The translations under genes were made by a program, and so were the position numbers. From Comamonas fluminis (GTDB taxonomy: Bacteria > Pseudomonadota > Gammaproteobacteria > Burkholderiales > Burkholderiaceae_C), in NCBI RefSeq assembly GCF_019186805.1, contig NZ_CP066783.1:62001-126000 (forward strand): a stretch of DNA of 64,000 bases. The letters are read 5' to 3'. This document shows positions 1-64,000 of this stretch, piece by piece; within the stretch, counting starts at the first letter, position 1; the number at the start of each line of letters is the position of its first letter. The notes beneath the pieces are model-generated. The model was not told the origin of the DNA and made no database searches. It worked only from the letters and a program-made list of their open reading frames with translations.

Positions 1-667
1 GCAGCGACAGCTTTTTCAGTCCTAAAAAACGTGCCACAAACTCCGCCTGCATATCGTCCTTGCGGTTGAAGGACAGATAGGGCAGCTGGTTGAAGTTCTT
101 GCGCGTCAGCCCCTGCGGTAGCTTCTCCTGTGCGAATTCGGCCGATGCCACGGCCACATAGCGCATGGCGCCCAGCGGCTGCACCGTGCAGCCCCTCAGT
201 GCCTGATTCAGCGTGGTCACGCAGCCCATGACTTGACCGGATCTCAGCAACTCCTGCGTGAAGTCCTGATCGTCCACCACCACTTCCAGCGGCAGGCCGC
301 TGCGCACCAGCTCATCAAGCGCCGTCATGGCCCAGGTGGCAATGCTGTCGGCATTGATGGCGATGGAGACAATCTCGCCCGCCAGGCTCTGCCCCGTCTG
401 TGGTGCCAGCTCCTGCAATTCATGCGCCAGATCAGCGCGCAGCAGGCGCAGCTGCTTGGCATGCTTGAGCAGCAAACGCCCCGCGCTCGTCGGCTTGACG
501 GGGCGCGTGCGCTCCACCAGCACCGAGCCGACTTGCGCCTCCAGCGCACGCAGACGCTGAGATACGGCGGACTGGGTGATGTGCAGCTTTTGCGCAGCGC
601 GTTCAAAGCCGCCTTCTTCGACGATGGCGGCCAGACATTCCAGTGCGGCAGGGTCCCAGGAATTCAT
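1..667 (-). CDS. LysR-family regulator, ArgP/LysG-like (3' end cut by window edge)
   Basis: Reading leftwards from the ATG at 667, an open frame of 222 residues runs off the window. The N-terminus (residues 1-65) is a LysR winged helix with the stretch ITQSAVSQRLRALE, and the early AALECLAAIVEEGGFERAA resembles ArgP/LysG proteins, which sense basic amino acids. The visible part of the effector domain starts near residue 90. It diverges from the dadA-like gene with an 84 bp gap. Family knowledge: ArgP/LysG usually sits beside a LysE/ArgO exporter. Here the partner is an amino-acid dehydrogenase, so regulation of that gene is inferred from position only. Confidence 0.85.
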   Translation of the reverse strand, partial: MNSWDPAALECLAAIVEEGGFERAAQKLHITQSAVSQRLRALEAQVGSVLVERTRPVKPTSAGRLLLKHAKQLRLLRADLAHELQELAPQTGQSLAGEIVSIAINADSIATWAMTALDELVRSGLPLEVVVDDQDFTQELLRSGQVMGCVTTLNQALRGCTVQPLGAMRYVAVASAEFAQEKLPQGLTRKNFNQLPYLSFNRKDDMQAEFVARFLGLKKLSL

Positions 668-751
668 GAAATTTCCATTAGTAAAACTGATGAAACTGCT
701 GAAAATTTAATGATGCTTTTAGTCTGCCGCAAGAGTGCAGACACTGGGCGC

Positions 752-2092
752 ATGAACATCATCGTCCTCGGCGCCGGCATTATCGGCATCAGCACCGCCT
801 GGCATCTGCGCGAGCGCGGCCATCAAGTCACCGTGGTGGACCGCCAGGCTGGCCCCGCGCTGGAGACCAGCTTTGCCAACGGCGCGCAGATCTCTGTCAG
901 CTACTGCGAGCCCTGGGCCAATCGCCAGGCGCCGTGGAAGGCGCTGAAATGGATGTTCGACAAAGAAGCACCACTGCTGTTTCGCCCGCAGCTTGATTCG
1001 GCGCAGTGGCGCTGGTGTCTGCAGTTCCTGGCCCAGTGCAATGACAAGGCGTTCGCGCGCAATGTGCAGCAGATTGTGGCGCTGGGTGCATACAGCCATG
1101 CAGCGCTCAAAGACATGGTCAAAAAGACCGGCATCGAGTTCCAGCGACTGGAGCGTGGCATCGCCCATTTCTACAGCAGCCAGAAAGCGTTTGACGAGGC
1201 TGCAGAAGGCGTGGAACTGATGCGCCAGTACGGTGTGCAGCGTCGCCTCGTCAGCCGCGAAGAGCTGCTGAAAATCGAGCCTGCATTTACGCCGTATTCC
1301 GATCACATCGCCGGTGGCACGTTTACGGAAACCGATGAAAGCGGAGATGCGCGCGTCTTCACCGAAAAACTGGCCCAGTTGTGTGGGGCAGCGGGTGTGA
1401 ACTTCCTCTACCAGCACGACATTCTGAGCCTGCAGGCCGCACGCGCAGGCAAGCCCGCCAGCGTGCAGATTCGTGGCGAGGGCGGCACTGCTGCGCGCAC
1501 GCTGAGCGCGGATGCGGTGGTGGTTGCCTGCGGCTCCTACACGCCGCTGCTGCTCAAGCCACTGGGTGTGAATGTGCCCATCTATCCGGGCAAGGGTTAC
1601 AGCGCCACGCTGCCGCTGCTGCAGCCTGAAAAAGCGCCTGTGGTTTCCTCGATTGATGACAGTCGCAAGGTCGCCATGAGTCGTCTGGGCGATCATCTGC
1701 GTGTGGCGGGCACCATAGAGCTGGGCGGCTTCGATATGCGGCTGGATACGCCTACGGCGCGTGCACGCTGCGAAATGCTGGTCAAGCGCGTGGAAGAGCT
1801 GATGCCTGGCGTGTGCGACACGCGCCTGCCCGAAGAAGGTGGCGACCCGCAGTTCTGGTGCGGTCTGCGCCCTGCCACGCCCACCAACATCCCCTGCATT
1901 GGTGAGACACAGGCCGCAGGCATATGGATCAACGCAGGTCACGGCACACTGGGCTGGACGCATGGAGCAGGCTCTGGCAAGGCCATGGCTGCGCTGATGA
2001 GTGGCGAGCAGCCTGCGCTCGAATTCGGCTTCTGGGGCCGCAAATCACCAGTGCATGAACCTGCTGCGACTGCGGTATCCATGCGTGCTTGA
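752..2092 (+). CDS. dadA: D-amino-acid dehydrogenase small-subunit family (DadA-like FAD oxidoreductase)
   Basis: This 446-residue protein begins with a dinucleotide-binding fold, MNIIVLGAGIIGISTAWHL, followed by an acidic residue at the end of the second strand (VVDRQ). The C-terminus carries the DAO-family GLRPATPTNIP and INAGHGTLGWTHG segments that close over FAD. Such enzymes oxidatively deaminate D-amino acids and pass electrons to the respiratory chain from the inner face of the membrane. The frame stays open upstream to 233, but the flavin-binding motif starts at the ATG at 752, so the upstream part is taken as non-coding. It is divergent from the ArgP-like regulator. The exact substrate cannot be read from the sequence. 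Confidence 0.88.
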   Translation: MNIIVLGAGIIGISTAWHLRERGHQVTVVDRQAGPALETSFANGAQISVSYCEPWANRQAPWKALKWMFDKEAPLLFRPQLDSAQWRWCLQFLAQCNDKAFARNVQQIVALGAYSHAALKDMVKKTGIEFQRLERGIAHFYSSQKAFDEAAEGVELMRQYGVQRRLVSREELLKIEPAFTPYSDHIAGGTFTETDESGDARVFTEKLAQLCGAAGVNFLYQHDILSLQAARAGKPASVQIRGEGGTAARTLSADAVVVACGSYTPLLLKPLGVNVPIYPGKGYSATLPLLQPEKAPVVSSIDDSRKVAMSRLGDHLRVAGTIELGGFDMRLDTPTARARCEMLVKRVEELMPGVCDTRLPEEGGDPQFWCGLRPATPTNIPCIGETQAAGIWINAGHGTLGWTHGAGSGKAMAALMSGEQPALEFGFWGRKSPVHEPAATAVSMRA

Positions 2093-2195
2093 TGATTCAC
2101 AAAATTAATGAATTTCTAGTAAAAACCCTGAACTACATCGGTTGACGAGTTGGCGTGGCGAGGATGAAAATTACCACGTTAACTAAATATCAACC

Positions 2196-2873
2196 ATGCA
2201 GATTCAGCCCATTCTTCTGAGCAACGGTCTGCCGCTAGGCACCGTCTACGGCGTGTTGCTCAATGACCGCGCCACCGTGGCGCGGCTGTCACCTCAGTTC
2301 GACAGCGCGCCCTACAAGGCTGCGCCCAAGGCCCCGGTGCTCTACATCAAGCCGCGCAACACCTTTGCAGGTGAGGCTGCGGTGGTTGCTGTGCCTGCGG
2401 ACCCCGGCTTGGTGCGCATCGATGCCACCATCGGCCTGGTGATCGGCAAAACTGCGACGAGTGTTTCTGTCGATCAGGCGCTCAGCCATATAGCGGGCCT
2501 GATGGTGGTGAGCGATGTCACGCTGCCGCACGAGAACTACTACCGGCCCGCCATTCGCCAGCGAGACCGCGATGGCTTTTGCCCCATGAGTGCTGTGCTG
2601 ACACCGCAGGCAGGCTTTGATCTGGAAAGCGCCACGCTCAGCATTTCCATCAATGGGCAGAGCGCTTATGAACGCAGCTTTGCCAGCCTGGTGCGACCTG
2701 CTGCGCAGTTGATTGCCGATGTGACGGAGTTCATGACTCTGGCCGCCGGTGATGTGCTGCTGCTGGGCCCCGGTGAAGCTTCGCCTGAGGCACGCCCGGG
2801 TGACCAGATCAGGATTGTGGTGCCAGGCCTTGGTGAATTGAGCCACAGCGTGGTTGAGGAGAAGCTGGCATGA
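2196..2873 (+). CDS. hpaG1: HpaG1, homoprotocatechuate pathway isomerase/decarboxylase subunit
   Basis: A 225-residue fumarylacetoacetate-hydrolase (FAH) fold protein and first gene of the hpa operon. The FAH core is visible in LYIKPRNTF, in the acidic metal-binding region around IDATIGLVIGK, in MVVSDVTLPHE and in the C-terminal LAAGDVLLLGPGE. In E. coli the two halves are fused in HpaG (HpcE), which decarboxylates 5-oxo-pent-3-ene-1,2,5-tricarboxylate and isomerises the product. Here the halves are separate genes overlapping by four bases (ATGA) with hpaG2, suggesting translational coupling and a hetero-oligomer. A possible TTGACG -35 box lies at 2142-2147 in the 103 bp leader. Confidence 0.93.
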   Translation: MQIQPILLSNGLPLGTVYGVLLNDRATVARLSPQFDSAPYKAAPKAPVLYIKPRNTFAGEAAVVAVPADPGLVRIDATIGLVIGKTATSVSVDQALSHIAGLMVVSDVTLPHENYYRPAIRQRDRDGFCPMSAVLTPQAGFDLESATLSISINGQSAYERSFASLVRPAAQLIADVTEFMTLAAGDVLLLGPGEASPEARPGDQIRIVVPGLGELSHSVVEEKLA

Positions 2874-3634
2874 AGCACGGACGCGTTATCTACCAGGGCC
2901 AGACACTGGCGGTGACCGAAAGCGCCGATGGCCGCGTGCAGCTGCCCGATGGACGTCTGGTTTCCGATTCAGAGCTGCACTGGCTGCCGCCCATGGACTT
3001 CGGCACCATCTTCGCGCTGGGCCTGAACTACGCCGACCACGCCAAGGAAATCGCCTTCAACAAAGCGCCCGAGGAACCACTGGTTTTCCTCAAAGGCCCC
3101 AATGCCTTGAACGGCCACCGTGGCCACACACGCCGCCCGTCCGACGTGACGTACATGCACTTTGAATGCGAGCTGGGCGTGGTGATTGGCAAGACCTGCC
3201 GCAACGTCAAAAAGGAAGACGCATACAGTGTGGTGGCAGGCTATGTAACGGCTAACGACTACGCCATACGGGACTATCTGGAAAATTTTTACCGCCCCAA
3301 TCTGCGTGTCAAAAACCGCGATGGTGCAACGCCCGTGGGGCCCTGGTTTGTCGATGCTGCCGACATTGCTGACCCCATGAATTTGCGCCTGCGTAGCTGG
3401 GTCAATGGTGAACTTAAACAGGATGGCAATACCGGCGACATGGTGCACAGCATCCCATCGCTGATCGCCCATTTGTCGAGCTTTATGACGCTCAATCCCG
3501 GCGACCTGATTCTGACCGGTACCCCCGACGGTGTGGCCGATTCCAAGGTGGGCGACGAGATCGTGACCGAGATCGAAGGCGTTGGCCGTCTCGTCAATTT
3601 CATCGGCGGCGACGAGCTGCTGGCACAGCGCTGA
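2870..3634 (+). CDS. hpaG2: HpaG2, homoprotocatechuate pathway decarboxylase subunit
   Basis: A 254-residue FAH-family protein. Typical motifs are IFALGLNYADHAKE, the metal-ligand stretch HFECELGVVIGK, the NDYAIRDYLENFYRPN segment, VKNRDGATPVGPW and the terminal GDLILTGTPDGVA. It is the partner of hpaG1 and converts 5-carboxymethyl-2-oxo-hex-3-ene-1,6-dioate type intermediates, losing CO2 to give 2-hydroxyhepta-2,4-dienedioate. It starts inside the last codons of hpaG1 and is followed after 26 bp by hpaE, with an AGGAGA ribosome-binding site before the hpaE start. Confidence 0.94.
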   Translation: MKHGRVIYQGQTLAVTESADGRVQLPDGRLVSDSELHWLPPMDFGTIFALGLNYADHAKEIAFNKAPEEPLVFLKGPNALNGHRGHTRRPSDVTYMHFECELGVVIGKTCRNVKKEDAYSVVAGYVTANDYAIRDYLENFYRPNLRVKNRDGATPVGPWFVDAADIADPMNLRLRSWVNGELKQDGNTGDMVHSIPSLIAHLSSFMTLNPGDLILTGTPDGVADSKVGDEIVTEIEGVGRLVNFIGGDELLAQR

Positions 3635-3660
3635 GCGCTGCAGAATTTCAGGAGAAAACC

Positions 3661-5118
3661 ATGCGTATCGATCACCTGATCAATGGCAAGCAAGTCGCAG
3701 GAAAAGACTATTTCGAGACCGTCAACCCCGCCACGCAAGAAGTGCTGGCCGAAGTCGCATCCGGCGGTGCGGCCGAGGTGGATGCCGCCGTGGCTGCTGC
3801 CAAAGACGCCTTCCCCAAATGGGCCAATACACCAGCCGCCGACCGCGCAAAACTGGTGCGCAAGCTGGGCGAGCTGATCGCCAAGCATGTGCCAGAAATT
3901 GCTGAAACCGAGACCAACGACTGCGGCCAGACCATCAGTCAGACCGGCAAGCAACTGGTGCCACGCGCGGCCGACAACTTCACCTACTTTGCCGAAATGT
4001 GCACGCGGGTGGACGGCCACACCTACCCCACGCCCACGCACCTGAACTACACGCTGTTTCACCCCGTGGGCGTGTGCGCGCTGATCTCGCCGTGGAACGT
4101 GCCCTTCATGACCGCCACCTGGAAGGTTGCGCCCTGCATCGCCTTTGGCAATACGGCGGTGCTCAAGATGAGCGAGCTGTCGCCCATGACCGCCGCCCGT
4201 CTGGGTGAGCTGGCGCTGGAGGCCGGCATACCCGCAGGCGTGCTGAACCTGGTGCACGGCTACGGCAAGGACGCCGGCGAGCCGCTGGTGGCGCACCGCG
4301 ATGTGCGCGCCGTGTCCTTCACTGGATCGACGGCTACCGGCAACCGCATCGTGCAGGCTGCAGGCCTCAAGAAATTCAGCATGGAGCTGGGCGGCAAGAG
4401 CCCGTTCGTGATTTTTGACGATGCAGACTTTGAACGCGCACTCGACGCCGCCGTGTTCATGATCTTCAGTAACAACGGCGAGCGCTGCACCGCGGGCAGC
4501 CGCATCCTGGTGCAAAAAGGCATTTACGCCAAGTTTGTCGATCGCTTTGTGGAACGCGCCAAGCGCATCACAGTGGGCGACCCGCTGGATGAGAAAACCA
4601 TCGTCGGCCCCATGATCAGTCAGGGCCATTTGGCCAAGGTGCGCAGCTATATCGAGCTGGGCCAGAAGGAGGGCGCACAAATGCTGTGCGGTGGCCTGGA
4701 TGCACCTGTGTTGCCCGACCGTGTGAAGAACGGCAACTATGTGCTGCCCACGGTGTTTGCTGATGTTCAGAATTCCATGCGCATTGCGCAGGAAGAAATC
4801 TTTGGCCCTGTGGCCTGCATCATCCCGTTCAGCGACGAGGCCGAGGCGATCCGCCTGGCCAATGACATTCAGTACGGCCTGTCCAGCTATGTGTGGACCG
4901 AGAACATCGGCAAGGCCCACCGCGTGGCAGCAGCGGTGGAAGCGGGCATGTGCTTTGTCAACAGCCAGAACGTGCGCGATTTGCGCCAGCCCTTTGGCGG
5001 CACCAAGGCCAGCGGCACGGGCCGCGAAGGTGGCACCTGGAGCTACGAAGTGTTCTGCGAGCCCAAAAACGTGGCCGTGTCCATGGGCAGCCACCATATT
5101 CCGCACTGGGGCGTGTGA
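3661..5118 (+). CDS. hpaE: 5-carboxymethyl-2-hydroxymuconate semialdehyde dehydrogenase
   Basis: A 485-residue aldehyde dehydrogenase that oxidises the ring-cleavage product CHMS to 5-carboxymethyl-2-hydroxymuconate using NAD. The ALDH signatures are present: SPWNVPF for cofactor binding near 143, FTGSTATG near 220, the general-base Glu242 in MELGGKSPF and the catalytic Cys276 in NNGERCTAGS. It also has the EEIFGPV and PFGGTKASG blocks. Length and the TRVDGHTYP region match HpaE rather than generic ALDHs. It sits between hpaG2 and the Bug-type gene in one co-directional operon. The 100 bp gap after it carries a copy of dispersed repeat family A. Confidence 0.95.
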   Translation: MRIDHLINGKQVAGKDYFETVNPATQEVLAEVASGGAAEVDAAVAAAKDAFPKWANTPAADRAKLVRKLGELIAKHVPEIAETETNDCGQTISQTGKQLVPRAADNFTYFAEMCTRVDGHTYPTPTHLNYTLFHPVGVCALISPWNVPFMTATWKVAPCIAFGNTAVLKMSELSPMTAARLGELALEAGIPAGVLNLVHGYGKDAGEPLVAHRDVRAVSFTGSTATGNRIVQAAGLKKFSMELGGKSPFVIFDDADFERALDAAVFMIFSNNGERCTAGSRILVQKGIYAKFVDRFVERAKRITVGDPLDEKTIVGPMISQGHLAKVRSYIELGQKEGAQMLCGGLDAPVLPDRVKNGNYVLPTVFADVQNSMRIAQEEIFGPVACIIPFSDEAEAIRLANDIQYGLSSYVWTENIGKAHRVAAAVEAGMCFVNSQNVRDLRQPFGGTKASGTGREGGTWSYEVFCEPKNVAVSMGSHHIPHWGV

Positions 5119-5142
5119 GCGGTTTCAGGCGAGCAGGAAAAG

Positions 5143-5185
5143 CATCAAATTTGATAGCTGCAAGCGCTTTATTTAAAGGCGCTGA
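5143..5185 (+). repeat. Dispersed repeat family A, copy 1
   Basis: The gap after hpaE contains TTTGATAGCTG followed by AGCGCTTTA and TAAAGGCGCT, which can fold as a small hairpin. The TGATAGCTG plus GCGCTT pairing recurs at many gene ends in this window, so this is a repeat copy rather than an ordinary terminator, although the hairpin could act as one. Confidence 0.7.
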
Positions 5186-5218
5186 AGATATAAAAGATTA
5201 GCAAGTACAGGAGAGAGC

Positions 5219-6193
5219 ATGCAACGTCGTCATTTTCTTCAGGCCAGCGCAGCGTGTTCGCTGGCGTCGGTGGCGGGCTTGTCCATGGCACAGCCCGGCG
5301 CCTGGCCCAGCAAGCCGGTTCGCATTGTGGTTCCGTTCACGCCCGGAGGCACAACCGACATGGTGGCTCGCCTGATTGGTGTGGAGCTGAGCAAGCAGCT
5401 GGGCCAGCCTGTCATCGTGGAAAACAAGCCTGGCGCAGGCACGGTGATTGGCGTGGACCATGTGGCCAAGCAGCCTGCTGATGGCTACACCTTTGTCTGC
5501 GTTGCCAACAGCTTTACCGCCAATAAAACGCTGGTGAAAAACCTGCCCTATGACACGACCAAGGACCTGCAGCCCGTGGCGCTGATGGGCTTGTCGGAGC
5601 ATGTGCTGGCCACGCACCCCAAGAGCGGCCTGAAGACGCTGGACGACCTCAAGAAAGCGGCGCAGGCGAAGTCTGGTGCGTTGACCTATGCCTCGTTTGG
5701 CAACGGCACTTCGGCGCACCTGTCTGGCGCCTTGCTGTGCCAGATGATGGGCATTGACATGATTCACGTGCCCTACAAAGGCCAGGGGCCAGCGCTGACC
5801 GATCTGCTGGGTGGTCAGGTTACCGCCATGTTTGGCAACTGGTCTGAATTCCGTGGCCATATCGAAAGCGGCAAGCTGGTGGCGCTGGGCATGGCAACCA
5901 GACAGCGTTCGCGCTTCGCACCGAATGTGCCCACGCTGGCGGAGCAGGGCGTGGCGCTGGAATCGAATTCCTGGCAGGGGCTGCTGGCACCTGCGGGCAC
6001 GCCAGACGCCATCGTGCAGCGCCTGAATGCCGAGGTCAGCAAGGCGCTGGCGTCACCCAATGTGGTCAAGGTGTTCAATGAAAGCGGCGTGGTTTCACAA
6101 GCCGGTTCCGTGGCGCAGTTCACCAGCTTTGTAGGCAGTGAAATTGGCAAGTACGGCGACATCATTCGCCGCGCCAATATCAGCATTGGATAG
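5219..6193 (+). CDS. Bug-family (TctC-like) periplasmic substrate-binding protein
   Basis: A 324-residue protein with an N-terminal export signal. MQRRHFLQAS carries a twin arginine, then a hydrophobic stretch and a likely cleavage near SMAQP. The mature part has the Bug/TctC signatures KPVRIVVPFTPGGTTD and the pocket-lining DHVAKQPADGYT. Family knowledge: Bug proteins bind small carboxylates for tripartite tricarboxylate transporters. No TctA or TctB membrane gene is nearby, so this is an orphan binding protein. Its place inside the hpa operon, between hpaE and hpaD, suggests it binds a phenylacetate-type acid. That is inference only. An AGGAGAGAG ribosome-binding site precedes the ATG. Confidence 0.9.
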   Translation: MQRRHFLQASAACSLASVAGLSMAQPGAWPSKPVRIVVPFTPGGTTDMVARLIGVELSKQLGQPVIVENKPGAGTVIGVDHVAKQPADGYTFVCVANSFTANKTLVKNLPYDTTKDLQPVALMGLSEHVLATHPKSGLKTLDDLKKAAQAKSGALTYASFGNGTSAHLSGALLCQMMGIDMIHVPYKGQGPALTDLLGGQVTAMFGNWSEFRGHIESGKLVALGMATRQRSRFAPNVPTLAEQGVALESNSWQGLLAPAGTPDAIVQRLNAEVSKALASPNVVKVFNESGVVSQAGSVAQFTSFVGSEIGKYGDIIRRANISIG

Positions 6194-6195
6194 AA

Positions 6196-6262
6196 ATGGC
6201 TCCCCCTGAGGGGACGGCAGCCTTTGCTGCGGGGCGGCGTGGCCGACCCAGGCACTTGCTGG
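6196..6262. repeat. Dispersed GC-rich repeat family B, copy 1
   Basis: Immediately after the Bug gene stop the sequence CCCCCTGAGGGG and CTGCGGGGCGGC appears. It matches the GC-rich palindromic blocks at 25855-25930 and others in this window. No gene is seen in the 147 bp gap. Confidence 0.6.
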
Positions 6263-6340
6263 TTGTCCTAGGCTTGAATTGCGTCAGTTTTTTGGGGCGC
6301 GGAAAAGTCTTTCATTGGTCAGGATTGCAAAGGAAAAGTT

Positions 6341-7264
6341 ATGGGAAAGCTTGCACTGGCAGCCAAGATCACGCATGTGCCGTCCATCTATCTGAGCGAG
6401 CTGGATGGCCCGCGCAAAGGCACGCGCCAGGATGCGATTGACGGCCTCAAGGAGATCGGTCAGCGCTGCCGTGATCTGGGCGTGGATACGCTGGTGGTTT
6501 TTGATACGCACTGGCTGGTCAATGCCAACTATCACGTGCTGTGCGGGCCGCACTTCAAGGGCCTGTACACCAGCAACGAGCTGCCGCATTTCATCAGCCA
6601 TATGCCATTCGAGTTTCCCGGCAACCCGCAGCTGGGCAAGCTGCTGGCGGCCGAGGCCAATGCGCTGGGTGTGGAGACACTGGCCCATGACGCCACCACG
6701 CTGGAGCCCGAATACGGCACGCTGGTGCCCATGCGGTATATGAACGCTGATCAGCACTTCAAGGTGGTGTCGGTATCGGCCATGTGCATGGCGCATTACC
6801 TCAACGACAGCGCACGACTGGGCTGGGCCATTCGCCGTGCGATTGAAGAGCATTACGACGGCACGGTGGCGATTCTGGCCAGCGGTTCCATGTCACATCG
6901 CTTTGCCCAGAATGGGCAGGCACCGGACTATGCATTCAAGATCTGGAGCCCGTTTCTGGAGCAGCTCGATCAGGAAGTCATCCGGCAGTGGAAGGCGGGC
7001 GAATGGGCCACTTTCTGCGGCATGCTGCCAGAGTACGCGGCGAAGGGGCATGGCGAAGGTTTCATGCATGACACCGCCATGCTGATGGGCGCTCTGGGCT
7101 GGTCGGCGTATGACGGCAAGGCCGAGATCGTGACCCCATATTTCGGGGCCTCGGGCACAGGCCAGCTCAATGCGGTATTCCCCGTCACACCGCAGGACGG
7201 GGCGGCCGTTCCTGCCGCGCAGGCATCTGCGGGCGCAGCGGCTTCGCTGGGTGCAAGACTCTAA
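6341..7264 (+). CDS. hpaD: 3,4-dihydroxyphenylacetate 2,3-dioxygenase (extradiol, LigB type)
   Basis: A 307-residue class III extradiol dioxygenase that opens homoprotocatechuate (3,4-dihydroxyphenylacetate) to 5-carboxymethyl-2-hydroxymuconate semialdehyde. The N-terminal ITHVPSIYLSE, the VVFDTHWLVN strand and the histidine-rich ELPHFISHMPF region are those of HpcB/HpaD enzymes, with ASGSMSHRF further on. The C-terminal about 20 residues are Ala-rich and look dispensable. It is followed after 19 bp by hpaF with a GAAGGAAGG Shine-Dalgarno element. Iron(II) ligation is assumed from the family. Confidence 0.94.
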   Translation: MGKLALAAKITHVPSIYLSELDGPRKGTRQDAIDGLKEIGQRCRDLGVDTLVVFDTHWLVNANYHVLCGPHFKGLYTSNELPHFISHMPFEFPGNPQLGKLLAAEANALGVETLAHDATTLEPEYGTLVPMRYMNADQHFKVVSVSAMCMAHYLNDSARLGWAIRRAIEEHYDGTVAILASGSMSHRFAQNGQAPDYAFKIWSPFLEQLDQEVIRQWKAGEWATFCGMLPEYAAKGHGEGFMHDTAMLMGALGWSAYDGKAEIVTPYFGASGTGQLNAVFPVTPQDGAAVPAAQASAGAAASLGARL

Positions 7265-7283
7265 GAAGAAGGAAGGCGAATTC

Positions 7284-7718
7284 ATGCCGCATGTCGTGAT
7301 TCTCTACACCGGCAATCTGGAGTCCTGCACCGACATGTCGGGGCTGTGCCGCAAGCTGGCGGACACCATGCAGACCGTGCGCGCCGAAGATGGCTCACAG
7401 GTCTTTCCCACGGGCGGCACGCGCGTGTTTGCCTACCCCGCGCCGCACTATGCCGTGGCCGATGGCGGCGCTGCTGGCATGGCTGCCGGTGGTGATGGGA
7501 ACTATGGCTTTATCTACCTCAATCTGCGCATGGGGCGCGGGCGCTCTGATGCGGTCAAGAAGCAGGCTGGTGATGCCCTGCTGCAATGCGCCAAAGCCCA
7601 TCTGCAGCCGGTGTTCGACAAGCATCACCTGGGGCTGACCGTGCAGGTCGATGAAGCGCCAGGGCAGGTTTATGACGGCAAGCACAGCACGTTGCATCCA
7701 CTTTTTGCAAAGCACTGA
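7284..7718 (+). CDS. hpaF: 5-carboxymethyl-2-hydroxymuconate delta-isomerase (CHMI)
   Basis: A 144-residue tautomerase-superfamily enzyme. The start at 7284 is chosen because it gives MPHVVILYT, placing proline directly after the initiator Met. The free N-terminal proline is the catalytic base in this superfamily. The protein isomerises 5-carboxymethyl-2-hydroxymuconate to its 2-oxo form before decarboxylation by HpaG. It is somewhat longer than the roughly 126 residues of the E. coli protein, with the extra length inside the middle [10 protein letters not shown] region. A strong GAAGAAGGAAGG ribosome-binding element lies just upstream. hpaH starts 2 bp after its stop. Confidence 0.92.
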
Positions 7719-7720
7719 AT

Positions 7721-8554
7721 ATGTTCTCTGAAGAACTCATCACACAACTGGCTCAGGAACTCGATGCCAGCGAAAAATCGCGCCAGCAGGTGGAGCATTT
7801 TTCCAAGCGTTTTGCGGGCATGACGATCGAAGATGGCTACCGCGTCTCGCGTGCCTGGGTGGCCATGCAACTGGCTGCTGGTCGCAAGGTCATAGGCCAC
7901 AAGATCGGCCTGACTTCACGCGCCATGCAGATGGCCAGCCAGATCGACGAGCCGGACTACGGTACTTTGCTCGACTCCATGCTTTATACGGCCAAACCCG
8001 GCGCAGTGCTTGAGATAATTGCATCCAATTTCATAGCGCCGCGGGTGGAGGTGGAGCTGGCTTTTGTGCTTAAGTCACCGCTGCGCGGGCCGGGTCTTGC
8101 AGGTGGCAAGGAAGTGACGCTGCAAGACGTGCTGGCCTCTACCGAATACATCACCCCGGCGATTGAAATCATTGACTCGCGCATCGAGCAGTTTGACCGC
8201 CACACCAAGGTCATGCGCAAGGTGTTTGACACCATCAGCGACAACGCGGCCAACGCTGGCATTGTGGTGGGCGCAAAGCGCGTTGATTCTGCAAGTCTGG
8301 ACCTGCCATGGTGCGGCGCCATCCTCCGCCAGAACGGTGTGGTGGAAGAGACCGGGCTGGCTGCTGGTGTGCAAGGCCACCCTGCGATTGGAGTGGCCTG
8401 GCTGGCCAACAAGCTGGCGCCATGGGGCGAGTTTCTGGAGGCCGGGCAGATTGTGCTGGCGGGGTCGTTTACGCGGCCTGTAGCAGCCAAGGCTGGCGAT
8501 GAATTTGAAGCGGATTACGGCGCGCTTGGAAAGCTGCAGTTTCGCTTCGTTTGA
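7721..8554 (+). CDS. hpaH: 2-oxo-hept-4-ene-1,7-dioate hydratase
   Basis: A 277-residue hydratase of the MhpD/HpaH family that adds water to 2-oxohept-4-enedioate to form 4-hydroxy-2-oxoheptanedioate. Diagnostic stretches are [23 protein letters not shown], the acidic Mg-binding [25 protein letters not shown], and [11 protein letters not shown] near the C-terminus. The segment between residues 88 and 107 (around [15 protein letters not shown]) is a few residues longer than in the E. coli enzyme. It is tightly linked to hpaF (2 bp) and is followed 44 bp later by gabD. Confidence 0.94.
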
Positions 8555-8598
8555 GTTTGCATGGCTGGCGCGATCTGCGCGGCCATGAGGAGAGAGAA

Positions 8599-10053
8599 AT
8601 GTCCTTGCAATTACGCGACCCCTGCCTGCTGAAAAGCCAGTGCCTGATTGATGGTCAGTGGCTGGCCGCCAGAGACGGCGCCACGATTGACGTGAACAAC
8701 CCGGCTACTGGCGAATTGCTGGTGGCCGTGCCCAAGCTGGGCGAGGCGGAAACGCAATCTGCCATCAATGCTGCAGAGCGTGCTTTTGTGCAGTGGAAGG
8801 CCAAGACCGCCGATCAGCGCGCGGCTGTGCTGCACAAATGGTTTGAGCTGCTGATGGCCAACCAGGAAGATCTGGCGCAGATCATGACGGCAGAGCAGGG
8901 CAAGCCGCTGGCCGAGTCGCGTGGTGAGATTGCCTATGCAGCTTCTTATGTGCAGTGGTTTGCAGAAGAAGCCCGCCGCATCTATGGCTCCACCGTTCCT
9001 TCGCCCTGGGGCGACAAGCGCATTGTGGTGACCAAGGAGCCCGTGGGCGTGTGCGCTGCCATCACACCGTGGAACTTCCCTGCCGCCATGATTACGCGCA
9101 AAGTGGCACCTGCGCTGGCAGCGGGTTGCACCATCATCGTCAAGCCCGCGCAGCAGACGCCGCTGTCGGCGCTGGCGCTGGCCGAGCTGGCGCAGCGTGC
9201 TGGTGTTCCCGCAGGTGTTTTCAGCGTGCTGACGGGATCCTCGCGCTCCATTGGTGGCGTGCTGACGGGCAGCATGGCAGTGCGCAAGCTCACCTTCACG
9301 GGCTCTACGGAAGTGGGCCGTGTGTTGGCCGCGCAATGCGCACCAACGCTCAAGAAAATGTCGCTGGAGCTGGGTGGAAACGCGCCCTTCATCGTGTTCG
9401 ATGACGCCGATCTGGATGCCGCTGTGGAAGGCGCCATGGCTTCCAAATATCGCAACACCGGCCAGACCTGCGTTTGCGCCAATCGTCTGCTGGTGCAGGA
9501 TGGTGTGTACGACGCTTTCATGGCCAAGCTCAAAGCAGCGGTGCTGGCCCTCAAGGTTGGCAATGGCGCGCAGGATGGCATCACGCAGGGCCCGCTGATT
9601 GACGATGCGGCCGTGGAGAAGGTGGAGGAGCTGGTGCAGGATGCTGTGGCCAAGGGTGCAGAGGTCATCACCGGCGGCAAGCGCAGTGCACTGGGGCGCA
9701 GCTTTTACGAACCCACGATTTTGGGCAACGCGCAGGATGGCATGCGCATCGCCAAGGAAGAAGTCTTTGGCCCTGTGGCACCGGTTTTCCGCTTCAAGAC
9801 TGAGGAAGATGCGATTCGCATGGCCAACGATACGGAGTTCGGTCTTGCTGCCTACTTCTATGCCCGGGATGTAGGCCGTGTGTGGCGCGTGGGCGAGGCG
9901 CTGGAATACGGCATGGTGGGCATTAACAGCGGCATCATCAGCACGGCCGTGGCACCGTTTGGCGGCGTCAAGCAGTCGGGCATGGGGCGCGAAGGCGGGG
10001 CGGCGGGTATCGAGGAATATGTCAGCACCAAATACCTGTGTGTTGGCTACTGA
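8599..10053 (+). CDS. gabD: NAD(P)-dependent succinate-semialdehyde dehydrogenase
   Basis: A 484-residue aldehyde dehydrogenase of the GabD type. It oxidises the succinic semialdehyde released by HpaI to succinate. The general-base Glu257 lies in SLELGGNAPF and the nucleophile Cys291 in the typical GabD motif NTGQTCVCANR, where a second Cys two residues on is the usual redox-sensitive partner. Also present are ITPWNFPAAM and FTGSTEVG. The ATG at 8599 is preferred to the in-frame upstream start because GAGGAGAGAG lies just ahead of it. Its position between hpaH and hpaI ties it to homoprotocatechuate catabolism rather than GABA use. Confidence 0.93.
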   Translation: MSLQLRDPCLLKSQCLIDGQWLAARDGATIDVNNPATGELLVAVPKLGEAETQSAINAAERAFVQWKAKTADQRAAVLHKWFELLMANQEDLAQIMTAEQGKPLAESRGEIAYAASYVQWFAEEARRIYGSTVPSPWGDKRIVVTKEPVGVCAAITPWNFPAAMITRKVAPALAAGCTIIVKPAQQTPLSALALAELAQRAGVPAGVFSVLTGSSRSIGGVLTGSMAVRKLTFTGSTEVGRVLAAQCAPTLKKMSLELGGNAPFIVFDDADLDAAVEGAMASKYRNTGQTCVCANRLLVQDGVYDAFMAKLKAAVLALKVGNGAQDGITQGPLIDDAAVEKVEELVQDAVAKGAEVITGGKRSALGRSFYEPTILGNAQDGMRIAKEEVFGPVAPVFRFKTEEDAIRMANDTEFGLAAYFYARDVGRVWRVGEALEYGMVGINSGIISTAVAPFGGVKQSGMGREGGAAGIEEYVSTKYLCVGY

Positions 10054-10071
10054 TCGAATGAGGATTTTGTG

Positions 10072-10890
10072 ATGCAGACCCCCGTAAATGCTTTCAAGGC
10101 TGCGATTGCCCAGGGGCAGCCGCAGATCGGACTCTGGCAGAGCCTGGGCAGCCCGTATTCGGCAGAAATTTGTGCGGCAGCAGGCTTTGACTGGCTGCTT
10201 ATTGATGGTGAACATGGTCCGAATGACACGCTGACGCTGCTGAGCCAGTTGCAGGCCATTGCGGCCTACCCCGCAACCCACGCCGTGGCGCGCATTCCCA
10301 TGGGGCATGGCGAGGTTGGCGAGATGCTGATCAAGCAGTATCTGGACATGGGCGTGCAGACGCTGCTGGTGCCCATGGTGGAGACCGCCGAGCAGGCTGC
10401 GCGCATCGTGCGCGGCTCGCGTTACCCGCAGGACGATGGCCGGGGCGGCATTCGCGGCATGGCGGGGGCGCGTGCTTCGGGCTGGGGGCGGCGTGCCAGC
10501 TACTACCACGAGGCCAATGCCCAGATCTGCATGCTGCTGCAGGTGGAATCGGTCGCAGGCCTGAACAATCTGGACGAGATTGCCGAAACCGAAGGCGTGG
10601 ATGGCGTCTTCATTGGCCCGGCGGATCTGTCGGCCGCCATGGGCCATGTGGGCAACCCCGGTCACCCCGATGTGCAAGCGGCCATTGCCGATGCCATCGC
10701 GCGCATTCGCAAGGCTGGCAAGGCCGCAGGCATTCTGACGCCCAATGAAGAGCTGGCGCGCAAGTATCTGGCGCTGGGCTGCAGCTTCGTCGCCGTGGGG
10801 CTGGATACGGGCCTGCTGGTGCAGGCCACCAGCGCATTGGCAACGCGATTCAAGGATGTAAAGCCCGTTGCGCCCAGCAGCACTTACTGA
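10072..10890 (+). CDS. hpaI: 4-hydroxy-2-oxoheptanedioate aldolase
   Basis: A 272-residue class II pyruvate aldolase (HpcH/HpaI family). It cleaves 4-hydroxy-2-oxoheptanedioate to pyruvate and succinic semialdehyde. The motif [14 protein letters not shown] holds the catalytic His and substrate-contact residues, and the Mg ligands are the Glu in LLQVESVAG and the Asp in [26 protein letters not shown] is longer than the E. coli loop. A GTG lies one codon before the chosen ATG. AGGA at 10061-10064 is spaced correctly for the ATG. Last enzymatic gene of the operon. Confidence 0.94.
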
Positions 10891-10972
10891 GGGCGCAGGG
10901 CAGTAGTGACCTTGCGCTTGTTCGTGCGGCCGGGCTCTTACATACAATCAGGCCAGCAACCTCACCTTTGTT

Positions 10973-11464
10973 ATGACTCAGCACGACACAACCAACGCAA
11001 TTGAACCCATGCGCTCGTTTGCGCGTTCCCTGCCGATGGCCCTGCTCAAGGCCCGTGAGTCCGTCATGGTGCGCTTTCGCCCCTCCCTGCGCGCCCATGG
11101 CCTGACAGAGCAGCAGTGGCGTGTCATCCGCGCCATGTCGGCCGCCGATCACCGCCTGCGGCCCATGGAGCTGTCGCAGATGACCTTCATCAGCATGCCC
11201 AGCCTCTCGCGCCTGCTCAAGACGCTGGAAGGACGTGAGCTGATCAAGCGCGGCCGCCATGTGGGTGACCTGCGTGGCTCGGAGTTCGGACTCACCCCTG
11301 CAGGCCACGCCATCGTGGCTGAAATCGCACCGCACTCCGAAGAGACCTATGCCGAGATCGAGCGGCTGGTGGGCAGCAAGGAAATCGAGCAGCTGTACTA
11401 CGTACTTGAGCATGTGGTGCAGCGCCTGGGCCTGCCCGGCGACGACGAGCTGGGCGCCGAATAG
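10973..11464 (+). CDS. hpaR: MarR-family repressor of homoprotocatechuate degradation
   Basis: A 163-residue MarR protein with the HpaR-specific start PMRSFARSLPMALLKARE and the winged helix at about 40-120 (ISMPSLSRLLKTLEGRELI). HpaR represses the hpa genes until the aromatic acid is present. It lies 82 bp after hpaI in the same direction, so it is not divergent from hpaG as in E. coli. A TACAAT -10-like box at 10943-10948 with a weak upstream TTGTTC suggests it may also have its own promoter. Confidence 0.92.
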   Translation: MTQHDTTNAIEPMRSFARSLPMALLKARESVMVRFRPSLRAHGLTEQQWRVIRAMSAADHRLRPMELSQMTFISMPSLSRLLKTLEGRELIKRGRHVGDLRGSEFGLTPAGHAIVAEIAPHSEETYAEIERLVGSKEIEQLYYVLEHVVQRLGLPGDDELGAE

Positions 11465-11487
11465 CCCGGCCACGGCACAATGCAGGC

Positions 11488-12120
11488 ATGAGTTCTGCGA
11501 TTGCCGTCATCGACTTTGAAACCACTGGCATGAGCCCCGCGCAGGGCGCGCGGGCGACCGAGGTCGCCATCGTGCTGCTGGAGCATGGCCGCGTGGTGGA
11601 CCGCTACCAGAGCCTGATGCAGACCGGCGCCTGGGTGTCCCCCTTCATCACCGACCTGACCGGGATTACCAACGAGATGCTGCGCACCGCGCCGCCAGCC
11701 GCAGATGTCATGCGCGAAGCGGCGCGTTTTGTGGGCAGCGCGCCCATGGTGGCGCACAACGCATCGTTTGACAGCAAGTTCTGGCAGGCCGAGCTGGCGC
11801 TGGCCGGGCAAGCCGCTCCCCACGCCTTTGCCTGCACAGTGCTGCTGTCGCGCCGCATTTACCCGCAGGCGCCCAGCCACAGCCTGGGCAATCTGGCGCG
11901 CTATCTGCAGCTGCCCGACACGGGCCGGGCGCACAGGGCGCTGGCCGATGCAGAAATGGCAGCCGCCCTGCTGGCGCGCATGCAGCAGGACCTGAGTACC
12001 CGCCATGCACTGCCCTGGCCGCAGCACGAGCTGCTGATGCAGCTGCAGCGCTGCACCAAGGCCCGCATGCCCGCCTGGCTGGCCGAACAGGCTGCGCAGC
12101 GCAGTCTTACAGCAGGCTGA
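11488..12120 (+). CDS. DEDDh 3'-5' exonuclease (DnaQ/PolC-epsilon like)
   Basis: A 210-residue exonuclease domain. The four acidic residues and the His of the DEDDh class are visible: Asp and Glu in VIDFETTGM, Asp in VAHNASFDSKFW, and His then Asp in the AHRALADAEMAA block. The loop ITDLTGITNEML is typical of the DnaQ epsilon family. Proofreading or RNA trimming is possible. No polymerase domain or GIY-YIG domain is attached. It starts 23 bp after hpaR but shows no functional link to that operon. Confidence 0.87.
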   Translation: MSSAIAVIDFETTGMSPAQGARATEVAIVLLEHGRVVDRYQSLMQTGAWVSPFITDLTGITNEMLRTAPPAADVMREAARFVGSAPMVAHNASFDSKFWQAELALAGQAAPHAFACTVLLSRRIYPQAPSHSLGNLARYLQLPDTGRAHRALADAEMAAALLARMQQDLSTRHALPWPQHELLMQLQRCTKARMPAWLAEQAAQRSLTAG

Positions 12121-12184
12121 TGCGAAGCGGCGCTGTCGCTTTCTGGCTCTGCTGATATTTCATGGTTTTTGGCCTCTTGCCATT

Positions 12185-12220
12185 GACAGTAAAGCGCAGA
12201 CAGCTATGAATTGATGAGCG
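12185..12220 (-). repeat. Dispersed repeat family A, copy 2
   Basis: Read on the minus strand this gives CAATTCATAGCTGTCTGCGC, the TAGCTG plus GCGC signature of family A, between the exonuclease and the flavin reductase genes. Confidence 0.6.
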
Positions 12221-12369
12221 GGCTGGAGCGAATTGATCGCCTAAATCCTTACGGACCCTGAATGGGAGGGTTCCGCCCGATAATCCCCCTCTGCTGTTGC
12301 AGACCTCACGGCCTGCTGTTCGTGAACCGTGGCGCGCTTTTGCAGCGGCCATTTTGTGCTCCTGCTTTT

Positions 12370-12891
12370 GTGAACTCCGCCCTGCCCACCTCTGTCCTGC
12401 GTACTGCCGAGCCTTTCTCGCAGCGCGAATTTCGCGATGCGCTGGGGCAGTTCGCCACGGGCGTCACCATCATCACGGCGCGCAGTGCCGAGGGGCATGC
12501 GGTGGGCACCACGGTCAGCTCGTTCAATGCGCTGTCGCTGGCGCCTTCGCTGGTGCTGTGGAGCCTGGGCCTGAAAGCCAACTCCCTGCCCGTGTTTCGC
12601 GAGGCCACGCACTACGCCGTCCATGTCCTGTCGGCTTCGCAAAAGCCCCTGGCCGAGCTGTTTGCCCGCAAGGGTGCTGACCGCTTCAGCCACACGCCTC
12701 ACCATGATTCGGGGCATGGAGTGCCCTTGCTCGAAGGCTGCAGCGCAATCTTTGAATGCCGCAATCTGCGCCAGCACGAGGAGGGCGATCACCTGCTCTT
12801 CATCGGTGAGGTCGAGCGCTGCGAGCACCATGCCAGCCGCTCCCCGCTGCTCTATCACGGCGGCCATATGCACACACACGGCCCGATCTGA
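12370..12891 (+). CDS. Flavin reductase-like FMN-binding protein
   Basis: A 173-residue flavin reductase (HpaC/DIM6/NTAB fold). Signatures are FRDALGQFATGVTIIT, GTTVSSFNALSLAPSLVLWSL and FIGEVERCEHH with HGGHMH at the C-terminus. These enzymes supply reduced FMN or FAD to two-component monooxygenases. No oxygenase (for example hpaB) is adjacent, so calling it HpaC would be speculative. The start is uncertain. A GTG at 12370 gives the normal family length, while in-frame starts at 12322 and 12262 would add a non-conserved tail. Confidence 0.8.
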   Translation: MNSALPTSVLRTAEPFSQREFRDALGQFATGVTIITARSAEGHAVGTTVSSFNALSLAPSLVLWSLGLKANSLPVFREATHYAVHVLSASQKPLAELFARKGADRFSHTPHHDSGHGVPLLEGCSAIFECRNLRQHEEGDHLLFIGEVERCEHHASRSPLLYHGGHMHTHGPI

Positions 12892-13008
12892 GCCTGAGCC
12901 GCCTGACTGGGAAGCTACCTAGTCAGCTTGAACGATACGAGCTTCCAACGCCCGTCCTAGATTGCCCAGGTTCTCTGGACAACAACTTCACGGCATTGGA
13001 GGTTCATC

Positions 13009-13920
13009 ATGATCGAGTGCGAAGACAGCGTTATCCGTACCCAGGCCCAGGTACCTACCCAAGGGCACAGCGGCATCCAGCTCAAACGAATTTCTCCCGT
13101 CATCGGGGTGGAAGTCTCGGGCATTGATCTGCGCCAGCCTTTGAACGACGCCCAGGCCCAGGAACTGCGCCAGGCCCTGGTGGCACACAAGGTGCTGGTG
13201 TTTCGTGACCAGAACATCACCGCAGCCCAACATGTGGCATTTGCCCGCCGCTTTGGCGAATTGGAACTGCACCCGGTTTTCCCGCATCACCCCGACCACC
13301 CTGAACTGGTGCTGCTGGGCGGCAACAGCAAGATTCCCGGCACCGAGAACGTTTATCACACCGATGTTTCCTGGCGCGAGACGCCTTCCATGGCCTCCAT
13401 ACTGCGCTGCGTGGAATGCCCCGAAGTCGGTGGCGACACGGTGTGGATCAATATGGAGGAGGCTTACGAAAAGCTGCCCGAGACGCGCAAGGAGCAGATT
13501 GCCAAGCTGTTTGCCGTGCACGACATCCTGCCCTCCTTTGGTGCCCGCATGACGCCTGAGGAGCAGGCCCAGGCCCGCTCCAAATATCCGCCCGTGGTGC
13601 ACCCCGTGGTGCGCACCCACCCCGAAAGCGGCAAGAAAATTCTGTATGTGAACGAGACCTTCGTCACGCATTTCTCCAACTTCACGTCGGACTACTCGGG
13701 CTTCCGTTCGGCCAACGAAATCCATGCCCAGCAGCATGATCTGATGGAGTATCTGTTGCGCCAGCCCGGCATTCTGGAATACCAGATGCGCCTGCACTGG
13801 GAGCCCAACACCATCGCCATGTGGGACAACCGTTCCACCCAGCATTACGCGATTCAGGACTATTTCCCCGCGGTGCGCCGCATGCACCGCGCCACAGTCA
13901 TTGGCGACAAGCCGTTTTAA
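13009..13920 (+). CDS. TauD/TfdA-family Fe(II)/2-oxoglutarate dioxygenase
   Basis: A 303-residue TauD-like dioxygenase. The iron triad is visible as His117 and Asp119 in VYHTDVSW and a distal His near 279 in NRSTQHYAIQD. The 2-oxoglutarate-binding Arg lies in the AVRRMHR segment. The N-terminal IGVEVSGIDLRQPL is the conserved first strand of the family. Substrates of the family include taurine, other sulfonates, alkyl sulfates and aryloxyalkanoates, and the sequence does not decide between them. It stands alone, downstream of the flavin reductase on the same strand, with a GGAGGT ribosome-binding site. Confidence 0.88.
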   Translation: MIECEDSVIRTQAQVPTQGHSGIQLKRISPVIGVEVSGIDLRQPLNDAQAQELRQALVAHKVLVFRDQNITAAQHVAFARRFGELELHPVFPHHPDHPELVLLGGNSKIPGTENVYHTDVSWRETPSMASILRCVECPEVGGDTVWINMEEAYEKLPETRKEQIAKLFAVHDILPSFGARMTPEEQAQARSKYPPVVHPVVRTHPESGKKILYVNETFVTHFSNFTSDYSGFRSANEIHAQQHDLMEYLLRQPGILEYQMRLHWEPNTIAMWDNRSTQHYAIQDYFPAVRRMHRATVIGDKPF

Positions 13921-14009
13921 TGTGCGCTTAAACCGTTTGCTGCAAGCTGGATTGGGAAGCTGTTTAGAGTGAACGGCTCTGCACTCCCCATCCCGTTAGA
14001 GAGACATAT

Positions 14010-15368
14010 ATGCAGCAACAGGATTTTGATTTTCTGGTCATTGGCGGCGGCTCGGGCGGCGTGCGCGCCAGCCGTGTGGCGGCCAGCTTGGGTGCCCGGG
14101 TGGCTGTGGTGGAAGCTGCGCAACTGGGCGGTACCTGTGTCAACGTGGGCTGCATTCCCAAAAAGCTGCTCAGCCACGCCGCACATTTCAGCCAGCTGGC
14201 CGAAGAAGCCAAAGGCTTTGGCTGGCAGCTGGGTAAGCCGCAGTTCGACTGGCCCACGCTGATTGCCAACAAGGACCGCGAAATCACGCGTTTAAACGGC
14301 GTGTACGCCAAAATGCTGGCCGGGGCAGGGGTCAGCGTCATTCAAGGCCGCGCGACGCTCTCAGGCCCCAATAGCGTGCTTGTGAACGGCCAAACACTGA
14401 ACGCCCGCCACATCCTGATCGCCACCGGCGGAACGCCCAGCCTGCCCGATATTCCGGGTGTGGAGCATGCCATCAGCTCCAACGAGGCATTCCACCTCAA
14501 GGAACTACCCCGGCGCGTGGTGGTCGTGGGCGGTGGCTATATCGCGGTGGAATTTGCCTCCATCTTCCATGGTCTGGGGGCTGAAACCACCTTGCTGCAC
14601 CGCAGCCAGCAACTGCTGCGCGGCTTTGATGCGGATCTGGGCCTGCATCTGGCGCAGGAAATGGCACGCCAGGGCGTGGCCATACGCTGGAGTGAAGAGA
14701 TTCAGGCCATAGAAAAGCAGGCCGATGGTCTGCACCTGCAGCTCAAGAGTGGCGAGCAACTGGTGGTGGACTGCGTGATGTATGCCACCGGGCGCGTGCC
14801 ACTGACTGCCGGGCTGGGCCTGGAAGCCGCTGGCGTGAAGACCAATGACAAGGGTGCGATTGAGGTGGACTCGCACTTCACCACCCGTGTGCCGTCGATT
14901 CACGCCGTGGGCGATGTGATTGACCGCATGGCGCTGACGCCTGTGGCGCTGGCCGAAGGCACTGTCGTGGCGCACCATCTGTTTGGCCATGGCGGCAAGA
15001 GCGCGCCCGACTATGAGCTGGTGCCTACGGCGGTGTTCTCTCACCCGCAGGTGGGCACGGTGGGGCTGTCGGAAGAGGCGGCACGCCAGCGCTTTGGCGC
15101 GGTGCAGATCTTCCAGTCGAGCTTTCGCCCGCTGAGCAACCGCATGGGCGGCGAGCCTGAAAACGTGTTTCTCAAGCTCATCGTCTCCAAAGCCGACCAG
15201 CGTGTGCGCGGCGTGCACATGGTGGGCGAGGGCGCGGGCGAGCTGATGCAGGGCTTTGCCGTGGCGCTTCAATGCGGTGCCACCAAACCGCAGTTCGATG
15301 CGACCATTGGCATACACCCCACGGTGGCCGAGGAGCTGGTCACCATGCGCGAGCCAACCCGGGAATAA
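14010..15368 (+). CDS. gor: Glutathione-disulfide reductase
   Basis: A 452-residue class I pyridine nucleotide-disulfide oxidoreductase. The order is an FAD-binding N-terminus (FDFLVIGGGSGGVRAS), the redox disulfide in GGTCVNVGCIPKKLL, an NADPH-binding central motif (VVVGGGYIAVEFA) and a C-terminal dimer domain with GIHPTVAEE that supplies the active-site His. The GXGXXA-like second site with downstream basic residues (HRSQQLLRG) favours NADPH. The enzyme reduces GSSG in the cytosol. It is monocistronic as far as can be seen, with a RBS GAGAGA before the ATG. Confidence 0.95.
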   Translation: MQQQDFDFLVIGGGSGGVRASRVAASLGARVAVVEAAQLGGTCVNVGCIPKKLLSHAAHFSQLAEEAKGFGWQLGKPQFDWPTLIANKDREITRLNGVYAKMLAGAGVSVIQGRATLSGPNSVLVNGQTLNARHILIATGGTPSLPDIPGVEHAISSNEAFHLKELPRRVVVVGGGYIAVEFASIFHGLGAETTLLHRSQQLLRGFDADLGLHLAQEMARQGVAIRWSEEIQAIEKQADGLHLQLKSGEQLVVDCVMYATGRVPLTAGLGLEAAGVKTNDKGAIEVDSHFTTRVPSIHAVGDVIDRMALTPVALAEGTVVAHHLFGHGGKSAPDYELVPTAVFSHPQVGTVGLSEEAARQRFGAVQIFQSSFRPLSNRMGGEPENVFLKLIVSKADQRVRGVHMVGEGAGELMQGFAVALQCGATKPQFDATIGIHPTVAEELVTMREPTRE

Positions 15369-15392
15369 AAAATGGGCCTTTTCAGGCCCATT
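15365..15392 (-). terminator. Hairpin between convergent gor and minE
   Basis: AATGGGCC and GGCCCATT form an 8 bp stem with a TTTTCA loop. On the minus strand the stem is followed by TTTTTTATT, so it best fits termination of the minCDE transcript. On the plus strand only CCTTT follows. Confidence 0.65.
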
Positions 15393-15430
15393 CCTTTATC
15401 TATCAAGCGCAAGCAGCTATGAATAGATGA
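15393..15430 (-). repeat. Dispersed repeat family A, copy 3
   Basis: On the minus strand it reads TCATAGCTGCTTGCGCTTGA, a near-consensus family A unit, located between the hairpin and the minE stop. Confidence 0.75.
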
Positions 15431-15458
15431 GTTCTTTAGCGCGCACAGCGCAAGTGAG

Positions 15459-15503
15459 GACACCAAGCAAGAGCCGCCTCGCGGCGGGGCCGCCCAGGCG
15501 AAG
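15459..15503 (+). repeat. Dispersed GC-rich repeat family B, copy 2
   Basis: A 45 bp block containing GCAAGAGCCGCCTCGCGGCG. The same block, inverted and differing at only three or so positions, lies at 42056-42100, and its first half recurs at 55208-55240. It lies directly beyond the minE stop codon. Confidence 0.85.
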
Positions 15504-15507
15504 CTCC

Positions 15508-15783
15508 TCAGGAGGTGGTAATCCTAGCCTCCGGCAGCTCGATCTTCACCTCCAGCACTTCCAGGTTTTCCTGGCGCTCCAGGTTCACCTTGATGTCATT
15601 GGGATCAATGGACACGTACTTGGAAATCACGGCCATCAGCTCTTTTTGCAGTGCGGGCAGATAGTCGGGCTTGCTGCTTTCGCCGCCGCCCACGCGCTCA
15701 CGCGCGAGAATGATTTGCAGGCGCTCCTTGGCGACTGAAGCCGACTTCTTCTTCTCTCCCAGCAGAAACGACAACATGGACAT
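15508..15783 (-). CDS. minE: Cell division topological specificity factor MinE
   Basis: A 91-residue protein (89 if translation starts at the second Met, 15777). The N-terminal [20 protein letters not shown] is the anti-MinCD, membrane-sensing region, followed by the conserved [10 protein letters not shown] and the C-terminal topological-specificity domain around [15 protein letters not shown]. MinE releases MinD from the membrane and drives pole-to-pole oscillation so the Z-ring forms at midcell. Last gene of minC-minD-minE, 5 bp after minD. Confidence 0.96.
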
Positions 15784-15788
15784 TGCGC

Positions 15789-16601
15789 TTACCTCCCGCC
15801 AAAGATGCGCTTGAAGAAACCAGGCTTGACGGCTTCGGTAAAGCGCATGGGCTTGTCTTCACCCAGGAAGCGCGAAACCACGTCCTGATAGGCCTCGGCC
15901 ACGTCAGAGCCCTGCATGTGCACGGCTGGAATGCCCTGGTTGGACGCCTGCAGCACGGTTTCCGATTCAGGAATCACGCCAATCAGCTCGATACGCAGAA
16001 TGTCCTGAATGTCTTCCAGCGACAGCATCTGGCCATCTTCCACGCGGTTGGGGTTGTAGCGCGTGATCAGCAGATGCTCCTTGATCTTCTCGCCCCTGGT
16101 GGCGCGATCGGTCTTGGAGCTGAGCATGCCCAGAATGCGGTCCGAGTCGCGCACGGACGAGACTTCGGGGTTGGTCACCACCAGCGCTTCATCTGCGTAG
16201 TGCATGGCCATCAGCGCACCGCTTTCGATGCCGGCGGGCGAGTCGCAGACGATGTATTCGAAGTCCATGCCGGACAGGTCGTCCAGCACCTTCTTCACAC
16301 CTTCTTGCGTCAGCGCTTCCTTGTCACGGGTCTGAGAGGCCGCCAGCACGAACAGGTTGTCGCACTGCTTGTCCTTGATCAGGGCTTGGTTCAGATTCGC
16401 TTCACCCTGGATGACGTTGATCAGGTCATAGACCACGCGGCGCTCGCAGCCCATGATCAGGTCCAGGTTGCGCAAGCCCACATCAAAATCAATCACAGCG
16501 GTCTTGTGACCGCGCAGAGCGAGGCCCGATGCGAAGCTGGCGCTGGTGGTGGTCTTGCCGACCCCGCCTTTGCCAGAGGTCACGACGACGATTTTGGCCA
16601 T
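15789..16601 (-). CDS. minD: Septum site-determining ATPase MinD
   Basis: A 270-residue ParA/MinD ATPase of standard length. [20 protein letters not shown] holds the deviant Walker A with its signature lysine, [17 protein letters not shown] is switch I, and [14 protein letters not shown] carries Walker B. The C-terminal FFKRIFGGR is the membrane-targeting amphipathic helix. MinD recruits MinC to the membrane and is stimulated by MinE. The start at 16601 is fixed by the Walker region. Upstream in-frame codons are intergenic. Confidence 0.97.
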
Positions 16602-16659
16602 GTTTGCACGATTCCTTAAAGACAGATGAGGCAGGTTAATAGGTTGTTCGGTGCGTCTG

Positions 16660-17406
16660 TCACACCGGCTCGATGATGATCTTCTCGCCCTCCAGACGGA
16701 CTTTGGCAGCCTTGCCAGAGACATCTGCAGGTAAATCGGTCTCGATTGTGCGATAGATACCTGCAATAGAGAGCAATTGCGGCTCCATGCAAGTGCTAAA
16801 TATTCTTGCGCTGGTATTGCCACTGGCTCCGGCCACGGCGCGGCCACGCAGCGGCGCATAGACGTGGACGTTGCCGTCTGCAATCACCTCAGCACCATAG
16901 CTGACGATGTCCAGTACGACAATATCGGTTCCCTTGGCATAGACGCGCTGACCGGAGCGCAGAGGGCGGTCCACGATCAGGGCATCGGCCTGCGGTGCGG
17001 GGATTTCGACCTCGTGCACCACTTCCACTTCGCGGATGATTTCGTGAATTTCCGGCTCGGCGCGGCGTATGGGCGTTGCATCGGGGGCCGCGGTCAGGCC
17101 CAACGCGTGGGCGGCCTCCATCTGCCCGGGGCTGCCGCCGCGCACCGCCACAGGCACGGTGCGATGGGCACGCAAGGCATCTACCAGGGCCACAAAATCA
17201 ATGCTTTCCCCGGCCTCGCGCACCTGGCTCAGGTCGATGAGCACGGGGTCGTTGTCGAAAAAGTCGGGGTCATCGGCAAGGCGACTGGCCAAGTCCTGCG
17301 TCAGGGCTTGCATGTCGGTGCTGCGAAGCACTACCGACAGCACCGGCAGTTGTGCGCTCTTGAGGTCAAAGCTGGGGCGCTCGGCGCCGGTCGATTCAAC
17401 AGACAT
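16660..17406 (-). CDS. minC: Septum site-determining protein MinC
   Basis: A 248-residue MinC. The N-terminal domain (about 1-110), which disassembles FtsZ, begins FDLKSAQLPVLSVVL. A Glu/Val/Pro-rich linker (EIHEIIREVEVVHEVEIPAP) follows. The C-terminal beta-helix (about 150-248) carries RSGQRVYAKGTDIVVL, VIADGNVHVYAPLRGRAVAGA and the MinD-contacting GNTSARIF. The start at 17406 is the first ATG that fits. An upstream TTG is less likely. First gene of the min operon, divergent from the enoyl-CoA hydratase gene. Confidence 0.95.
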   Translation of the reverse strand: MSVESTGAERPSFDLKSAQLPVLSVVLRSTDMQALTQDLASRLADDPDFFDNDPVLIDLSQVREAGESIDFVALVDALRAHRTVPVAVRGGSPGQMEAAHALGLTAAPDATPIRRAEPEIHEIIREVEVVHEVEIPAPQADALIVDRPLRSGQRVYAKGTDIVVLDIVSYGAEVIADGNVHVYAPLRGRAVAGASGNTSARIFSTCMEPQLLSIAGIYRTIETDLPADVSGKAAKVRLEGEKIIIEPV

Positions 17407-17554
17407 GGATGGGATCAGCGCACGCAAGGTGCTCTATGAGGACGCCAAAGTGTACCTGCCTGCCAGTGAAAGATATGGTCACCGAGTGTTTGCACAGCAA
17501 CACTTGATGTGTCTCAGAGGGCGGACAGCCCCGGCTCTGGATGAAAATACAGTC

Positions 17555-18304
17555 ATGTCTCCAGAGCTTTTGATCCAGGGCGCCTGTGCCAGCATCACCT
17601 TGCGCCGTCCTGAAGTTGCCAACAAACTGATGCCCGAAGACCTGATGGTGCTGCGCCGCCATATCGACGAGGTCAACGCCAACCCCCATGTGCTGGTGCT
17701 GACGCTGCAGGCCGTGGGCCGGCATTTCTGCAGCGGCTATGACATTGGCGAGATTGCCAACAGCCAGAACGAAGGCAGCTCCTTTGGCGAGATGGTGGAC
17801 GCCATCGAAAACTGCCACGCCGTCACCATCGCGGCCATTCAGGGTGGTGTGTTTGGCGGTGCCACGGATATGGCGCTGGCCTGCGACTTCCGCGTGGGTG
17901 GTGCCAACAGCCAGATGTTCATGCCCGCAGCGCGGCTGGGCCTGCATTTCTATGCCTCGGGCCTGGAGCGTTATGTGACGCGGCTGGGTGTGGATACAGC
18001 CAAGCGCTTGTTTCTGACCTGTGAGAAGCTGCAGGCCCCGGCCATGAAGGACTGCGGTTTTCTGACCGACCTGGTGGATGGCGAAGACATTGCCCCGCGC
18101 GTTGCGCAATTGCAGAACACGCTGGCAGGCATGGCACCGCTGGCGCTGCTGGGCATGAAAAAGCACCTGAACGCCATCGTGCGCGGCGCGCATGACAGAG
18201 CCAGCATTGATGCGGCTGTGCAGGCGACGATTGAATCAGCCGACCTGAAAGAAGGTGGTGCGGCGTGGCGTGAAAAACGCCAGCCGCAGTTCACGGGCCG
18301 TTAA
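17555..18304 (+). CDS. Enoyl-CoA hydratase/isomerase family protein
   Basis: A 249-residue crotonase-fold protein. The oxyanion-hole motifs are visible in GRHFCSGYDIGEI and IQGGVFGGATDMALACDFRV. The usual catalytic Glu of true hydratases is not obvious in GGATDMAL, so activity on an enoyl-CoA is uncertain. The partner reaction could be isomerase- or hydrolase-like. It is transcribed towards the acetoacetyl-CoA synthetase gene. The two stop codons overlap within TTAA at 18301-18304. The frame is open far upstream through minC antisense, but homology starts at the ATG at 17555. Confidence 0.85.
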   Translation: MSPELLIQGACASITLRRPEVANKLMPEDLMVLRRHIDEVNANPHVLVLTLQAVGRHFCSGYDIGEIANSQNEGSSFGEMVDAIENCHAVTIAAIQGGVFGGATDMALACDFRVGGANSQMFMPAARLGLHFYASGLERYVTRLGVDTAKRLFLTCEKLQAPAMKDCGFLTDLVDGEDIAPRVAQLQNTLAGMAPLALLGMKKHLNAIVRGAHDRASIDAAVQATIESADLKEGGAAWREKRQPQFTGR

Positions 18305-20472
18305 GCAGAGGCTCCGGCCTTTGCCAGGTGCTCTTTCGCAAACGCCTCATACCAGCCCAGACAGCCGGGGTTGGCCATGGCGTCTTTGTTGACAACTTTG
18401 TCCAGAGGCTGGCCCAGCAGCAGCTTTTTGATGGGCAGCTCCTGCTTTTTGCCGCTGAGCGTGCGCGGTATCTCGGCCACGGCAAAGATATCGTCGGGCA
18501 CAAAGCGCGGCGACAGGGCGGTGCGAATGGCCGTGTTGATGCGCCCGCGCAGCTCTGCGTCCAGCTCCACCCCGGGGCGCAGGGCCACAAACAGCGGCAT
18601 ATAGCTGTCTTTGCCCAGATATTCCAGGTCCACCACCATGCTGTCCAGCACTTCGGGCAGGGCTTCCACGGCGCTGTAGATCTCGCTGGTGCCCATGCGC
18701 AGGCCGTGGCGGTTGATGGTGGCGTCGCTGCGGCCATAGATGATGCAGCCGCCCTGTGACTGGATGCGTATCCAGTCACCATGCCGCCAGACACCGCCCA
18801 TCTCCGCCGGGCCATCGCCGCCACCGAGCTTGCGGCCGTGACCAGCGGGATACATGTCGAAATAGCTGCTCAGATAGCGTTTACCGAATGGGTCGCCCCC
18901 ACGCTTCCCCACTGCGTGTGGGGCGCTGCCCCCCGAGGGGGCCTTCGCACCTTGAGGCGGCTCGGCGGTGCTCACATCACCCCACAGAAACAGCGGCATG
19001 GACGGAATGGGCTGGGTGCAGACTAGTTCGCCCACCTCGTCCATGACGGGCAGGCCTTGTTCGTTCCAGGCTTCCACGGCAGAGCCCAGCTGCAGGCATT
19101 GCATGACGCCCGGGGCCTGGGGCAGTTCGCGGTTGCCGCCGATAAAGGTGCCCGCGAAGTCGGTGCCGCCCGATAGGTTGTTCCACCAGATGTCGGGGTG
19201 TCCCAGCTTCGCAAACTGCGCTGTGCCCCATTGCTGAACGTCTGGCGGCAGCGGCGAGCCTGTGCTGCCCAGCCCGCGTATGCGCGAGAGGTCGCCGCAG
19301 CGGGAAAGCTCAACCCCGGCCTTCATGCAGTTGGTATAGAAGGCCGCGCCTGAGCCAAAGCTGGTCACGCCCGTCTCGGCGGCAAAGCGCCACAGCGTAC
19401 CCCAGTCGGGCTTGTCTTTGCTGCCGCCGGGGCTGCCGTCAAAGATCACGCAAGTGGTGCCGCCCAGCAGGCCGGATACCTGCGCATTCCACATCACCCA
19501 GCCGGTGGAGCTGTACCAGTGATAGCGCTCGCCCCAGCTGTTGGGGTGGTAGCTGCAGCCAATGTCGTTGTGCAGCGTCTTGAGCTGTACGGCCACCAGC
19601 ACCATGCCGCCATGGCCGTGAACAATGGGCTTGGGCAGGCCGGTGGTGCCGCTGGAATAGACAACCCACAGTGGGTGGTCAAACGGCAGCCACTCGGGCT
19701 CAAAGGCTGCAGTCTCAGCATCATTTCTGGCTGTAACGCTTATGTAATCAGCGGTGTCAGCTATCTTTATTGATATGTCCAGATTCGGCACCAGCACCAC
19801 ATGCTGCACGCTGGGCAGGCCTTCGCGCAGTTGCTGCAGCACTTCGCGGCGGTCAATGTCTTTGCCGGCGTAACGCACGCCATCCACGGCAATCAGCGCC
19901 TTGGGGGTGATCTGCGTGAAGCGGTCCAGCACGGCGTTGGTGCCCATGTCGGGGGCGCAGATGCTCCAGATCGCGCCCAGGCTGGCACAGGCCAGAAAGG
20001 CGATGATGGCTTCAGGAATATTGGGCAGATAAGCGGCCACCCGATCGCCCTTGCCCACGCCTTGCGCGCGCAGGTGCAGGGCCAGCGCGGCCACCTGGCG
20101 CTGCAGGTCGGGCCAGCTCAGCTCGCGGTGCAGGCCTAGCTCGTTGCGGCTGATGACGGCTGGCATGCCTGCCGCATGGGCGGGCTGCACATGGCGCAGC
20201 ACCTGGCGTGTGTAGTTCATCTGCGCACCGGGAAACCACTGCGCACCGGGCATGACGTTCCTGGCCAGCACCGCGCTGTGGGGCGTAGGGGACTGCAGAT
20301 CGAAGTAGTCCCAGACGCTTTGCCAGAACGCGTCCAGATCCGTGGTGGACCAGCGCCACAGCGCGTCATAGCTATCAAAGCTCAGGCCGCGCGTGCTGCG
20401 CAGCCAGTCCTGGTAGCGGCGTATCTGTGGAACAAAAGCGGGCGGGGTGGAGTGGGGATGTGCAGTAGCCAT
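18301..20472 (-). CDS. Acetoacetyl-CoA synthetase with repeat-derived in-frame segments
   Basis: A 723-residue acetoacetate-CoA ligase. The adenylate-forming signature VVYSSGTTGLPKPIVHG lies near 270-286, GSTGSPL near 402-408, WNNLSGGTDFAG near 430, and the C-terminal KxxE-type lysine in LSGKKQELPIKKLLLG. The family is usually about 650-670 residues. The excess sits in three places: about 232-254 (DISIKIADTADYISVTARND), 501-526 (Gly/Ala/Pro-rich, beginning STAEPPQG) and 543-560 (AGHGRKLGGGDGPAEM). The first two correspond to DNA resembling the dispersed repeats of this window. It activates acetoacetate for lipid or PHB metabolism in the cytosol. Confidence 0.93.
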   Translation of the reverse strand: MATAHPHSTPPAFVPQIRRYQDWLRSTRGLSFDSYDALWRWSTTDLDAFWQSVWDYFDLQSPTPHSAVLARNVMPGAQWFPGAQMNYTRQVLRHVQPAHAAGMPAVISRNELGLHRELSWPDLQRQVAALALHLRAQGVGKGDRVAAYLPNIPEAIIAFLACASLGAIWSICAPDMGTNAVLDRFTQITPKALIAVDGVRYAGKDIDRREVLQQLREGLPSVQHVVLVPNLDISIKIADTADYISVTARNDAETAAFEPEWLPFDHPLWVVYSSGTTGLPKPIVHGHGGMVLVAVQLKTLHNDIGCSYHPNSWGERYHWYSSTGWVMWNAQVSGLLGGTTCVIFDGSPGGSKDKPDWGTLWRFAAETGVTSFGSGAAFYTNCMKAGVELSRCGDLSRIRGLGSTGSPLPPDVQQWGTAQFAKLGHPDIWWNNLSGGTDFAGTFIGGNRELPQAPGVMQCLQLGSAVEAWNEQGLPVMDEVGELVCTQPIPSMPLFLWGDVSTAEPPQGAKAPSGGSAPHAVGKRGGDPFGKRYLSSYFDMYPAGHGRKLGGGDGPAEMGGVWRHGDWIRIQSQGGCIIYGRSDATINRHGLRMGTSEIYSAVEALPEVLDSMVVDLEYLGKDSYMPLFVALRPGVELDAELRGRINTAIRTALSPRFVPDDIFAVAEIPRTLSGKKQELPIKKLLLGQPLDKVVNKDAMANPGCLGWYEAFAKEHLAKAGASA
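18895..18972 (-). repeat. Family B-like GC-rich repeat inside acetoacetyl-CoA synthetase
   Basis: On the minus strand this segment reads GAGCCGCCTCAAGGTGCGAA and then CCCCCTCGGGGGGCAGCGCC, the palindromic style of the intergenic family B blocks. It stays in frame and encodes about 26 Gly/Ala/Pro/Lys-rich residues absent from the usual ligase core. Confidence 0.65.
19711..19779 (-). repeat. Family A repeat inside acetoacetyl-CoA synthetase
   Basis: On the minus strand it contains AAAGATAGCTGACACCGCTG followed by ATTACATAAGCGTTACAGCC. It matches the GATAGCTG...GCT...ATAAGCG order of intergenic family A. It is in frame and codes for about 23 residues between the N-terminal subdomain and the ATP-binding motif. 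Confidence 0.65.
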
Positions 20473-20639
20473 AAATTCAGCGTAGCGCCGCGCTTGTGGC
20501 GCGTCACCGGGACTCACCCCGGGGAAAGGTCACCGACTTGACACCGCGGCGCTGCAGACGCCCCTGCACGGCTATTCATGCATTGGGATAATCGGGGCTG
20601 TTTTCATCGTCACTGGCGGTCGCCCACGGCCCGCACTTC

Positions 20640-22547
20640 ATGTCTGCTTTGCCCACCCGTGTGCTGTCTGTCATCCCGCCGATGACGCAGCTCAACACTC
20701 CCTATCCCTCCACCGCCTATCTCACGGGCTTTCTGCGCTCGCGTGGCATTTCGGCGGTGCAGGAAGACCTGGCGCTGGCGCTGGTGCTGCAGTTGCTCTC
20801 GCCCGACGGCCTGCGCGCCGTGGCCGCGCGCGTGGCGGCTCTGCCTCCAAAGAAGCGCACGCCAGCCGTGCAATCCTTTGCAGAGCAGCAGGATCGCTAT
20901 CTGGCCACCATCGCGCCCACCATTGCGTTTTTGCAGGGGCGCGACTCCACGCTGGCCCACCGCATTGCGGGCCGTCACTTTCTGCCCGAAGGCCCGCGCT
21001 TTGCCACGCTGGATGTGTATGAGGATGAAGAGGGCGGTGACCCGCTGGGCTGGGCCTTTGGCGCCCTGGGTTTGCAGGACAAGGCCAAGCACCTGGCCAC
21101 GTTGTATCTGAACGATCTGGCCGATGTGCTGCGTGACGCGGTGGATGAGCGCTTTGAGTTCGTGCGCTACGCCGAATCGCTGGCGGGCAGCCAGCCCACG
21201 TTTGACCCGCTGGCCAAGGCGCTGGCGGCCCCTGCGAATCTGGTGGACGAAGTGCTGGAGCGCCTGACGCTGGAGGTCGTGGAGCGCCATCAGCCCACGG
21301 TGGTGCTGCTGTCTGTGCCGTTTCCCGGCTCGGCCTATGCGGCGTTTCGCATCGCCCAGACCATCAAAAAGCACCACCCGCAGATTGCCACCGTGCTGGG
21401 CGGCGGCTTTGTGAATACCGAGCTGCGCGAACTGGCCGAGCCTCGCGTGTTCGACTACTTCGACTTTGTGACGCTGGACGCGGGCGAGCGCCCGCTGCTG
21501 GCGCTGCTGGCGCATTTGCGCGGCGAGCGCGGTAAATCGCGCCTGGTGCGCACCTTTGTGCGTAACGACCAAGGCCAGGTGCAGTACGTCAACATGATGG
21601 AGTCCGACATCGCCTTTGCCGAGGTCGGCACCCCCACCTGGGACGGCCTGCCGCTGGACAAATATCTGTCGCTGCTGGACATGCTCAACCCCATGCACCG
21701 CATGTGGAGCGACGGGCGCTGGAACAAGCTCACCGTGGCCCACGGTTGCTACTGGAAGAAGTGCAGCTTCTGCGATGTGAGCCTGGACTACATCGGCCGC
21801 TATGAAGGCGCCAACGCCAGCGTGCTGGCCGACCGCATTGAAGCCATCGTCGCGGAAACCGGCCAGACCGGCTTTCACTTTGTCGATGAAGCTGCCCCGC
21901 CCAAGGCGCTCAAAGCCTTGTCGCAGGAGCTGATTGCGCGCAACGCAGGCATCAGCTGGTGGGGCAATGTGCGCTTTGAGAAAACCTTCACACCCGAGCT
22001 GGCCGAGCTGATGGCCGACAGCGGCTGCATCGCCATCTCAGGCGGCCTGGAAGTGGCGTCTGACCGCCTGCTGGAGTTGATGAAAAAAGGCGTGACCGTC
22101 GATCAGGTGGCACGCGTGACCAAGGCGTTTTCCGAGGCCGGAATTCTGGTGCACGCCTATTTGATGTATGGCTTTCCCACGCAAACCGTGCAGGACACGG
22201 TGGACGCGCTGGAATATGTGCGCCAGCTCTTCCTCAACGGTTGTATTCAAAGCGGGTTCTTTCACCGCTTCAGCTGCACTGTGCATTCGCCTGTGGGCCT
22301 CAACCCCGAGGAATACGGCATTGAGCTGCCGCCGCTGCCAGAAGGCAGCTTTGCCAAGAATGACCGCCCCTTCATCGACCCCACAGGCGTCGACCACGAT
22401 GCCCTGGGCGTGGCGCTGAAAAAAGCCATCTACAACTTCATGCACGGCATTGGGCTTGAAGAAGATGTGCGCATGTGGTTCCCCTTCAAGGTGCCCAAAC
22501 CCACCGTCAAGCGCGACCGCATTGCGCGGGCGCTGCAGTCACGTTGA
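20640..22547 (+). CDS. B12-binding-domain radical SAM protein, CX4CX2C type
   Basis: A 635-residue protein. The N-terminal half (to about 300) has a cobalamin-binding-like Rossmann region, with VVLLSVPFPGSAYAAFRIA and VLGGGFVNTELREL. A radical SAM domain follows with cysteines 370, 375 and 378 in HGCYWKKCSFCD. Spacing is CX4CX2C, not the canonical CX3CX2C. Downstream segments GFHFVDEAAPPKALK and WGNVRFEKTF are barrel strands. The product is unknown. The gene is monocistronic and diverges from acetoacetyl-CoA synthetase with a 167 bp gap. I do not assign a reaction. Confidence 0.85.
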   Translation: MSALPTRVLSVIPPMTQLNTPYPSTAYLTGFLRSRGISAVQEDLALALVLQLLSPDGLRAVAARVAALPPKKRTPAVQSFAEQQDRYLATIAPTIAFLQGRDSTLAHRIAGRHFLPEGPRFATLDVYEDEEGGDPLGWAFGALGLQDKAKHLATLYLNDLADVLRDAVDERFEFVRYAESLAGSQPTFDPLAKALAAPANLVDEVLERLTLEVVERHQPTVVLLSVPFPGSAYAAFRIAQTIKKHHPQIATVLGGGFVNTELRELAEPRVFDYFDFVTLDAGERPLLALLAHLRGERGKSRLVRTFVRNDQGQVQYVNMMESDIAFAEVGTPTWDGLPLDKYLSLLDMLNPMHRMWSDGRWNKLTVAHGCYWKKCSFCDVSLDYIGRYEGANASVLADRIEAIVAETGQTGFHFVDEAAPPKALKALSQELIARNAGISWWGNVRFEKTFTPELAELMADSGCIAISGGLEVASDRLLELMKKGVTVDQVARVTKAFSEAGILVHAYLMYGFPTQTVQDTVDALEYVRQLFLNGCIQSGFFHRFSCTVHSPVGLNPEEYGIELPPLPEGSFAKNDRPFIDPTGVDHDALGVALKKAIYNFMHGIGLEEDVRMWFPFKVPKPTVKRDRIARALQSR

Positions 22548-22548
22548 T

Positions 22549-22650
22549 TTTTTTGATAGCTGATTGCACAAGCTAATTATGGGTTTTATGTGCATTTGAA
22601 CCTAAAGTCCAAGATTGGATTGTGCTAGAAGCTATTGATTTGATAGTTGA
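22549..22650 (+). repeat. Dispersed repeat family A, copy 4 (degenerate)
   Basis: TTTGATAGCTGATTGCACAA opens the block just after the radical SAM stop codon. It ends with GCTAGAAGCTATTGATTTGA. No gene is seen in the 233 bp gap before the permease. Confidence 0.6.
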
Positions 22651-22780
22651 GCCTTTGACGAGCGGGTTTTCCGCGTCAGAAAGAGACCACTGCGCGTGCA
22701 ATACCAGTGCTTGCACGCCCCCATCAGACAAGCCCGGCTTGCCATAATCTGCCCCGTTTAATAACTCCAGGAGTGACGGG

Positions 22781-24103
22781 ATGGGAATGTTTCAATGGAC
22801 GGAGCGGTCGTCCGATGTCTTGCAGGGCGGTGGCGTCATTGGCCCCGATGAGCGGCTGCCCTGGGCGCAAACCGGCCTGATGGGCATTCAGCACGTGATT
22901 GCCATGTTTGGTTCCACCGTGCTGGCACCCATCCTCATGGGTTTCGACCCCAACCTCGCGGTGCTGATGAGCGGCATCGGCACGCTGATTTTCTTCATCA
23001 TCACCGGTGGCAAGGTGCCCAGCTATCTGGGCTCATCCTTCGCCTTCATCGGCGTGGTGAACATCGCCACCGGCTATGTGGCCAGTCAGGGTCCAAGCAA
23101 TGCCAACATCGGCGTGGCCCTGGGCGGCATCATTGCCTGCGGTCTGGTTTATCTGCTGATTGGCGTGCTGGTGCAACTGATCGGCACACGCTGGATTGAG
23201 CGCTTCATGCCGCCGGTGGTGACGGGTGCTGTGGTGGCCATTATTGGCCTGAACCTGGCGCACATTCCCATCAAGAACATGGCGGCCAACAACTTTGAAG
23301 CCTGGATGCAGGCGCTGACCTTTCTGTCGGTCGCACTGGTGGCGGTCTTTACGCGCGGCATGCTGCAGCGTCTGCTGATTCTGATTGGCCTGATTGTGGC
23401 CAGCCTGCTCTACGCGCTGTTCACCAACGGTCTGGGCTGGGGCAAGCCTGTGGATCTGAGCGGCGTGGTCAACGCTGCCTGGTTTGGCATTCCTTCCTTT
23501 CACGCCCCCGTGTTCACCACGAACGCCATGCTGCTGATCGTGCCCGTGGTCATCATTCTGGTGGCTGAAAACCTGGGCCACGTAAAGGCGGTGACGGCCA
23601 TGACGGGCAAGAACCTGGACCAGTACATGGGCCGGGCCTTTATTGGCGACGGCGTGGCCACCATGGTCAGCGGCGCAGCCGGTGGTACGGGCGTGACCAC
23701 CTATGCTGAAAACATCGGCGTGATGGCGGCAACGCGCATCTACTCCACTGCCGTGTTCTTTGTGGCCGCCTTGCTGGCCGTGCTGCTGGGCTTTTCGCCC
23801 AAATTCGGTGCGCTGATTCAGGCCATTCCGCTGCCGGTGATGGGGGGTGTTTCCATCGTGGTGTTCGGCCTGATCGCGATTGCTGGCGCCAAGATCTGGG
23901 TGGACAACAAGGTTGATTTCTCTGACATCAAGAACCTGATCGTGGCCGCTGTCACCCTGATTCTGGGCACGGGTGAATTCACGCTGAAGTTCGGTGAATT
24001 CGCACTGGGCGGCATTGGTTGCGCCACATTCGGCGCCATCATTCTGTATGCGCTGCTGACGCTGGGCGACCGCAAATCTGAAACTCAGATACCTAAAAAG
24101 TAA
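22781..24103 (+). CDS. Uracil/xanthine permease, NCS2 family
   Basis: A 440-residue NCS2 transporter with about 14 membrane segments. The substrate-site His is in GIQHVIAMFGSTVLAP, the acidic TM8 motif is VAENLGHVKAVTAMTG, and TM10 has GAAGGTGVTTYAENIGVMA, the pattern of the UraA/RutG uracil group rather than the xanthine group. It probably imports uracil with protons across the inner membrane. An AGGAG element precedes the ATG. No pyrimidine catabolic genes are adjacent. Confidence 0.9.
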   Translation: MGMFQWTERSSDVLQGGGVIGPDERLPWAQTGLMGIQHVIAMFGSTVLAPILMGFDPNLAVLMSGIGTLIFFIITGGKVPSYLGSSFAFIGVVNIATGYVASQGPSNANIGVALGGIIACGLVYLLIGVLVQLIGTRWIERFMPPVVTGAVVAIIGLNLAHIPIKNMAANNFEAWMQALTFLSVALVAVFTRGMLQRLLILIGLIVASLLYALFTNGLGWGKPVDLSGVVNAAWFGIPSFHAPVFTTNAMLLIVPVVIILVAENLGHVKAVTAMTGKNLDQYMGRAFIGDGVATMVSGAAGGTGVTTYAENIGVMAATRIYSTAVFFVAALLAVLLGFSPKFGALIQAIPLPVMGGVSIVVFGLIAIAGAKIWVDNKVDFSDIKNLIVAAVTLILGTGEFTLKFGEFALGGIGCATFGAIILYALLTLGDRKSETQIPKK

Positions 24104-24211
24104 GCGCCAACATGTAATCGGGGGCATATGCCCCTGACAGCAGCGCAGGGCCTTTGCGGGTTAACCCGAAATTCGTGTTCCGCGCTGGTAACATTTCTCG
24201 CTGGAGATACG

Positions 24212-24236
24212 CCGCCCTACCCGGGCGGTTTTTTTT
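24212..24236 (+). terminator. Rho-independent terminator after the NCS2 permease
   Basis: CCGCCC, loop TACCC, GGGCGG, then eight T residues. It lies 109 bp past the permease stop and ahead of the CoA-transferase gene. Confidence 0.85.
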
Positions 24237-24337
24237 AGAGGTGCCGGCTCATCGCTGAGCATGGCCACAAGAACGCCACATCGTCCGTGCTGTCAGGCTC
24301 GAGTGTTCGGCCGGGACCTCTGAGTTTGGAGCATGCA

Positions 24338-25852
24338 ATGTCCATCGCAGATCGCGTACGTTACCCAGAATTCCTCTCGCGTGTCATGACGGCAGAAGAG
24401 GCCGCCGCCATGATTCCCCACGGTGTCAATGTCGGCATGAGCGGCTTTACCGGAGCCGGTTACCCCAAGGCATTGCCGCAGGCCATCGCGGCCCGTGCGA
24501 AGGCAGAACATGCCCAGGGCAAGCCCTACAAGATCAATGTCTGGACCGGTGCGTCCACCGCCGCCGAGTGCGACGGCGTCATGGCAGAAGCCCATGCCCT
24601 GGGCCAGCGTCTGCCGTTCAACACCGACCCCACGGCGCGCAAGGCCGTGAACTCTGGCGAGATTGACTTCATCGACATGCACCTGTCCCATGTGGCGCAG
24701 CACGCATGGTTTGGCTTCCTGGGCCATATGAACATTGCCGTGGTGGAAGTGCTGGGCGTGACCGCCGATGGTCTGCTGATTCCCTCCACAGCGGTAGGCA
24801 ACAACAAGACCTGGCTGGAAATCGCCGACAAGGTGATTCTGGAAGTCAACACCAAGCCGCCCGCCAAGATGGAAGGCATGCACGACATCTACTACGGCAC
24901 GGCCATTCCGCCGCGTCGCATGCCCATCAGCATGACCCATGCCGATGACCGCATTGGCGAGCCGTATCTGAAGGTGGATCCCGCCAAGGTCATCGCCGTG
25001 GTGGAAACCCACAAGGGCGACCGTGACAATGTGTTTGCCGTGCCGGACGAGAACAGCAACAAGATCGCCAGCTACATCATCGACTTCCTCTCGCACGAGA
25101 TGAAGATGGGCCGTCTGCCCAAGGAAATGCTGCCCATCCAGTCGGGCGTGGGCAATGTGGCCAACGCCGTGCTGGCAGGCCTGCTGCATGGTCCGTTCGA
25201 GAACCTGCTGGGCTTTACCGAAGTGCTGCAGGACGGCATGCTGGAGCTGATTCGCGCGGGCAAGATGAGCAAGGCCTCGGCCACCTCCATCTCGCTGGGC
25301 AAGGAAGCCTGCAAGGACTTCGAGGACAACATCGACTTCTACCGTGAACGCATCATCCTGCGTCCGCAGGAAATCTCGAACCACCCCGAGCTGGTGCGCC
25401 GCCTGGGCATCATCGCCATGAACTCGATGATCGAAGCCGACATCTACGGCAACATCAACTCCACCCACGTCATGGGCACCGGCATGATGAACGGCATCGG
25501 CGGCTCGGGCGACTTTGCGCGCAACGGCTACCTGTCCTTCTTCGTCACGCCTTCCGTGGCCAAGGACGGCAAGATCAGCTGCATCGTGCCCATGTGCTCG
25601 CACGTCGATCACACCGAGCACGACACGCAGATCATCGTCACCGAACAAGGTCTGGCCGACCTGCGCGGCCTGTCGCCCAAACAGCGTGCGCAAGTCATCA
25701 TCGACAAGTGCGCCCATCCCGACTACCGCGACCAGCTGCAGGACTATTTCGACCGCTCGCGCCAGCAGGGTGCACAGCACACGCCGCACATCCTGACCGA
25801 AGCACTTTCCTGGCACCAGCGCTTCATGGACAAGGGCGATATGCGCGGGTAA
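24338..25852 (+). CDS. Acetyl-CoA hydrolase / succinyl-CoA:acetate CoA-transferase family
   Basis: A 504-residue class I CoA-transferase (Cat1/AarC/Ach1 type). Conserved stretches include GMSGFTGAGYPKALP, VTADGLLIPSTAVGNNKTW, IQSGVGNVANAV, and GFTEVLQDGMLELIRAGK, which holds the likely catalytic Glu that forms the glutamyl-CoA thioester. NGIGGSGDFARNGYLSFFV and the HTEHDTQIIVTEQG region complete the family pattern. It moves CoA between short-chain acids such as succinate and acetate, or hydrolyses acetyl-CoA. The ATG at 24338 is chosen because homology starts at MSIADRV. Confidence 0.92.
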   Translation: MSIADRVRYPEFLSRVMTAEEAAAMIPHGVNVGMSGFTGAGYPKALPQAIAARAKAEHAQGKPYKINVWTGASTAAECDGVMAEAHALGQRLPFNTDPTARKAVNSGEIDFIDMHLSHVAQHAWFGFLGHMNIAVVEVLGVTADGLLIPSTAVGNNKTWLEIADKVILEVNTKPPAKMEGMHDIYYGTAIPPRRMPISMTHADDRIGEPYLKVDPAKVIAVVETHKGDRDNVFAVPDENSNKIASYIIDFLSHEMKMGRLPKEMLPIQSGVGNVANAVLAGLLHGPFENLLGFTEVLQDGMLELIRAGKMSKASATSISLGKEACKDFEDNIDFYRERIILRPQEISNHPELVRRLGIIAMNSMIEADIYGNINSTHVMGTGMMNGIGGSGDFARNGYLSFFVTPSVAKDGKISCIVPMCSHVDHTEHDTQIIVTEQGLADLRGLSPKQRAQVIIDKCAHPDYRDQLQDYFDRSRQQGAQHTPHILTEALSWHQRFMDKGDMRG

Positions 25853-25854
25853 TA

Positions 25855-25930
25855 GATCCCCCCTGAGGCGCTTTGCGCCTTCCCCCAAGGGGACGACACC
25901 ATCGCTGCGGGGCGGCCCTTGCTTGGTGAC
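25855..25930. repeat. Dispersed GC-rich repeat family B, copy 3
   Basis: CCCCCTGAGGCGCTTTGCGC, then CTTCCCCCAAGGGG and CTGCGGGGCGGCCC. It begins at the stop codon of the CoA-transferase gene and resembles 6196-6262. Confidence 0.7.
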
Positions 25931-26011
25931 TCTGACTTGGAGTGTGGAGGTGGTGAAAGCTGTGCATAGTCCGCTTGGTGCTGGCGTTATGGCACCAAGC
26001 TTGTAGCATCA

Positions 26012-26041
26012 AAGGACGCTCTGCAAAGGGCGTCCTTTTTT
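26012..26041 (+). terminator. Rho-independent terminator upstream of the thioesterase
   Basis: AAGGACGC pairs with GCGTCCTT across an 11-base loop, followed by TTTTTT. It is placed to end the CoA-transferase transcript and lies only 20 bp before the thioesterase start. Confidence 0.8.
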
Positions 26042-26061
26042 CATGCACAACAAGGACTGGT

Positions 26062-26535
26062 ATGGCGATCTGGACCCGCGAGATTGATCTCAAAGCACTG
26101 AATGCAGGCAGTGCCAACACCGCAATTTCCCACCTGGGCATTGAGTTCACCGAATACGGCGACGACTATGTGTGTGCCCGTATTCATGTCGATGAGCGCA
26201 CCTGCCAGCCCTACGGCATTTTGCACGGCGGCGTCAGCGTGGTGCTGGCCGAAACACTGGGGTCCATGGCTGCCGCTTGCAGCATTCCAGAAGGCTACCG
26301 CTGCGTGGGCCTGAGCGTTACGGCCAACCATGTGCGCGCAGGCCGCAAAGGCAGTTGGATCACCGCCACAGCACGGCCTACGCATCTGGGGCGCACCACG
26401 CATGTGTGGGCGATTGAGCTGCGCGATGAAGACGGGAAGATGACCTGCAACTGCAGTTTGACGATGGCGATTCTGGCGCCGGAAGCAGCGAAGAATGTGC
26501 GGCTGGATCAGGCTTCTTTGGGTGGGGTGAAGTAG
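26062..26535 (+). CDS. Hotdog-fold acyl-CoA thioesterase (PaaI/MenI-like)
   Basis: A 157-residue single-hotdog protein. The helix-strand signature CQPYGILHGGVSVVLAETLGS carries the HGG and the catalytic Glu of the PaaI/MenI group. VGLSVTANHVRAGRKG and TTHVWAIELRDEDGK are the following strands. It hydrolyses acyl-CoA, with an aromatic or hydroxy-aromatic acyl group likely. Benzoyl-CoA clearance for the nearby box genes is possible, but it is on the opposite strand and separated from them by the palindromic block. The start ATG at 26062 gives MAIWTREID. Confidence 0.85.
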   Translation: MAIWTREIDLKALNAGSANTAISHLGIEFTEYGDDYVCARIHVDERTCQPYGILHGGVSVVLAETLGSMAAACSIPEGYRCVGLSVTANHVRAGRKGSWITATARPTHLGRTTHVWAIELRDEDGKMTCNCSLTMAILAPEAAKNVRLDQASLGGVK

Positions 26536-26564
26536 GTTTTACGCCGGTTTGTTTTTAGGGCAGG

Positions 26565-27206
26565 GGGCGGGTCTCGGCCCGCCAGCCGAGGTACTTTCTT
26601 TTGCTTCGCCAAAAGATAAGTACCCAAAGAAAAGGCGACCCGACTTTCTGCGTCCCTGCGCTTCGCTACGGGAAAACCTGCGTCACGCAATTCAGTCTGC
26701 GGTGCGGCAAAACTCGCTTTGCGCTGCGCGCGCCGCTCAAACAGTTGCCGCAAGTCAGTTCACGAAGCAATGCTGTCCTGCGGCAGCATTGCCCGCAGCC
26801 TGAACCGCGTGCCGCAGGCGCATCCACACGGGTGGGTACGGGCAGCCTGCAAGAGTTGTGACGAAATGGGCTTCTAGCGCTTATCCAGATTGCGGTATCA
26901 GCTATCAAATTTCACCCTGAGCTATCCCGAACCCGGTATTGCCCCTTGTGACCACGCCAGTGACGGCAAGCTCTTGGGGCTGGCAGTTGCACCGCAGAGT
27001 GCAACTGCTTCGTCATCAAATTTGCGGCAACTGTTTGAACGAAGAGCCAAAGGCGCGCAGTGAGTTTTGCCGCACAGCCTCAAGAGGTTGACGGCGCAGG
27101 TTGCCCGCAGCGAAGCGGAGGGTCGTGGACATCGGGGCTGGTGTTCTTTGCTTACTTTCTTGCACCAGCAAGAAAGTGAGTTGGCAAGGCGGGCCGAGAC
27201 CCGCCC
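26565..27206. repeat. Large imperfect palindromic element, arms of about 205 bp
   Basis: The gene-free 707 bp between the thioesterase and livF is a long inverted repeat. Matching pairs in collinear inverted order are GGGCGGGTCTCGGCCCGCC at 26565-26583 and its complement at 27188-27206, TGCGGCAAAACTC at 26703-26715 with 27062-27074, TCAAACAGTTGCCGCAA at 26737-26753 with 27022-27038, and ACGAAGCA at 26762-26769 with 27006-27013. Each arm also carries a local hairpin (26591-26623 and about 27151-27180). The centre holds a family A copy. Open frames here look repeat-derived and are not called as genes. Confidence 0.85.
26869..26912 (-). repeat. Dispersed repeat family A, copy 5 (centre of the palindrome)
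   Basis: On the minus strand AAATTTGATAGCTGATACCG, then GGATAAGCGCTAGAAGCC. It is one of the best matches to the family A order and sits near the symmetry centre of the 26.5-27.2 kb element. Confidence 0.75.
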
Positions 27207-27242
27207 TCTGTCCTGAGCAAAACAGAGCAGTACTGAGAAAAA

Positions 27243-27995
27243 TCACACCCCCAACAACGCCGACAATTTCTCCGGCTGCAGCAGCAGCTCAGCAGAATGT
27301 GCCTGCAGCGCAAGTCGCCCCTTTTCCATAACCGCCGCACGATCGGTGTGCGCCAGCACTTTCTTGTAGTCGCGGTCCACGATCAAGGTGGAGATACCGG
27401 TCTGGCGAATCTGCGCAATCACGCGCCAGATTTCGGCGACGACCAGCGGGGCCAGGCCTTCGGTGGCCTCATCCAGAATCAGCAGGCGGGGATTGGTCAT
27501 CAGCGCCCGGCCGATGGACACCATTTGCTGCTCGCCGCCGGAGAGCTGATCGCCGCCATTGGTCAGGCGCTCCTTCAGGCGCGGAAAGGTTTCCAGTACG
27601 CGGTCATAGGTCCAGTTTTTTTGACCATCGAGACCTGCGCGTGCGCTCATCAGCAAGTTTTCCTTGACCGAGAGATTGGGGAAAACGCCGCGCCCTTCGG
27701 GGACATAGCCAATGCCCAGTTTTGCCATTTTTTCGGGGGCGAAATTCGTCACCTCGCGGCCATCGGCAAACACCTTGCCGGAGCGTGCGGGCACATAGCC
27801 CATTAGTGTGCGAATCAGCGTGGTTTTGCCCATGCCGTTGCGACCCAGCAGGCCCACGGCCTTGCCTTGCGGCAGAGTCAGCGAAACACCGTGCAGGATA
27901 TGGCTGTCGCCGTAAAAAGTGTGCACCTCTTGCAGGCTGAACATGGCTTTCGCACCTTGATGAACTTCGCGCTTTTCGGCGGTGGCTTCAAGCAT
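27243..27995 (-). CDS. livF: Branched-chain/aromatic-acid type ABC transporter ATPase, LivF-like
   Basis: A 250-residue ABC ATPase of the LivF group. Walker A is GLLGRNGMGKTT, the signature is LSGGEQQM and Walker B is LLILDEATEG. The LivF-typical GIGYVPEGRGVFPNLSVKEN follows the Q-loop region. In LivF the usual H-switch His is expected after LIVDRDY, but an Asp-Arg-Asp is read there. Its ATG lies eight bases inside livG. Last gene of the livKHMGF operon, ending at the palindromic block. Substrate in this context is probably benzoate or a related acid (inference). Confidence 0.92.
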   Translation of the reverse strand: MLEATAEKREVHQGAKAMFSLQEVHTFYGDSHILHGVSLTLPQGKAVGLLGRNGMGKTTLIRTLMGYVPARSGKVFADGREVTNFAPEKMAKLGIGYVPEGRGVFPNLSVKENLLMSARAGLDGQKNWTYDRVLETFPRLKERLTNGGDQLSGGEQQMVSIGRALMTNPRLLILDEATEGLAPLVVAEIWRVIAQIRQTGISTLIVDRDYKKVLAHTDRAAVMEKGRLALQAHSAELLLQPEKLSALLGV

Positions 27996-28758
27996 GTTCC
28001 TCCTCCCCTAGATACGCGGTTCGTACGACCGGATCGACGCGAATCTGATCGGGCGTACCGGTTGCCACCACTGTTCCGTTGACCATCACTGTGATGCGAT
28101 CGGCAATGCGAAAGACGGCATCCATATCGTGCTCGACCAGTAGCACGGCGTGGCCTTTTTTGAGTTCCTGCAGCAGGTCCAGCATGCGCTCGGTCTCTTC
28201 GGCGCCCATGCCGGCCAGCGGCTCATCCAGCAGCAGCACGCGGGGCTCGGTGGCCAGGCACATGGCCACTTCCAGCTGGCGCTTGGCACCGTGGCTCAGG
28301 CTGCCTGCAATGCGCTCTGCATGGAGTGTCAGACCTGTACGCGCCAGCGCGGATTGCGCACGTGCCATGCTGCTGTCGCAATGCTGGGCGGGCTCCCAGA
28401 TGCGCCATGGGCGCGGTCTGGACTGGGCCTGGGCGGTAAGGCGGCAGTTTTCCAGCACCGTGAATTCCGGGAAGATGGTGGTGCGCTGGTAGCTGCGGCC
28501 AATGCCTGCTTTGGCGCGTTGGGGCTGCGGCATCTGCGTTACGTCACGGCCTTCCAGCGTGATGGATCCGCTGCTGGCCGCTATCTCGCCCGAGAGCATA
28601 TTGATCAGGGTGGACTTGCCTGCGCCGTTGGTGCCGATGACGGCATGGACTTCGCCCTGGTGCAGATCGATATCGACATTGTTGACAGCGACCAGCCCGC
28701 CAAAGCGCCGTGTCAGGCCGCGCACGGACATTCTGGGAGCGCGTGTTGCATCAACCAT
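27988..28758 (-). CDS. livG: ABC transporter ATPase, LivG-like
   Basis: A 256-residue ATPase starting at the ATG at 28758 (MVDATRAPRM). Walker A is VIGTNGAGKSTLINMLSG, the LivG insert GIGRSYQRTTIFPEFTVLEN is present, the signature is LSHGAKRQLEVAM and Walker B is VLLLDEPLAGM, followed by LLVEHDMDAVF with the switch His. It partners LivF on the inner face of the membrane. It overlaps livM upstream by 8 bp and livF downstream by 8 bp, so translation is likely coupled. Confidence 0.92.
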   Translation of the reverse strand: MVDATRAPRMSVRGLTRRFGGLVAVNNVDIDLHQGEVHAVIGTNGAGKSTLINMLSGEIAASSGSITLEGRDVTQMPQPQRAKAGIGRSYQRTTIFPEFTVLENCRLTAQAQSRPRPWRIWEPAQHCDSSMARAQSALARTGLTLHAERIAGSLSHGAKRQLEVAMCLATEPRVLLLDEPLAGMGAEETERMLDLLQELKKGHAVLLVEHDMDAVFRIADRITVMVNGTVVATGTPDQIRVDPVVRTAYLGEEEHA

Positions 28759-29845
28759 TTTTTGCTCCCGAATCAATAGCTATCAGCGCTTCATCCTTTT
28801 GCGCTGCAGCCTTTTTCTGCCATTTGTCGTTGATGCCCACCAGCCCCTTGGGCAGCAGCGCCACGAGCACGATGATGGCAATGCCCAGCGTCAGCTGCCA
28901 GTGATCGGCCGCATTGCCCATGACGGCATGGGTGCTCAGCACTTCCTTGAGCAGCACAAAGGTGAGTGTGCCCAGCACAGCGCCGCGCAGTGAGCCAATG
29001 CCGCCCAGAATCAGCATCAGCAGCACTTCACCAGAGTGGTGCCAGGCCAGCAATTCGGGGTTGACCACAGCGTCGCGTGCGGCCAGCAGAAAGCCCGCCA
29101 GGCCAGCCAGTGCACCGGCAATCACAAAGCCTGCCAGCTTGTACCAGTAGGTGGAAAAGCCGGCGGCGCGCATGCGCTGCTCATTGACGCGAATGCCCGA
29201 TAGTGCATGGCCAAAACGCGAGTGGCGCAGCATGCCGATAAAGGCATAGACCAACACCAGCGCGGCCAGCACCACGTAGTACTGCACGCGGCTGCTTTCC
29301 ATGTCCAGAGCGCCAATGGCAGGGCGTTGCATGAGGTAGATGCCATCGCTGCCGCCAAAGTAGCTCACGTCATGCACGACAAAAAAAGCCAACTGCGCAA
29401 AGGCCAGCGTGACCATGATGAAGTACACGCCTTTGGTGCGCAGGCTGAGTGCTCCAACCACCAGCGCATAAAGAGCGGATGCACCGACCGCTGCACCCAG
29501 CATGATGAGGAAGTTGCTGCCTTCCGTCCCCGCCGCTTTCACTGCGGCATAGGCACCCAGACCGAAGTAGGCTGCGTGTCCCAGGCTGACCAGCCCTGCG
29601 CCGCCTACCAGAATATGCAGGCTCAGCGCGAAGATGGACAGAATCATGATCTTGACGACCAGATCCGACAGATAGGCCGACCAGAAGGGCTGAGCCGCCG
29701 CCAGCAGCGCGGCGCAGGCCAGTGGCAGCACCACGCCTACCCAGATGCTTTTGGAGCGGATAGGGCGGCTTTGGTTGGTAACGGCAGGAGCTTCGGCATA
29801 GGCCTGATTGCTTTGCGGCACGGGTGTGTAGGAGGTGTTGCTCAT
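28751..29845 (-). CDS. livM: ABC transporter permease, LivM-like
   Basis: A 364-residue membrane permease with about 10 membrane segments, including LPLACAALLAAAQPFW at 39-55 and the coupling-helix motif GHALSGIRVNEQRMRAAGF near 225. Standard LivM features are GLVSLGHAAYFGLGAYAA and GIGSLRGAVLG. The last 20 residues (KKAAAQKDEALIAIDSGAKN) are encoded by DNA that resembles family A repeat (28771-28808), so the C-terminus appears to be repeat-derived. An N-terminal cytosolic extension of about 30 residues is polar. Confidence 0.92.
   Translation of the reverse strand: MSNTSYTPVPQSNQAYAEAPAVTNQSRPIRSKSIWVGVVLPLACAALLAAAQPFWSAYLSDLVVKIMILSIFALSLHILVGGAGLVSLGHAAYFGLGAYAAVKAAGTEGSNFLIMLGAAVGASALYALVVGALSLRTKGVYFIMVTLAFAQLAFFVVHDVSYFGGSDGIYLMQRPAIGALDMESSRVQYYVVLAALVLVYAFIGMLRHSRFGHALSGIRVNEQRMRAAGFSTYWYKLAGFVIAGALAGLAGFLLAARDAVVNPELLAWHHSGEVLLMLILGGIGSLRGAVLGTLTFVLLKEVLSTHAVMGNAADHWQLTLGIAIIVLVALLPKGLVGINDKWQKKAAAQKDEALIAIDSGAKNG
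28768..28808 (+). repeat. Family A-like repeat at the coding 3' end of livM
   Basis: AATCAATAGCTATCAGCGCT then CCTTTTGCGCTGCAG. It carries the AATAGCT and GCGCT words of family A and is translated as the C-terminus of LivM on the other strand. Confidence 0.5.
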
Positions 29846-29847
29846 GC

Positions 29848-30720
29848 TTAGCTCCGTTTACCTAGCAAGCCCTCGGGCCGCCACACCAGAATCACGGCCA
29901 TCAGCAGATAGATGCTCATGCCGCTGAGCTCCTGAAAGAACACCTTGCCAAAGGTATCGACAAAGCCCACCAGCAGAGACGCAATCAGCGCGCCGGTGAT
30001 GGAGCCAATGCCGCCAATCACCACCACCACAAAGCAGATGATGAGCACGCTGGAGCCCATGTTCGGATAGACCGAACTCATGGGCGCGGCAATCATTCCG
30101 GCCAGCGCTGCCAGGGCCACGCCCACGGCAAACACGATGCGGTACAGGCGCTTGATGTCTATGCCCAGGCCACGCACCATGTCGCGGTTGCTGGCCCCGG
30201 CACGAATCATCATGCCCAGGCGTGTGCGGTTGACGGTGTAGTACATCAGCAGGGCCACGACCAGGCAGGCCACGGCAGCAAAAACGTTGTACCAGGGGTA
30301 CTGCATCATGCCCATCAGCGGAAAGCTGCCAGCCAGCCATGCGGGCTTTTCAAGGCCATGCACATCGTTGTCCACCAGGATGGCGCGCAGGCCTTCGAAC
30401 ACCAGAATCAGGCCATAGGTCATCAGCACCTGCTGCAGGTGGTCGCGCTCATAGAGAAAGCTGAAAAACGCCCATTCCAGCAAATAGCCCAGCGCCACGG
30501 CAATGAGCACGCCAACCACCAGCATGGTGATGAAATGCTGGCCCAGATAGGGCGCCAGTGAGAACGCCACATAGGCGCCAATCATGTAGAAGCTGCCATG
30601 GGCGAGGTTGATCACGCCCATGATGCCGAAGATCAGAGTTAGGCCTGAGGCCAGTAGAAACAGCAGCAGTCCGTACTGAATCGAGTTCAGGCACTGCACC
30701 ACAAAGGTAGCGAGATCCAC
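29848..30720 (-). CDS. livH: ABC transporter permease, LivH-like
   Basis: A 290-residue permease. NSIQYGLLLFLLASGLTLIFGIMGVINLAHGSFYMIGAY is the LivH N-terminal pattern in two blocks, and the coupling helix is MIRAGASNRDMVRGLGIDIKRL. GGIGSITGALIAS is the conserved C-terminal motif. It forms the channel with LivM and is separated from livM by two bases. Upstream lies a 155 bp gap with nested inverted repeats, then livK. Confidence 0.92.
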   Translation of the reverse strand: MDLATFVVQCLNSIQYGLLLFLLASGLTLIFGIMGVINLAHGSFYMIGAYVAFSLAPYLGQHFITMLVVGVLIAVALGYLLEWAFFSFLYERDHLQQVLMTYGLILVFEGLRAILVDNDVHGLEKPAWLAGSFPLMGMMQYPWYNVFAAVACLVVALLMYYTVNRTRLGMMIRAGASNRDMVRGLGIDIKRLYRIVFAVGVALAALAGMIAAPMSSVYPNMGSSVLIICFVVVVIGGIGSITGALIASLLVGFVDTFGKVFFQELSGMSIYLLMAVILVWRPEGLLGKRS

Positions 30721-30752
30721 GGCAATCCTTGTGAAAGCGCGTTGACAAACTG

Positions 30753-30870
30753 GCGGTCAATACAGGCCAGCGAATCGCAGATTCGCGCTTGAGACGAGGC
30801 GCGTTGCCGCAGACAGCACCACAGGTGCGGCAAGGCAACGCAACGACGTATCAAAGCCTGTATTGGCCGC
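30753..30870 (-). promoter_or_regulatory. Nested inverted repeats between livK and livH
   Basis: The outer arms are GCGGTCAATACAGGC (30753-30767) and GCCTGTATTGGCCGC (30856-30870), matching except one position. The inner arms are GCGTTGCCGCA (30801-30811) and TGCGGCAAGGCAACGC (30826-30841). The resulting stem could protect or attenuate the transcript so that the binding protein is made in excess over the membrane parts. There is no clear T run, so a full terminator is unlikely. Confidence 0.6.
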
Positions 30871-30875
30871 TTCCA

Positions 30876-32039
30876 TTACATGCGGCAGCCGCGTGCGGGG
30901 TCTGCCAATGCCTTGACGGCAACGCCGATTTTTTTGTTTTCCTTGCCATCCACCTTGCGCAGATAAATGTCCTGCACGGGGTTGTGGGCCTTGCTCAGCG
31001 TGAAGTCACCACGAGGGCTGGGAATGGTGGCTTTTTCGATGGCGGTGCGGAACACATCTTTTTTGCTGATATCGCCACCAGCGGCCTTCAAGCCCACGGT
31101 CAGCATCTGCGCAGCGTCATAGCCTTGCACGGCATAGACATCGGGCTGCAGCTTGTAGCTTTTGGCGTAGTTGACGCGGAAGGTCTTGTCGCGTTCTGTG
31201 CCCAGTTCGTCCGCGTAGTGCAGCGTGGTCAGCATGCCCTGTGCGGCTTCGCCTTGCGCTTCCAGCGTGCCATCGGTCAGGAAGCCGGGGCCGTACAGCG
31301 GAATGGTTTTGGACAGGCCCGAGGCGTGATAGTCCTTGACGAATTTCACAGCACCAGCACCGGCGAAGAACGAGAACACTGCATCGGGTTTGGCTGCTGC
31401 AATCTCGGTCAGCAAGGCTTGGAATTCCACGTTGGGGAAGGGCAGTGTCAGCTGTTTGGTGATCTTGCCGCCGCTCTTTTCAAAGCCTTCCTTCATGCCG
31501 TTAACCGCTTCTTCACCGGCTGCGTATTTCCAGGTGATGGTCATGGCGGTTTTCTTGCCCTCCTTGGCGGCAACCAGACCCATGGGGTAGGCCGTCTGCC
31601 AGTTGCTAAAGGAGCTGCGGAAGATATTGGGCGCGCACATGGGGCCGGTCACCGCGTCGGCACCGGCATTGGGCACGATGAGCACGGTGCCGCTTTCCTT
31701 GGCAGCCTTGGCCATGGCCATGGCTACGCCAGAGTGGACCGTACCTACGATGACATCGACCTTGTCGCGCTTGATGAGGCGGTTGACGTTGTCCGTAGCC
31801 TTGGCGGGGTCGGACTCGTCATCCACCTTGAAAAATTCGATTTCACGCCCGCCCAGCTTGCCGCCCTGTTCGCCCACATACATGCGAAAGCCGTTTTCAA
31901 TCGCATTACCCAGCGCCGCATAGGTGCCGCTGTAGGGCAGCATGAAGCCGACCTTGATCTTTTCCTGTGCCCAGGCACCGCTGCAGCTGGCGGCTGCGGC
32001 CAGTGCGATTGCGCTCCACTTTGCCCATTGTTTGCTCAT
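30876..32039 (-). CDS. livK: Periplasmic binding protein of the Liv-type transporter
   Basis: A 387-residue type I periplasmic binding protein with a signal peptide (SAIALAAAASCSGAWA, cleavage near AQE). The mature start KIKVGFMLPYSGTYAALG and the NRLIKRDKVDVIVGTVHSGVA block are those of aromatic-acid/branched-chain receptors. It lies directly downstream of the benzoate-CoA ligase gene with a 178 bp gap containing a family A repeat. That context, and the lack of amino-acid genes nearby, favours benzoate as ligand over leucine. This is inference. Confidence 0.92.
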   Translation of the reverse strand: MSKQWAKWSAIALAAAASCSGAWAQEKIKVGFMLPYSGTYAALGNAIENGFRMYVGEQGGKLGGREIEFFKVDDESDPAKATDNVNRLIKRDKVDVIVGTVHSGVAMAMAKAAKESGTVLIVPNAGADAVTGPMCAPNIFRSSFSNWQTAYPMGLVAAKEGKKTAMTITWKYAAGEEAVNGMKEGFEKSGGKITKQLTLPFPNVEFQALLTEIAAAKPDAVFSFFAGAGAVKFVKDYHASGLSKTIPLYGPGFLTDGTLEAQGEAAQGMLTTLHYADELGTERDKTFRVNYAKSYKLQPDVYAVQGYDAAQMLTVGLKAAGGDISKKDVFRTAIEKATIPSPRGDFTLSKAHNPVQDIYLRKVDGKENKKIGVAVKALADPARGCRM

Positions 32040-32182
32040 GCTCGTCTCCTCGTGGTTGGTCTGAAATGCCGGGTTGAATCACTGGTGCTGACAGGGCGTG
32101 CGGGCCGCAAGCACACACGAGCGCACTCTAACAACTTTAGGTTTAAAGCAATACCGGCGATTGCCCTAGTGGGTGTGCTTCT

Positions 32183-32217
32183 GTATTGATAGCTGTGTGC
32201 GCCTGATAAATAAAGGG
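32183..32217 (+). repeat. Dispersed repeat family A, copy 6
   Basis: ATTGATAGCTGTGTGCGCCT then GATAAATAAAGGG, directly after the bclA stop codon. Confidence 0.6.
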
Positions 32218-33789
32218 TTAGCTCTGTTTTGACTCCAATTCCCGCAGGCGAAAGCGTTGGATTTTTCCGGTTGCCGTCTTGGGCAGTTCATCGACAAACT
32301 CGATCAGGCGCGGGTATTTGTAGGCCGCCAGGCGCGACTTCACAAAGGCCTTGAGCTCGTCCTCTGTCGTGCTCTGGCCGGGTTTGCAGACCACATAGGA
32401 TTTGGTCTTGGTCAGGCCCTGCCCATCGGTGATGCCGATGACTGCGGCTTCCAGCACGGCAGGGTGCAGTTGCAGAGTCGATTCGACCTCGAAGGGCGAG
32501 ACATAGATGCCGCTGACCTTGAGCATGTCGTCGCTGCGTCCTGCGTAGGTGTAGTAGCCGTCGGTATCGCGCACATATTTGTCGCCGCTTTTGAGCCACG
32601 AGCCCTGAAAGGTGTCGCGGGTTTTTTCGCGGTTGCACCAGTACATCAGCGCGGCACTGGGGCCTTTGATGTAGAGGTCGCCAATTTCACCGTCACCCAC
32701 GGGCTTGCCATCTTCGCCGCGCAGTTCCACCTCATAGCCCGGAACAGGCTTGCCCGTGCTGCCGTAGCGTATGTCGTCAGGGCGGTTGGAGATGAAGATG
32801 TGCAGCATCTCGGTGGAGCCAATGCCGTCCACGATATCGGCGTCGAAATGTGCCTTGAAGCGCTGAGCAATCTCGGCGGGCAGTGCCTCGCCAGCGGATG
32901 AACACATGCGCAGGCTGACCTGTTCGCGTGCAGGCAGCGCAGGGTGGGCCAGCATGCCTGCAAAGCCTGTGGGTGCGCCGAAGAACACAGTCGGCTGGTG
33001 CCGGGTCCAGCGCGCAAACGTGGCTTCTGGTGTGGGGCGCTCGGCCATCAGAACCACGCTGGCACCCACACTCAGGGGGAAGGTCAGTGCATTGCCCAGG
33101 CCGTAGGCAAAGTACAGCTTGGCGGCAGAAAAGCACACATCGTTTTCGGTCAGCCCCAGCACGGGCTTGGCATACAGCTCGGCCGTCCAGTAGGGGTTGG
33201 CATGGGTGTGAACGGCGCCCTTGGGCTTGCCGGTGGAACCCGAGGAATACAGCCAGAAGCCGGGGTCATCGCCCTTGGTTTTTGCGGCATGGGGCAGTGG
33301 CTGCTGCCTGTTCAGCCAGGGCTGCATGGCTTCGAAGGCGGCGGGCAGGGCGGCGCCAGATTCTTCCGGGTGAGCAACCCAGATATGGTTGACCTCATGC
33401 TGGGCATGGGCCAGTGCCTGCTGCACCATGGGCACCAGCGCGCCGTTGGTCAAAATGGCCTGAGCGCGGCTGTGCTCCAGCATATAGGCGTAGTCATCGG
33501 CGGTGAGCAGTGTATTGATTGCAACCGGCACCACGCCTGCATACATTGCTCCTAAAAACGAGATCACCCACTCGCGCATATCGTGCATGAGCAGCAGCAC
33601 GCGCTCCTCGCGGTGAATGCCCGCTGCGGTCAGCCCCTGGGCCAGGCGGCGGGCCTGATCTTCCAGCTCGGCATAGCTCAGCGTGCCAACGTCGTCGGTA
33701 TAGGCCGTCTTGTTGCCGCGTGCGCGGTTGATCTCAAACAGATGCTGGGCAAAGTTGAAGGGCTGGCTGAAATCGACGCTGGCGTTCAT
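32218..33789 (-). CDS. bclA: Benzoate-CoA ligase
   Basis: A 523-residue adenylate-forming ligase that makes benzoyl-CoA from benzoate, ATP and CoA. The P-loop motif WLYSSGSTGKPKGAVHTHAN and the A5 block GIGSTEMLHIFISNR match benzoate/4-hydroxybenzoate-CoA ligases, and the A10 lysine is in PKTATGKIQRFRLREL. FSAAKLYFAYGLGNALTFPL is characteristic of this family. Only 3 bp separate it from boxD upstream. It starts the CoA-dependent aerobic benzoate route of which boxABC are missing here. Confidence 0.93.
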   Translation of the reverse strand: MNASVDFSQPFNFAQHLFEINRARGNKTAYTDDVGTLSYAELEDQARRLAQGLTAAGIHREERVLLLMHDMREWVISFLGAMYAGVVPVAINTLLTADDYAYMLEHSRAQAILTNGALVPMVQQALAHAQHEVNHIWVAHPEESGAALPAAFEAMQPWLNRQQPLPHAAKTKGDDPGFWLYSSGSTGKPKGAVHTHANPYWTAELYAKPVLGLTENDVCFSAAKLYFAYGLGNALTFPLSVGASVVLMAERPTPEATFARWTRHQPTVFFGAPTGFAGMLAHPALPAREQVSLRMCSSAGEALPAEIAQRFKAHFDADIVDGIGSTEMLHIFISNRPDDIRYGSTGKPVPGYEVELRGEDGKPVGDGEIGDLYIKGPSAALMYWCNREKTRDTFQGSWLKSGDKYVRDTDGYYTYAGRSDDMLKVSGIYVSPFEVESTLQLHPAVLEAAVIGITDGQGLTKTKSYVVCKPGQSTTEDELKAFVKSRLAAYKYPRLIEFVDELPKTATGKIQRFRLRELESKQS

Positions 33790-33792
33790 GGC

Positions 33793-35355
33793 TCATGCCT
33801 CCGCCGTTTTGCTCAGAGCCTGCAGTACCTGTGGCGCAGCCTGAATGGCGCTCTTGCGGTGGTAGAAGTCCAGCGCCCGCAAGCCGCCAAGCTCTGCACC
33901 GCCACCAGCGCGGCCCGGGCCGCCATGCTGGGACTGGGGCATGACATTGCCATGGCCGGAATGCAGCTTGGCCACATCGGGCGTGATGACATGAACGCGG
34001 CCGTGGCTGGCGGCCAGATCGCTGGCGGCAGCGCCCAGTGCACTGGCATCCTCGCCATACAGCGAGCAGACCAGAGAGCCTTGGCCGCGATGGGCCAGCG
34101 CCAGGCCATGCGCCAGATCGCGATAGGGCATGAGGGTGGCCACGGGACCGAAGACTTCAACGTCGTGCACCAGTGCATTGCCATCAGGGTCTTGCGTGCC
34201 CAGCAGCACGGGCTGGGCGCAGGCGGCAATGGCGGCGTCGGCATCGACCAGCGCATTGCCTCTGCCGTCATACAGCGCGCGGGTCTGGGTGAGCAACTGG
34301 CTCAGGCCTTGCTGCACGGTGTCGTACTGCGCACGGCTGACGAGCGAGCCCATGCGCACGGCTTCATTGCGCGGGTTGCCCACAGTGGTTTTAGCCAGCT
34401 GCGCGCCAATGGCCTGAGCCACGCTGTCATACAAAGCCTCGGGCACCAGCACGCGGCGTATGGCCGTGCATTTCTGGCCGGATTTGACGGTCATCTCGCG
34501 GGCCACTTCGCGCGCCAGCAAGGCCACGGCTTCGCTGTCTGCCGCATGGCCGGGCAGCAGCAACGCACAGTTCACGCTGTCGGCTTCGATATTGCTGCGC
34601 ACCGAATGGCGGGTGATGGCGCTGTGGCTGCGAATGGTGGCGGCAGTATCTGCCGAGCCTGTGAATGACACCACATCCATGGGTTGCAGCTGGTCCATCA
34701 GCCCGGCCGAGCTGCCGCAGATGATGGACAGCGCACCGGGCGGCAGAACGCCAGCGTCGATCACATCCTTGACCATGCGCTGCGTGAGCCAGGCCGTGGC
34801 TGTGGCGGGTTTGACGATGATGGGCACGCCAGAGAGCAGGGCAGGTGCCGCCTTTTCCCACAGCCCCCAGCTGGGGAAGTTGAAGGCATTGATGAACAGC
34901 GCCACGCCGCGTGTGGGCACCTGTATGTGCTGCGACTGAAACGCGCCATCCTTGGCCAGAGCAACCGCATTGCCGTCCACCAGGTGATGCGCATCGCCCA
35001 GTGCTGCGCCCCACTTTGCATACTGGCTCAGTGTGTAGATGCCGCCATCCACATCCACGGCCGTATCGTTCTTCACCGTGCCGCTGTTGGCGGTGGAAAT
35101 TTCGTAGTACGCATCGCGATGGGCCTGCAGCACAGCCGCAACATCGGCCAGCAACTTGGCGCGCTGGGCGTAGCTCAAGGCGCGCAGGGCCTTGCCGCCG
35201 GTTTCGCGGGCAAAGGCAAATGTGGCAGGCAGGTCCAGACCTGTGGCATCTACACGCACCAGCGCTGTGCCCAGTACGGGGTCCAGCAGGGTGGTGCCCT
35301 GGCCACTGCCGTTTTGCCAGCGGCCTGCAATATGGTTGGCGAGTAACTCTGTCAT
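33793..35355 (-). CDS. boxD: 3,4-dehydroadipyl-CoA semialdehyde dehydrogenase
   Basis: A 520-residue ALDH of the BoxD/PaaZ-N type. The predicted general base is Glu257 in SNIEADSVNCALL and the nucleophile Cys296 in KSGQKCTAIRR. INAFNFPSWG and VSFTGSADTAAT bind NADP. It oxidises the aldehyde released after ring hydrolysis of epoxybenzoyl-CoA to the acid. The start at 35355 is supported by GAGAGG upstream and gives MTELLANHIAG. It lies between the DUF4863 gene and bclA in one operon. Confidence 0.92.
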   Translation of the reverse strand: MTELLANHIAGRWQNGSGQGTTLLDPVLGTALVRVDATGLDLPATFAFARETGGKALRALSYAQRAKLLADVAAVLQAHRDAYYEISTANSGTVKNDTAVDVDGGIYTLSQYAKWGAALGDAHHLVDGNAVALAKDGAFQSQHIQVPTRGVALFINAFNFPSWGLWEKAAPALLSGVPIIVKPATATAWLTQRMVKDVIDAGVLPPGALSIICGSSAGLMDQLQPMDVVSFTGSADTAATIRSHSAITRHSVRSNIEADSVNCALLLPGHAADSEAVALLAREVAREMTVKSGQKCTAIRRVLVPEALYDSVAQAIGAQLAKTTVGNPRNEAVRMGSLVSRAQYDTVQQGLSQLLTQTRALYDGRGNALVDADAAIAACAQPVLLGTQDPDGNALVHDVEVFGPVATLMPYRDLAHGLALAHRGQGSLVCSLYGEDASALGAAASDLAASHGRVHVITPDVAKLHSGHGNVMPQSQHGGPGRAGGGAELGGLRALDFYHRKSAIQAAPQVLQALSKTAEA

Positions 35356-35399
35356 GACTTCAGCCTCTCGATGAGTGAAAGAGCGTTGGCGGCAGTTCT

Positions 35400-35894
35400 T
35401 CAGGCTGCGCGTCTTGTGAACTGGATTTGCCCTTGGGGTAGCAGATAGAGCACCCAGGCTTCGCCATTGCTGACCGTGGGGCTGTGGGCGCTTTGCGGGC
35501 CATAGACGCACCAGCCCGCGGCATGGCCGTCGAACAGGGCGCCGGGTGTGATGGGCAGGATGAGATCGATTTCACCCAATGGGTGGCTGTGGTGCGGGCC
35601 AGCAATGTTTTTCATCTGCACCACATCGACCGAGAAGTCGCCCAGCGCAGGGCAGGCTTCAAACACGCGGCCCCAGCGTATGCCTCCGTTTTCGCGCTGG
35701 CACAGCCAGCCTTGAGCAACGCCATCGGCACAGGCCGCATGCATCTGGGCATACCAGTCGCTGCCTGCACCATAGTGCGTGTTCAGCCAGGCCTGCAGCG
35801 AGCCATCCAGAGCGCGCCCGCGCAGTGTCTGGGCCACTGTTGCGACCAGCTGCTGAAATGTCTCAAGCGAGTACGTGGCGGTGGGGGCTGCCAT
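35400..35894 (-). CDS. DUF4863 family protein of the box cluster
   Basis: A 164-residue soluble protein. The C-terminal half has a cupin-like appearance with the His cluster GPHHSHPLGEIDLILPI, suggesting metal binding, and GWCVYGPQSAHSPTV. Family knowledge: DUF4863 members are common in box clusters, and one relative (PnbB) is 4-hydroxylaminobenzoate lyase. The role in benzoate metabolism is not established. The ATG at 35894 is preferred because AGGAGA lies six bases upstream. An in-frame start at 35969 falls within the boxR control region. Confidence 0.85.
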   Translation of the reverse strand: MAAPTATYSLETFQQLVATVAQTLRGRALDGSLQAWLNTHYGAGSDWYAQMHAACADGVAQGWLCQRENGGIRWGRVFEACPALGDFSVDVVQMKNIAGPHHSHPLGEIDLILPITPGALFDGHAAGWCVYGPQSAHSPTVSNGEAWVLYLLPQGQIQFTRRAA

Positions 35895-35944
35895 GGTGTC
35901 TCCTGAAGTGCTGTTCTGAGCAGCATCAAACTCTTTGTTGAAAC

Positions 35945-36012
35945 ATGCAATATTGTGCGTGTATTTCAAAGATAGATAGGTGACAATGCAGTGTCAAGCA
36001 ATATATTGCATG
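35945..36012. promoter_or_regulatory. Divergent control region with GCAATATTG-type palindromes
   Basis: Between the DUF4863 gene and boxR. A perfect 12 bp palindrome GCAATATATTGC lies at 35998-36009 and a related TGCAATATTG at 35946-35955, 52 bp away. Family knowledge: BoxR/BzdR bind TGCA-containing operators. These two sites are the likely BoxR operators, by inference. Confidence 0.6.
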
Positions 36013-36061
36013 ATTGGCGTTAACCCCCACTGTTTATCATTTACGCCCTCTGGGGAGGTTT

Positions 36062-36964
36062 ATGGATCAGTTAGACATGGCGGCCGCATCAATGGCGGGA
36101 GTGGATGAGGCGGGCAGAAGTCCGCTGTTGCAGTCCTTGGGTGAGAGGGTGCGTGACCTGCGCGCGCGCCGTGGGCTGACCCGGCGCAGCCTCGCCTCTG
36201 CGGCGCAGGTTTCAGAGCGGCATCTGGCCAACCTGGAGTACGGCACGGGCAATGTCTCCATCCTGGTCTTGCACCAGATAGCGCTGGCGCTGCAATGCAG
36301 CATGGCAGAGTTGCTGGGCGATGTGACCACATCCAGCGCCGAATGGCTGTTGCTGCGCGAGCTGCTGGAAGGCCGCAGCGAAGACGATGTGCACCGCGTG
36401 CGCATGGCCGCCGCCGAAATTCTGGGCACTGCGCCGGGTGCTGATCCGCATCGCGGCACGCGTATTGCGCTGGTGGGTTTGCGCGGGGCAGGCAAGTCCA
36501 CGTTGGGGCGCATGCTGGCAGAGCAGCTGAATGTGCCTTTTCTCGAACTCAATCAGGAAATTGAGCGCGTGGCGGGCTGCAGCGTGCGCGAGATTTACGA
36601 CCTGTATGGCGCTGGCGCCTATCGCCGCTATGAACGCAGGGCGCTGGAAGAGGCCGTGCAGATTTACAGCGACGTGGTGATTGCCACGCCGGGCGGTATC
36701 GTCTCGGACCCGGCAACTTTCAATGTGCTGCTGAGCCACTGCACCACCGTGTGGCTGCAGGCCCAGCCCGAGGAACATATGGGCCGTGTGGTGGCGCAGG
36801 GCGATACGCGCCCCATGGCTGCCAACCCCGAAGCCATGGATGATCTGCGGCGTATTCTGGATGGGCGCACCGCTTTTTATTCAAAGGCAGATCACACGCT
36901 GGATACCAGCGGCAAGAGCCTGCAGCAAAGCGGGCGTGAGTTGCGCGCCCTGGTCACGCGCTGA
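36062..36964 (+). CDS. boxR: BoxR, benzoyl-CoA-responsive regulator with shikimate-kinase-like domain
   Basis: A 300-residue protein with two domains. Residues about 23-85 are an XRE helix-turn-helix (GERVRDLRARRGLTRRSLA and SERHLANLEYGTGNVS). Residues about 130-300 are a shikimate-kinase-like fold with a P-loop GLRGAGKST at 139-147, followed by FLELNQEIERVAG. In BoxR/BzdR the second domain senses benzoyl-CoA and no kinase activity is needed. Start chosen at 36062, with GGGGAGG just upstream. Its regulatory target is the divergent DUF4863-boxD-bclA-liv operon. Confidence 0.93.
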   Translation: MDQLDMAAASMAGVDEAGRSPLLQSLGERVRDLRARRGLTRRSLASAAQVSERHLANLEYGTGNVSILVLHQIALALQCSMAELLGDVTTSSAEWLLLRELLEGRSEDDVHRVRMAAAEILGTAPGADPHRGTRIALVGLRGAGKSTLGRMLAEQLNVPFLELNQEIERVAGCSVREIYDLYGAGAYRRYERRALEEAVQIYSDVVIATPGGIVSDPATFNVLLSHCTTVWLQAQPEEHMGRVVAQGDTRPMAANPEAMDDLRRILDGRTAFYSKADHTLDTSGKSLQQSGRELRALVTR

Positions 36965-36985
36965 ACGCTGAGGGCGATTGATGCG

Positions 36986-37819
36986 CTATCGGCGGCGAGC
37001 CTGCTCATACAAGGCCATGACGCGTGGCACATTGCTCTCCAGCTGGCGAATGCGGTCCGGCCCTGTGGGGTGGGTGGAAAGGAAGCCGATGCCGCCCTCG
37101 CCCGTGGCTTCGCCCATCTTGCGCCACAGGCTGACGGCGGCCTGCGGGTTGTAGCCCGCGCGGGCCGCAAGTTCCAGGCCAACAAGGTCTGCCTCGCTTT
37201 CGTCATTGCGGCTGAATTTGAGACTTAGCAACTGACCGCCAAAGCGCGCTGCCGCGCTGCTGATATCGCCCAGCCCCAGCAGTTGCGCGCCCAGAGAAAT
37301 GCCCAGACTGGTGGCCTGATTCTTGGCCATCTGCTCGCGTGAATGTTCGCGCAGCGCATGGGCCATTTCATGACCCATGATCATGGCAATTTCGTCATCG
37401 CTGAGCTTGAGCTGGTCGATGATGCCGGTGTAGAAAGCAATCTTTCCGCCAGGCATGCAGAACGCGTTGATCTGCTTGCTGCCGATCAGGTTCACCTCCC
37501 AGCGCCACTGGGCGGCGCGCTCGTTCCACTGCGGTGTGTAGGGAATGATGCGCTGCGCAATGCCCCGCAGGCGCTGCAGCTGCGGGTTGCTGGCTTCGGC
37601 CAGTGCACCTTGTGCCTTGGCTTTTTGCAGCAGCTCCTGATACTGGCCGGTGGCCGCGTTTTCCAGTGTTTCAGCGGGCACCAGCTGGCGCATCATGGAC
37701 GAGCGCCCCACATCCACCTGGGCCTGCGCAGGCAGATGCATCAGTGAAGCACAGGCCCAGGCAAGCAGCAGGCCGCTACGGGTGGCGCACAGGCGCAGGG
37801 ATGAGGTGGTGTTGTGCAT
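36986..37819 (-). CDS. M48-family metalloprotease (periplasmic, signal peptide)
   Basis: A 277-residue protein with an N-terminal signal (LLLAWACASLMHLPAQA, cleavage before QVDVG). The zinc motif HEMAH lies in IMGHEMAHALREHSREQ, and the downstream third ligand Glu is in RNDESEADLVGLELAARAGY. GKIAFYTGIIDQL is the conserved preceding strand. The protein resembles LoiP/BepA-like envelope proteases that help outer-membrane quality control. The mature N-terminus lacks a lipobox Cys, so it is probably soluble in the periplasm. It converges with boxR. Confidence 0.9.
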   Translation of the reverse strand: MHNTTSSLRLCATRSGLLLAWACASLMHLPAQAQVDVGRSSMMRQLVPAETLENAATGQYQELLQKAKAQGALAEASNPQLQRLRGIAQRIIPYTPQWNERAAQWRWEVNLIGSKQINAFCMPGGKIAFYTGIIDQLKLSDDEIAMIMGHEMAHALREHSREQMAKNQATSLGISLGAQLLGLGDISSAAARFGGQLLSLKFSRNDESEADLVGLELAARAGYNPQAAVSLWRKMGEATGEGGIGFLSTHPTGPDRIRQLESNVPRVMALYEQARRR

Positions 37820-37854
37820 GGGCCAAGTCTATGCGAGAGCCCGGCGTGGCAGGG

Positions 37855-38772
37855 TCAGACTGCGTCGTGATTCTTTTGTTCGGCTTTCACCACCAGCCAC
37901 AGGCCTGCGATCACGGCCATCAGGCCCAGAATCGACCACCATGCAGGGCGCTCGCCCACGACCAGCAGCGACAGCGCAAAGGCTGTGATCGGCTCGGCCT
38001 TGCTCAGTGCTACGCCGGTCGCGGCAGACATGCCGCGCAGCCCAATGGAAAACAGCAGATAGGCCATGCCGGTAGCGACAACGCCCAGATACATCACCAC
38101 CGCCCAGCCGCTGGCGCTGACTTGCAGCGGCCCGCCCAGCCAGGCGGCAAAGGGCAGAGAAAGCAGGGCCGAGTACGCGAACACGCGGGCATTGACCGAG
38201 GCGACCCTGGCCTGCACAACCAGGGCCTGATTGACCAGCGCATACGCGGCATAGGCCATGCCCGCCAGCAGGCACAAGGCCATGCCATGCCAGGGCAGTT
38301 GCTGCTGGTTGCTGGCCGCCAGGGCCATGATGATGCCGCCGCCCACACCGGTGCAGGTGCCCAGCCACCACAGGGGGCTTGGCATGCGTTTTTGCACCAC
38401 CGCCTGCATCAGCCCGGCCCAGATGGGGCCGCTGCCAATGGCCAGCGCCGTGCCCAGTGCCACGCCACTGGCTTTGATGCCGGCAAAAAAGCAGAGGTTG
38501 TAGACCGCCATGCAAGCACCGCAAAACAGGATGCGCACCTGGTTCATGGGCTGGCGGGGCTGGCCTTTGTCCACCACCGCAGCCAGCAGTACAAAAAACA
38601 GAGCGGCCATGACCATGCGCAAAGCGCCCACCCAGTAGGGCGAGAGCTGCGCCGGTGCAAAGTGCTGGGCGGTGCCGGTGGTGCCCCATAGCATGGCGGC
38701 TGCCAGCACCAGACCGACAGGGCCGATGGTATTGCGGGGCGATGAAGTCAGGGATGCAGTGGTGCTGGACAT
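37855..38772 (-). CDS. EamA/DMT-family permease
   Basis: A 305-residue membrane protein with ten predicted segments arranged as two EamA repeats: VGLVLAAAMLWGTTGTAQ in the first and the second beginning near GMAYAAYALVNQALV. The C-terminal repeat contains ALSKAEPITAFALSLLVVGERP, the signature of the DMT superfamily. It likely exports an amino acid or other small metabolite. The substrate cannot be told. The start at 38772 follows a run of possible Met codons and the upstream frame overlaps the MITE-like element. Confidence 0.85.
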   Translation of the reverse strand: MSSTTASLTSSPRNTIGPVGLVLAAAMLWGTTGTAQHFAPAQLSPYWVGALRMVMAALFFVLLAAVVDKGQPRQPMNQVRILFCGACMAVYNLCFFAGIKASGVALGTALAIGSGPIWAGLMQAVVQKRMPSPLWWLGTCTGVGGGIIMALAASNQQQLPWHGMALCLLAGMAYAAYALVNQALVVQARVASVNARVFAYSALLSLPFAAWLGGPLQVSASGWAVVMYLGVVATGMAYLLFSIGLRGMSAATGVALSKAEPITAFALSLLVVGERPAWWSILGLMAVIAGLWLVVKAEQKNHDAV

Positions 38773-38838
38773 GATGACTTGCATCATGCGTGGCAACGGA
38801 CCTGCAAATGTCGAGAAACGCTTGTGCTGGAGCTTGTC

Positions 38839-39006
38839 TAGGGTCTGTTGAGATTTAGGCGAAGGGAAGGAATCTGGTCGCTGGCCACTCGTCGTTGCGC
38901 TTCCGTTATGGGGATACATCGGGTGGGCACCCGCACCGCGTCACGCGCCTAGATTAGCCAACGGCCAGAATCCTTCGCGACCTCGCTCAATTCTCAACAG
39001 GCCCTA
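38839..39006. mobile_element. MITE-like element, 168 bp, with 13-17 bp terminal inverted repeats
   Basis: The ends TAGGGTCTGTTGAGATT (38839-38855) and ATTCTCAACAGGCCCTA (38990-39006) are inverted copies differing at two positions. CTA occurs at both outer edges (38838-38840 and 39004-39006), consistent with a short target duplication. The interior of about 134 bp has no gene. Non-autonomous derivatives of IS5-like elements have this size and look, but the parent element is not in the window. Confidence 0.65.
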
Positions 39007-39699
39007 ATGACCAGCGCGCAATTGGCGCGAGGTAAGCCCGCGGTCGCGCCGCAGGGCATAGGCCAAGGCGCTGGCGGAGGCATAGCCGCAGCGCAGGGCC
39101 GTGCCTTCGAGGGCTACGCCCTGCCTGAGTTGTTGCACAGCGGTATCCAGGCGCAGATCACGCAGCCAGTCCTGAGGAGTGCTGCCCACCAGCTCTACAA
39201 AACGGGCATGAAACTGGGCCACGCTCAGGTGCACCAGCGCGGCCAGTCTGGCGGTGGGCCAGCTTTCATGCAGTGCGTTGCGCACCTGCTGCTGCAGCCA
39301 TTGCAGATCAATGCTGCGCCGCTGCAAAAGCGAGGGGGCATCCAGCACCAGTGCCATTTGTGCGGCGGCTGACAGGCGTGTTTGCGGAAAGCGCAGCGGC
39401 GGCGGCACGGCAAAGCGGCGCAGTTTGTCCAGCCCCATGGCAACGGGCGCATCGATCACCAGAACCTGTGTCTGCGGTGCTGCCAGATAGCCGTGCTCGG
39501 TTCCTGCGGGAATGATCATGCCGCTGGCGCTGTCCACAAAGCTGGGCCTGCCACCCACTTCCAGCTCCATGCGCCCCTGCAGGGCAAACAGAATCTGTGC
39601 ATGGCCGTGGGCGTGTGCCTGATGCTCGCCACTGTAGCTGCGCACCGAGGTCTGGGCCTGGTCTAGCAGTGGGTGCGTGGAGGAGGGCTCGCGGGTCAT
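39004..39699 (-). CDS. AraC-family regulator with cupin-like sensor domain
   Basis: A 231-residue regulator. The N-terminal half is a cupin (HAHGHAQILFALQGRMELEVGG, IIPAGTEHGY), and the C-terminal half an AraC helix-turn-helix (WLRDLRLDTAVQQLRQG and ALRCGYASASALAYALRRD). The stop codon TAG is formed by the end of the adjacent MITE-like element, so the protein's tail ...RQLRAGH may have been trimmed or extended relative to relatives. It diverges from the AmpG-like gene. Possibly controls that permease or the EamA permease. Confidence 0.88.
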   Translation of the reverse strand: MTREPSSTHPLLDQAQTSVRSYSGEHQAHAHGHAQILFALQGRMELEVGGRPSFVDSASGMIIPAGTEHGYLAAPQTQVLVIDAPVAMGLDKLRRFAVPPPLRFPQTRLSAAAQMALVLDAPSLLQRRSIDLQWLQQQVRNALHESWPTARLAALVHLSVAQFHARFVELVGSTPQDWLRDLRLDTAVQQLRQGVALEGTALRCGYASASALAYALRRDRGLTSRQLRAGH

Positions 39700-39804
39700 A
39701 AGACAAATTCTGCTTACAGCAAAGAGATGGGTAGCTTGGTGATGGTAGCGCCCGTGGGCTGGCGTGGGCAACCGATAATGGCTGCTGCCCTACCGAGCCT
39801 GACC

Positions 39805-41157
39805 ATGACCGAGTCGTCCCAAACCAGCAGCACTTCCTCCGATACAAAAACCTCTGCCAAACGCAGCTGGGGCCAGGCCCTCAGGGTCTATGTGCAGCCC
39901 ACCAGCTTGCGCATGCTGGCGCTGGGCTTCTCTGCAGGCCTGCCACCCTTGCTGGTGCTGGGCACCCTGAGCTTCTGGTTGCGCGAGGCTGATATTGATC
40001 GCACCACCATCGGCTTTTTGAGCTGGGTAGGTCTGGCCTATGCCTTCAAGTGGGTCTGGTCTCCGCTGGTGGACCGCTTGCCCCTGCCCATACTCAACCG
40101 CTTGCTGGGGCGGCGGCGCAGCTGGCTGCTGTTCGCGCAGCTCATCATCGTGGCGGGCCTGCTGGGCATGTCTTTGATGGACCCCAAACAGTCTTTGCAG
40201 GCGCTGGTCATCTGTGCGGTGGTGGTGGCCTTTGGGTCGGCCACGCAGGATATTGCGCTGGATGCCTATCGCATTGAATCCGCAGGGCTGGATGAGCAGG
40301 CGGCGCTGGCCGCGTCTTACCAAAGCGGCTACCGGCTGGCCATGATCTGGGCCGGTGCAGGCGTGCTCTGGGTGGCGTCCACCGTGCAGGGCGGAGGTGC
40401 AGGCTATGTGCTGCACGCCTGGCATGTGGCCTATAACGTGATGGCGGCCAGCATGCTGGTGGGCATGTGCATGGTGCTGTTTTCGCCTGAGCCGCAAGCC
40501 AGGCCCATGGCCCCTGCGCGCAACGCCGCGGAGTGGATCAAGGGGGCGCTGATTGCGCCGTTTGCAGACTTCATCGGACGCTATCGCTGGCAGGCCTTGC
40601 TGCTGCTGGCGCTGATTGCCCTGTACCGGGTCAGCGATGTGGTCATGGGCATCATGGCCAATCCCTTTTATGTGGACATGGGCTACACCAAGGAAGAGGT
40701 GGCAGCGGTTTCCAAAGTGTTTGGCGTCATCATGACTTTGCTGGGCGCCTTTGTGGGCGGCACCATGGCGGCGCGCTGGGGCGTGATGCGCATCCTCATG
40801 CTGGGGGCCGTGCTGTCGGCTTGCACCAATGTGCTGTTTGCATGGTTGTCCACGCGTGGCCATGACCTGACGGCGCTGATCTGGGTCATCAGTGCTGACA
40901 ATCTTGCGGGCGGCATTGCTTCCGCGGCCTTCATTGCCTACCTGTCGGGGCTGACGAATGTGCAGTACTCGGCCACGCAATATGCGCTGTTCAGTTCCAT
41001 GATGAATCTGGCCCCCAAGTGGCTGGCGGGTTATTCGGGCATGTTTGTGGATGCCTATGGTTACCAGTCGTTCTTCCACACCACGGCGCTGCTGGGTGTT
41101 CCGGTACTGCTGCTGATCTTTCTGGCATCAAGAGTGAAAATGAACTCTGGCGCTTGA
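39805..41157 (+). CDS. MFS permease, AmpG-like
   Basis: A 450-residue major facilitator with 12 membrane segments. LRMLALGFSAGLPPLLVLGTLSFWLREADID is the AmpG-type first helix pattern (in two blocks), followed by VGLAYAFKWVWSPLVDRLPLP and GSATQDIALDAYRIE. AmpG imports anhydromuropeptides for cell-wall recycling, and this family match makes that the best guess. A TM-connecting loop around 236-260 is Pro-rich (PEPQARPMAPARN). Alternative start at 39778. The stop codon overlaps a family A repeat (41150-41185). Confidence 0.85.
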   Translation: MTESSQTSSTSSDTKTSAKRSWGQALRVYVQPTSLRMLALGFSAGLPPLLVLGTLSFWLREADIDRTTIGFLSWVGLAYAFKWVWSPLVDRLPLPILNRLLGRRRSWLLFAQLIIVAGLLGMSLMDPKQSLQALVICAVVVAFGSATQDIALDAYRIESAGLDEQAALAASYQSGYRLAMIWAGAGVLWVASTVQGGGAGYVLHAWHVAYNVMAASMLVGMCMVLFSPEPQARPMAPARNAAEWIKGALIAPFADFIGRYRWQALLLLALIALYRVSDVVMGIMANPFYVDMGYTKEEVAAVSKVFGVIMTLLGAFVGGTMAARWGVMRILMLGAVLSACTNVLFAWLSTRGHDLTALIWVISADNLAGGIASAAFIAYLSGLTNVQYSATQYALFSSMMNLAPKWLAGYSGMFVDAYGYQSFFHTTALLGVPVLLLIFLASRVKMNSGA

Positions 41158-41185
41158 TACATAAGCGCTGGTAGCTATTGTTTTT
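41150..41185 (+). repeat. Dispersed repeat family A, copy 7
   Basis: GCGCTTGATACATAAGCGCT, then GGTAGCTATTG. The GCGCTT...AAGCGC core is self-complementary and it overlaps the stop codon of the AmpG-like gene. Confidence 0.7.
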
Positions 41186-41282
41186 GATGGTGGAGGCTGT
41201 TTACCCAACTTTACGCGGCAGACAAGCCTTCAATACGTGCGTGCTCCAGCATGACGCCTTGAACAAAATACAAGGCGCGAGC

Positions 41283-42029
41283 ATGACTACACTGCCCCCT
41301 ATGAGCACGCACCAACTTCTGATGATCGAGGACGATGTCCGCCTCGCCCAAATGGTGAGCGACTACCTGGGCAACAACGGACTCGAAGTGACCCACAAGG
41401 CCGACGGAAAGAGTGGCCTGGACCAATTGCAGCCCGCAGATGGCGGCAGCGCCGAGCCGCCGGATCTGATCATCTTGGACCTGATGCTGCCCGATATGGA
41501 CGGGCTGGAAGTCTGCCGTCGCATTCGATCCATGACAGGTACCACTGCACAGGTTCCGGTGCTGATGCTGACTGCCAAGGGCGACCCCATGGACCGCATC
41601 ATTGGTCTGGAGCTGGGTGCCGACGACTATCTTCCCAAACCCTTTGAACCACGCGAACTGCTGGCCCGTATCCGGGCCATTCTGCGCCGCAAGGGTAGCG
41701 ATGGCCCCGCGCCATCGGCCGCAGTCATGCGTTTTGGCACGCTGGAAATAGACCGCGATGCACGCACCGTAGGAGTGGGTGAGCAGACGGCGGATCTGAC
41801 TTCCTACCAGTTCGACCTGCTGGTCGCGCTGGCTGAGCGTGCGGGCCGTGTGCTGACGCGAGACCAGATCATGGAAGCCGTGCGTGGCCGTGAACTGGAG
41901 GCGTTTGACCGTTCCATCGACGTGCACATGGGCCGTATCCGTGCGGCCATTGAAGCCGACCCCAAGACCCCCAAGCGCATTCTGACGGTGCGTGGCGTGG
42001 GTTATGTGTTTGCAAAACAACAGGATTGA
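41283..42029 (+). CDS. OmpR-family response regulator
   Basis: A 248-residue response regulator. The receiver domain (to about 125) has the acidic pair in LLMIEDDVRLA, the phospho-acceptor Asp in DLIILDLMLPDMDG and the Lys in DDYLPKPFEPREL. The C-terminal winged helix (about 145-245) has DLTSYQFDLLVALAERAGRV and RSIDVHMGRIRAAIE. It is followed after 109 bp (with a family B repeat) by its cognate kinase. The pair resembles RstAB/envelope-stress type systems, but the signal is not known. A start at 41301 is equally possible. Confidence 0.9.
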   Translation: MTTLPPMSTHQLLMIEDDVRLAQMVSDYLGNNGLEVTHKADGKSGLDQLQPADGGSAEPPDLIILDLMLPDMDGLEVCRRIRSMTGTTAQVPVLMLTAKGDPMDRIIGLELGADDYLPKPFEPRELLARIRAILRRKGSDGPAPSAAVMRFGTLEIDRDARTVGVGEQTADLTSYQFDLLVALAERAGRVLTRDQIMEAVRGRELEAFDRSIDVHMGRIRAAIEADPKTPKRILTVRGVGYVFAKQQD

Positions 42030-42055
42030 CCACCTGAGCCGCTGCGCGACGACGC

Positions 42056-42100
42056 CTTCGCTTGGGCGGCCCCGCCGCGAGGCGGCTCTTGCTCGGCGTC
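42056..42100 (-). repeat. Dispersed GC-rich repeat family B, copy 4
   Basis: An inverted near-identical copy (about 42 of 45 bases) of 15459-15503. It lies in the gap between the regulator and kinase genes. Confidence 0.85.
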
Positions 42101-42138
42101 TCTGGCCGGGTGTGTGCCATAACGACGAAGATGAGTGA

Positions 42139-43359
42139 ATGAAACTGCTACATGTTTTTTCGCAGCGCCTGTATTTGCGCATCTGGCTGGCCGTGGTGGT
42201 TGGCGTGGCTGCGCTGACGCTGTGCGTGGCCTGGGCCTGGAAGATGGCCGAGGAGCAGCGTTCGCAGAGCAGCAGTGCACCACCCGCGCGCGAAATGGTG
42301 GTGCGCGGCCCTGATGGCCGCATCGTGCTGGAAGGCCGTGGCACGCGTGACCCCGGCAATCCTGCTGACGGCGTGACCTTCGAGATTGCTGGCAACGATG
42401 GGCAAGCCTACGAGCTGTGGATGGCGCCGCGAGAGTGGCGCGAAAACCGTCCACCACCACGCAACAGTGCTGTGGCGTTCTGGCTGCGTCCTCCGTTTGG
42501 CTTTCTGTGGATGCTGGGCCTGGTTGGTATTGCTGTGGTGGTGGGTGTGTTCCCCATCATTCGCCGCCTGCTCAAACGTCTGGAAAACCTGCAGCGCGGC
42601 GTCAAGCGCTTTGGTGAGGGCGACCTGTCTGTGCGCGTGCCTGAGAGCGGGCATGACGAAGTGGCCGATCTGGCCCGCCAATTCAATTCCGCTGCGGCGC
42701 GTATTGAAACGCTGATGACCTCGCACAAATCTCTGCTGGCCAACGCTTCGCATGAGCTGCGATCACCGCTGACACGCATCCGAATGGGCCTGGAGTTCAT
42801 GGGGGACGACCCCGTCAGCGCCCGGGCCAAGGCGGAAATTCAGCGCAATATCAGCGAGCTGGATCAGCTGGTTGACGAGATCCTGCTGGCCAGCCGCCTG
42901 GATAGCCGAGAGGTGGATGTAGGCTCGGTGGAGTCGGTGGACCTGATAGGCTTGGCGGCGGAAGAATGCGCCCACATTGGGGCCGAGCTGGACATGCAGG
43001 CCGATGGCCCACTGGATGTCAAAGGCATTGCCAAGCTGCTGCGCCGTGCTGTGCGTAATCTGCTGGAGAACGCACGCCGCTACAGCCAGGGTGAAATCAC
43101 GCTCTCTTTATCGAAGCAGGGCAATATGGCTGTTGTGCGTGTGGAAGACCATGGGCCCGGTGTGCCAGAAGCGCAGCGCGAGCGCATCTTTGAAAAGTTT
43201 TACCGCCTGCCTGGCGCCAGTGAGCGTTCTGGTGGCGTGGGGCTTGGCCTGTCATTGGTGAGCTCAATTGCCGAGCGCCATGGTGGCTCGGTGCACTGCG
43301 AAGGGCGTCAGGACGGCCAAAGCGGCGCAAGCTTTGTGATCATGCTGCCGCTGGCTTGA
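42139..43359 (+). CDS. Sensor histidine kinase (partner of the upstream OmpR regulator)
   Basis: A 406-residue two-TM kinase. TM1 is about 13-34 (LRIWLAVVVGVAALTLCVAWAW), a periplasmic region of about 90 residues follows, and TM2 is near 122-142. HAMP follows, with RRLLKRLENLQRGVKRFGEG. The H-box is LLANASHELRSPLTRIRMG, N-box LLENARRY, G1 DHGPGVPE, and G2 GVGLGLSLVSSI. The sensor region is small and not of a named fold. Autophosphorylates at the H-box His and passes the phosphate to the OmpR-type regulator. Confidence 0.9.
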   Translation: MKLLHVFSQRLYLRIWLAVVVGVAALTLCVAWAWKMAEEQRSQSSSAPPAREMVVRGPDGRIVLEGRGTRDPGNPADGVTFEIAGNDGQAYELWMAPREWRENRPPPRNSAVAFWLRPPFGFLWMLGLVGIAVVVGVFPIIRRLLKRLENLQRGVKRFGEGDLSVRVPESGHDEVADLARQFNSAAARIETLMTSHKSLLANASHELRSPLTRIRMGLEFMGDDPVSARAKAEIQRNISELDQLVDEILLASRLDSREVDVGSVESVDLIGLAAEECAHIGAELDMQADGPLDVKGIAKLLRRAVRNLLENARRYSQGEITLSLSKQGNMAVVRVEDHGPGVPEAQRERIFEKFYRLPGASERSGGVGLGLSLVSSIAERHGGSVHCEGRQDGQSGASFVIMLPLA

Positions 43360-43380
43360 TTAAGCCTCTGAAGACATAAA

Positions 43381-43420
43381 AAATCCCCGCCAACCTGAGG
43401 TTGGCGGGGATTTTGTTTTT
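43381..43420. terminator. Strong bidirectional terminator between kinase and ugd
   Basis: A perfect 15 bp stem, ATCCCCGCCAACC with GGTTGGCGGGGAT, TGA loop, and T runs on both sides (TTTTGTTTTT to the right, A run to the left). It serves both convergent genes. Confidence 0.92.
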
Positions 43421-44756
43421 AGCGTGGCAGTTGCGCTGGGCGCCCGATGGAGACATAGCCCAGCCCGTGGCTTGCTGGCAGCGCTGGCTCATAGAGGTTG
43501 CGGCCATCAAAGATCATTTTGTCGCGCAATGTCTGGGCCAGCAGATCAAAGTCCGGCGCACGGAATATTTGCCATTCGGTCACGATAGCCAGGCAGTCTG
43601 CACCCTGCACGGCAGCCAGAGGGCTGTCCACCAGTTGCAGATCGGCGCGCTCGCCATAGATGCGGCGCGCTTCTGTCATGGCCACGGGGTCATAGGCTTG
43701 CACCTTCGCACCCGCTGCCCAGAGAGATTCCAGCAAATTGCGGCTGGGCGCCTCGCGCATATCGTCGGTATTGGGCTTGAAGGCCAGACCCCACACGGCA
43801 ATGGTCTTGCCTTGCAACTGGCCGTTGTAGAAGGCGTTGATGCGCTCGAACAGCACATTGCGCTGTGCGGCATTGCGGTCTTCCACCGCGTTGAGCAGCA
43901 ATGGCTCGAACTCCACTTCCTTGGCGGTATGGATCAGTGCTTTCACATCCTTGGGAAAGCAGCTGCCGCCATAGCCCACGCCGGGGTAGATGAAGTGGTA
44001 ACCAATGCGCGGGTCGCTGCCAATGCCACGGCGCACGGCCTCGACGTTGGCACCCAGCTTTTCAGCCAGGTTGGCGATCTCGTTCATGAAGCTGATCTTG
44101 GTGGCCAGCATGGCATTGGCTGCGTACTTGGTCAGCTCGGCGCTTCTCACATCCATCACCACAATCTTGTCGCGATTGCGGTTGAACGGCGCATACAGCT
44201 CGCGCAGCTTGGCTTCTGATGCGGCATTGCTGGTGCCGATGATGATGCGGTCGGGGCGCTGGCAGTCGCCCACGGCAGCCCCTTCCTTGAGAAACTCAGG
44301 GTTGGAGACTACATCAAAGTGATGCTTCACACCGCGTGCTGCCAGCCCTTCGGCAATCACGGCGGCAACCTTGTCAGCGGTGCCCACGGGCACGGTCGAT
44401 TTATTGATGACGATGCGCGGGCCATTCATGTGCTGGGCAATGGTGCGGGCCACGGCCAGCACATATTGCAGATCGGCGCTGCCGTCTTCGTCGGGTGGTG
44501 TGCCTACGGCCAGAAAGATCAGCTCGCTATGCGCAACGCCCTCTGCGGCATTGGTCGTGAACTGCAAGCGGCCCAGTTGCTGGTTGTTAATGACCAGAGC
44601 ATCGAGGCCAGGTTCATGAATGGGAATCTGGCCAGCCTTGAGGGCTGCGACCTTTTTCTCATCCACGTCCACACATAGCACCTGGTGGCCGACATCAGCC
44701 AGCACGGCGCCTTGAACAAGACCGACATAGCCGGTACCAAAAACAGTAACTTTCAT
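43419..44756 (-). CDS. ugd: UDP-glucose 6-dehydrogenase
   Basis: A 445-residue enzyme oxidising UDP-glucose to UDP-glucuronate with 2 [23 protein letters not shown] is the N-terminal Rossmann fold. The catalytic Cys lies in [17 protein letters not shown] and the linker Lys in [41 protein letters not shown] is the substrate-binding block. It overlaps the epimerase gene by four bases (ATGA). It supplies UDP-GlcA for the downstream sugar pathway of the LPS locus. Confidence 0.95.
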
Positions 44757-45763
44757 ACGCGATAAAAAGATCGATACCAATCCACAAAACGCTGCACGCC
44801 GGTGGTGACAGGCATGGCAGGCGAGAAGCCAACCCATGCCTGCAGTGCACGGGTGTCGGCGGATGTGCTGTGCATATCGCCGGGCTGTATGGGCATCATG
44901 CGCTTGTGGGCAGTGGTGCCAATGGCCGCTTCGATGGCAGCGATGTAGTCCATCAGCACCGTGGGTGAGTTGTTGCCAATATTGAAGATGCGATAGGGCG
45001 CGGTGCTGGTGCCAGGGTTGGGGTTCTGGCTGTCATAGCTGGCATCAGGTGTGGCAGGCTTGTTCAGCACGCGCATGATGCCTTCGACGATGTCGTCGAT
45101 ATAGGTGAAGTCGCGCACTAGCTGGCCTTCACCATACACATCAATGGTCTCGCCCGCCAAAATGGCTTTGGTGAACTTGAACAAGGCCATGTCAGGTCTG
45201 CCCCAGGGTCCGTACACCGTGAAAAAGCGCAGGCCAGTGGTCGGGATGCCATACAGATGCGAGTAGGTATGGGCCATCAGCTCATTGGCTTTTTTGGTGG
45301 CCGCGTAGTAGCTGATGGGGTGATCGACGGCATCGCTTTCAGCAAACGGCATCTTGGTGTTGCCGCCATAGACGCTGGAGCTGCTGGCATAGACCAGATG
45401 CTGGACCTTGTGCTTTCGGCAGCCCTGCAGAATGTTGCCAAAGCCCAGCAGGTTGGAGTCCGTATAGTCGTCCGGCTGGTCGATGGAGTAGCGCACGCCT
45501 GCCTGAGCGGCCAGATGCAGGACCCGGACGGGCTGTACTTCGGCAAACAGGGCCGCCATGCCCTGGCGGTCGGCTACATCCAGCTCCACAAAGCGGAAGT
45601 TGGCATGCGGGCGCAGCTCAGCAAGGCGCGCGTGCTTAAGCGCTACGTCGTAATAGTTGTTGAGGTTGTCGATACCCACCACGGACACGCCTTGCTCCAG
45701 CAATCGCTTGGCGCAGTGCATGCCGATAAAACCGGCGCAGCCGGTGATCAGGACAGTATTCAT
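44753..45763 (-). CDS. UDP-glucuronate 4-epimerase-like NAD-dependent epimerase
   Basis: A 336-residue SDR. Rossmann motif is [18 protein letters not shown], active site is [14 protein letters not shown] with the YxxxK in [21 protein letters not shown], and the RxR-like segment [19 protein letters not shown] is typical of UDP-GlcA epimerases. The product would be UDP-galacturonate. The pair with ugd (4 bp overlap each side) makes an operon producing UDP-GalA for surface glycan. Confidence 0.93.
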
Positions 45764-47259
45764 GGAGTGACCCAGAGGTATTGGTATTGCGCAGGTGTCG
45801 CGCTGGCTGGCATTTTTTCGAAGGGAATGCTCAGCGTTTGGGTGCTGGCCTGAGGCAGCACGGTAAAGACATCATCCCACCAGTGCGGGGCTGGCTTGTC
45901 AGCCCTGGTAATCAGCAGCACTGGCTGATCTTTGGTCTGCTTTGCCTGGCCCAGACATTGCTGCAGCTGTTTGCCGTCAGTGCAGCCCAGCGCATAGCTG
46001 GATGGAAACTGCGAATGCAGCATGGCGGCGATCATGTGATCCGAGCCCACAATCACGCCCTGGCCGCTGTAACCTGCATCACGTAACTGTGCCGCGAGCG
46101 CCTTGACGGGGTGGTTGAGTTCATCGGGGTCATTCTTGCGCCCGCCCTGCCAGGGGCGCAGCGTTGCCATGGTCAGAAAGACCAGCGCAAAGAGGATGAC
46201 GATGCCTGTGAAAGCGCGTCCCACGCCTGGCTCCAGCAGGGCTGGTCGCCAGACATACAGAGCGAGTGGGGCAATTGCCATCAAGGGCAGCATCCAGCGC
46301 TGCTTGAAGTCTGTGACATCGGCGACCAGCACCATACCCAGCAGACAGGCCGCAATGATGAGCAGATAGCGCTGCAGCAAAGGCTTTGCCCAGTTGCTGG
46401 TTGCCAGTGGCTGCGGTGCTGCGGTCGATTTCCAGAGTCTGGAGCGATAGCTCAGCAAAACGGCGATCAGCCACAGGCCCAGAGTCGCCAGCAATGCCTT
46501 GGCCAGGTTGCCCAGACCTTTGAGATGAGACACCTCTGTAGAGATCGACATTTTCTGTACGGTCTCAGTGGTTGCCATACCCCAGTGGGATGCTAGCCAG
46601 GTGGCATGAGGCGCAAAAATCAGCAGACCCACCAGAGGTGCCAGCCACCAGCCTTTGGAGAAGATGGCGGAGCGAACTTGGGCCACCGTCATGGAGGCGA
46701 TAAACAGCGCTGCGATCAGCATGGCATAGCTGTATTTGGAGAGCATGCCCAGCCCACAGAACAGGCCGATCCAAAGAAAGTTAATAGCACTGGGCGCTTT
46801 TATCTGGCGCAGTACCGCCCACCACAGCCCCATGGTCATGGCGGTAACCATCACGGTATGGGTCTGGTCACGCAGCGAATCCCAGCCGAAGGGCGGCATC
46901 AACAGCAGACTTCCTGCCACCCACCAGGCCCCTTTTTCATTGAGTAACTGGCGCCCTGCCAGCCAGGCCAGGCAATAGGTCACGGCAATCAAAATGTGCT
47001 TGAGCACCGCCAGCGCAAGCACGGACGGCCCCAGCAATTGACACACAGCCCACTGCATCCATGTGTACAGAGGCGGCTGCGGGCCATAGCCCAGTGCCAG
47101 ACTCTGGGCCCAGAGAATTTGCTCAGACTCATCCCACTTCATGCCCGAAGAAATAACGACGCGGGAAACAATATGGGCAAGAGTCAGAAGCAGCAGGCCA
47201 AGCCAAGGCCTCTCATACAGCTTCTGTTGCCAGTCCTGAGAATTGGAGGATGAGTTCAT
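45760..47259 (-). CDS. ArnT-like GT39/GT83 membrane glycosyltransferase
   Basis: A 499-residue integral membrane enzyme with about 12 membrane segments. The N-terminal loop has WDESEQILWAQSLALGYGPQ, the acidic-pair pattern of lipid-linked sugar transferases (PMT/ArnT/Rgt). A periplasmic C-terminal domain starts near 400. It would transfer a sugar from polyprenyl phosphate to LPS or lipid A at the periplasmic face. Together with ugd, the epimerase and the ArnC-like protein a GalA donor is most likely. It overlaps the epimerase gene by four bases and diverges from the GT2 gene. Confidence 0.85.
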   Translation of the reverse strand: MNSSSNSQDWQQKLYERPWLGLLLLTLAHIVSRVVISSGMKWDESEQILWAQSLALGYGPQPPLYTWMQWAVCQLLGPSVLALAVLKHILIAVTYCLAWLAGRQLLNEKGAWWVAGSLLLMPPFGWDSLRDQTHTVMVTAMTMGLWWAVLRQIKAPSAINFLWIGLFCGLGMLSKYSYAMLIAALFIASMTVAQVRSAIFSKGWWLAPLVGLLIFAPHATWLASHWGMATTETVQKMSISTEVSHLKGLGNLAKALLATLGLWLIAVLLSYRSRLWKSTAAPQPLATSNWAKPLLQRYLLIIAACLLGMVLVADVTDFKQRWMLPLMAIAPLALYVWRPALLEPGVGRAFTGIVILFALVFLTMATLRPWQGGRKNDPDELNHPVKALAAQLRDAGYSGQGVIVGSDHMIAAMLHSQFPSSYALGCTDGKQLQQCLGQAKQTKDQPVLLITRADKPAPHWWDDVFTVLPQASTQTLSIPFEKMPASATPAQYQYLWVTP

Positions 47260-47394
47260 GGGGCCGTGGTGTTGGGCAGGTACGCAAGGCAGATGGAGTG
47301 CGCACTCACGCTCATGCGGTGTCTGCGAAGCAAACGCTGAGTCTGACGAAATGGTACCGAGGGTATTCAGTTAGTATAGGTGACTGTTATCCCA

Positions 47395-48423
47395 ATGCTG
47401 AGCATGACCTCCGTGCACGATTCAAATCCCGAAGTTTCCATCGTCGTTCCTGTTTACAACGAGTTCGACAACCTGCCCGATCTGGTGGCGCGCATCGACG
47501 AAGCCATGCGCAACCAGCCGCTGAGTTACGAGCTGATTGCGGTGGACGATGGATCAACGGACGGAAGTGCTAAGCGTCTGCGTGAGCTTGCCGAGCAGCA
47601 CCCATGGGTGCGTGCAGTCTGCCTGGTGCGTAACTATGGCCAGTCCAGTGCTCTGCAGGCGGGTTTTGACCGCGTGCGTGGCCGCTATGTGGTGACGCTG
47701 GATGCCGACTTGCAGAACGAGCCAGGCGATATTCCCTTGTTGCTGGAACGACTGGAGAACGATCCGGATGTGGACATGGTCTCGGGCTGGCGCAAGAACC
47801 GCCAGGACAAGGCTCTTTCGCGTCGCTTGCCTTCCGTGCTGGCGAACAGGCTGATCTCCCACTTCACCCATGTGCAGCTGCATGACTATGGCTGTGCGCT
47901 GAAGGCCTATCGCCGCGAGATCATTGACCGCATTCGCCTCTACGGTGAAATGCACCGCTTCATCCCTTCGCTTGCGCGTGATGCGGGAGCTCGCATCACT
48001 GAGATTCCTGTGCGTCACCACGCACGCACGCATGGCGTTTCCAAGTACGGCATTGACCGCACCTTCCGCGTCATTCTGGATCTGATCTTCATCGTCTTCT
48101 TCATGCGCTTTCGCCAGCGTCCTCTGCATGCGTTCGGCGGCATGGGCCTGTGGCTGGCAACCCCCGGTTTTCTGATTCTCTTCTGGCTGCTGATTGAAAA
48201 GATCATGGGCGAGTCCATTGGCGGGCGCCCGCTGCTGATGGCCGGTGTCATGCTGGTGCTGATGGGCATGCAGTTCATCGCCGCAGGCCTGATTGGCGAG
48301 TTGCTGACACGTATCTATTACGAGTCTGGCAGTGGTCTTCAGTACTACGCCAAGGAATATGGCGCGGTTGAGACAGCCGAAGCACAACCGCGAGCGCCGA
48401 AACCAGTTACCACCGTATCGTGA
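47395..48423 (+). CDS. Polyprenyl-phosphate glycosyltransferase, ArnC/DPMS-like GT2
   Basis: A 342-residue GT2 enzyme. SIVVPVYNEFDNLPDLVARI, ELIAVDDGSTDGSA and VVTLDADLQNEPGDIP hold the nucleotide-sugar and metal residues. CALKAYRREIIDRIRLYGEMHRF is the ArnC/DPMS block. Two C-terminal TM helices (about 225-245 and 262-290) anchor it. It transfers a sugar (GalA or Ara4N-like) to undecaprenyl phosphate on the cytosolic side. GTG at 47380 and ATG at 47404 are alternative starts. The stop overlaps the next start (GTGA). Confidence 0.9.
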   Translation: MLSMTSVHDSNPEVSIVVPVYNEFDNLPDLVARIDEAMRNQPLSYELIAVDDGSTDGSAKRLRELAEQHPWVRAVCLVRNYGQSSALQAGFDRVRGRYVVTLDADLQNEPGDIPLLLERLENDPDVDMVSGWRKNRQDKALSRRLPSVLANRLISHFTHVQLHDYGCALKAYRREIIDRIRLYGEMHRFIPSLARDAGARITEIPVRHHARTHGVSKYGIDRTFRVILDLIFIVFFMRFRQRPLHAFGGMGLWLATPGFLILFWLLIEKIMGESIGGRPLLMAGVMLVLMGMQFIAAGLIGELLTRIYYESGSGLQYYAKEYGAVETAEAQPRAPKPVTTVS

Positions 48424-49352
48424 ACCGAGGCCACAAAGCAGCTGCCAAAGGTCTGCTGGGCCTGGCTCTGCTGGGTGCAGTCATCTATCTGGCCAACCCA
48501 GTACAGCTCTGGGGTCGTTTGCAGCAGGCCAACCCCTGGTGGCTGCTGGCGGGTTTGCTGGCCTCCATTGGGTCGAACATTGTCTCCGCTTGGCGCTGGC
48601 GTGCTATTGCCCAGTGGCTGGGGGCAGACATGTCTGTGGCGTCCAGCATGCGCTGGTACTTTCAGGCGATTGGCTTGAATGTGCTGCTGCCCGGCGCGGT
48701 AGTCGGCGGCGATGTCTATCGTGCAGTGGCTTTGCAGCGAACAGGACAGCCAAAGGCTGCAAGCAATCTGTCTGTGATTCTGGATCGGGTCAGTGGTTTG
48801 TGGATGCTTTGTGCTATGGGAGGATTGGGTGCGGCGGCCTGCGCTACGATCTTGGCACCTTGGCTACACATGCCTGTGATTCTATTTATTAGCCTGTTGC
48901 TGATGGGAACTACGGTGTGGCTGGTTTTGCCTTGGGGGCTGCTTCTGGGTATCCGTAAGTGCGGGATGAGACTTTCTTTCAGCTGGCTCGAGCCGGTTCG
49001 TCAAGCGGCTGAACGCCCTGACTTTTCTAGCCAACTTTGGGTACAGGCCTTTGGCTCGGCTTTGGTGCAACTGCTTTCAGCGACTGCTTTGGCTTGTGGT
49101 GCCGCTGCACTGGGTTTGATGCTTGAGCCTCAGGTGTGGGCTTTCACCATTGCTCCCATCTTTCTGATGGCAGCCCTTCCTCTTAGTGTGGGCGGTTGGG
49201 GGACTCGTGAAGCAGCGACAGTAGCCGCACTTGCTCCTTTTGGAGTACCTGCGGTAGTGGCGGTTGGTGTGGGCTTGCTTTATGGCATTTTTGCGCTGGC
49301 TCAGGGAGCACTGGGGGCTGCGGCGGTGGGCTTACCCGCTTCGCGCTCCTGA
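48420..49352 (+). CDS. Flippase-like membrane protein (LPG synthase TM domain, UPF0104)
   Basis: A 310-residue protein with about eight membrane helices beginning GLLGLALLGAVIYLANPVQLW. RWRAIAQWLGADMS and GLNVLLPGAVVGGDVYRAVALQRTGQ are the conserved LPG_synthase_TM/YbhN segments, and the tail has PLSVGGWGTREAATVA. Starts with GTG, overlapping the GT2 stop by four bases, so the two are co-translated. Family proteins have been proposed to flip lipid-linked sugars, and here it could flip the sugar-phosphate lipid made by its neighbour. This is inference. Confidence 0.82.
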   Translation: MNRGHKAAAKGLLGLALLGAVIYLANPVQLWGRLQQANPWWLLAGLLASIGSNIVSAWRWRAIAQWLGADMSVASSMRWYFQAIGLNVLLPGAVVGGDVYRAVALQRTGQPKAASNLSVILDRVSGLWMLCAMGGLGAAACATILAPWLHMPVILFISLLLMGTTVWLVLPWGLLLGIRKCGMRLSFSWLEPVRQAAERPDFSSQLWVQAFGSALVQLLSATALACGAAALGLMLEPQVWAFTIAPIFLMAALPLSVGGWGTREAATVAALAPFGVPAVVAVGVGLLYGIFALAQGALGAAAVGLPASRS

Positions 49353-49385
49353 GCGCTAATCTCGTTTTAGCTGTTGAATATTGAT

Positions 49386-50336
49386 ATGCTGCACATCATT
49401 ACTGATGAAAAATATACGTTGGCTGGATTTATTCTTCACCCTTTGCATGAAGAAAAAGAAGTTAATATTATTCAGTTTTCAAAAAAACGAAAAAATTTCA
49501 TTGAGAAAGCAATAAGATATTTTGAATCTAAATTCTTTCTGGTAAATGGCGGTTTGAGCCTTCGTGAAGATACAAAAGCGGGATTAAAAAAAATATCAAA
49601 AAATGATAGTATATTATTTTTTGATATTGACTACATGAGAGATATTCAGCTTATCTCTCAGGCTATTCCAAAGGTGAAGAAAAAAAGCATATTCTTATGG
49701 AATCCATTACAAACCCATGATGGGAAGCTATCCAAGCTTCAGAGAAATCTCAAAGTATTTAAGAATCTCTTCGACAATGTTTCGACATTTGATCCTGTCG
49801 ATGCAGAAAAATATAATATAAATTTGGTTGCTCAACCGTTCCTAGAGATTGATTTAAATAAATCAGAGAGAAAGATTGATATTTATTTTATAGGCTCGGA
49901 TAAAGGTCGTTTAAATAAATTGATTGAGATTGAAAATATGGCGAAATCTCAAGGTCTGAAGTGTAATTTTCATATTACTCCTAGCAAGAGAATTAACTAC
50001 TCTGAAGAGGAGAAGAAATATCTTAAGAGTTTTAATATATCTTATCCCGAGAATATCGATATTGCTAGGGATTCAAAATGTCTTCTGGAGATTGTGCAGG
50101 AAAATCAGGCTGGCCCCACGATGCGCTCAATGGAGGCAGCCTTCTTGAAATGCAAGCTGATTACAAATAGGAAATCGGCAAAGCATGATGTTTTTTATCA
50201 TCCTAATAATACGTTGATTATTGAGGATGGAACTTCATATGATTTTAAAAGTTTTTTAGAATCTGAATATGTTAATTTTGAAAAAGAAATTAAAGAGACT
50301 CATTCCATAAAAAAATGGTGGCATCAGTTCAATTGA
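49386..50336 (+). CDS. Unknown glycosyltransferase-like protein, AT-rich
   Basis: A 316-residue protein rich in Lys, Asn and Ile, in a sharply AT-rich stretch. I do not recognise a confident family. The segment IDIYFIGSDKGRLNKLIEIE and the later ENQAGPTMRSMEAAFLKCKLITN resemble the C-terminal nucleotide-sugar half of CgeB/WaaS-like LPS transferases. It has no signal peptide or membrane helix. A TTG at 49374 is an alternative start and no good ribosome-binding site is visible for either. It ends inside the convergent O-antigen ligase gene (8 bp overlap). Role in LPS outer core or O-chain is plausible by context. Confidence 0.65.
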   Translation: MLHIITDEKYTLAGFILHPLHEEKEVNIIQFSKKRKNFIEKAIRYFESKFFLVNGGLSLREDTKAGLKKISKNDSILFFDIDYMRDIQLISQAIPKVKKKSIFLWNPLQTHDGKLSKLQRNLKVFKNLFDNVSTFDPVDAEKYNINLVAQPFLEIDLNKSERKIDIYFIGSDKGRLNKLIEIENMAKSQGLKCNFHITPSKRINYSEEEKKYLKSFNISYPENIDIARDSKCLLEIVQENQAGPTMRSMEAAFLKCKLITNRKSAKHDVFYHPNNTLIIEDGTSYDFKSFLESEYVNFEKEIKETHSIKKWWHQFN

Positions 50337-51564
50337 TTTTTTTGGTGCTACTTCTTATATATGAGTAAAGTAGTGGAATGCTCAGTAAGAAAAATTGATA
50401 TTCTCTTCTGACATATAGCGGAGAATTAATTAGGCTGTCTATTATTAAAATAATTATTAGGGCTGCTAAGGGGGCACCGTTGTTTTTGTCTCGATATCCT
50501 TGGCGCATCAGATACCAAAGAATTGCCAAATAAAAGAAGAGTCCTATAATTCCTAGTTCGACCCAGAACATCAAATATTGATTGTGCGGATGATATTTTG
50601 CAGTTTCATTGCACCAATATTCTGGGACAGTTTTGCACCATTGATGAGGGTAACTTCCAATACCCCATCCTGCAATGGGCTTTTGAGAAATTATTTTCCA
50701 TGTTTGATCCCACATGTAAATGCGAGCACCTATGCTAGTAAGCTCTGGTGCCTTGTTGTTTTGAATGTCTGTAATCGCATTGTTTGCTTCTGTAACAGCC
50801 AACTTAACTCTGTCTGAGGCATGTTGAGAACTATAGAGAGCAATGGATACTGATCCAATAATGACAATCAGAACAGGCCATTTCCACTTGGATTGGATAG
50901 CCCATAAAGTGTAAATTCCTAATACACTTGTGAGTAGCACATAGCCTGTTCTTCCAATCGATAGGAATAGGATGGCATGAACACCCATGAAAAAACAAGT
51001 GGAAAAGAATATCTTCTGATGAAGGTTAATTGACTTCTTAAAAAAATCAAGTGAAAGAATAATGAAGAGGCATACGAAAAGATTTTGTGTAATGTAATCT
51101 CCCACAACAGTTTGATCATTCCCCCAGCCTTTGATGGTTGGGTTAGACCATGGAAGATTCCAGAATATATTTAAATGCATCGATATTACAATTAATAATA
51201 TGGATGCAAAAAAAGCCTTGAGGCAGGCATCGCGTATATGCTTTTCATTCATTGCCGCAATGGCAAGTATGGAAAATATGTATTTATAATATCTCGATAT
51301 GGAATCTGATGCGCTTGCACTCCAAATTTCAGGAGTATTGATTGTCTGGAAAATACATATAAGCAAAAAAGCAAGAATTAATTTTGTTAAAGGATCACTT
51401 AACCATTTTTTTATATTTTCTGATCTTAAATTAAATATTGCCCATGAGATCAGTCCTAGGCCTACAAGTGCAATGCCTTGATTGATCTTCCATGGAAATA
51501 AAAAATATCCAATAAATATTAATGAAAATGATAAGGCGTTAATTATTCGGTAGGCTGAGGACAT
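50329..51564 (-). CDS. O-antigen ligase family membrane protein (WaaL/Wzy-C)
   Basis: A 411-residue protein with about 12 membrane segments. The large periplasmic loop near 265-335 contains ARIYMWDQTWKIISQKPIAG and GIGSYPHQW with YHPHNQYLMFWVELGIIGLF, the WaaL/Wzy_C signature (the His in PHNQYLM is conserved). It joins polymer from undecaprenyl pyrophosphate to lipid A core on the outer face of the inner membrane. AT-rich like its two neighbours. Nine bases separate it from the GT25 gene upstream on the same strand. Confidence 0.87.
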   Translation of the reverse strand: MSSAYRIINALSFSLIFIGYFLFPWKINQGIALVGLGLISWAIFNLRSENIKKWLSDPLTKLILAFLLICIFQTINTPEIWSASASDSISRYYKYIFSILAIAAMNEKHIRDACLKAFFASILLIVISMHLNIFWNLPWSNPTIKGWGNDQTVVGDYITQNLFVCLFIILSLDFFKKSINLHQKIFFSTCFFMGVHAILFLSIGRTGYVLLTSVLGIYTLWAIQSKWKWPVLIVIIGSVSIALYSSQHASDRVKLAVTEANNAITDIQNNKAPELTSIGARIYMWDQTWKIISQKPIAGWGIGSYPHQWCKTVPEYWCNETAKYHPHNQYLMFWVELGIIGLFFYLAILWYLMRQGYRDKNNGAPLAALIIILIIDSLINSPLYVRREYQFFLLSIPLLYSYIRSSTKKIN

Positions 51565-51573
51565 TACACTTTT

Positions 51574-52317
51574 TTAAAAAATCTTATGAATGATGGCTAG
51601 AGATTTTTGCCGCCAAAGTCTCCACTGTTTTCTTAGGCCATAAGAAAACAGTCGCCCCTGTTTGCTCCGAGCCTTTATAGTACCACTGTCGATATCGCTT
51701 TCAGCACCTGTTGTTGAAACCAACGGAGGAACAATAGAAACACCAAGATTTTCCTGGCATTGCCATTCTCGCAGAGCATTGTCTACAGGGGCATAAATGG
51801 TTTGAGAGTATTCCAGAAATCGCTGGGCACCGGATCTTGTCCACACAATGCCTGTAGTTGTCATGGGAAAGTAATGTGCCTTGACAAGCTTATGTGTATC
51901 AATTTCTGTCAGTGTGGAGTAAATTTTATTTTTTTGAGCACCGAAGTTAATGACATCCCATTTGAGATTTTTTCCCTGTAGCCAGGACATCATTTTTTTT
52001 AATGTCTGCATAGCTTTGTTGGGAATGAAGACATCATCCTCAATGACAACGGCATAGTCATGGGCTGTGGCTAAAAATTGCCGAATGCACTCCAAATGAC
52101 TGTAGTAGCAGCCCATTTCACCACCACGTAAACCTCGTCCCATATATGATTCGGCTTTTGCTTCATCGTAGTCTTTGAAATCTGACATGGATTTTCCACG
52201 ACCATCAAAAGCTGATATTCGAATGAAATCTACGTCTTCTCGGGATAACTGTTCGGTGGCACTTTTCAGGCGCTCTGTGCTATCGTCCAAATTGATTAAA
52301 TAAAAGACTGTACTCAT
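51574..52317 (-). CDS. Glycosyltransferase family 25 (LPS biosynthesis)
   Basis: A 247-residue GT25 enzyme. The motifs are VFYLINLDDSTERLKSATEQL, EMGCYYSHLECIRQF, and the metal-binding acidic run VVIEDDVFIP. TTTGIVWTRSGAQRFLEYS is the next block. Family members add galactose or related sugars to LPS core. The start at 52317 gives MSTVFYLIN. AT-rich, and upstream of the O-antigen ligase gene in the same direction. Confidence 0.9.
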   Translation of the reverse strand: MSTVFYLINLDDSTERLKSATEQLSREDVDFIRISAFDGRGKSMSDFKDYDEAKAESYMGRGLRGGEMGCYYSHLECIRQFLATAHDYAVVIEDDVFIPNKAMQTLKKMMSWLQGKNLKWDVINFGAQKNKIYSTLTEIDTHKLVKAHYFPMTTTGIVWTRSGAQRFLEYSQTIYAPVDNALREWQCQENLGVSIVPPLVSTTGAESDIDSGTIKARSKQGRLFSYGLRKQWRLWRQKSLAIIHKIF

Positions 52318-52477
52318 GAGGTATCCGAGTGAGTGAATAGAGGTTGCTAGCTGAAGGCCAAAGCCCAAACATCAGCAGCCGCTGTAGTCACTAAAGTTAG
52401 CAAGTCGTGATGTGGCGACCAGTTAGAGCGGTTAACACAACCCTTGATATGCAGTTGCTTTGCATTGTTATCCGCTC

Positions 52478-52520
52478 TAAAAACAAAAGCACCTGGCTGC
52501 TCTGCTGAACAACCAGGTGC
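52478..52520 (-). terminator. Rho-independent terminator after the CHCC zinc-finger gene
   Basis: GCACCTGG and CCAGGTGC form an 8 bp stem with a 16-base loop. On the minus strand TTTTGTTTTT follows directly. It ends the gene at 52538-52747. Confidence 0.8.
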
Positions 52521-52537
52521 CCGGAATTGTGACGGGA

Positions 52538-52747
52538 TCAATGTCCGCCAGCAAACACCTCGCCTGCCTTCAGGCGATACGCTGTACCGCAGTAGGGGCA
52601 CTTGGCTTCGCCCGTCTTGGCGACGTCCAGATAGACCTTGGGGTGGCTGTTCCACAGCTTCATATCGGCCTTGGGGCTGGGGCAGAACACGCCGCCTTGG
52701 GCGTTGAGGTCCTTGGCAGCCAATTCGATAACGGTGTTTGTTGTCAT
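52538..52747 (-). CDS. Small CHCC zinc-finger domain protein
   Basis: A 69-residue protein with the zf-CHCC (NdufS6-like) pattern: Cys in GGVFCPSP, His in NSHPKVY, then CPYCGTAY. It begins MTTNTVIELAAKDLN, and the GTAYRLK tail closes the finger. The family binds one zinc and its bacterial role is not firmly known. Start chosen at 52747 rather than the upstream in-frame ATG. Not in an obvious operon. Confidence 0.85.
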   Translation of the reverse strand: MTTNTVIELAAKDLNAQGGVFCPSPKADMKLWNSHPKVYLDVAKTGEAKCPYCGTAYRLKAGEVFAGGH

Positions 52748-52854
52748 GTTCTCGTTTCTTTCGCGTATTTCCAATGAAACATGGCCTGTAATACTGGCGC
52801 AGTTGAAGTCAGAAGCACCGGGCAGGCAGGTACTTGTCTCCGCATCCTGCCATT

Positions 52855-53316
52855 TTAGGGGGCCGGGCTGTCAGCTGCTGAAGATGTTGCTGCAGAGGTG
52901 GGCAGAGCTGTTGCAGATTCGTCCTTTTGTTCAGGGCGCTGCAGCGTCCATTTCATCAGGCGTCCGCCAACAAACTCGCAGGTGACATGCGATTGCGAGC
53001 CATCCGTCCAGCGATAAACCTCCGGCTCCTGACCCTCTTCGGACAGGCGCTGGCCCAGCGAGCGGGTCATGGCCACTACATGGACCATGGGCACCTTGGG
53101 CTTGAGCTTGGCGTTGAGCATCACGGCGCTGCCCACATAGCCGATGGGGCGGTTTGCCGCTTTTTTCATCACACTCATCAGGCGCGTGAAGTGCAGCAGC
53201 ACCCACATGATGATGCCGCCAACCACGGCTGCTACACCGGGCCAGCCTGCCGAGCGGTGCGCTGCAATCACCAGCACGATTAGACCCAGCGGGACCAAAA
53301 TATTACGTAAATTCAT
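52855..53316 (-). CDS. Uncharacterised two-TM membrane protein
   Basis: A 153-residue protein. Two hydrophobic segments (about 7-19 and 25-44, including VAAVVGGIIMWVLLHFTRL) are followed by a soluble Lys/Gln region and an Ala/Ser/Pro-rich tail. I do not recognise a family with confidence. It is on the same strand as radA and upstream of the zinc-finger gene. Confidence 0.75.
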   Translation of the reverse strand: MNLRNILVPLGLIVLVIAAHRSAGWPGVAAVVGGIIMWVLLHFTRLMSVMKKAANRPIGYVGSAVMLNAKLKPKVPMVHVVAMTRSLGQRLSEEGQEPEVYRWTDGSQSHVTCEFVGGRLMKWTLQRPEQKDESATALPTSAATSSAADSPAP

Positions 53317-53398
53317 GGGCTTAATTGTCTTATGTCGTTCAGGTCTGTTGCCTGTGGGCAGTGCGTATGCCTCAATCGCTTGCGGGCTGCGGCGTTAT

Positions 53399-53420
53399 TT
53401 AAAAAGCATAGCTGCTTGTC
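53399..53420 (+). repeat. Family A-like repeat fragment between the two-TM gene and radA
   Basis: AAAAAGCATAGCTGCTTGTC, with a related GCAGCTATCAAA at 53480-53491 just beyond the radA stop. The 175 bp gap has no gene. Confidence 0.5.
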
Positions 53421-53491
53421 TATGCTCCCAAAGCAATACACATTGATATACGGATGATTTGCTTATGGGTACTGCGACAGCAGCTATCAAA

Positions 53492-54877
53492 TTAGCCGAT
53501 GCCTCGCACGATGTTCATGGCCTCATCCACACGCTCTACGGCATGGATGGTCAGGCCTGCAATCGCCTTCTTGGGTGCGTTGGCCTTGGGAACGATGGCG
53601 ATAGTGAATCCTAACTTTGCAGCTTCCTTTAGCCGCTCCTGGCCGCGGGGGGCGGGGCGCACTTCTCCGGCCAGACCAACTTCGCCGAAGGCGATAAAGC
53701 CCTTGGGCAAGGCCTTGCCTCTCAGGCTGGAAGTAATTGCTAACATCACGGCCAGGTCGGCTGCTGGCTCATTGATGCGTACACCGCCCACGGCGTTGAC
53801 GAATACATCTTGATCGGCGCAGGCCACGCCCGCGTGGCGGTTGAGCACAGCCAGCAGCATGGCCAAGCGGTCTTTGTCTAAGCCCACAGACAGGCGCCGT
53901 GCGGCAGGGCCACCCTGGTCCACCAGTGCCTGAATCTCCACCAGCATGGGGCGTGTGCCTTCCAGCGTCACCAGCACGCAGCTGCCGGGCACAGGCTCGC
54001 TGTGCTGGCTCAGAAAGATGGCGCTGGGGTTGGTCACGCCTTTGAGGCCTTTCTCCGTCATGGCGAATACGCCGATTTCGTTCACGGCGCCAAAACGGTT
54101 CTTGATGGCGCGCACCAGGCGGAAGTTGCTGTGCGTATCGCCCTCGAAGTACAGCACCGTGTCCACCATATGCTCCAGCACGCGCGGGCCGGCCAGCGCG
54201 CCGTCCTTGGTCACGTGGCCCACCAGAATGATGGTGATGCCTGTGGTCTTGGCCGCCCGTGTCAGATGGGCCGCGCATTCGCGCACCTGGGCCACGGAGC
54301 CCGGAGCCGAGGAGAGTTGGTCCGAATACACGGTCTGGATCGAGTCGATCACCACCACGGCAGGTTGAGTAGCCTCTACGGTGGCCAGGATTTTTTCCAG
54401 CTGAATCTCGGCCAGCACATTGACCTGGCTGTTATCCAGCCCCAGTCGGCGCGATCGCAGCGCCACCTGGGCACCGCTTTCCTCGCCCGTCACATACAGC
54501 GTAGGCAGGCTGATGCGATGCAGCGCATCCATGGCTTGCAGAAGGAGTGTGGACTTACCTATACCGGGGTCTCCGCCGATCAAGACCACGCCGCCTTCGA
54601 CCACTCCGCCGCCCAGCACGCGGTCCAGCTCCTCAATACCGCTGGGTGTGCGGGCTACGTCCTGGGCCTCGATGGCGGACAGTGGCGTCACGGCCTGGGC
54701 ATTGGCCAGGCCCGCGTAACCCTGAGGCTGGCTCAGGCGGTTCTTGCCACCCGAAGCGGATTCGGCCACTGTCTCGACCAAAGTGTTCCAGGCGCCACAG
54801 CTGGGGCATTTGCCCAACCAGCGCGGGCTGGTGCCGCCGCAGGCATTGCAGGTAAAGGTGGTTTTGTCTTTGGCCAT
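53492..54877 (-). CDS. radA: DNA repair protein RadA
   Basis: A 461-residue RecA-like ATPase. The N-terminal zinc finger is CNACGG...CPSCGAW, Walker A is GGDPGIGKSTLLLQ, Walker B is VVVIDSIQTVYSD, and the RadA KNRFG motif is in RAIKNRFGAVNEIG. The Lon-like C-terminal domain carries the GEVGLAGEVRPAPRG segment. It drives branch migration in homologous recombination. The start at 54877 gives MAKDKTTFTCNACGG. Divergent from the tRNA. Confidence 0.95.
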   Translation of the reverse strand: MAKDKTTFTCNACGGTSPRWLGKCPSCGAWNTLVETVAESASGGKNRLSQPQGYAGLANAQAVTPLSAIEAQDVARTPSGIEELDRVLGGGVVEGGVVLIGGDPGIGKSTLLLQAMDALHRISLPTLYVTGEESGAQVALRSRRLGLDNSQVNVLAEIQLEKILATVEATQPAVVVIDSIQTVYSDQLSSAPGSVAQVRECAAHLTRAAKTTGITIILVGHVTKDGALAGPRVLEHMVDTVLYFEGDTHSNFRLVRAIKNRFGAVNEIGVFAMTEKGLKGVTNPSAIFLSQHSEPVPGSCVLVTLEGTRPMLVEIQALVDQGGPAARRLSVGLDKDRLAMLLAVLNRHAGVACADQDVFVNAVGGVRINEPAADLAVMLAITSSLRGKALPKGFIAFGEVGLAGEVRPAPRGQERLKEAAKLGFTIAIVPKANAPKKAIAGLTIHAVERVDEAMNIVRGIG

Positions 54878-55057
54878 GGGCGGCAACTATACCGACAGGC
54901 TCACCAATCTGATTGCCAGCCTGCCAGAGGCAGGGGTGACAAATCTCAGAGGGAATAACCATAAAAGACAAGCATTTATATAACTGCGCTGCATGACGCG
55001 CCAAACTGCGCTACAATTCATCTCATCGACACAGACACGGTGTAGACAAAAAATTAC

Positions 55058-55134
<77 letters not shown>

Positions 55135-55138
55135 ACAA

Positions 55139-55169
55139 AAAAGCCTTCTGAATTTCAGAAGGCTTTTTT
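55139..55169 (+). terminator. Rho-independent terminator after tRNA-fMet
   Basis: GCCTTCTGA and TCAGAAGGC form a 9 bp stem followed by TTTTTT. Confidence 0.9.
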
Positions 55170-55207
55170 CGTTTGCATCCCAGAAAACCGGCGTGCTCTG
55201 ACAGAGA

Positions 55208-55330
55208 GATGCCGAGCAAGAGCCGCCTCGCGGCGAGGGCATCGTCCCCCTCCCATAGCGCGCAGCGCGTAGAGAGAGGGGGAAGGCGCGATAGCGCCTC
55301 AAGGGGAGTTCATAAAGAACTTCAGGGGGT
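55208..55330. repeat. Dispersed GC-rich repeat family B, copy 5 (extended)
   Basis: It opens with CCGAGCAAGAGCCGCCTCGC, shared with 15459-15503. GCGCGCAGCGCG and GGCGCGATAGCGCC palindromes follow, then CTCAAGGGGAG. It fills the space between the tRNA terminator and the gdhA stop codon. Confidence 0.8.
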
Positions 55331-55332
55331 GA

Positions 55333-56616
55333 TCATGGATACAGTCCGCGCATCTCACGCGCATGGAGAATGCGCTTGCAGGCCACGATAAAGGTGGCAG
55401 TGCGCAGCGATACCTTGTGCTCCTGCGCCACGGCCCAGACGCCGGCAAAGGCCTCCTGCATGATGCGCACCAGACGGGCGTTGATCTCGTCCTCGGTCCA
55501 GAAGAAGCTGGAGAAGTCCTGCACCCACTCAAAGTAGCTGACCGTCACGCCGCCCGCGTTGGCGATCACGTCGGGCAGCACCAGCACGCCCTTGTCGGTG
55601 AGGATGTCGTCGGCTTCGGGAGTGGTGGGGCCGTTGGCGCCCTCAATCACCATCTTGGCCTTGATCTGGCCTGCGTTGTCCTTGGTGATCTGGCTTTCCA
55701 GCGCGGCGGGGATCAGGATGTCGCATTCCACGGCCCAGAAATCGGCGTTGTCCATGGCCTCGGCGCCCGCAAAGCCGCCCACACCACCGGTGTTGCCCAC
55801 ATGCTGCAGCAGGGCTGGCACATCAAAGCCGTTGTTGTTGAAGATGGTGCCGGTGTGGTCTTGCACCGCCACAACCTTGGCGCCTGCTTCGGCAAACAGC
55901 TTGCCTGCGGTTCCGCCCACGTTACCAAAGCCCTGCACGGCCACGCGTGCGCCCTGCAGGCTCAGGCCAGTCAGCTTGGCTGCTTCCACGCCCACGGTGA
56001 ATACGCCACGGCCTGTGGCTTCCACGCGGCCCAGCGAGCCGCCCAGGTCCACCGGTTTGCCCGTGACCACGCCCGTAGCGGTGGCACCGGTGTTCATGGA
56101 GTAGGTATCCATCATCCAGGCCATGACCTGGCCGTTGGTGTTCACGTCCGGCGCGGGAATATCCTTGGAAGGGCCGATGAACAGGCCGATTTCGCTGGTG
56201 TAGCGGCGAGTCAGGCGCTCCAGTTCAGCAGTGGACAGTTTCTTGGGGTCCACGCGGATGCCGCCCTTGGCACCGCCGTAGGGAACGTTCACAGCCGCGT
56301 TCTTGATGCTCATCCATGCAGACAGGGCCATCACCTCGGACAGCGTCACATCCTGGTGAAAACGCACGCCGCCCTTGCCGGGGCCTCGGCTCAGGTTGTG
56401 CTGAACGCGGTAGCCCTCAAAGTGGGCGATGGTGCCGTTGTCCATCTCGATGGGCACATCGACGATGAGCATGCGCTTGGGGCGCTTGAGGGTTTCGACC
56501 CAGCGGGCCAGGGAGCCCAGATAGGGCGTGACGCGATCGACCTGCTGGAGATAGTTGCCCCAGGGGCCGAGGTGGTCGGGGTTCAGGTAAGAAGGCAGCG
56601 CATGGGCTTGAGACAT
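55333..56616 (-). CDS. gdhA: NAD(P)-dependent glutamate dehydrogenase
   Basis: A 427-residue Glu/Leu/Phe/Val dehydrogenase. The catalytic Lys is in [13 protein letters not shown], the substrate-binding [14 protein letters not shown] precedes it, and the NAD(P) fold has [30 protein letters not shown] is near 340. It converts 2-oxoglutarate and ammonium to glutamate or the reverse. The Gly-rich motif with a downstream neutral/acidic residue does not fix the cofactor. Monocistronic, with a 210 bp gap upstream to the FAH-family gene. Confidence 0.95.
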
Positions 56617-56826
56617 GATGGGAGCCTGGTTGACTGATGTGCAGCGGCCTCGAAGAAGAGGGGCCGCCGTCCGGAATCACAGTGTGCGCGTGCTGTTTCT
56701 GGCTGTCCAAGGCCAGTTGTTTGCGGGCTTATGCATTTAATGCATAACGCTGCATCTCCGCTTTGCAGCTTGTGGTCAAGTGCGCAAGCGCTGACAGATG
56801 AAAGCGAAATTTGCCATCATCGCCCC

Positions 56827-57747
56827 ATGGCTGAAAACAAAGATTGCTCCACCGGCTGGTGCGGCCCCGCGCCGTTTGCCAACACTCCCCCCATCGGTCT
56901 CGCCCCTGAACTGCAAACGCAGGAAGAGATGCTGCCTCAGTGGGAGGAACTGGCCCCCGACCTGCCGCTGGATGGCTATGCCACCGCCGATGCGCTGTGG
57001 TGGTCGCGCAAGCTGGGTGAGCCTCAGGCGTTGGGCTCTGATCTGGCGCCGCTGCTGGGCGATGAAGACACTGCCCGCGCGGTACAGCGCGCGCTGGCCC
57101 GCACCTGGGACTGGTGGCCTGCCGACCGTGCACCGCGCTACTGGAAGTCTGGCGGCGCGAGCCGCGAAGCCGCTTTGCTGCATGTGCCGCTGCCGGAAAA
57201 CGGCATTCGCCAGGGGCAGGCGCTAGCCTCGGCGCCGGAGCCTGTTTTCAATCTGCGTGGTGCGGAGGCCGAGATCGCCCTGCGCATTGGCAAGGATGTG
57301 AGCGCCGAGCAGGCCGCCGCACTGGACGATGCGGGCGCACTGGCGCTGGTGGATGGTGTGACCGTTTCCATCGAATGGCTGGATGTGCGCTGGCGCGATG
57401 GGCTCAAGGCCCCGGCGCTGGCTTTGCTGGCCGATGGTCAGTGCCATGGCGGACTGGCGCTGGGTGAATGGCTGCCTGCCTCAGTCCTAGCCAGCCGCGA
57501 CTGGTCGCAGCAGTTGTGCACAGTGGCTGTGAACGGTCAGGCCCAGATATTCACCGGCACCCACAGTCTGGGCGACCCTGCCTGGCTGCTGCGCGACTGG
57601 CTGCAGCATGTGGCGCGTGAATATGGCAGCGTGCCAGCCGGTACGGTGGTGACGACCGGTACCTGGTGCGGCAGCATGCCGCTGAATGCGGGTGACCTTT
57701 TCGAGGTGGAGTTCGACGGCCTGGGCCGTCTGGGGTGGCAGTTTTAA
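56827..57747 (+). CDS. Fumarylacetoacetate hydrolase-family protein
   Basis: A 306-residue protein with a FAH-like C-terminal domain: VFNLRGAEAEIALRIGKDV has the acidic metal-binding pair, and GSVPAGTVVTTGTWCGSMPLNAGDLFEVEFDGLG is the family end in two halves. The first 120 residues are a Trp-rich (LWWSRKLGE, RTWDWWPADRAPRYW) extension. A hydratase or decarboxylase for a 2-oxo acid is likely. The substrate is unknown. The start at 56827 gives MAENKD. Divergent from gdhA. Confidence 0.85.
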   Translation: MAENKDCSTGWCGPAPFANTPPIGLAPELQTQEEMLPQWEELAPDLPLDGYATADALWWSRKLGEPQALGSDLAPLLGDEDTARAVQRALARTWDWWPADRAPRYWKSGGASREAALLHVPLPENGIRQGQALASAPEPVFNLRGAEAEIALRIGKDVSAEQAAALDDAGALALVDGVTVSIEWLDVRWRDGLKAPALALLADGQCHGGLALGEWLPASVLASRDWSQQLCTVAVNGQAQIFTGTHSLGDPAWLLRDWLQHVAREYGSVPAGTVVTTGTWCGSMPLNAGDLFEVEFDGLGRLGWQF

Positions 57748-57784
57748 GCAAGGCTGCGCAGAACCCTGCATGGAATCATTCCTG

Positions 57785-57818
57785 ATTTCATAGCTGCCAG
57801 CGCTTGTATTTATTGGGC
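57785..57818 (+). repeat. Dispersed repeat family A, copy 8
   Basis: ATTTCATAGCTGCCAGCGCT then TGTATTTATTGGGC, downstream of the FAH-family stop codon. Confidence 0.7.
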
Positions 57819-57923
57819 TCTCGTGTTGCTTTGCCAATAGAGTGGCGGCCACACTGTGGTCGCTGCTCTGTTTTGAAAAGCAGGAAATTCCGGGGGCGTG
57901 AATGCGCCAAAGAACTCTCCAAT

Positions 57924-57963
57924 CACTCACTTGATGACCAAGAGGGAGTTCAACAAGTGAGTG
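57924..57963 (+). promoter_or_regulatory. Perfect 10 bp inverted repeat over a start codon
   Basis: CACTCACTTG (57924-57933) and CAAGTGAGTG (57954-57963) are exact complements flanking a 20-base loop that contains the likely ribosome-binding site GAGGGAG (57942-57948). The right arm covers the GTG start of the next gene, so an mRNA stem would hide it, or a DNA-binding protein could use it as operator. Confidence 0.6.
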
Positions 57964-58460
57964 AGAGCGCAATCGCTGCACTGCAGCAAAGACTGGAGCT
58001 GGCCGAGGCCCGTCTGGAAATCATGGATCTGGAGGCCGAATACGCCAGAGCCTGGGATGCCGGCGATGCAGCAGGCTGGGCCGCCGTGTTCACGGAAGAT
58101 GGTGTGTTCGATCTGGCCGCCGTAGGTCAGGGGCCGCGTCTGGTGCATACGGGGCGCCAGGAGCTGCAGGCCTTTTGCACGCAGGTGGATGCGTTCTACA
58201 AAGGCCTGCACTTCATGCACCTGCCGCGCCTGCAAATTGAGGGCGATACGGCGCAGGCGCGGGTGCATTTCCAGTGGCAGGGCTTGTTCAACGCTTCGGC
58301 CCAGTACTTCGGGCAGCGCACCGTGGTCGGTTACTACGATGTGACCTACCAGCGGGTGCAGGGCCGCTGGCTGATGAAGCACAGGCTGGAAAAAGCCGTC
58401 AGCGGCGTGACGACCGAGCACTACGACGTGTATCAGTCCGTCAGACCTGTGCAGGTCTGA
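57957..58460 (+). CDS. SnoaL/NTF2-like protein
   Basis: A 167-residue NTF2-fold protein (ketosteroid-isomerase/SnoaL type). Residues 10-30 form an N-terminal helix, then EYARAWDAGDAAGWAAVFTEDGVF is the classic pattern of the fold. WLMKHRLEKAVSGVTTEHYDVY closes the sheet. Functions range from isomerases to dioxygenase subunits. No specific role can be stated. The GTG at 57957 gives a standard length. Confidence 0.78.
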   Translation: MSESAIAALQQRLELAEARLEIMDLEAEYARAWDAGDAAGWAAVFTEDGVFDLAAVGQGPRLVHTGRQELQAFCTQVDAFYKGLHFMHLPRLQIEGDTAQARVHFQWQGLFNASAQYFGQRTVVGYYDVTYQRVQGRWLMKHRLEKAVSGVTTEHYDVYQSVRPVQV

Positions 58461-58478
58461 CGGGCGTGGGCTGCGGTC

Positions 58479-59630
58479 TTATTTCACCTTGATCTTGTCC
58501 AGCGCAGGGGCACCCGGCGGGTACTTCAGGTCAAGGTTGTTCAGTACCTCGCGCAGCACGGTGGCAATCATCAGATTGCGGTGGGTTTTGGAGTCTGCAG
58601 GCACGATGGTCCACGGCGCCCAGGGCGTGTGCGTGGCGCCCAGCAACTGGGCATAGGCCTGCTGGTACGCGTCCCACTGGGCGCGTACTTTCAGGTCGCC
58701 CTCGTCAAACTTCCAGTGCTTGCATGGGTCGTCCAGGCGCTCCTGCAGGCGCTCGCGCTGCTCGTCCTTGCTGATGTGCAGCATGAACTTGACGATGACC
58801 GTGCCCGTTTCGCTGAGCATGCGCTCGAAGTCATTGATATGGGCATAGCGCTGGGCTTGCTGTTCGGGTGTGATCCATTCGTTGACCACGGGCACCAGCA
58901 CATCCTCATACTGGCTGCGGTTGAAGACCACGATCTCGCCTGCGCCGGGCATCTGCTGGTGAATGCGCCACAGATAGTCGTGGGCTTTTTCGGTCTCGGT
59001 GGGCGCTTTCCAGCCCACCGTGCGCACGCCCAGCGGCGTCATCTGGCCAAAAACGCCGCGCAGTGTGCCGTCCTTGCCTGCGGCATCCATGCCTTGCAGG
59101 ATGACCAGCAGCTTGAAGCGGCGGTCTGCGTAGAACACGTTCTGAATTCCATCCAGCTCGGTGGCGAGCTTGAGCACGCTTTCCTTGTCGTGCTGCTTGC
59201 CCTTGTCCGAGGAAAAAGGCTTGGCCGACGGGTCAAAGGAAGCAAGGTCAATCGCAGCGGCTCCAGTTCTGGCCCCGGCTTCACGTGTCTCACGGCTATC
59301 GCGGGGCTGGCCGGGTTGCCATTGCTGCCACAGCTTGCGCAGCGCCTTGTGCTGGCTGTGGAAGGGATAGACGTTGATGCCGTTGTCGCCGGGCTTGTGC
59401 GCTGGCTCATTGGCAGCGGTAACGGCTGCGGCTGGCGCCGCCTCGGCCTCTGCAGGTCGGGGTGGCTTGGCAGGCGCAGTTTTGACAGCGGGAGTTTTGA
59501 CGGCCGCTGTCTTGACGGCAGGCCGGGCGCTTTTTATGGACTCGCTGGTGGGAAACGGCAGGGTCTTGGCAGCAGGGCCTGTTTTGGCGGGTACGGCTTT
59601 GACGGGAGGCTTTGCGGGCGGGCGGGGCAT
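58479..59630 (-). CDS. Polyphosphate kinase 2 (PPK2) with long Lys/Ala/Pro N-terminal tail
   Basis: A 383-residue protein. The core (about 110-383) is PPK2. Walker A is LQGMDAAGKDGTLRGVFGQM and the lid region holds VFNRSQYEDVLVPVVNEW and KFMLHISKDEQRERL. It transfers phosphate between polyphosphate and nucleoside phosphates. The first about 75 residues are Lys/Ala/Pro-rich with repeated TAAVKTPAVKTAPAK, unlike typical PPK2 and reminiscent of nucleic-acid-binding tails. It is separated from the LysR gene upstream by 107 bp. Confidence 0.92.
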   Translation of the reverse strand: MPRPPAKPPVKAVPAKTGPAAKTLPFPTSESIKSARPAVKTAAVKTPAVKTAPAKPPRPAEAEAAPAAAVTAANEPAHKPGDNGINVYPFHSQHKALRKLWQQWQPGQPRDSRETREAGARTGAAAIDLASFDPSAKPFSSDKGKQHDKESVLKLATELDGIQNVFYADRRFKLLVILQGMDAAGKDGTLRGVFGQMTPLGVRTVGWKAPTETEKAHDYLWRIHQQMPGAGEIVVFNRSQYEDVLVPVVNEWITPEQQAQRYAHINDFERMLSETGTVIVKFMLHISKDEQRERLQERLDDPCKHWKFDEGDLKVRAQWDAYQQAYAQLLGATHTPWAPWTIVPADSKTHRNLMIATVLREVLNNLDLKYPPGAPALDKIKVK

Positions 59631-59737
59631 GGGTAAAACTCCTGTGCGGGGCTGCGGTTGCTATGGATAGACGAGCGCAATGCGCTTCTGTTTACTGCGC
59701 TTGAAGGTGTTTTGCCACAAAAGACCTGGCTGTGTCG

Positions 59738-60652
59738 TCAGCAATTGTCTGCTTGTCTTTCGCGCAGCAGTTGCACAAAGCGGCGCGTGGCCAGCCCTTG
59801 TGCGCGTTCCTTGGACCAGACCCAGTCTACAAACAGTGTGGTGCCGTTGCTGAGGTTTTGCACCGGAATTTCCTGCAGCATGCCGGTGTTGATGTGGGGC
59901 TGAACTAGGCTGCGCGGCAGCCAGCCCCAGGCCAGGCCCGCGTGAATCAGGGACAGCGCCGCCTGGTGGCTATCGGTGCGCCACAGCTGGCGCGCAAAGA
60001 CAAAACGCGGGTCGGTTTGCTGCGGGTCGCGGCTGGCTACCAGCACCTGGCGGGTGGCGGCCAGTTGCTCCACCGATAGCTGGGCCTGCGGGCCCAATTC
60101 GGCCAGCGCCTGCTGCCAGGGCGTGAACTGCGGGGACATGACGGCCACCAGCGTTTCGCGCCCCATTTCCTGAAAGCCTTCGCGCCCGTCCATGGCGGGC
60201 CGCTCAAACACCAGCGCCAGATGGGCGCGGCCCGCGTGAAGCAGCTCCAGCGCATCGGTTTGCGGTGCGGCCAGCACCTCGATGGGCAGGGCGGGAAACT
60301 CTTGCACCAGCGTTTGCAGCGGCTCAGTCCAGGTGGTGGTCAGCAACTCGGGGGCAATGGCCAGTGTCAGGCGCTCTTCCAGCCCTTCGTGCAGGGCCTG
60401 GGCCTGCCAGTTCAGCTGCTGCAATTGCTCTGCCAGCAGGCGGGCCTGCGGCTCCAGCGCACGGGCGGCAGCGGTGGGCACAGGCTCGCGCCCGCGCCGG
60501 TCGAACAGCTGCAGGTCCAGCTCGGCCTCCAGCTGGGCGATGGCCATGCTGACGGCGGATGGCACGCGCCCCAGCTGGCGCGCGGCAGCCGAGAAAGAGC
60601 CAGCATCGAGCACGGCAAGAAAGAGTGGAACCTGGTCTGCAGCAAAAGGCAT
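59738..60652 (-). CDS. LysR-family regulator
   Basis: A 304-residue LysR protein. HTH at about 18-65 (FSAAARQLGRVPSAVSMAIAQLEAELDLQLF). The effector domain begins at about 92 (LTLAIAPELL). It diverges from the PACE-family transporter with a 73 bp gap and is likely its regulator. Confidence 0.92.
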   Translation of the reverse strand: MPFAADQVPLFLAVLDAGSFSAAARQLGRVPSAVSMAIAQLEAELDLQLFDRRGREPVPTAAARALEPQARLLAEQLQQLNWQAQALHEGLEERLTLAIAPELLTTTWTEPLQTLVQEFPALPIEVLAAPQTDALELLHAGRAHLALVFERPAMDGREGFQEMGRETLVAVMSPQFTPWQQALAELGPQAQLSVEQLAATRQVLVASRDPQQTDPRFVFARQLWRTDSHQAALSLIHAGLAWGWLPRSLVQPHINTGMLQEIPVQNLSNGTTLFVDWVWSKERAQGLATRRFVQLLRERQADNC

Positions 60653-60725
60653 GGCGCTGATCTATCAGAAAAATTGAAAAGAACTGACTTTTATCTTCAA
60701 TTTTCAGAACATACACTGCGCAGCT

Positions 60726-61250
60726 ATGTCTCAACAAGCCCCAGCGATGGCATCCGCTTCTTCTTCTGCCGCTTCTTCGTCTCACATCGCCGCCGCTGCT
60801 GCTCCCACCCAAGCCACAGGCCTGCAAGGCCCCAAGCGCCGCATTCTGTATGTCGGTCTGTACGAGACCATCGCCATCATCGTCTCCAGCCTGATTTTCA
60901 TGGCCATTGGCCAGAAGGCCAGTGACTCCGGTGTCATGGCGGTAGCGGCATCTGTGATTGCCATTTGCTGGAATCTGACCTTCAACCATTTGTTTGAAAA
61001 ATGGGAGTCGCGCCAGAGCGTCAAGGGTCGTTCCGTGTTGCGCCGTGTGGTGCATGCCGTTGGCTTTGAAGGCGGCATTGCTGCCATGCTGATTCCGCTG
61101 ATGGCCTGGTGGTTTGATATCTCGCTGTGGGAAGCCGCAGTGATGGAAGCAGGCCTGCTGGTGTTCTTCATGGTTTACACCTTTGCCTTCAACTGGGTTT
61201 TTGACCGTATCTTTGGCCTGCCAGCATCGGCCCAGAAGCTGGCGGAGTAA
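60726..61250 (+). CDS. PACE-family (AceI-like) biocide efflux protein
   Basis: A 174-residue protein with four membrane helices in two BTP (bacterial transmembrane pair) repeats. RRILYVGLYETIAIIVSSLIF opens repeat 1 and GLLVFFMVYTFAFNWVFDRIFG closes repeat 2. The NLTFNHLFEKWE and VFDRIF pairs are diagnostic. The N-terminal 35 residues are a Ser/Ala-rich tail. It exports cationic biocides such as chlorhexidine in known members. Divergent from its probable LysR regulator. Confidence 0.9.
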   Translation: MSQQAPAMASASSSAASSSHIAAAAAPTQATGLQGPKRRILYVGLYETIAIIVSSLIFMAIGQKASDSGVMAVAASVIAICWNLTFNHLFEKWESRQSVKGRSVLRRVVHAVGFEGGIAAMLIPLMAWWFDISLWEAAVMEAGLLVFFMVYTFAFNWVFDRIFGLPASAQKLAE

Positions 61251-61257
61251 ATACGAA

Positions 61258-61302
61258 AATATGGCTGTAGTGCTTGAAGATAAAGCGCTGTCAGCTATTA
61301 AA
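61258..61302 (+). repeat. Dispersed repeat family A, copy 9
   Basis: ATGGCTGTAGTGCTTGAAG then AAAGCGCTGTCAGCTATTAA, right after the PACE gene. Confidence 0.6.
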
Positions 61303-61321
61303 TTAAAAGCAATTGCTGCAT

Positions 61322-61354
61322 AAAAAAGGGCGGGTCATCAGACCCGCCCTTTTG
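61322..61354. terminator. Bidirectional terminator between PACE gene and gltS
   Basis: GGGCGGGTC and GACCCGCCC with ATCA loop. T run to the right and A run to the left serve both convergent genes. Confidence 0.9.
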
Positions 61355-61374
61355 CATTGAAAGACCTCAACGGG

Positions 61375-62613
61375 TCAGCGCAGCAGACTGATAAAGCCCT
61401 GCAGCACGAAGGCGTTGATGATGTCGATGAAGAAGGCTCCCACCAGCGGCACGATCAGAAATGCCTTGTGCGAGGGGCCGTACTGGTTGGTAATGGCCTG
61501 CATATTGGCAACGGCCGTGGGCGTGGCGCCCATGCCAAAGCCGCAGTGGCCAGCGGCCAGCACCGCGGCGTCGTAGTTCTTGCCCATCACGCGGAAGGTG
61601 ATGAAGGCCGCATACAACGCCAGCATAAGGGTTTGCGCGGCCAGAATGATCATCAGCGGGCCGGCCAGATCGGTCAGCTCCCACAGCTTGAGCGACAGCA
61701 GCGCAATCGCCAGATAGATGGACAGCGAGGCATTGCCAAACACGTCAATGGCACGGTCAAACACCTTGAAGCCAAACACATAGTCCAGCACATTGCGAAT
61801 CACCACACCGCCGCCCAGCGCCCAGACAAAGGTGGGAAGCTGAATGGCGGTGCCCTTGGTCACCGCCGTCATGAATTCGGCAAAGGCCATGCAGCCTGCA
61901 AACAGGGCCAGTGTTTCCACGGCTGCATCGGCGGTAATCAGGCGCGGCGCCTTGTTGGACGATTCGAAATTGGCAACTTCGTTGCCCTCAGGCACCGTGC
62001 TGGCGCTGTAGCTCAACTGCTCGTCATCGGTGCGCGGCGATGCCAGCTGGTTCTTGGTAATCAGGCGCTTGGCCAGCGGCCCACCCAGCAGGCCGCCGAT
62101 GACCAGACCAAAAGTGGCGCAGGCAATGCCCAGCGTGGTGGCGCCGGTCAGGCCGTGTTCGTTCTCCAGCACAGAACCCCAGGCACCTGCTGTGCCGTGC
62201 CCGCCGACCAGGGTGATGGAGCCTGCGACCAGACCAATGAGAGGGTCCAGCCCTAGCATGGTGGCCAGGCCCACGCCCACGGCATTTTGTGCGGCGATGA
62301 ACACGACAATCACGCCCAGGAAAATAAACAGGCCCGAGCCGCCTTCGCGCAATTTGCCGAAGTTGGCAGACAGGCCAATCGACGAGAAAAACACCAGCAT
62401 GAAGGCCGACTGCAAGCTGCCTTCAAAGCTCACCGTCAGACCGGTAACCTGGTGCAGGATGAAAATGCTGACTGCCACGACCAGACCACCTGAGACGGGC
62501 TCGGGAATATTGAAGTCGCGCAAAAAGCGGATGTGCCGCGTCATGAACTTGCCAAGCAAGAGCACGAGGACGGCCATGATGAGTGTGTAGTACGCGCCAA
62601 AGGTCACGTTCAT
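61375..62613 (-). CDS. gltS: Sodium/glutamate symporter GltS
   Basis: A 412-residue GltS-family symporter with about 10-12 membrane segments. YNIPEPVSGGL-like FNIPEPVSGGLVVAV, FFSSIGLSANF, GLVAGSITLVGGHGTAGAWG and the second half's AGHCGFGMGATPTAVANMQAI are the twin GGGHG-type pore loops. It imports glutamate with Na+. The start at 62613 is preceded by GGAGA. In-frame upstream residues are not conserved. Glutamate link with gdhA lies 5 kb away but no operon is formed. Confidence 0.93.
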   Translation of the reverse strand: MNVTFGAYYTLIMAVLVLLLGKFMTRHIRFLRDFNIPEPVSGGLVVAVSIFILHQVTGLTVSFEGSLQSAFMLVFFSSIGLSANFGKLREGGSGLFIFLGVIVVFIAAQNAVGVGLATMLGLDPLIGLVAGSITLVGGHGTAGAWGSVLENEHGLTGATTLGIACATFGLVIGGLLGGPLAKRLITKNQLASPRTDDEQLSYSASTVPEGNEVANFESSNKAPRLITADAAVETLALFAGCMAFAEFMTAVTKGTAIQLPTFVWALGGGVVIRNVLDYVFGFKVFDRAIDVFGNASLSIYLAIALLSLKLWELTDLAGPLMIILAAQTLMLALYAAFITFRVMGKNYDAAVLAAGHCGFGMGATPTAVANMQAITNQYGPSHKAFLIVPLVGAFFIDIINAFVLQGFISLLR

Positions 62614-63002
62614 AAAAGAAATCTCCAGAGGTTCCAGAAAGCGTCTGGTGGGGCAGCCGGCTGCGTAGCGGCGGGTTGCTGGTGCGTAATGCAATGCGGG
62701 GGGAGTGCACCGATGGTGCCAAAGCCCGCAAAAGGGCAGAGTAGGTGCGTATCCAGTTGTAGCGACAGCAGTCCATGAGGGTTGGGTGCTGCCTGAAGGC
62801 CTGTTGTGCACGAGGTTCCGAGCATCACAGCCATACCCTGAATATGCATTGAAATGCGATGTCTGCATTCGCGGTTGAAGAAATTTCCTGGGAGAGCGAT
62901 TACTTTTTCAGAGCCCGTTGCTTCTATCTGCGATAGGCAAGTGCAGGTCAAAGCAGGGCTGAGCCCACGACAAAGCACCACCCCTTAGAATGACGGGCTT
63001 CG
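62614..63002. other. Gene-free leader between gltS and the metH riboswitch
   Basis: No gene is supported in this 389 bp stretch. It contains the divergent upstream regions of gltS and metH. A TAGAAT -10-like box at 62986-62991 fits a start just ahead of the riboswitch, but no good -35 box is seen. Confidence 0.6.
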
Positions 63003-63091
63003 CCTCGAGGAGCGCTGCAGCTGCTGCCATGCATGGCCGGTCAGGCTCGGGGTCGGCAGGACATGTTCCTGTCTTATCAACGGCGCTCACC
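63003..63091 (+). ncRNA. S-adenosylhomocysteine (SAH) riboswitch
   Basis: The conserved core is present in order: CTCGAGGAGCGCTGCAGC, then CAGGCTCGG (about 63042-63050), then AACGGCGCTCACC (about 63079-63091). GAGCGC at 63010-63015 can pair with GGCGCTC at 63082-63088 to form the pseudoknot. It stands 41 bp ahead of the metH start. Family knowledge: SAH riboswitches activate SAH-recycling genes (ahcY, metH, metF) when SAH rises. Confidence 0.92.
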
Positions 63092-63131
63092 TGTTTTCGA
63101 TTCTGTTTCTGGTTTTCACACAGGTGAGCTG

Positions 63132-64000
<869 letters not shown>

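What the first reader, a model, noticed from the sequence alone, without database searches (positions are those of the whole stretch)
18793..19779. Acetoacetyl-CoA synthetase carries in-frame segments that look like the window's own dispersed repeats
The ligase is 50-70 residues longer than usual for its family. The excess falls in three blocks. Block 19711-19779 shows the family A word order (GATAGCTG then ATAAGCG). Block 18895-18972 has the GC-rich palindromic style of family B. A third low-complexity block lies at about 18793-18846 (GHGRKLGGGDGPAE). All keep the frame. Intergenic repeats becoming coding sequence, as described for palindromic elements in Rickettsia, is rarely noticed in Comamonadaceae.
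Basis: partly seen in the sequence, partly recalled or inferred. Interest (0 to 1): 0.72.

Follow-up and report, generated by a model that had tools for sequence, protein, structure and literature searches.

The report
Mobile DNA repeats inside enzyme genes
Short dispersed DNA repeats that mostly sit between genes have ended up, in frame, inside a fat-metabolism enzyme of this bacterium and inside several other conserved enzymes of its family, adding or replacing stretches of the proteins.

Summary
The ligase (723 aa) is acetoacetate--CoA ligase (AACS). Block B (18880-18975) is an in-frame insertion of a dispersed GC-rich hairpin repeat. The repeat has 7 other copies in this genome, and block B adds 28 residues over the nearest relative. 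It is at this site in 6 of 117 distinct AACS sequences, scattered over the tree. A second AACS loop holds the same repeat or remnants in 12 of 117, once as two tandem copies. One translated copy matches 79 of 250 Comamonadaceae genomes; opened copies lie inside PheS, GcvT, a biotin carboxylase, a FemAB-like protein, DUF2126 and others. Block A (19710-19782) derives from AT-rich family A: 37 of 38 profile hits in 275 kb of AACS sequence fall there. It adds no length, so it replaced a loop rather than lengthening it. Block C is a conserved segment of this AACS clade, not a repeat. How it moves, and whether the peptide does anything, is not shown.

The parts
18301..20472 (-). acetoacetate--CoA ligase (AACS) gene, 723 codons + stop, host of the repeats
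   Evidence: dN/dS 0.107-0.119 against four Comamonas relatives, 0.20-0.27 against two Acidovorax-clade ones
18880..18975 (-). Block B: 96-nt in-frame stretch (residues 500-531, VSTAEPPQGAKAPSGGSAPHAVGKRGGDPFGK) in place of 4 codons in the empty relative L009; net +28 residues
18895..18968 (-). Core of block B that matches dispersed family-B copies elsewhere in the genome
19710..19782 (-). Block A: family-A-derived loop, residues about 231-255; third-position GC 0.30 (residues 233-252) against 0.80 in the rest of the gene
   Evidence: 36.0 bits, E 6.6e-10
19737..19765 (-). Exact family A motif GATAGCTG-N16-AAGCG inside block A
18796..18846 (-). Block C: residues 543-559, conserved segment of this AACS clade, not a repeat
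19195..19206 (-). Site 2 (residues 423-426), empty in this gene but holding family B or its remnants in 13 of 120 aligned AACS rows (12 of 117 distinct)

Best explanation
AACS of this Comamonas has taken in copies of two unrelated dispersed repeats. (1) Block B is an in-frame insertion of family B, a GC-rich hairpin element of roughly 75-100 bp: a fixed 16-nt loop between copy-specific complementary arms, followed by a constant GC-rich 3' part; it also forms tandem arrays. A coding-competent subfamily with an 84-nt unit (28 codons, open in 5 of 6 frames) encodes a Gly/Pro/Ser/Ala-rich peptide. It is tolerated where it lands in a loop and keeps the frame, and it has entered AACS at two loops and at least nine other conserved protein families. 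(2) Block A is an older replacement of a variable loop by family A, with no change in length; it is found in lineages where family A is abundant and, elsewhere, has faded into GC-rich codons or was never there. Shown: sequence identity of the copies, frame, scattered distribution, tandem copies, co-occurrence. Inferred: that B moves as a non-autonomous element whose insertions into genes survive only when in frame, that the sites are surface loops, and that the peptides are tolerated rather than selected. Unknown: the mobilising enzyme.
For: Own genome: 7 further B copies; 50 family A pattern hits against 1 reversed control. Block A: 37 of 38 profile hits at E<1 in 275,394 bases of 120 AACS genes are at this place and strand; the remaining hit (E 0.51) is on the other strand at the same place. 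Rare codons, in 39 A-type sequences of the Comamonas and Acidovorax groups: ATA is 52 of 57 Ile codons in block A but 73 of 1065 elsewhere; AGA/CGA are 25 of 25 Arg codons in block A but 33 of 1501 elsewhere. Block B: 6 carriers need 6 changes on the AACS tree, and site 2's 13 rows need 8. All 109 rows without any insert at site 1 have a segment of the same length (11 residues), with no deletion scars. In pairs with Q, inserts are 86-97% alike where the 180-nt flanks are 76-85% alike; the residue after the insert's FG follows the lineage (K in the three Comamonas, S in L014 and L015, E in L042 and L269). L082 has two tandem 84-nt copies in frame, and L216 four tandem 27-residue copies in a FemAB-like protein. 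Internal in-frame copies in proteins recognised by Pfam or NCBIfam: PheS, GcvT, biotin carboxylase, FemAB_like, DUF2126, MoCF_biosynth, MeaB, OHCU/M20 fusion, DEAH-type helicase. Arms covary: mean complementary run 6.2 against 3.0 when arms are re-dealt among 65 copies (maximum of 200 deals 3.4). Purifying selection on the gene.
Against: The ends of the site-1 insert are the same in Comamonas and in most Acidovorax-clade carriers (VST/VSS...PFG), which plain independent insertion does not predict unless those ends belong to the element or the target is specific. Two close pairs (L090-L091, L042-L269) show no excess identity of the insert over its flanks. No target-site duplication was proved: direct repeats between left arm and right flank exceed re-dealt pairs (5.06 against 3.20, 33 copies) but tandem copies inflate this. 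No mobilising enzyme was found: a RAYT-like gene below the curated cut-off is present in 50 of 53 genomes, none above it. Block A adds no length, so an 'insertion' there is only inferred. Synonymous-codon identity between the Comamonas and Acidovorax groups is lower in block A than in the rest (0.61 against 0.69), so there is no sign of DNA-level constraint. One Acidovorax (L014) has 164 family A motifs in its genome but no motif in AACS. No protein or activity data.
Confidence: 0.87

Rival explanations
1. Block B entered AACS once, before Comamonas and Acidovorax split, and was lost many times; today's carriers are relics.
For: The insert has much the same two ends in the carriers and the same reading frame; some Paracidovorax and Acidovorax carry other inserts at the same spot that could be worn remnants (L018, L033, L044, L056, L057).
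Against: 6 carriers need 6 changes on the tree (quick tree, the placing of L090 and L091 is unresolved). In pairs with Q, inserts are 86-97% alike where flanks are 76-85% alike. All 109 empty sites have one and the same length, 11 residues in the segment compared, with no scar.
Confidence: 0.15
2. The block B allele spread between species by homologous recombination of AACS gene fragments.
For: Same ends in both genera; Comamonas and Acidovorax are close enough for occasional exchange (inference).
Against: The residue right after the insert and the 180-nt flanks are lineage-specific, so any exchanged tract would have to be hardly longer than the insert. The same element also sits in a second AACS loop and in other genes.
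Confidence: 0.15
3. The block B peptide is a functional module kept by selection, for instance a flexible linker or recognition tag, and is spread because it is useful.
For: The same frame is used at site 1 and in most site-2 copies; tandem amplification in frame occurs in AACS, GcvT and a FemAB-like protein.
Against: Other genes use other frames and the opposite strand (FemAB-like, helicase), and L028 and L077 AACS read part of it in another frame. Most aligned AACS lack it, and at site 2 shortened forms occur (L103, L091). The search is biased to one frame because its query was one frame.
Confidence: 0.1
4. The resemblance of block A to family A is chance or codon drift in a variable loop.
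For: No length change; residues (V/I)-A-D and A-R-x-D-A are shared with AACS lacking the motif.
Against: 37 of 38 hits at one place; rare-codon use. In the genus, the 17 genomes whose AACS has a profile hit hold 30-107 genomic motif copies; of the 30 with AACS but no hit, 20 hold 5 or fewer and 10 hold 14-52. Kinship between genomes was not corrected for.
Confidence: 0.05

Closest known systems
Rickettsia palindromic elements (RPE) and the protein-coding palindromic repeats of Wolbachia
   Same: Dispersed palindromic repeats found in frame inside conserved protein genes (passages in PMC10969869, and PMC2229807; Ogata 2000, 2002 and 2005 themselves not read, only seen as references; PMC186582 not held).
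   Different: RPE are described as Rickettsia-specific and 105-146 bp; here the host is a Comamonas, the unit is roughly 75-100 bp, the arms vary from copy to copy, and in-frame tandem arrays occur.
BRE, Beta-proteobacterial repeat element (PMC3110155)
   Same: 75-91 bp in Bordetella, GC-rich, usually intergenic, tandem arrays, present in Delftia, Acidovorax and Polaromonas, some copies entirely within coding sequences (section 14 read). The six genomes of the Delftia clade here hold 2, 2, 6, 13, 16 and 17 B matches against 13 BRE reported for D. acidovorans SPH-1.
   Different: The BRE sequence is not in the text I could read, so identity with family B is likely but untested; the section read reports no reading frames, named proteins or recurrent sites within genes.
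ERIC, NEMIS/Correia and other bacterial MITEs with intragenic fusions; palindromic repeats reported in P. aeruginosa enzyme genes
   Same: Small repeats fused in frame to genes (PMC2229807 passages); coding-region palindromic repeats in P. aeruginosa (PMC4496055, abstract passage).
   Different: Different hosts; sequences were not compared here. Classical terminal inverted repeats were not shown for B.
REP elements with RAYT transposases
   Same: Hairpin repeats, mostly intergenic (recalled).
   Different: REPs are 20-40 bp (start of the abstract of PMC3733652); no RAYT above the curated cut-off in 53 genomes.

Membership tests
Acetoacetate--CoA ligase (AACS) | Score above curated NCBIfam cut-offs | tested here: met
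   NF002937 946.5 against 639; TIGR01217 653.7 against 520.9
Family B of this genome (dispersed GC-rich hairpin repeat) | Fixed loop GCCGGGCCGCCCCAAG-like, complementary arms, 3' core | tested here: met
   Block B has GCCGAGCCGCCTCAAG with 5-nt arms GCACC/GGTGC; 7 other own-genome copies
Family A of this genome | GATAGCTG-N16-AAGCG and profile match | tested here: met
RPE (Rickettsia palindromic element) | Rickettsia-specific | tested here: not met
   Nearest relatives of the gene are Comamonas
RPE (Rickettsia palindromic element) | 105-146 bp palindrome | tested here: not met
   B is 70-89 nt from loop to 3' end in 33 copies, plus a left arm of about 5-11 nt; 84-nt tandem period in L082
RPE-like behaviour (in-frame inside conserved genes) | Open reading frame through the repeat within a conserved gene | tested here: met
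   AACS, PheS, GcvT, biotin carboxylase and others
BRE (Beta-proteobacterial repeat element) | Sequence of the B. pertussis reference copy | not testable with these tools
   Sequence and supplements not held
BRE (Beta-proteobacterial repeat element) | About 75-91 bp, tandem arrays, in Comamonadaceae and other Betaproteobacteria | tested here: met
   Neighbouring copies mostly 78-94 bp apart, read off the places listed (one pair 108); matches in 20 of 200 Burkholderiales genomes of nine family codes
REP/RAYT | Cognate RAYT transposase | tested here: inconclusive
   50 of 53 genomes have a NF047646 match at E 0.001, 0 of 53 over the curated cut-off; link to copy number not tested
MITE | Terminal inverted repeats and target-site duplication | tested here: inconclusive
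   Direct repeats above re-dealt pairs but inflated by tandem copies

The most novel reading that the evidence does not exclude
A coding-competent subfamily of family B (84-nt unit, open in five of six frames) is a genome-wide supplier of in-frame peptide insertions in Comamonadaceae: it has entered conserved enzymes in many genera, returns to the same loops, multiplies there in tandem and then decays. That would make it a Rickettsia-type 'selfish DNA in proteins' system in free-living, large-genome, GC-rich bacteria that can be grown and manipulated.
Probability: 0.6. Interest if true: 0.78.

Novelty: new variant of a known kind. Interest (0 to 1): 0.66.

Why it matters
In-frame palindromic repeats are best known from obligate intracellular bacteria (recalled), where experiments are hard. 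Here the same outcome appears in free-living bacteria, in genes such as PheS (essential in bacteria, recalled), with empty and filled sites in close relatives and shortened forms beside full copies. That makes the origin, mobility and cost of protein-coding repeats testable in growable strains. It also warns annotators that odd Gly/Pro/Ser-rich stretches in Comamonadaceae enzymes may be repeat-derived.

Tried and rejected
Rejected: block C as a repeat. Rejected: block A as an explanation of extra length. Not supported: DNA-level constraint on block A (synonymous-codon identity lower than in the rest). Not supported: a RAYT above cut-off as the mobiliser of B. Nothing found: an Rfam family for A or B at gathering thresholds (6 sources, 2 matches, a tRNA and an SAH riboswitch). 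Little gained: plasmid search (3 records, one under a Fic-family gene); further paper searches. Scripts that failed: one search printed nothing (pattern too strict); one search ended in an error after printing its table; one search ended in an error after printing dN/dS and lengths, so the GC content of B copies was not obtained. The classification of site-2 copies and remnants is by eye on the aligned words (least sure: L067, L083, L091, L101, L103, L107).

Dropped or limited: of 128 AACS loci, L001 and L089 (the window gene itself) were replaced by the query and 7 rows identical to another were dropped, giving 120 rows; three more pairs differ only outside the compared part, so 117 are distinct. 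Some named and unnamed loci are the same genome reached twice. The tree is a quick one without bootstrap. Part of the listing was cut from view; the site counts rest. Of these 30, 8 are AACS by their sequence, 16 were scanned for domains (10, 10, 4 in both), and 6 in short frames were not scanned; of the 16, L274, L275 and L288 gave no Pfam family at E 1e-5. Copies N-terminal to a domain (GluQRS L270, TruB L284, E1 beta L290, PcaD-like L276, ABC ATPase L271) may be untranslated leaders, because frames were read from stop to stop; they are not counted as internal. In the own genome, of 8 B copies 6 have a spanning frame of 60 codons or more and only 2 of these (AACS, FemAB-like) were shown to be genes; of 46 exact-spacing family A copies 13 have such a frame and only AACS and two others (L145, L180) were scanned. 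In one search, 27 of 28 handles were searched (L035 not held). In one search the 65 copies include tandem neighbours, AACS copies and at least one doubtful match (L223).
Full report
WHAT THE GENE IS. The window gene 18301-20472 (minus strand) encodes acetoacetate--CoA ligase of 723 aa. Its nearest solved relative is S. lividans AACS 4wd1, 658 aa. The nearest row in the alignment is L009 (record titled Comamonas testosteroni NFYY023), 92% over 600 kept columns. The gene is under purifying selection: dN/dS is 0.107-0.119 against L009, L090, L091 and L038, and 0.20 and 0.27 against L014 and L015.

THE LENGTH CLAIM. Compared with 4wd1 the protein is 65 aa longer, but much of that is normal for its AACS clade. 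Between residues 14 and 715 Q has 702 residues, L009 has 674 and the median of the 120 aligned rows is 681. Block B alone accounts for the difference to L009 (96 nt in place of 12).

BLOCK C. The segment AGHGRKLGGGDGPAEMG is present in 112 of 120 rows and missing only in the divergent clade L127-L134; it is absent in 4wd1. It is an old clade-specific segment, not a repeat of this genome.

BLOCK B IS A DISPERSED REPEAT INSERTED IN FRAME. DNA 18895-18968 has 7 further copies in the genome. In the genus 37 of 53 genomes have at least one match at E 0.001. In a draw of 200 Burkholderiales genomes 20 do, under nine family codes (at most four candidates per genome were scored, so copy numbers are lower bounds). 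Among the 120 aligned AACS rows the insert is at this site in Q, L090, L091 (Comamonas), L014 (Acidovorax sp. Leaf191), L015 and L042; five Paracidovorax or Acidovorax sequences have other inserts at the spot; the other 109 have the same native length there. Two more carriers came later, L264 with tandem copies and L269. On a tree built without the blocks the six carriers need six changes.

A SECOND SITE IN THE SAME ENZYME. Before the D/IWWNN motif (Q residues 423-426) the same repeat, or words of it, stand in L016 and L125 (identical; Delftia sp. PS-11), L028 (A. temperans), L067 and L077 (Curvibacter), L082 (two tandem 84-nt copies), L083, L123 and L126. Shortened forms stand in L091, L101, L103 and L107. 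These thirteen rows need eight changes. GAGPSQAAKASPGGSDPHAVGERGGD (L123), GAEPSQAGKAPLGERGGD (L103) and GAGPSAPLGERGGD (L091) read as stepwise decay (inference). In alignments to 4wd1 and to bacterial acetyl-CoA synthetases both sites fall where lengths vary, which fits surface loops, but no structure could be predicted.

OTHER GENES. Searching 250 Comamonadaceae genomes with one translated copy gives 79 genomes and 54 of 141 genera with a match at E 0.001; matches lie in long and in short open frames. Internal in-frame copies in proteins with domain support are: PheS (L283, class II core split into two stretches), GcvT (L282, tandem, split into two stretches), biotin carboxylase subunit (L287, split into two stretches), DUF2126 (L268 and L277, same site, one match across it), MoCF_biosynth (L279, across; L289 has the repeat right after the matched part of the same kind of protein), a MeaB/mutase fusion (L286, across), FemAB_like (own genome L002; L213; L216 with four tandem 27-residue copies; opposite orientation), an OHCU decarboxylase/M20 fusion (L220, L226, between the two domains) and a DEAH-type helicase (L224, near its N-terminus; only below-cut-off matches span it). 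With AACS that is ten gene families. In the window's own genome, 2 of 8 B copies were shown to lie in such genes, AACS and the FemAB-like protein. A composite 84-nt unit is open in 5 of 6 frames, so an insertion whose length is a multiple of three would usually be readable.

ANATOMY OF FAMILY B. Copies share a 16-nt loop flanked by arms that differ from copy to copy but tend to stay complementary. The mean perfect run is 6.2 against 3.0 when right arms are re-dealt among 65 copies, and the highest of 200 deals was 3.4. In the AACS site-1 copies of Comamonas the arms are short, GCACC/GGTGC. A stretch of the left arm often recurs beyond the 3' end (5.06 against 3.20, 33 copies, highest of 300 deals 4.45), but tandem copies contribute to this. 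No Rfam family matches at gathering thresholds in the 6 sources tried.

BLOCK A IS FAMILY A, BUT NOT EXTRA LENGTH. Family A (GATAGCTG-N16-AAGCG with AT-rich surroundings) is dispersed in the genome: 50 pattern hits against 1 control. A profile of 41 genomic copies (the AACS, L145, L175 and L180 copies left out) finds 38 hits at E<1 in 275,394 bases of AACS coding DNA. Of these 37 are at block A on the coding strand, best in L031 (A. radicis, 48.6 bits), with Q at 36.0 bits; the one other (E 0.51) is antisense at the same place. On the tree the 37 need 12 changes; counting low third-position GC as well, 52 rows need 9 (these 52 include L127 of the divergent clade). Third-position GC of block A in Q is 0.30 against 0.80 elsewhere, and rare codons are concentrated there. 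Yet AACS without the motif have the same length here or are longer, so the element overwrote the loop or its insertion was balanced by a deletion (inference).

BLOCK A AND FAMILY ABUNDANCE. In the genus, the 17 genomes whose AACS has a profile hit hold 30-107 genomic motif copies. Of the 30 genomes with AACS but no hit, 20 hold 5 or fewer and 10 hold 14-52. Among the 27 genomes, the 10 with a profile hit hold 15-220 copies. Of 14 with neither hit nor low third-position GC, 13 hold 3 or fewer and one (L014) holds 164; three with low GC but no hit hold 1, 2 and 18. Related genomes are not independent, so this is association only. Two further family A copies of the own genome lie inside reading frames with domains, an AIRS protein that looks like ThiL (L180, 33.7 bits; name recalled) and a VanW/glycosyltransferase protein (L145, 34.7 bits, between its domains); both were left out of the profile.

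HOW IT MOST LIKELY WORKS. B behaves as a small non-autonomous hairpin element whose hits in genes survive when they fall in a loop and keep the frame; in-frame copies then sometimes multiply in tandem and decay. Shown: copies, frames, sites, shortened forms, tandem units. Inferred: mobility, neutrality, loop position. The shared ends of the site-1 insert in two genera leave open recurrent targeted insertion, a single old insertion with many losses, or exchange of very short tracts. In pairs with Q the inserts are more alike than their flanks, with lineage-specific neighbours, which favours recurrent arrival; two very close pairs show no such excess.

COMPARISON. It works like Rickettsia palindromic elements (passages in PMC10969869, and PMC2229807) but is not one by host or size. 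It is probably the BRE of Betaproteobacteria (PMC3110155, passages, section 14), whose authors noted copies within coding sequences; the BRE sequence could not be compared. Palindromic repeats in enzyme genes have also been reported for P. aeruginosa (PMC4496055, abstract passage). I found no report of in-frame copies in named Comamonadaceae proteins in the listings of searches, which cover only open-licence papers.

Noticed in passing
window 15459-15503, 42056-42100, 55205-55238: A third GC-rich repeat family (GACACCAAGCAAGAGCCGCCTCGCGGCGGGG...), 93-94% alike between copies, distinct from family B; similar words follow family A copies at L147 and L144, as if composite.
   Followed up: no
L216:954-2558 (G035), L213, L002 (own genome G000:C2:3057131-3057204): FemAB-like protein with family B in frame, in four tandem 27-residue copies in L216.
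   Followed up: partly
family B copies, e.g. L227, L005, L137, L251: Copy-specific complementary arms around a fixed 16-nt loop, in some copies with a further direct repeat of the arm beyond the 3' end; suggests an unusual insertion mechanism that copies target sequence.
   Followed up: partly
L175 about 1500-1529: A family A copy reads as what looks like the signal peptide of a protein (MKKIAAGAFVASAGLGFLTQSAWA), 27.0 bits; could be coincidence.
   Followed up: no
L018, L033, L044, L056, L057 (Paracidovorax/Acidovorax AACS, site 1): Different inserts at the same loop as block B, ending in words such as GGDPHG or GHPAG; possibly worn remnants of the same element.
   Followed up: no
L076 (record titled Akkermansia muciniphila MAG): Its AACS sits inside the Limnohabitans clade; the contig is probably mislabelled or mis-binned.
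   Followed up: no
window 63001-63095 and 55058-55131: SAH riboswitch and a tRNA by Rfam.
   Followed up: no
Rhodoferax antarcticus plasmid NZ_CP019241.1:24215-24290: Family B match under an annotated Fic family protein gene; frame not examined.
   Followed up: no
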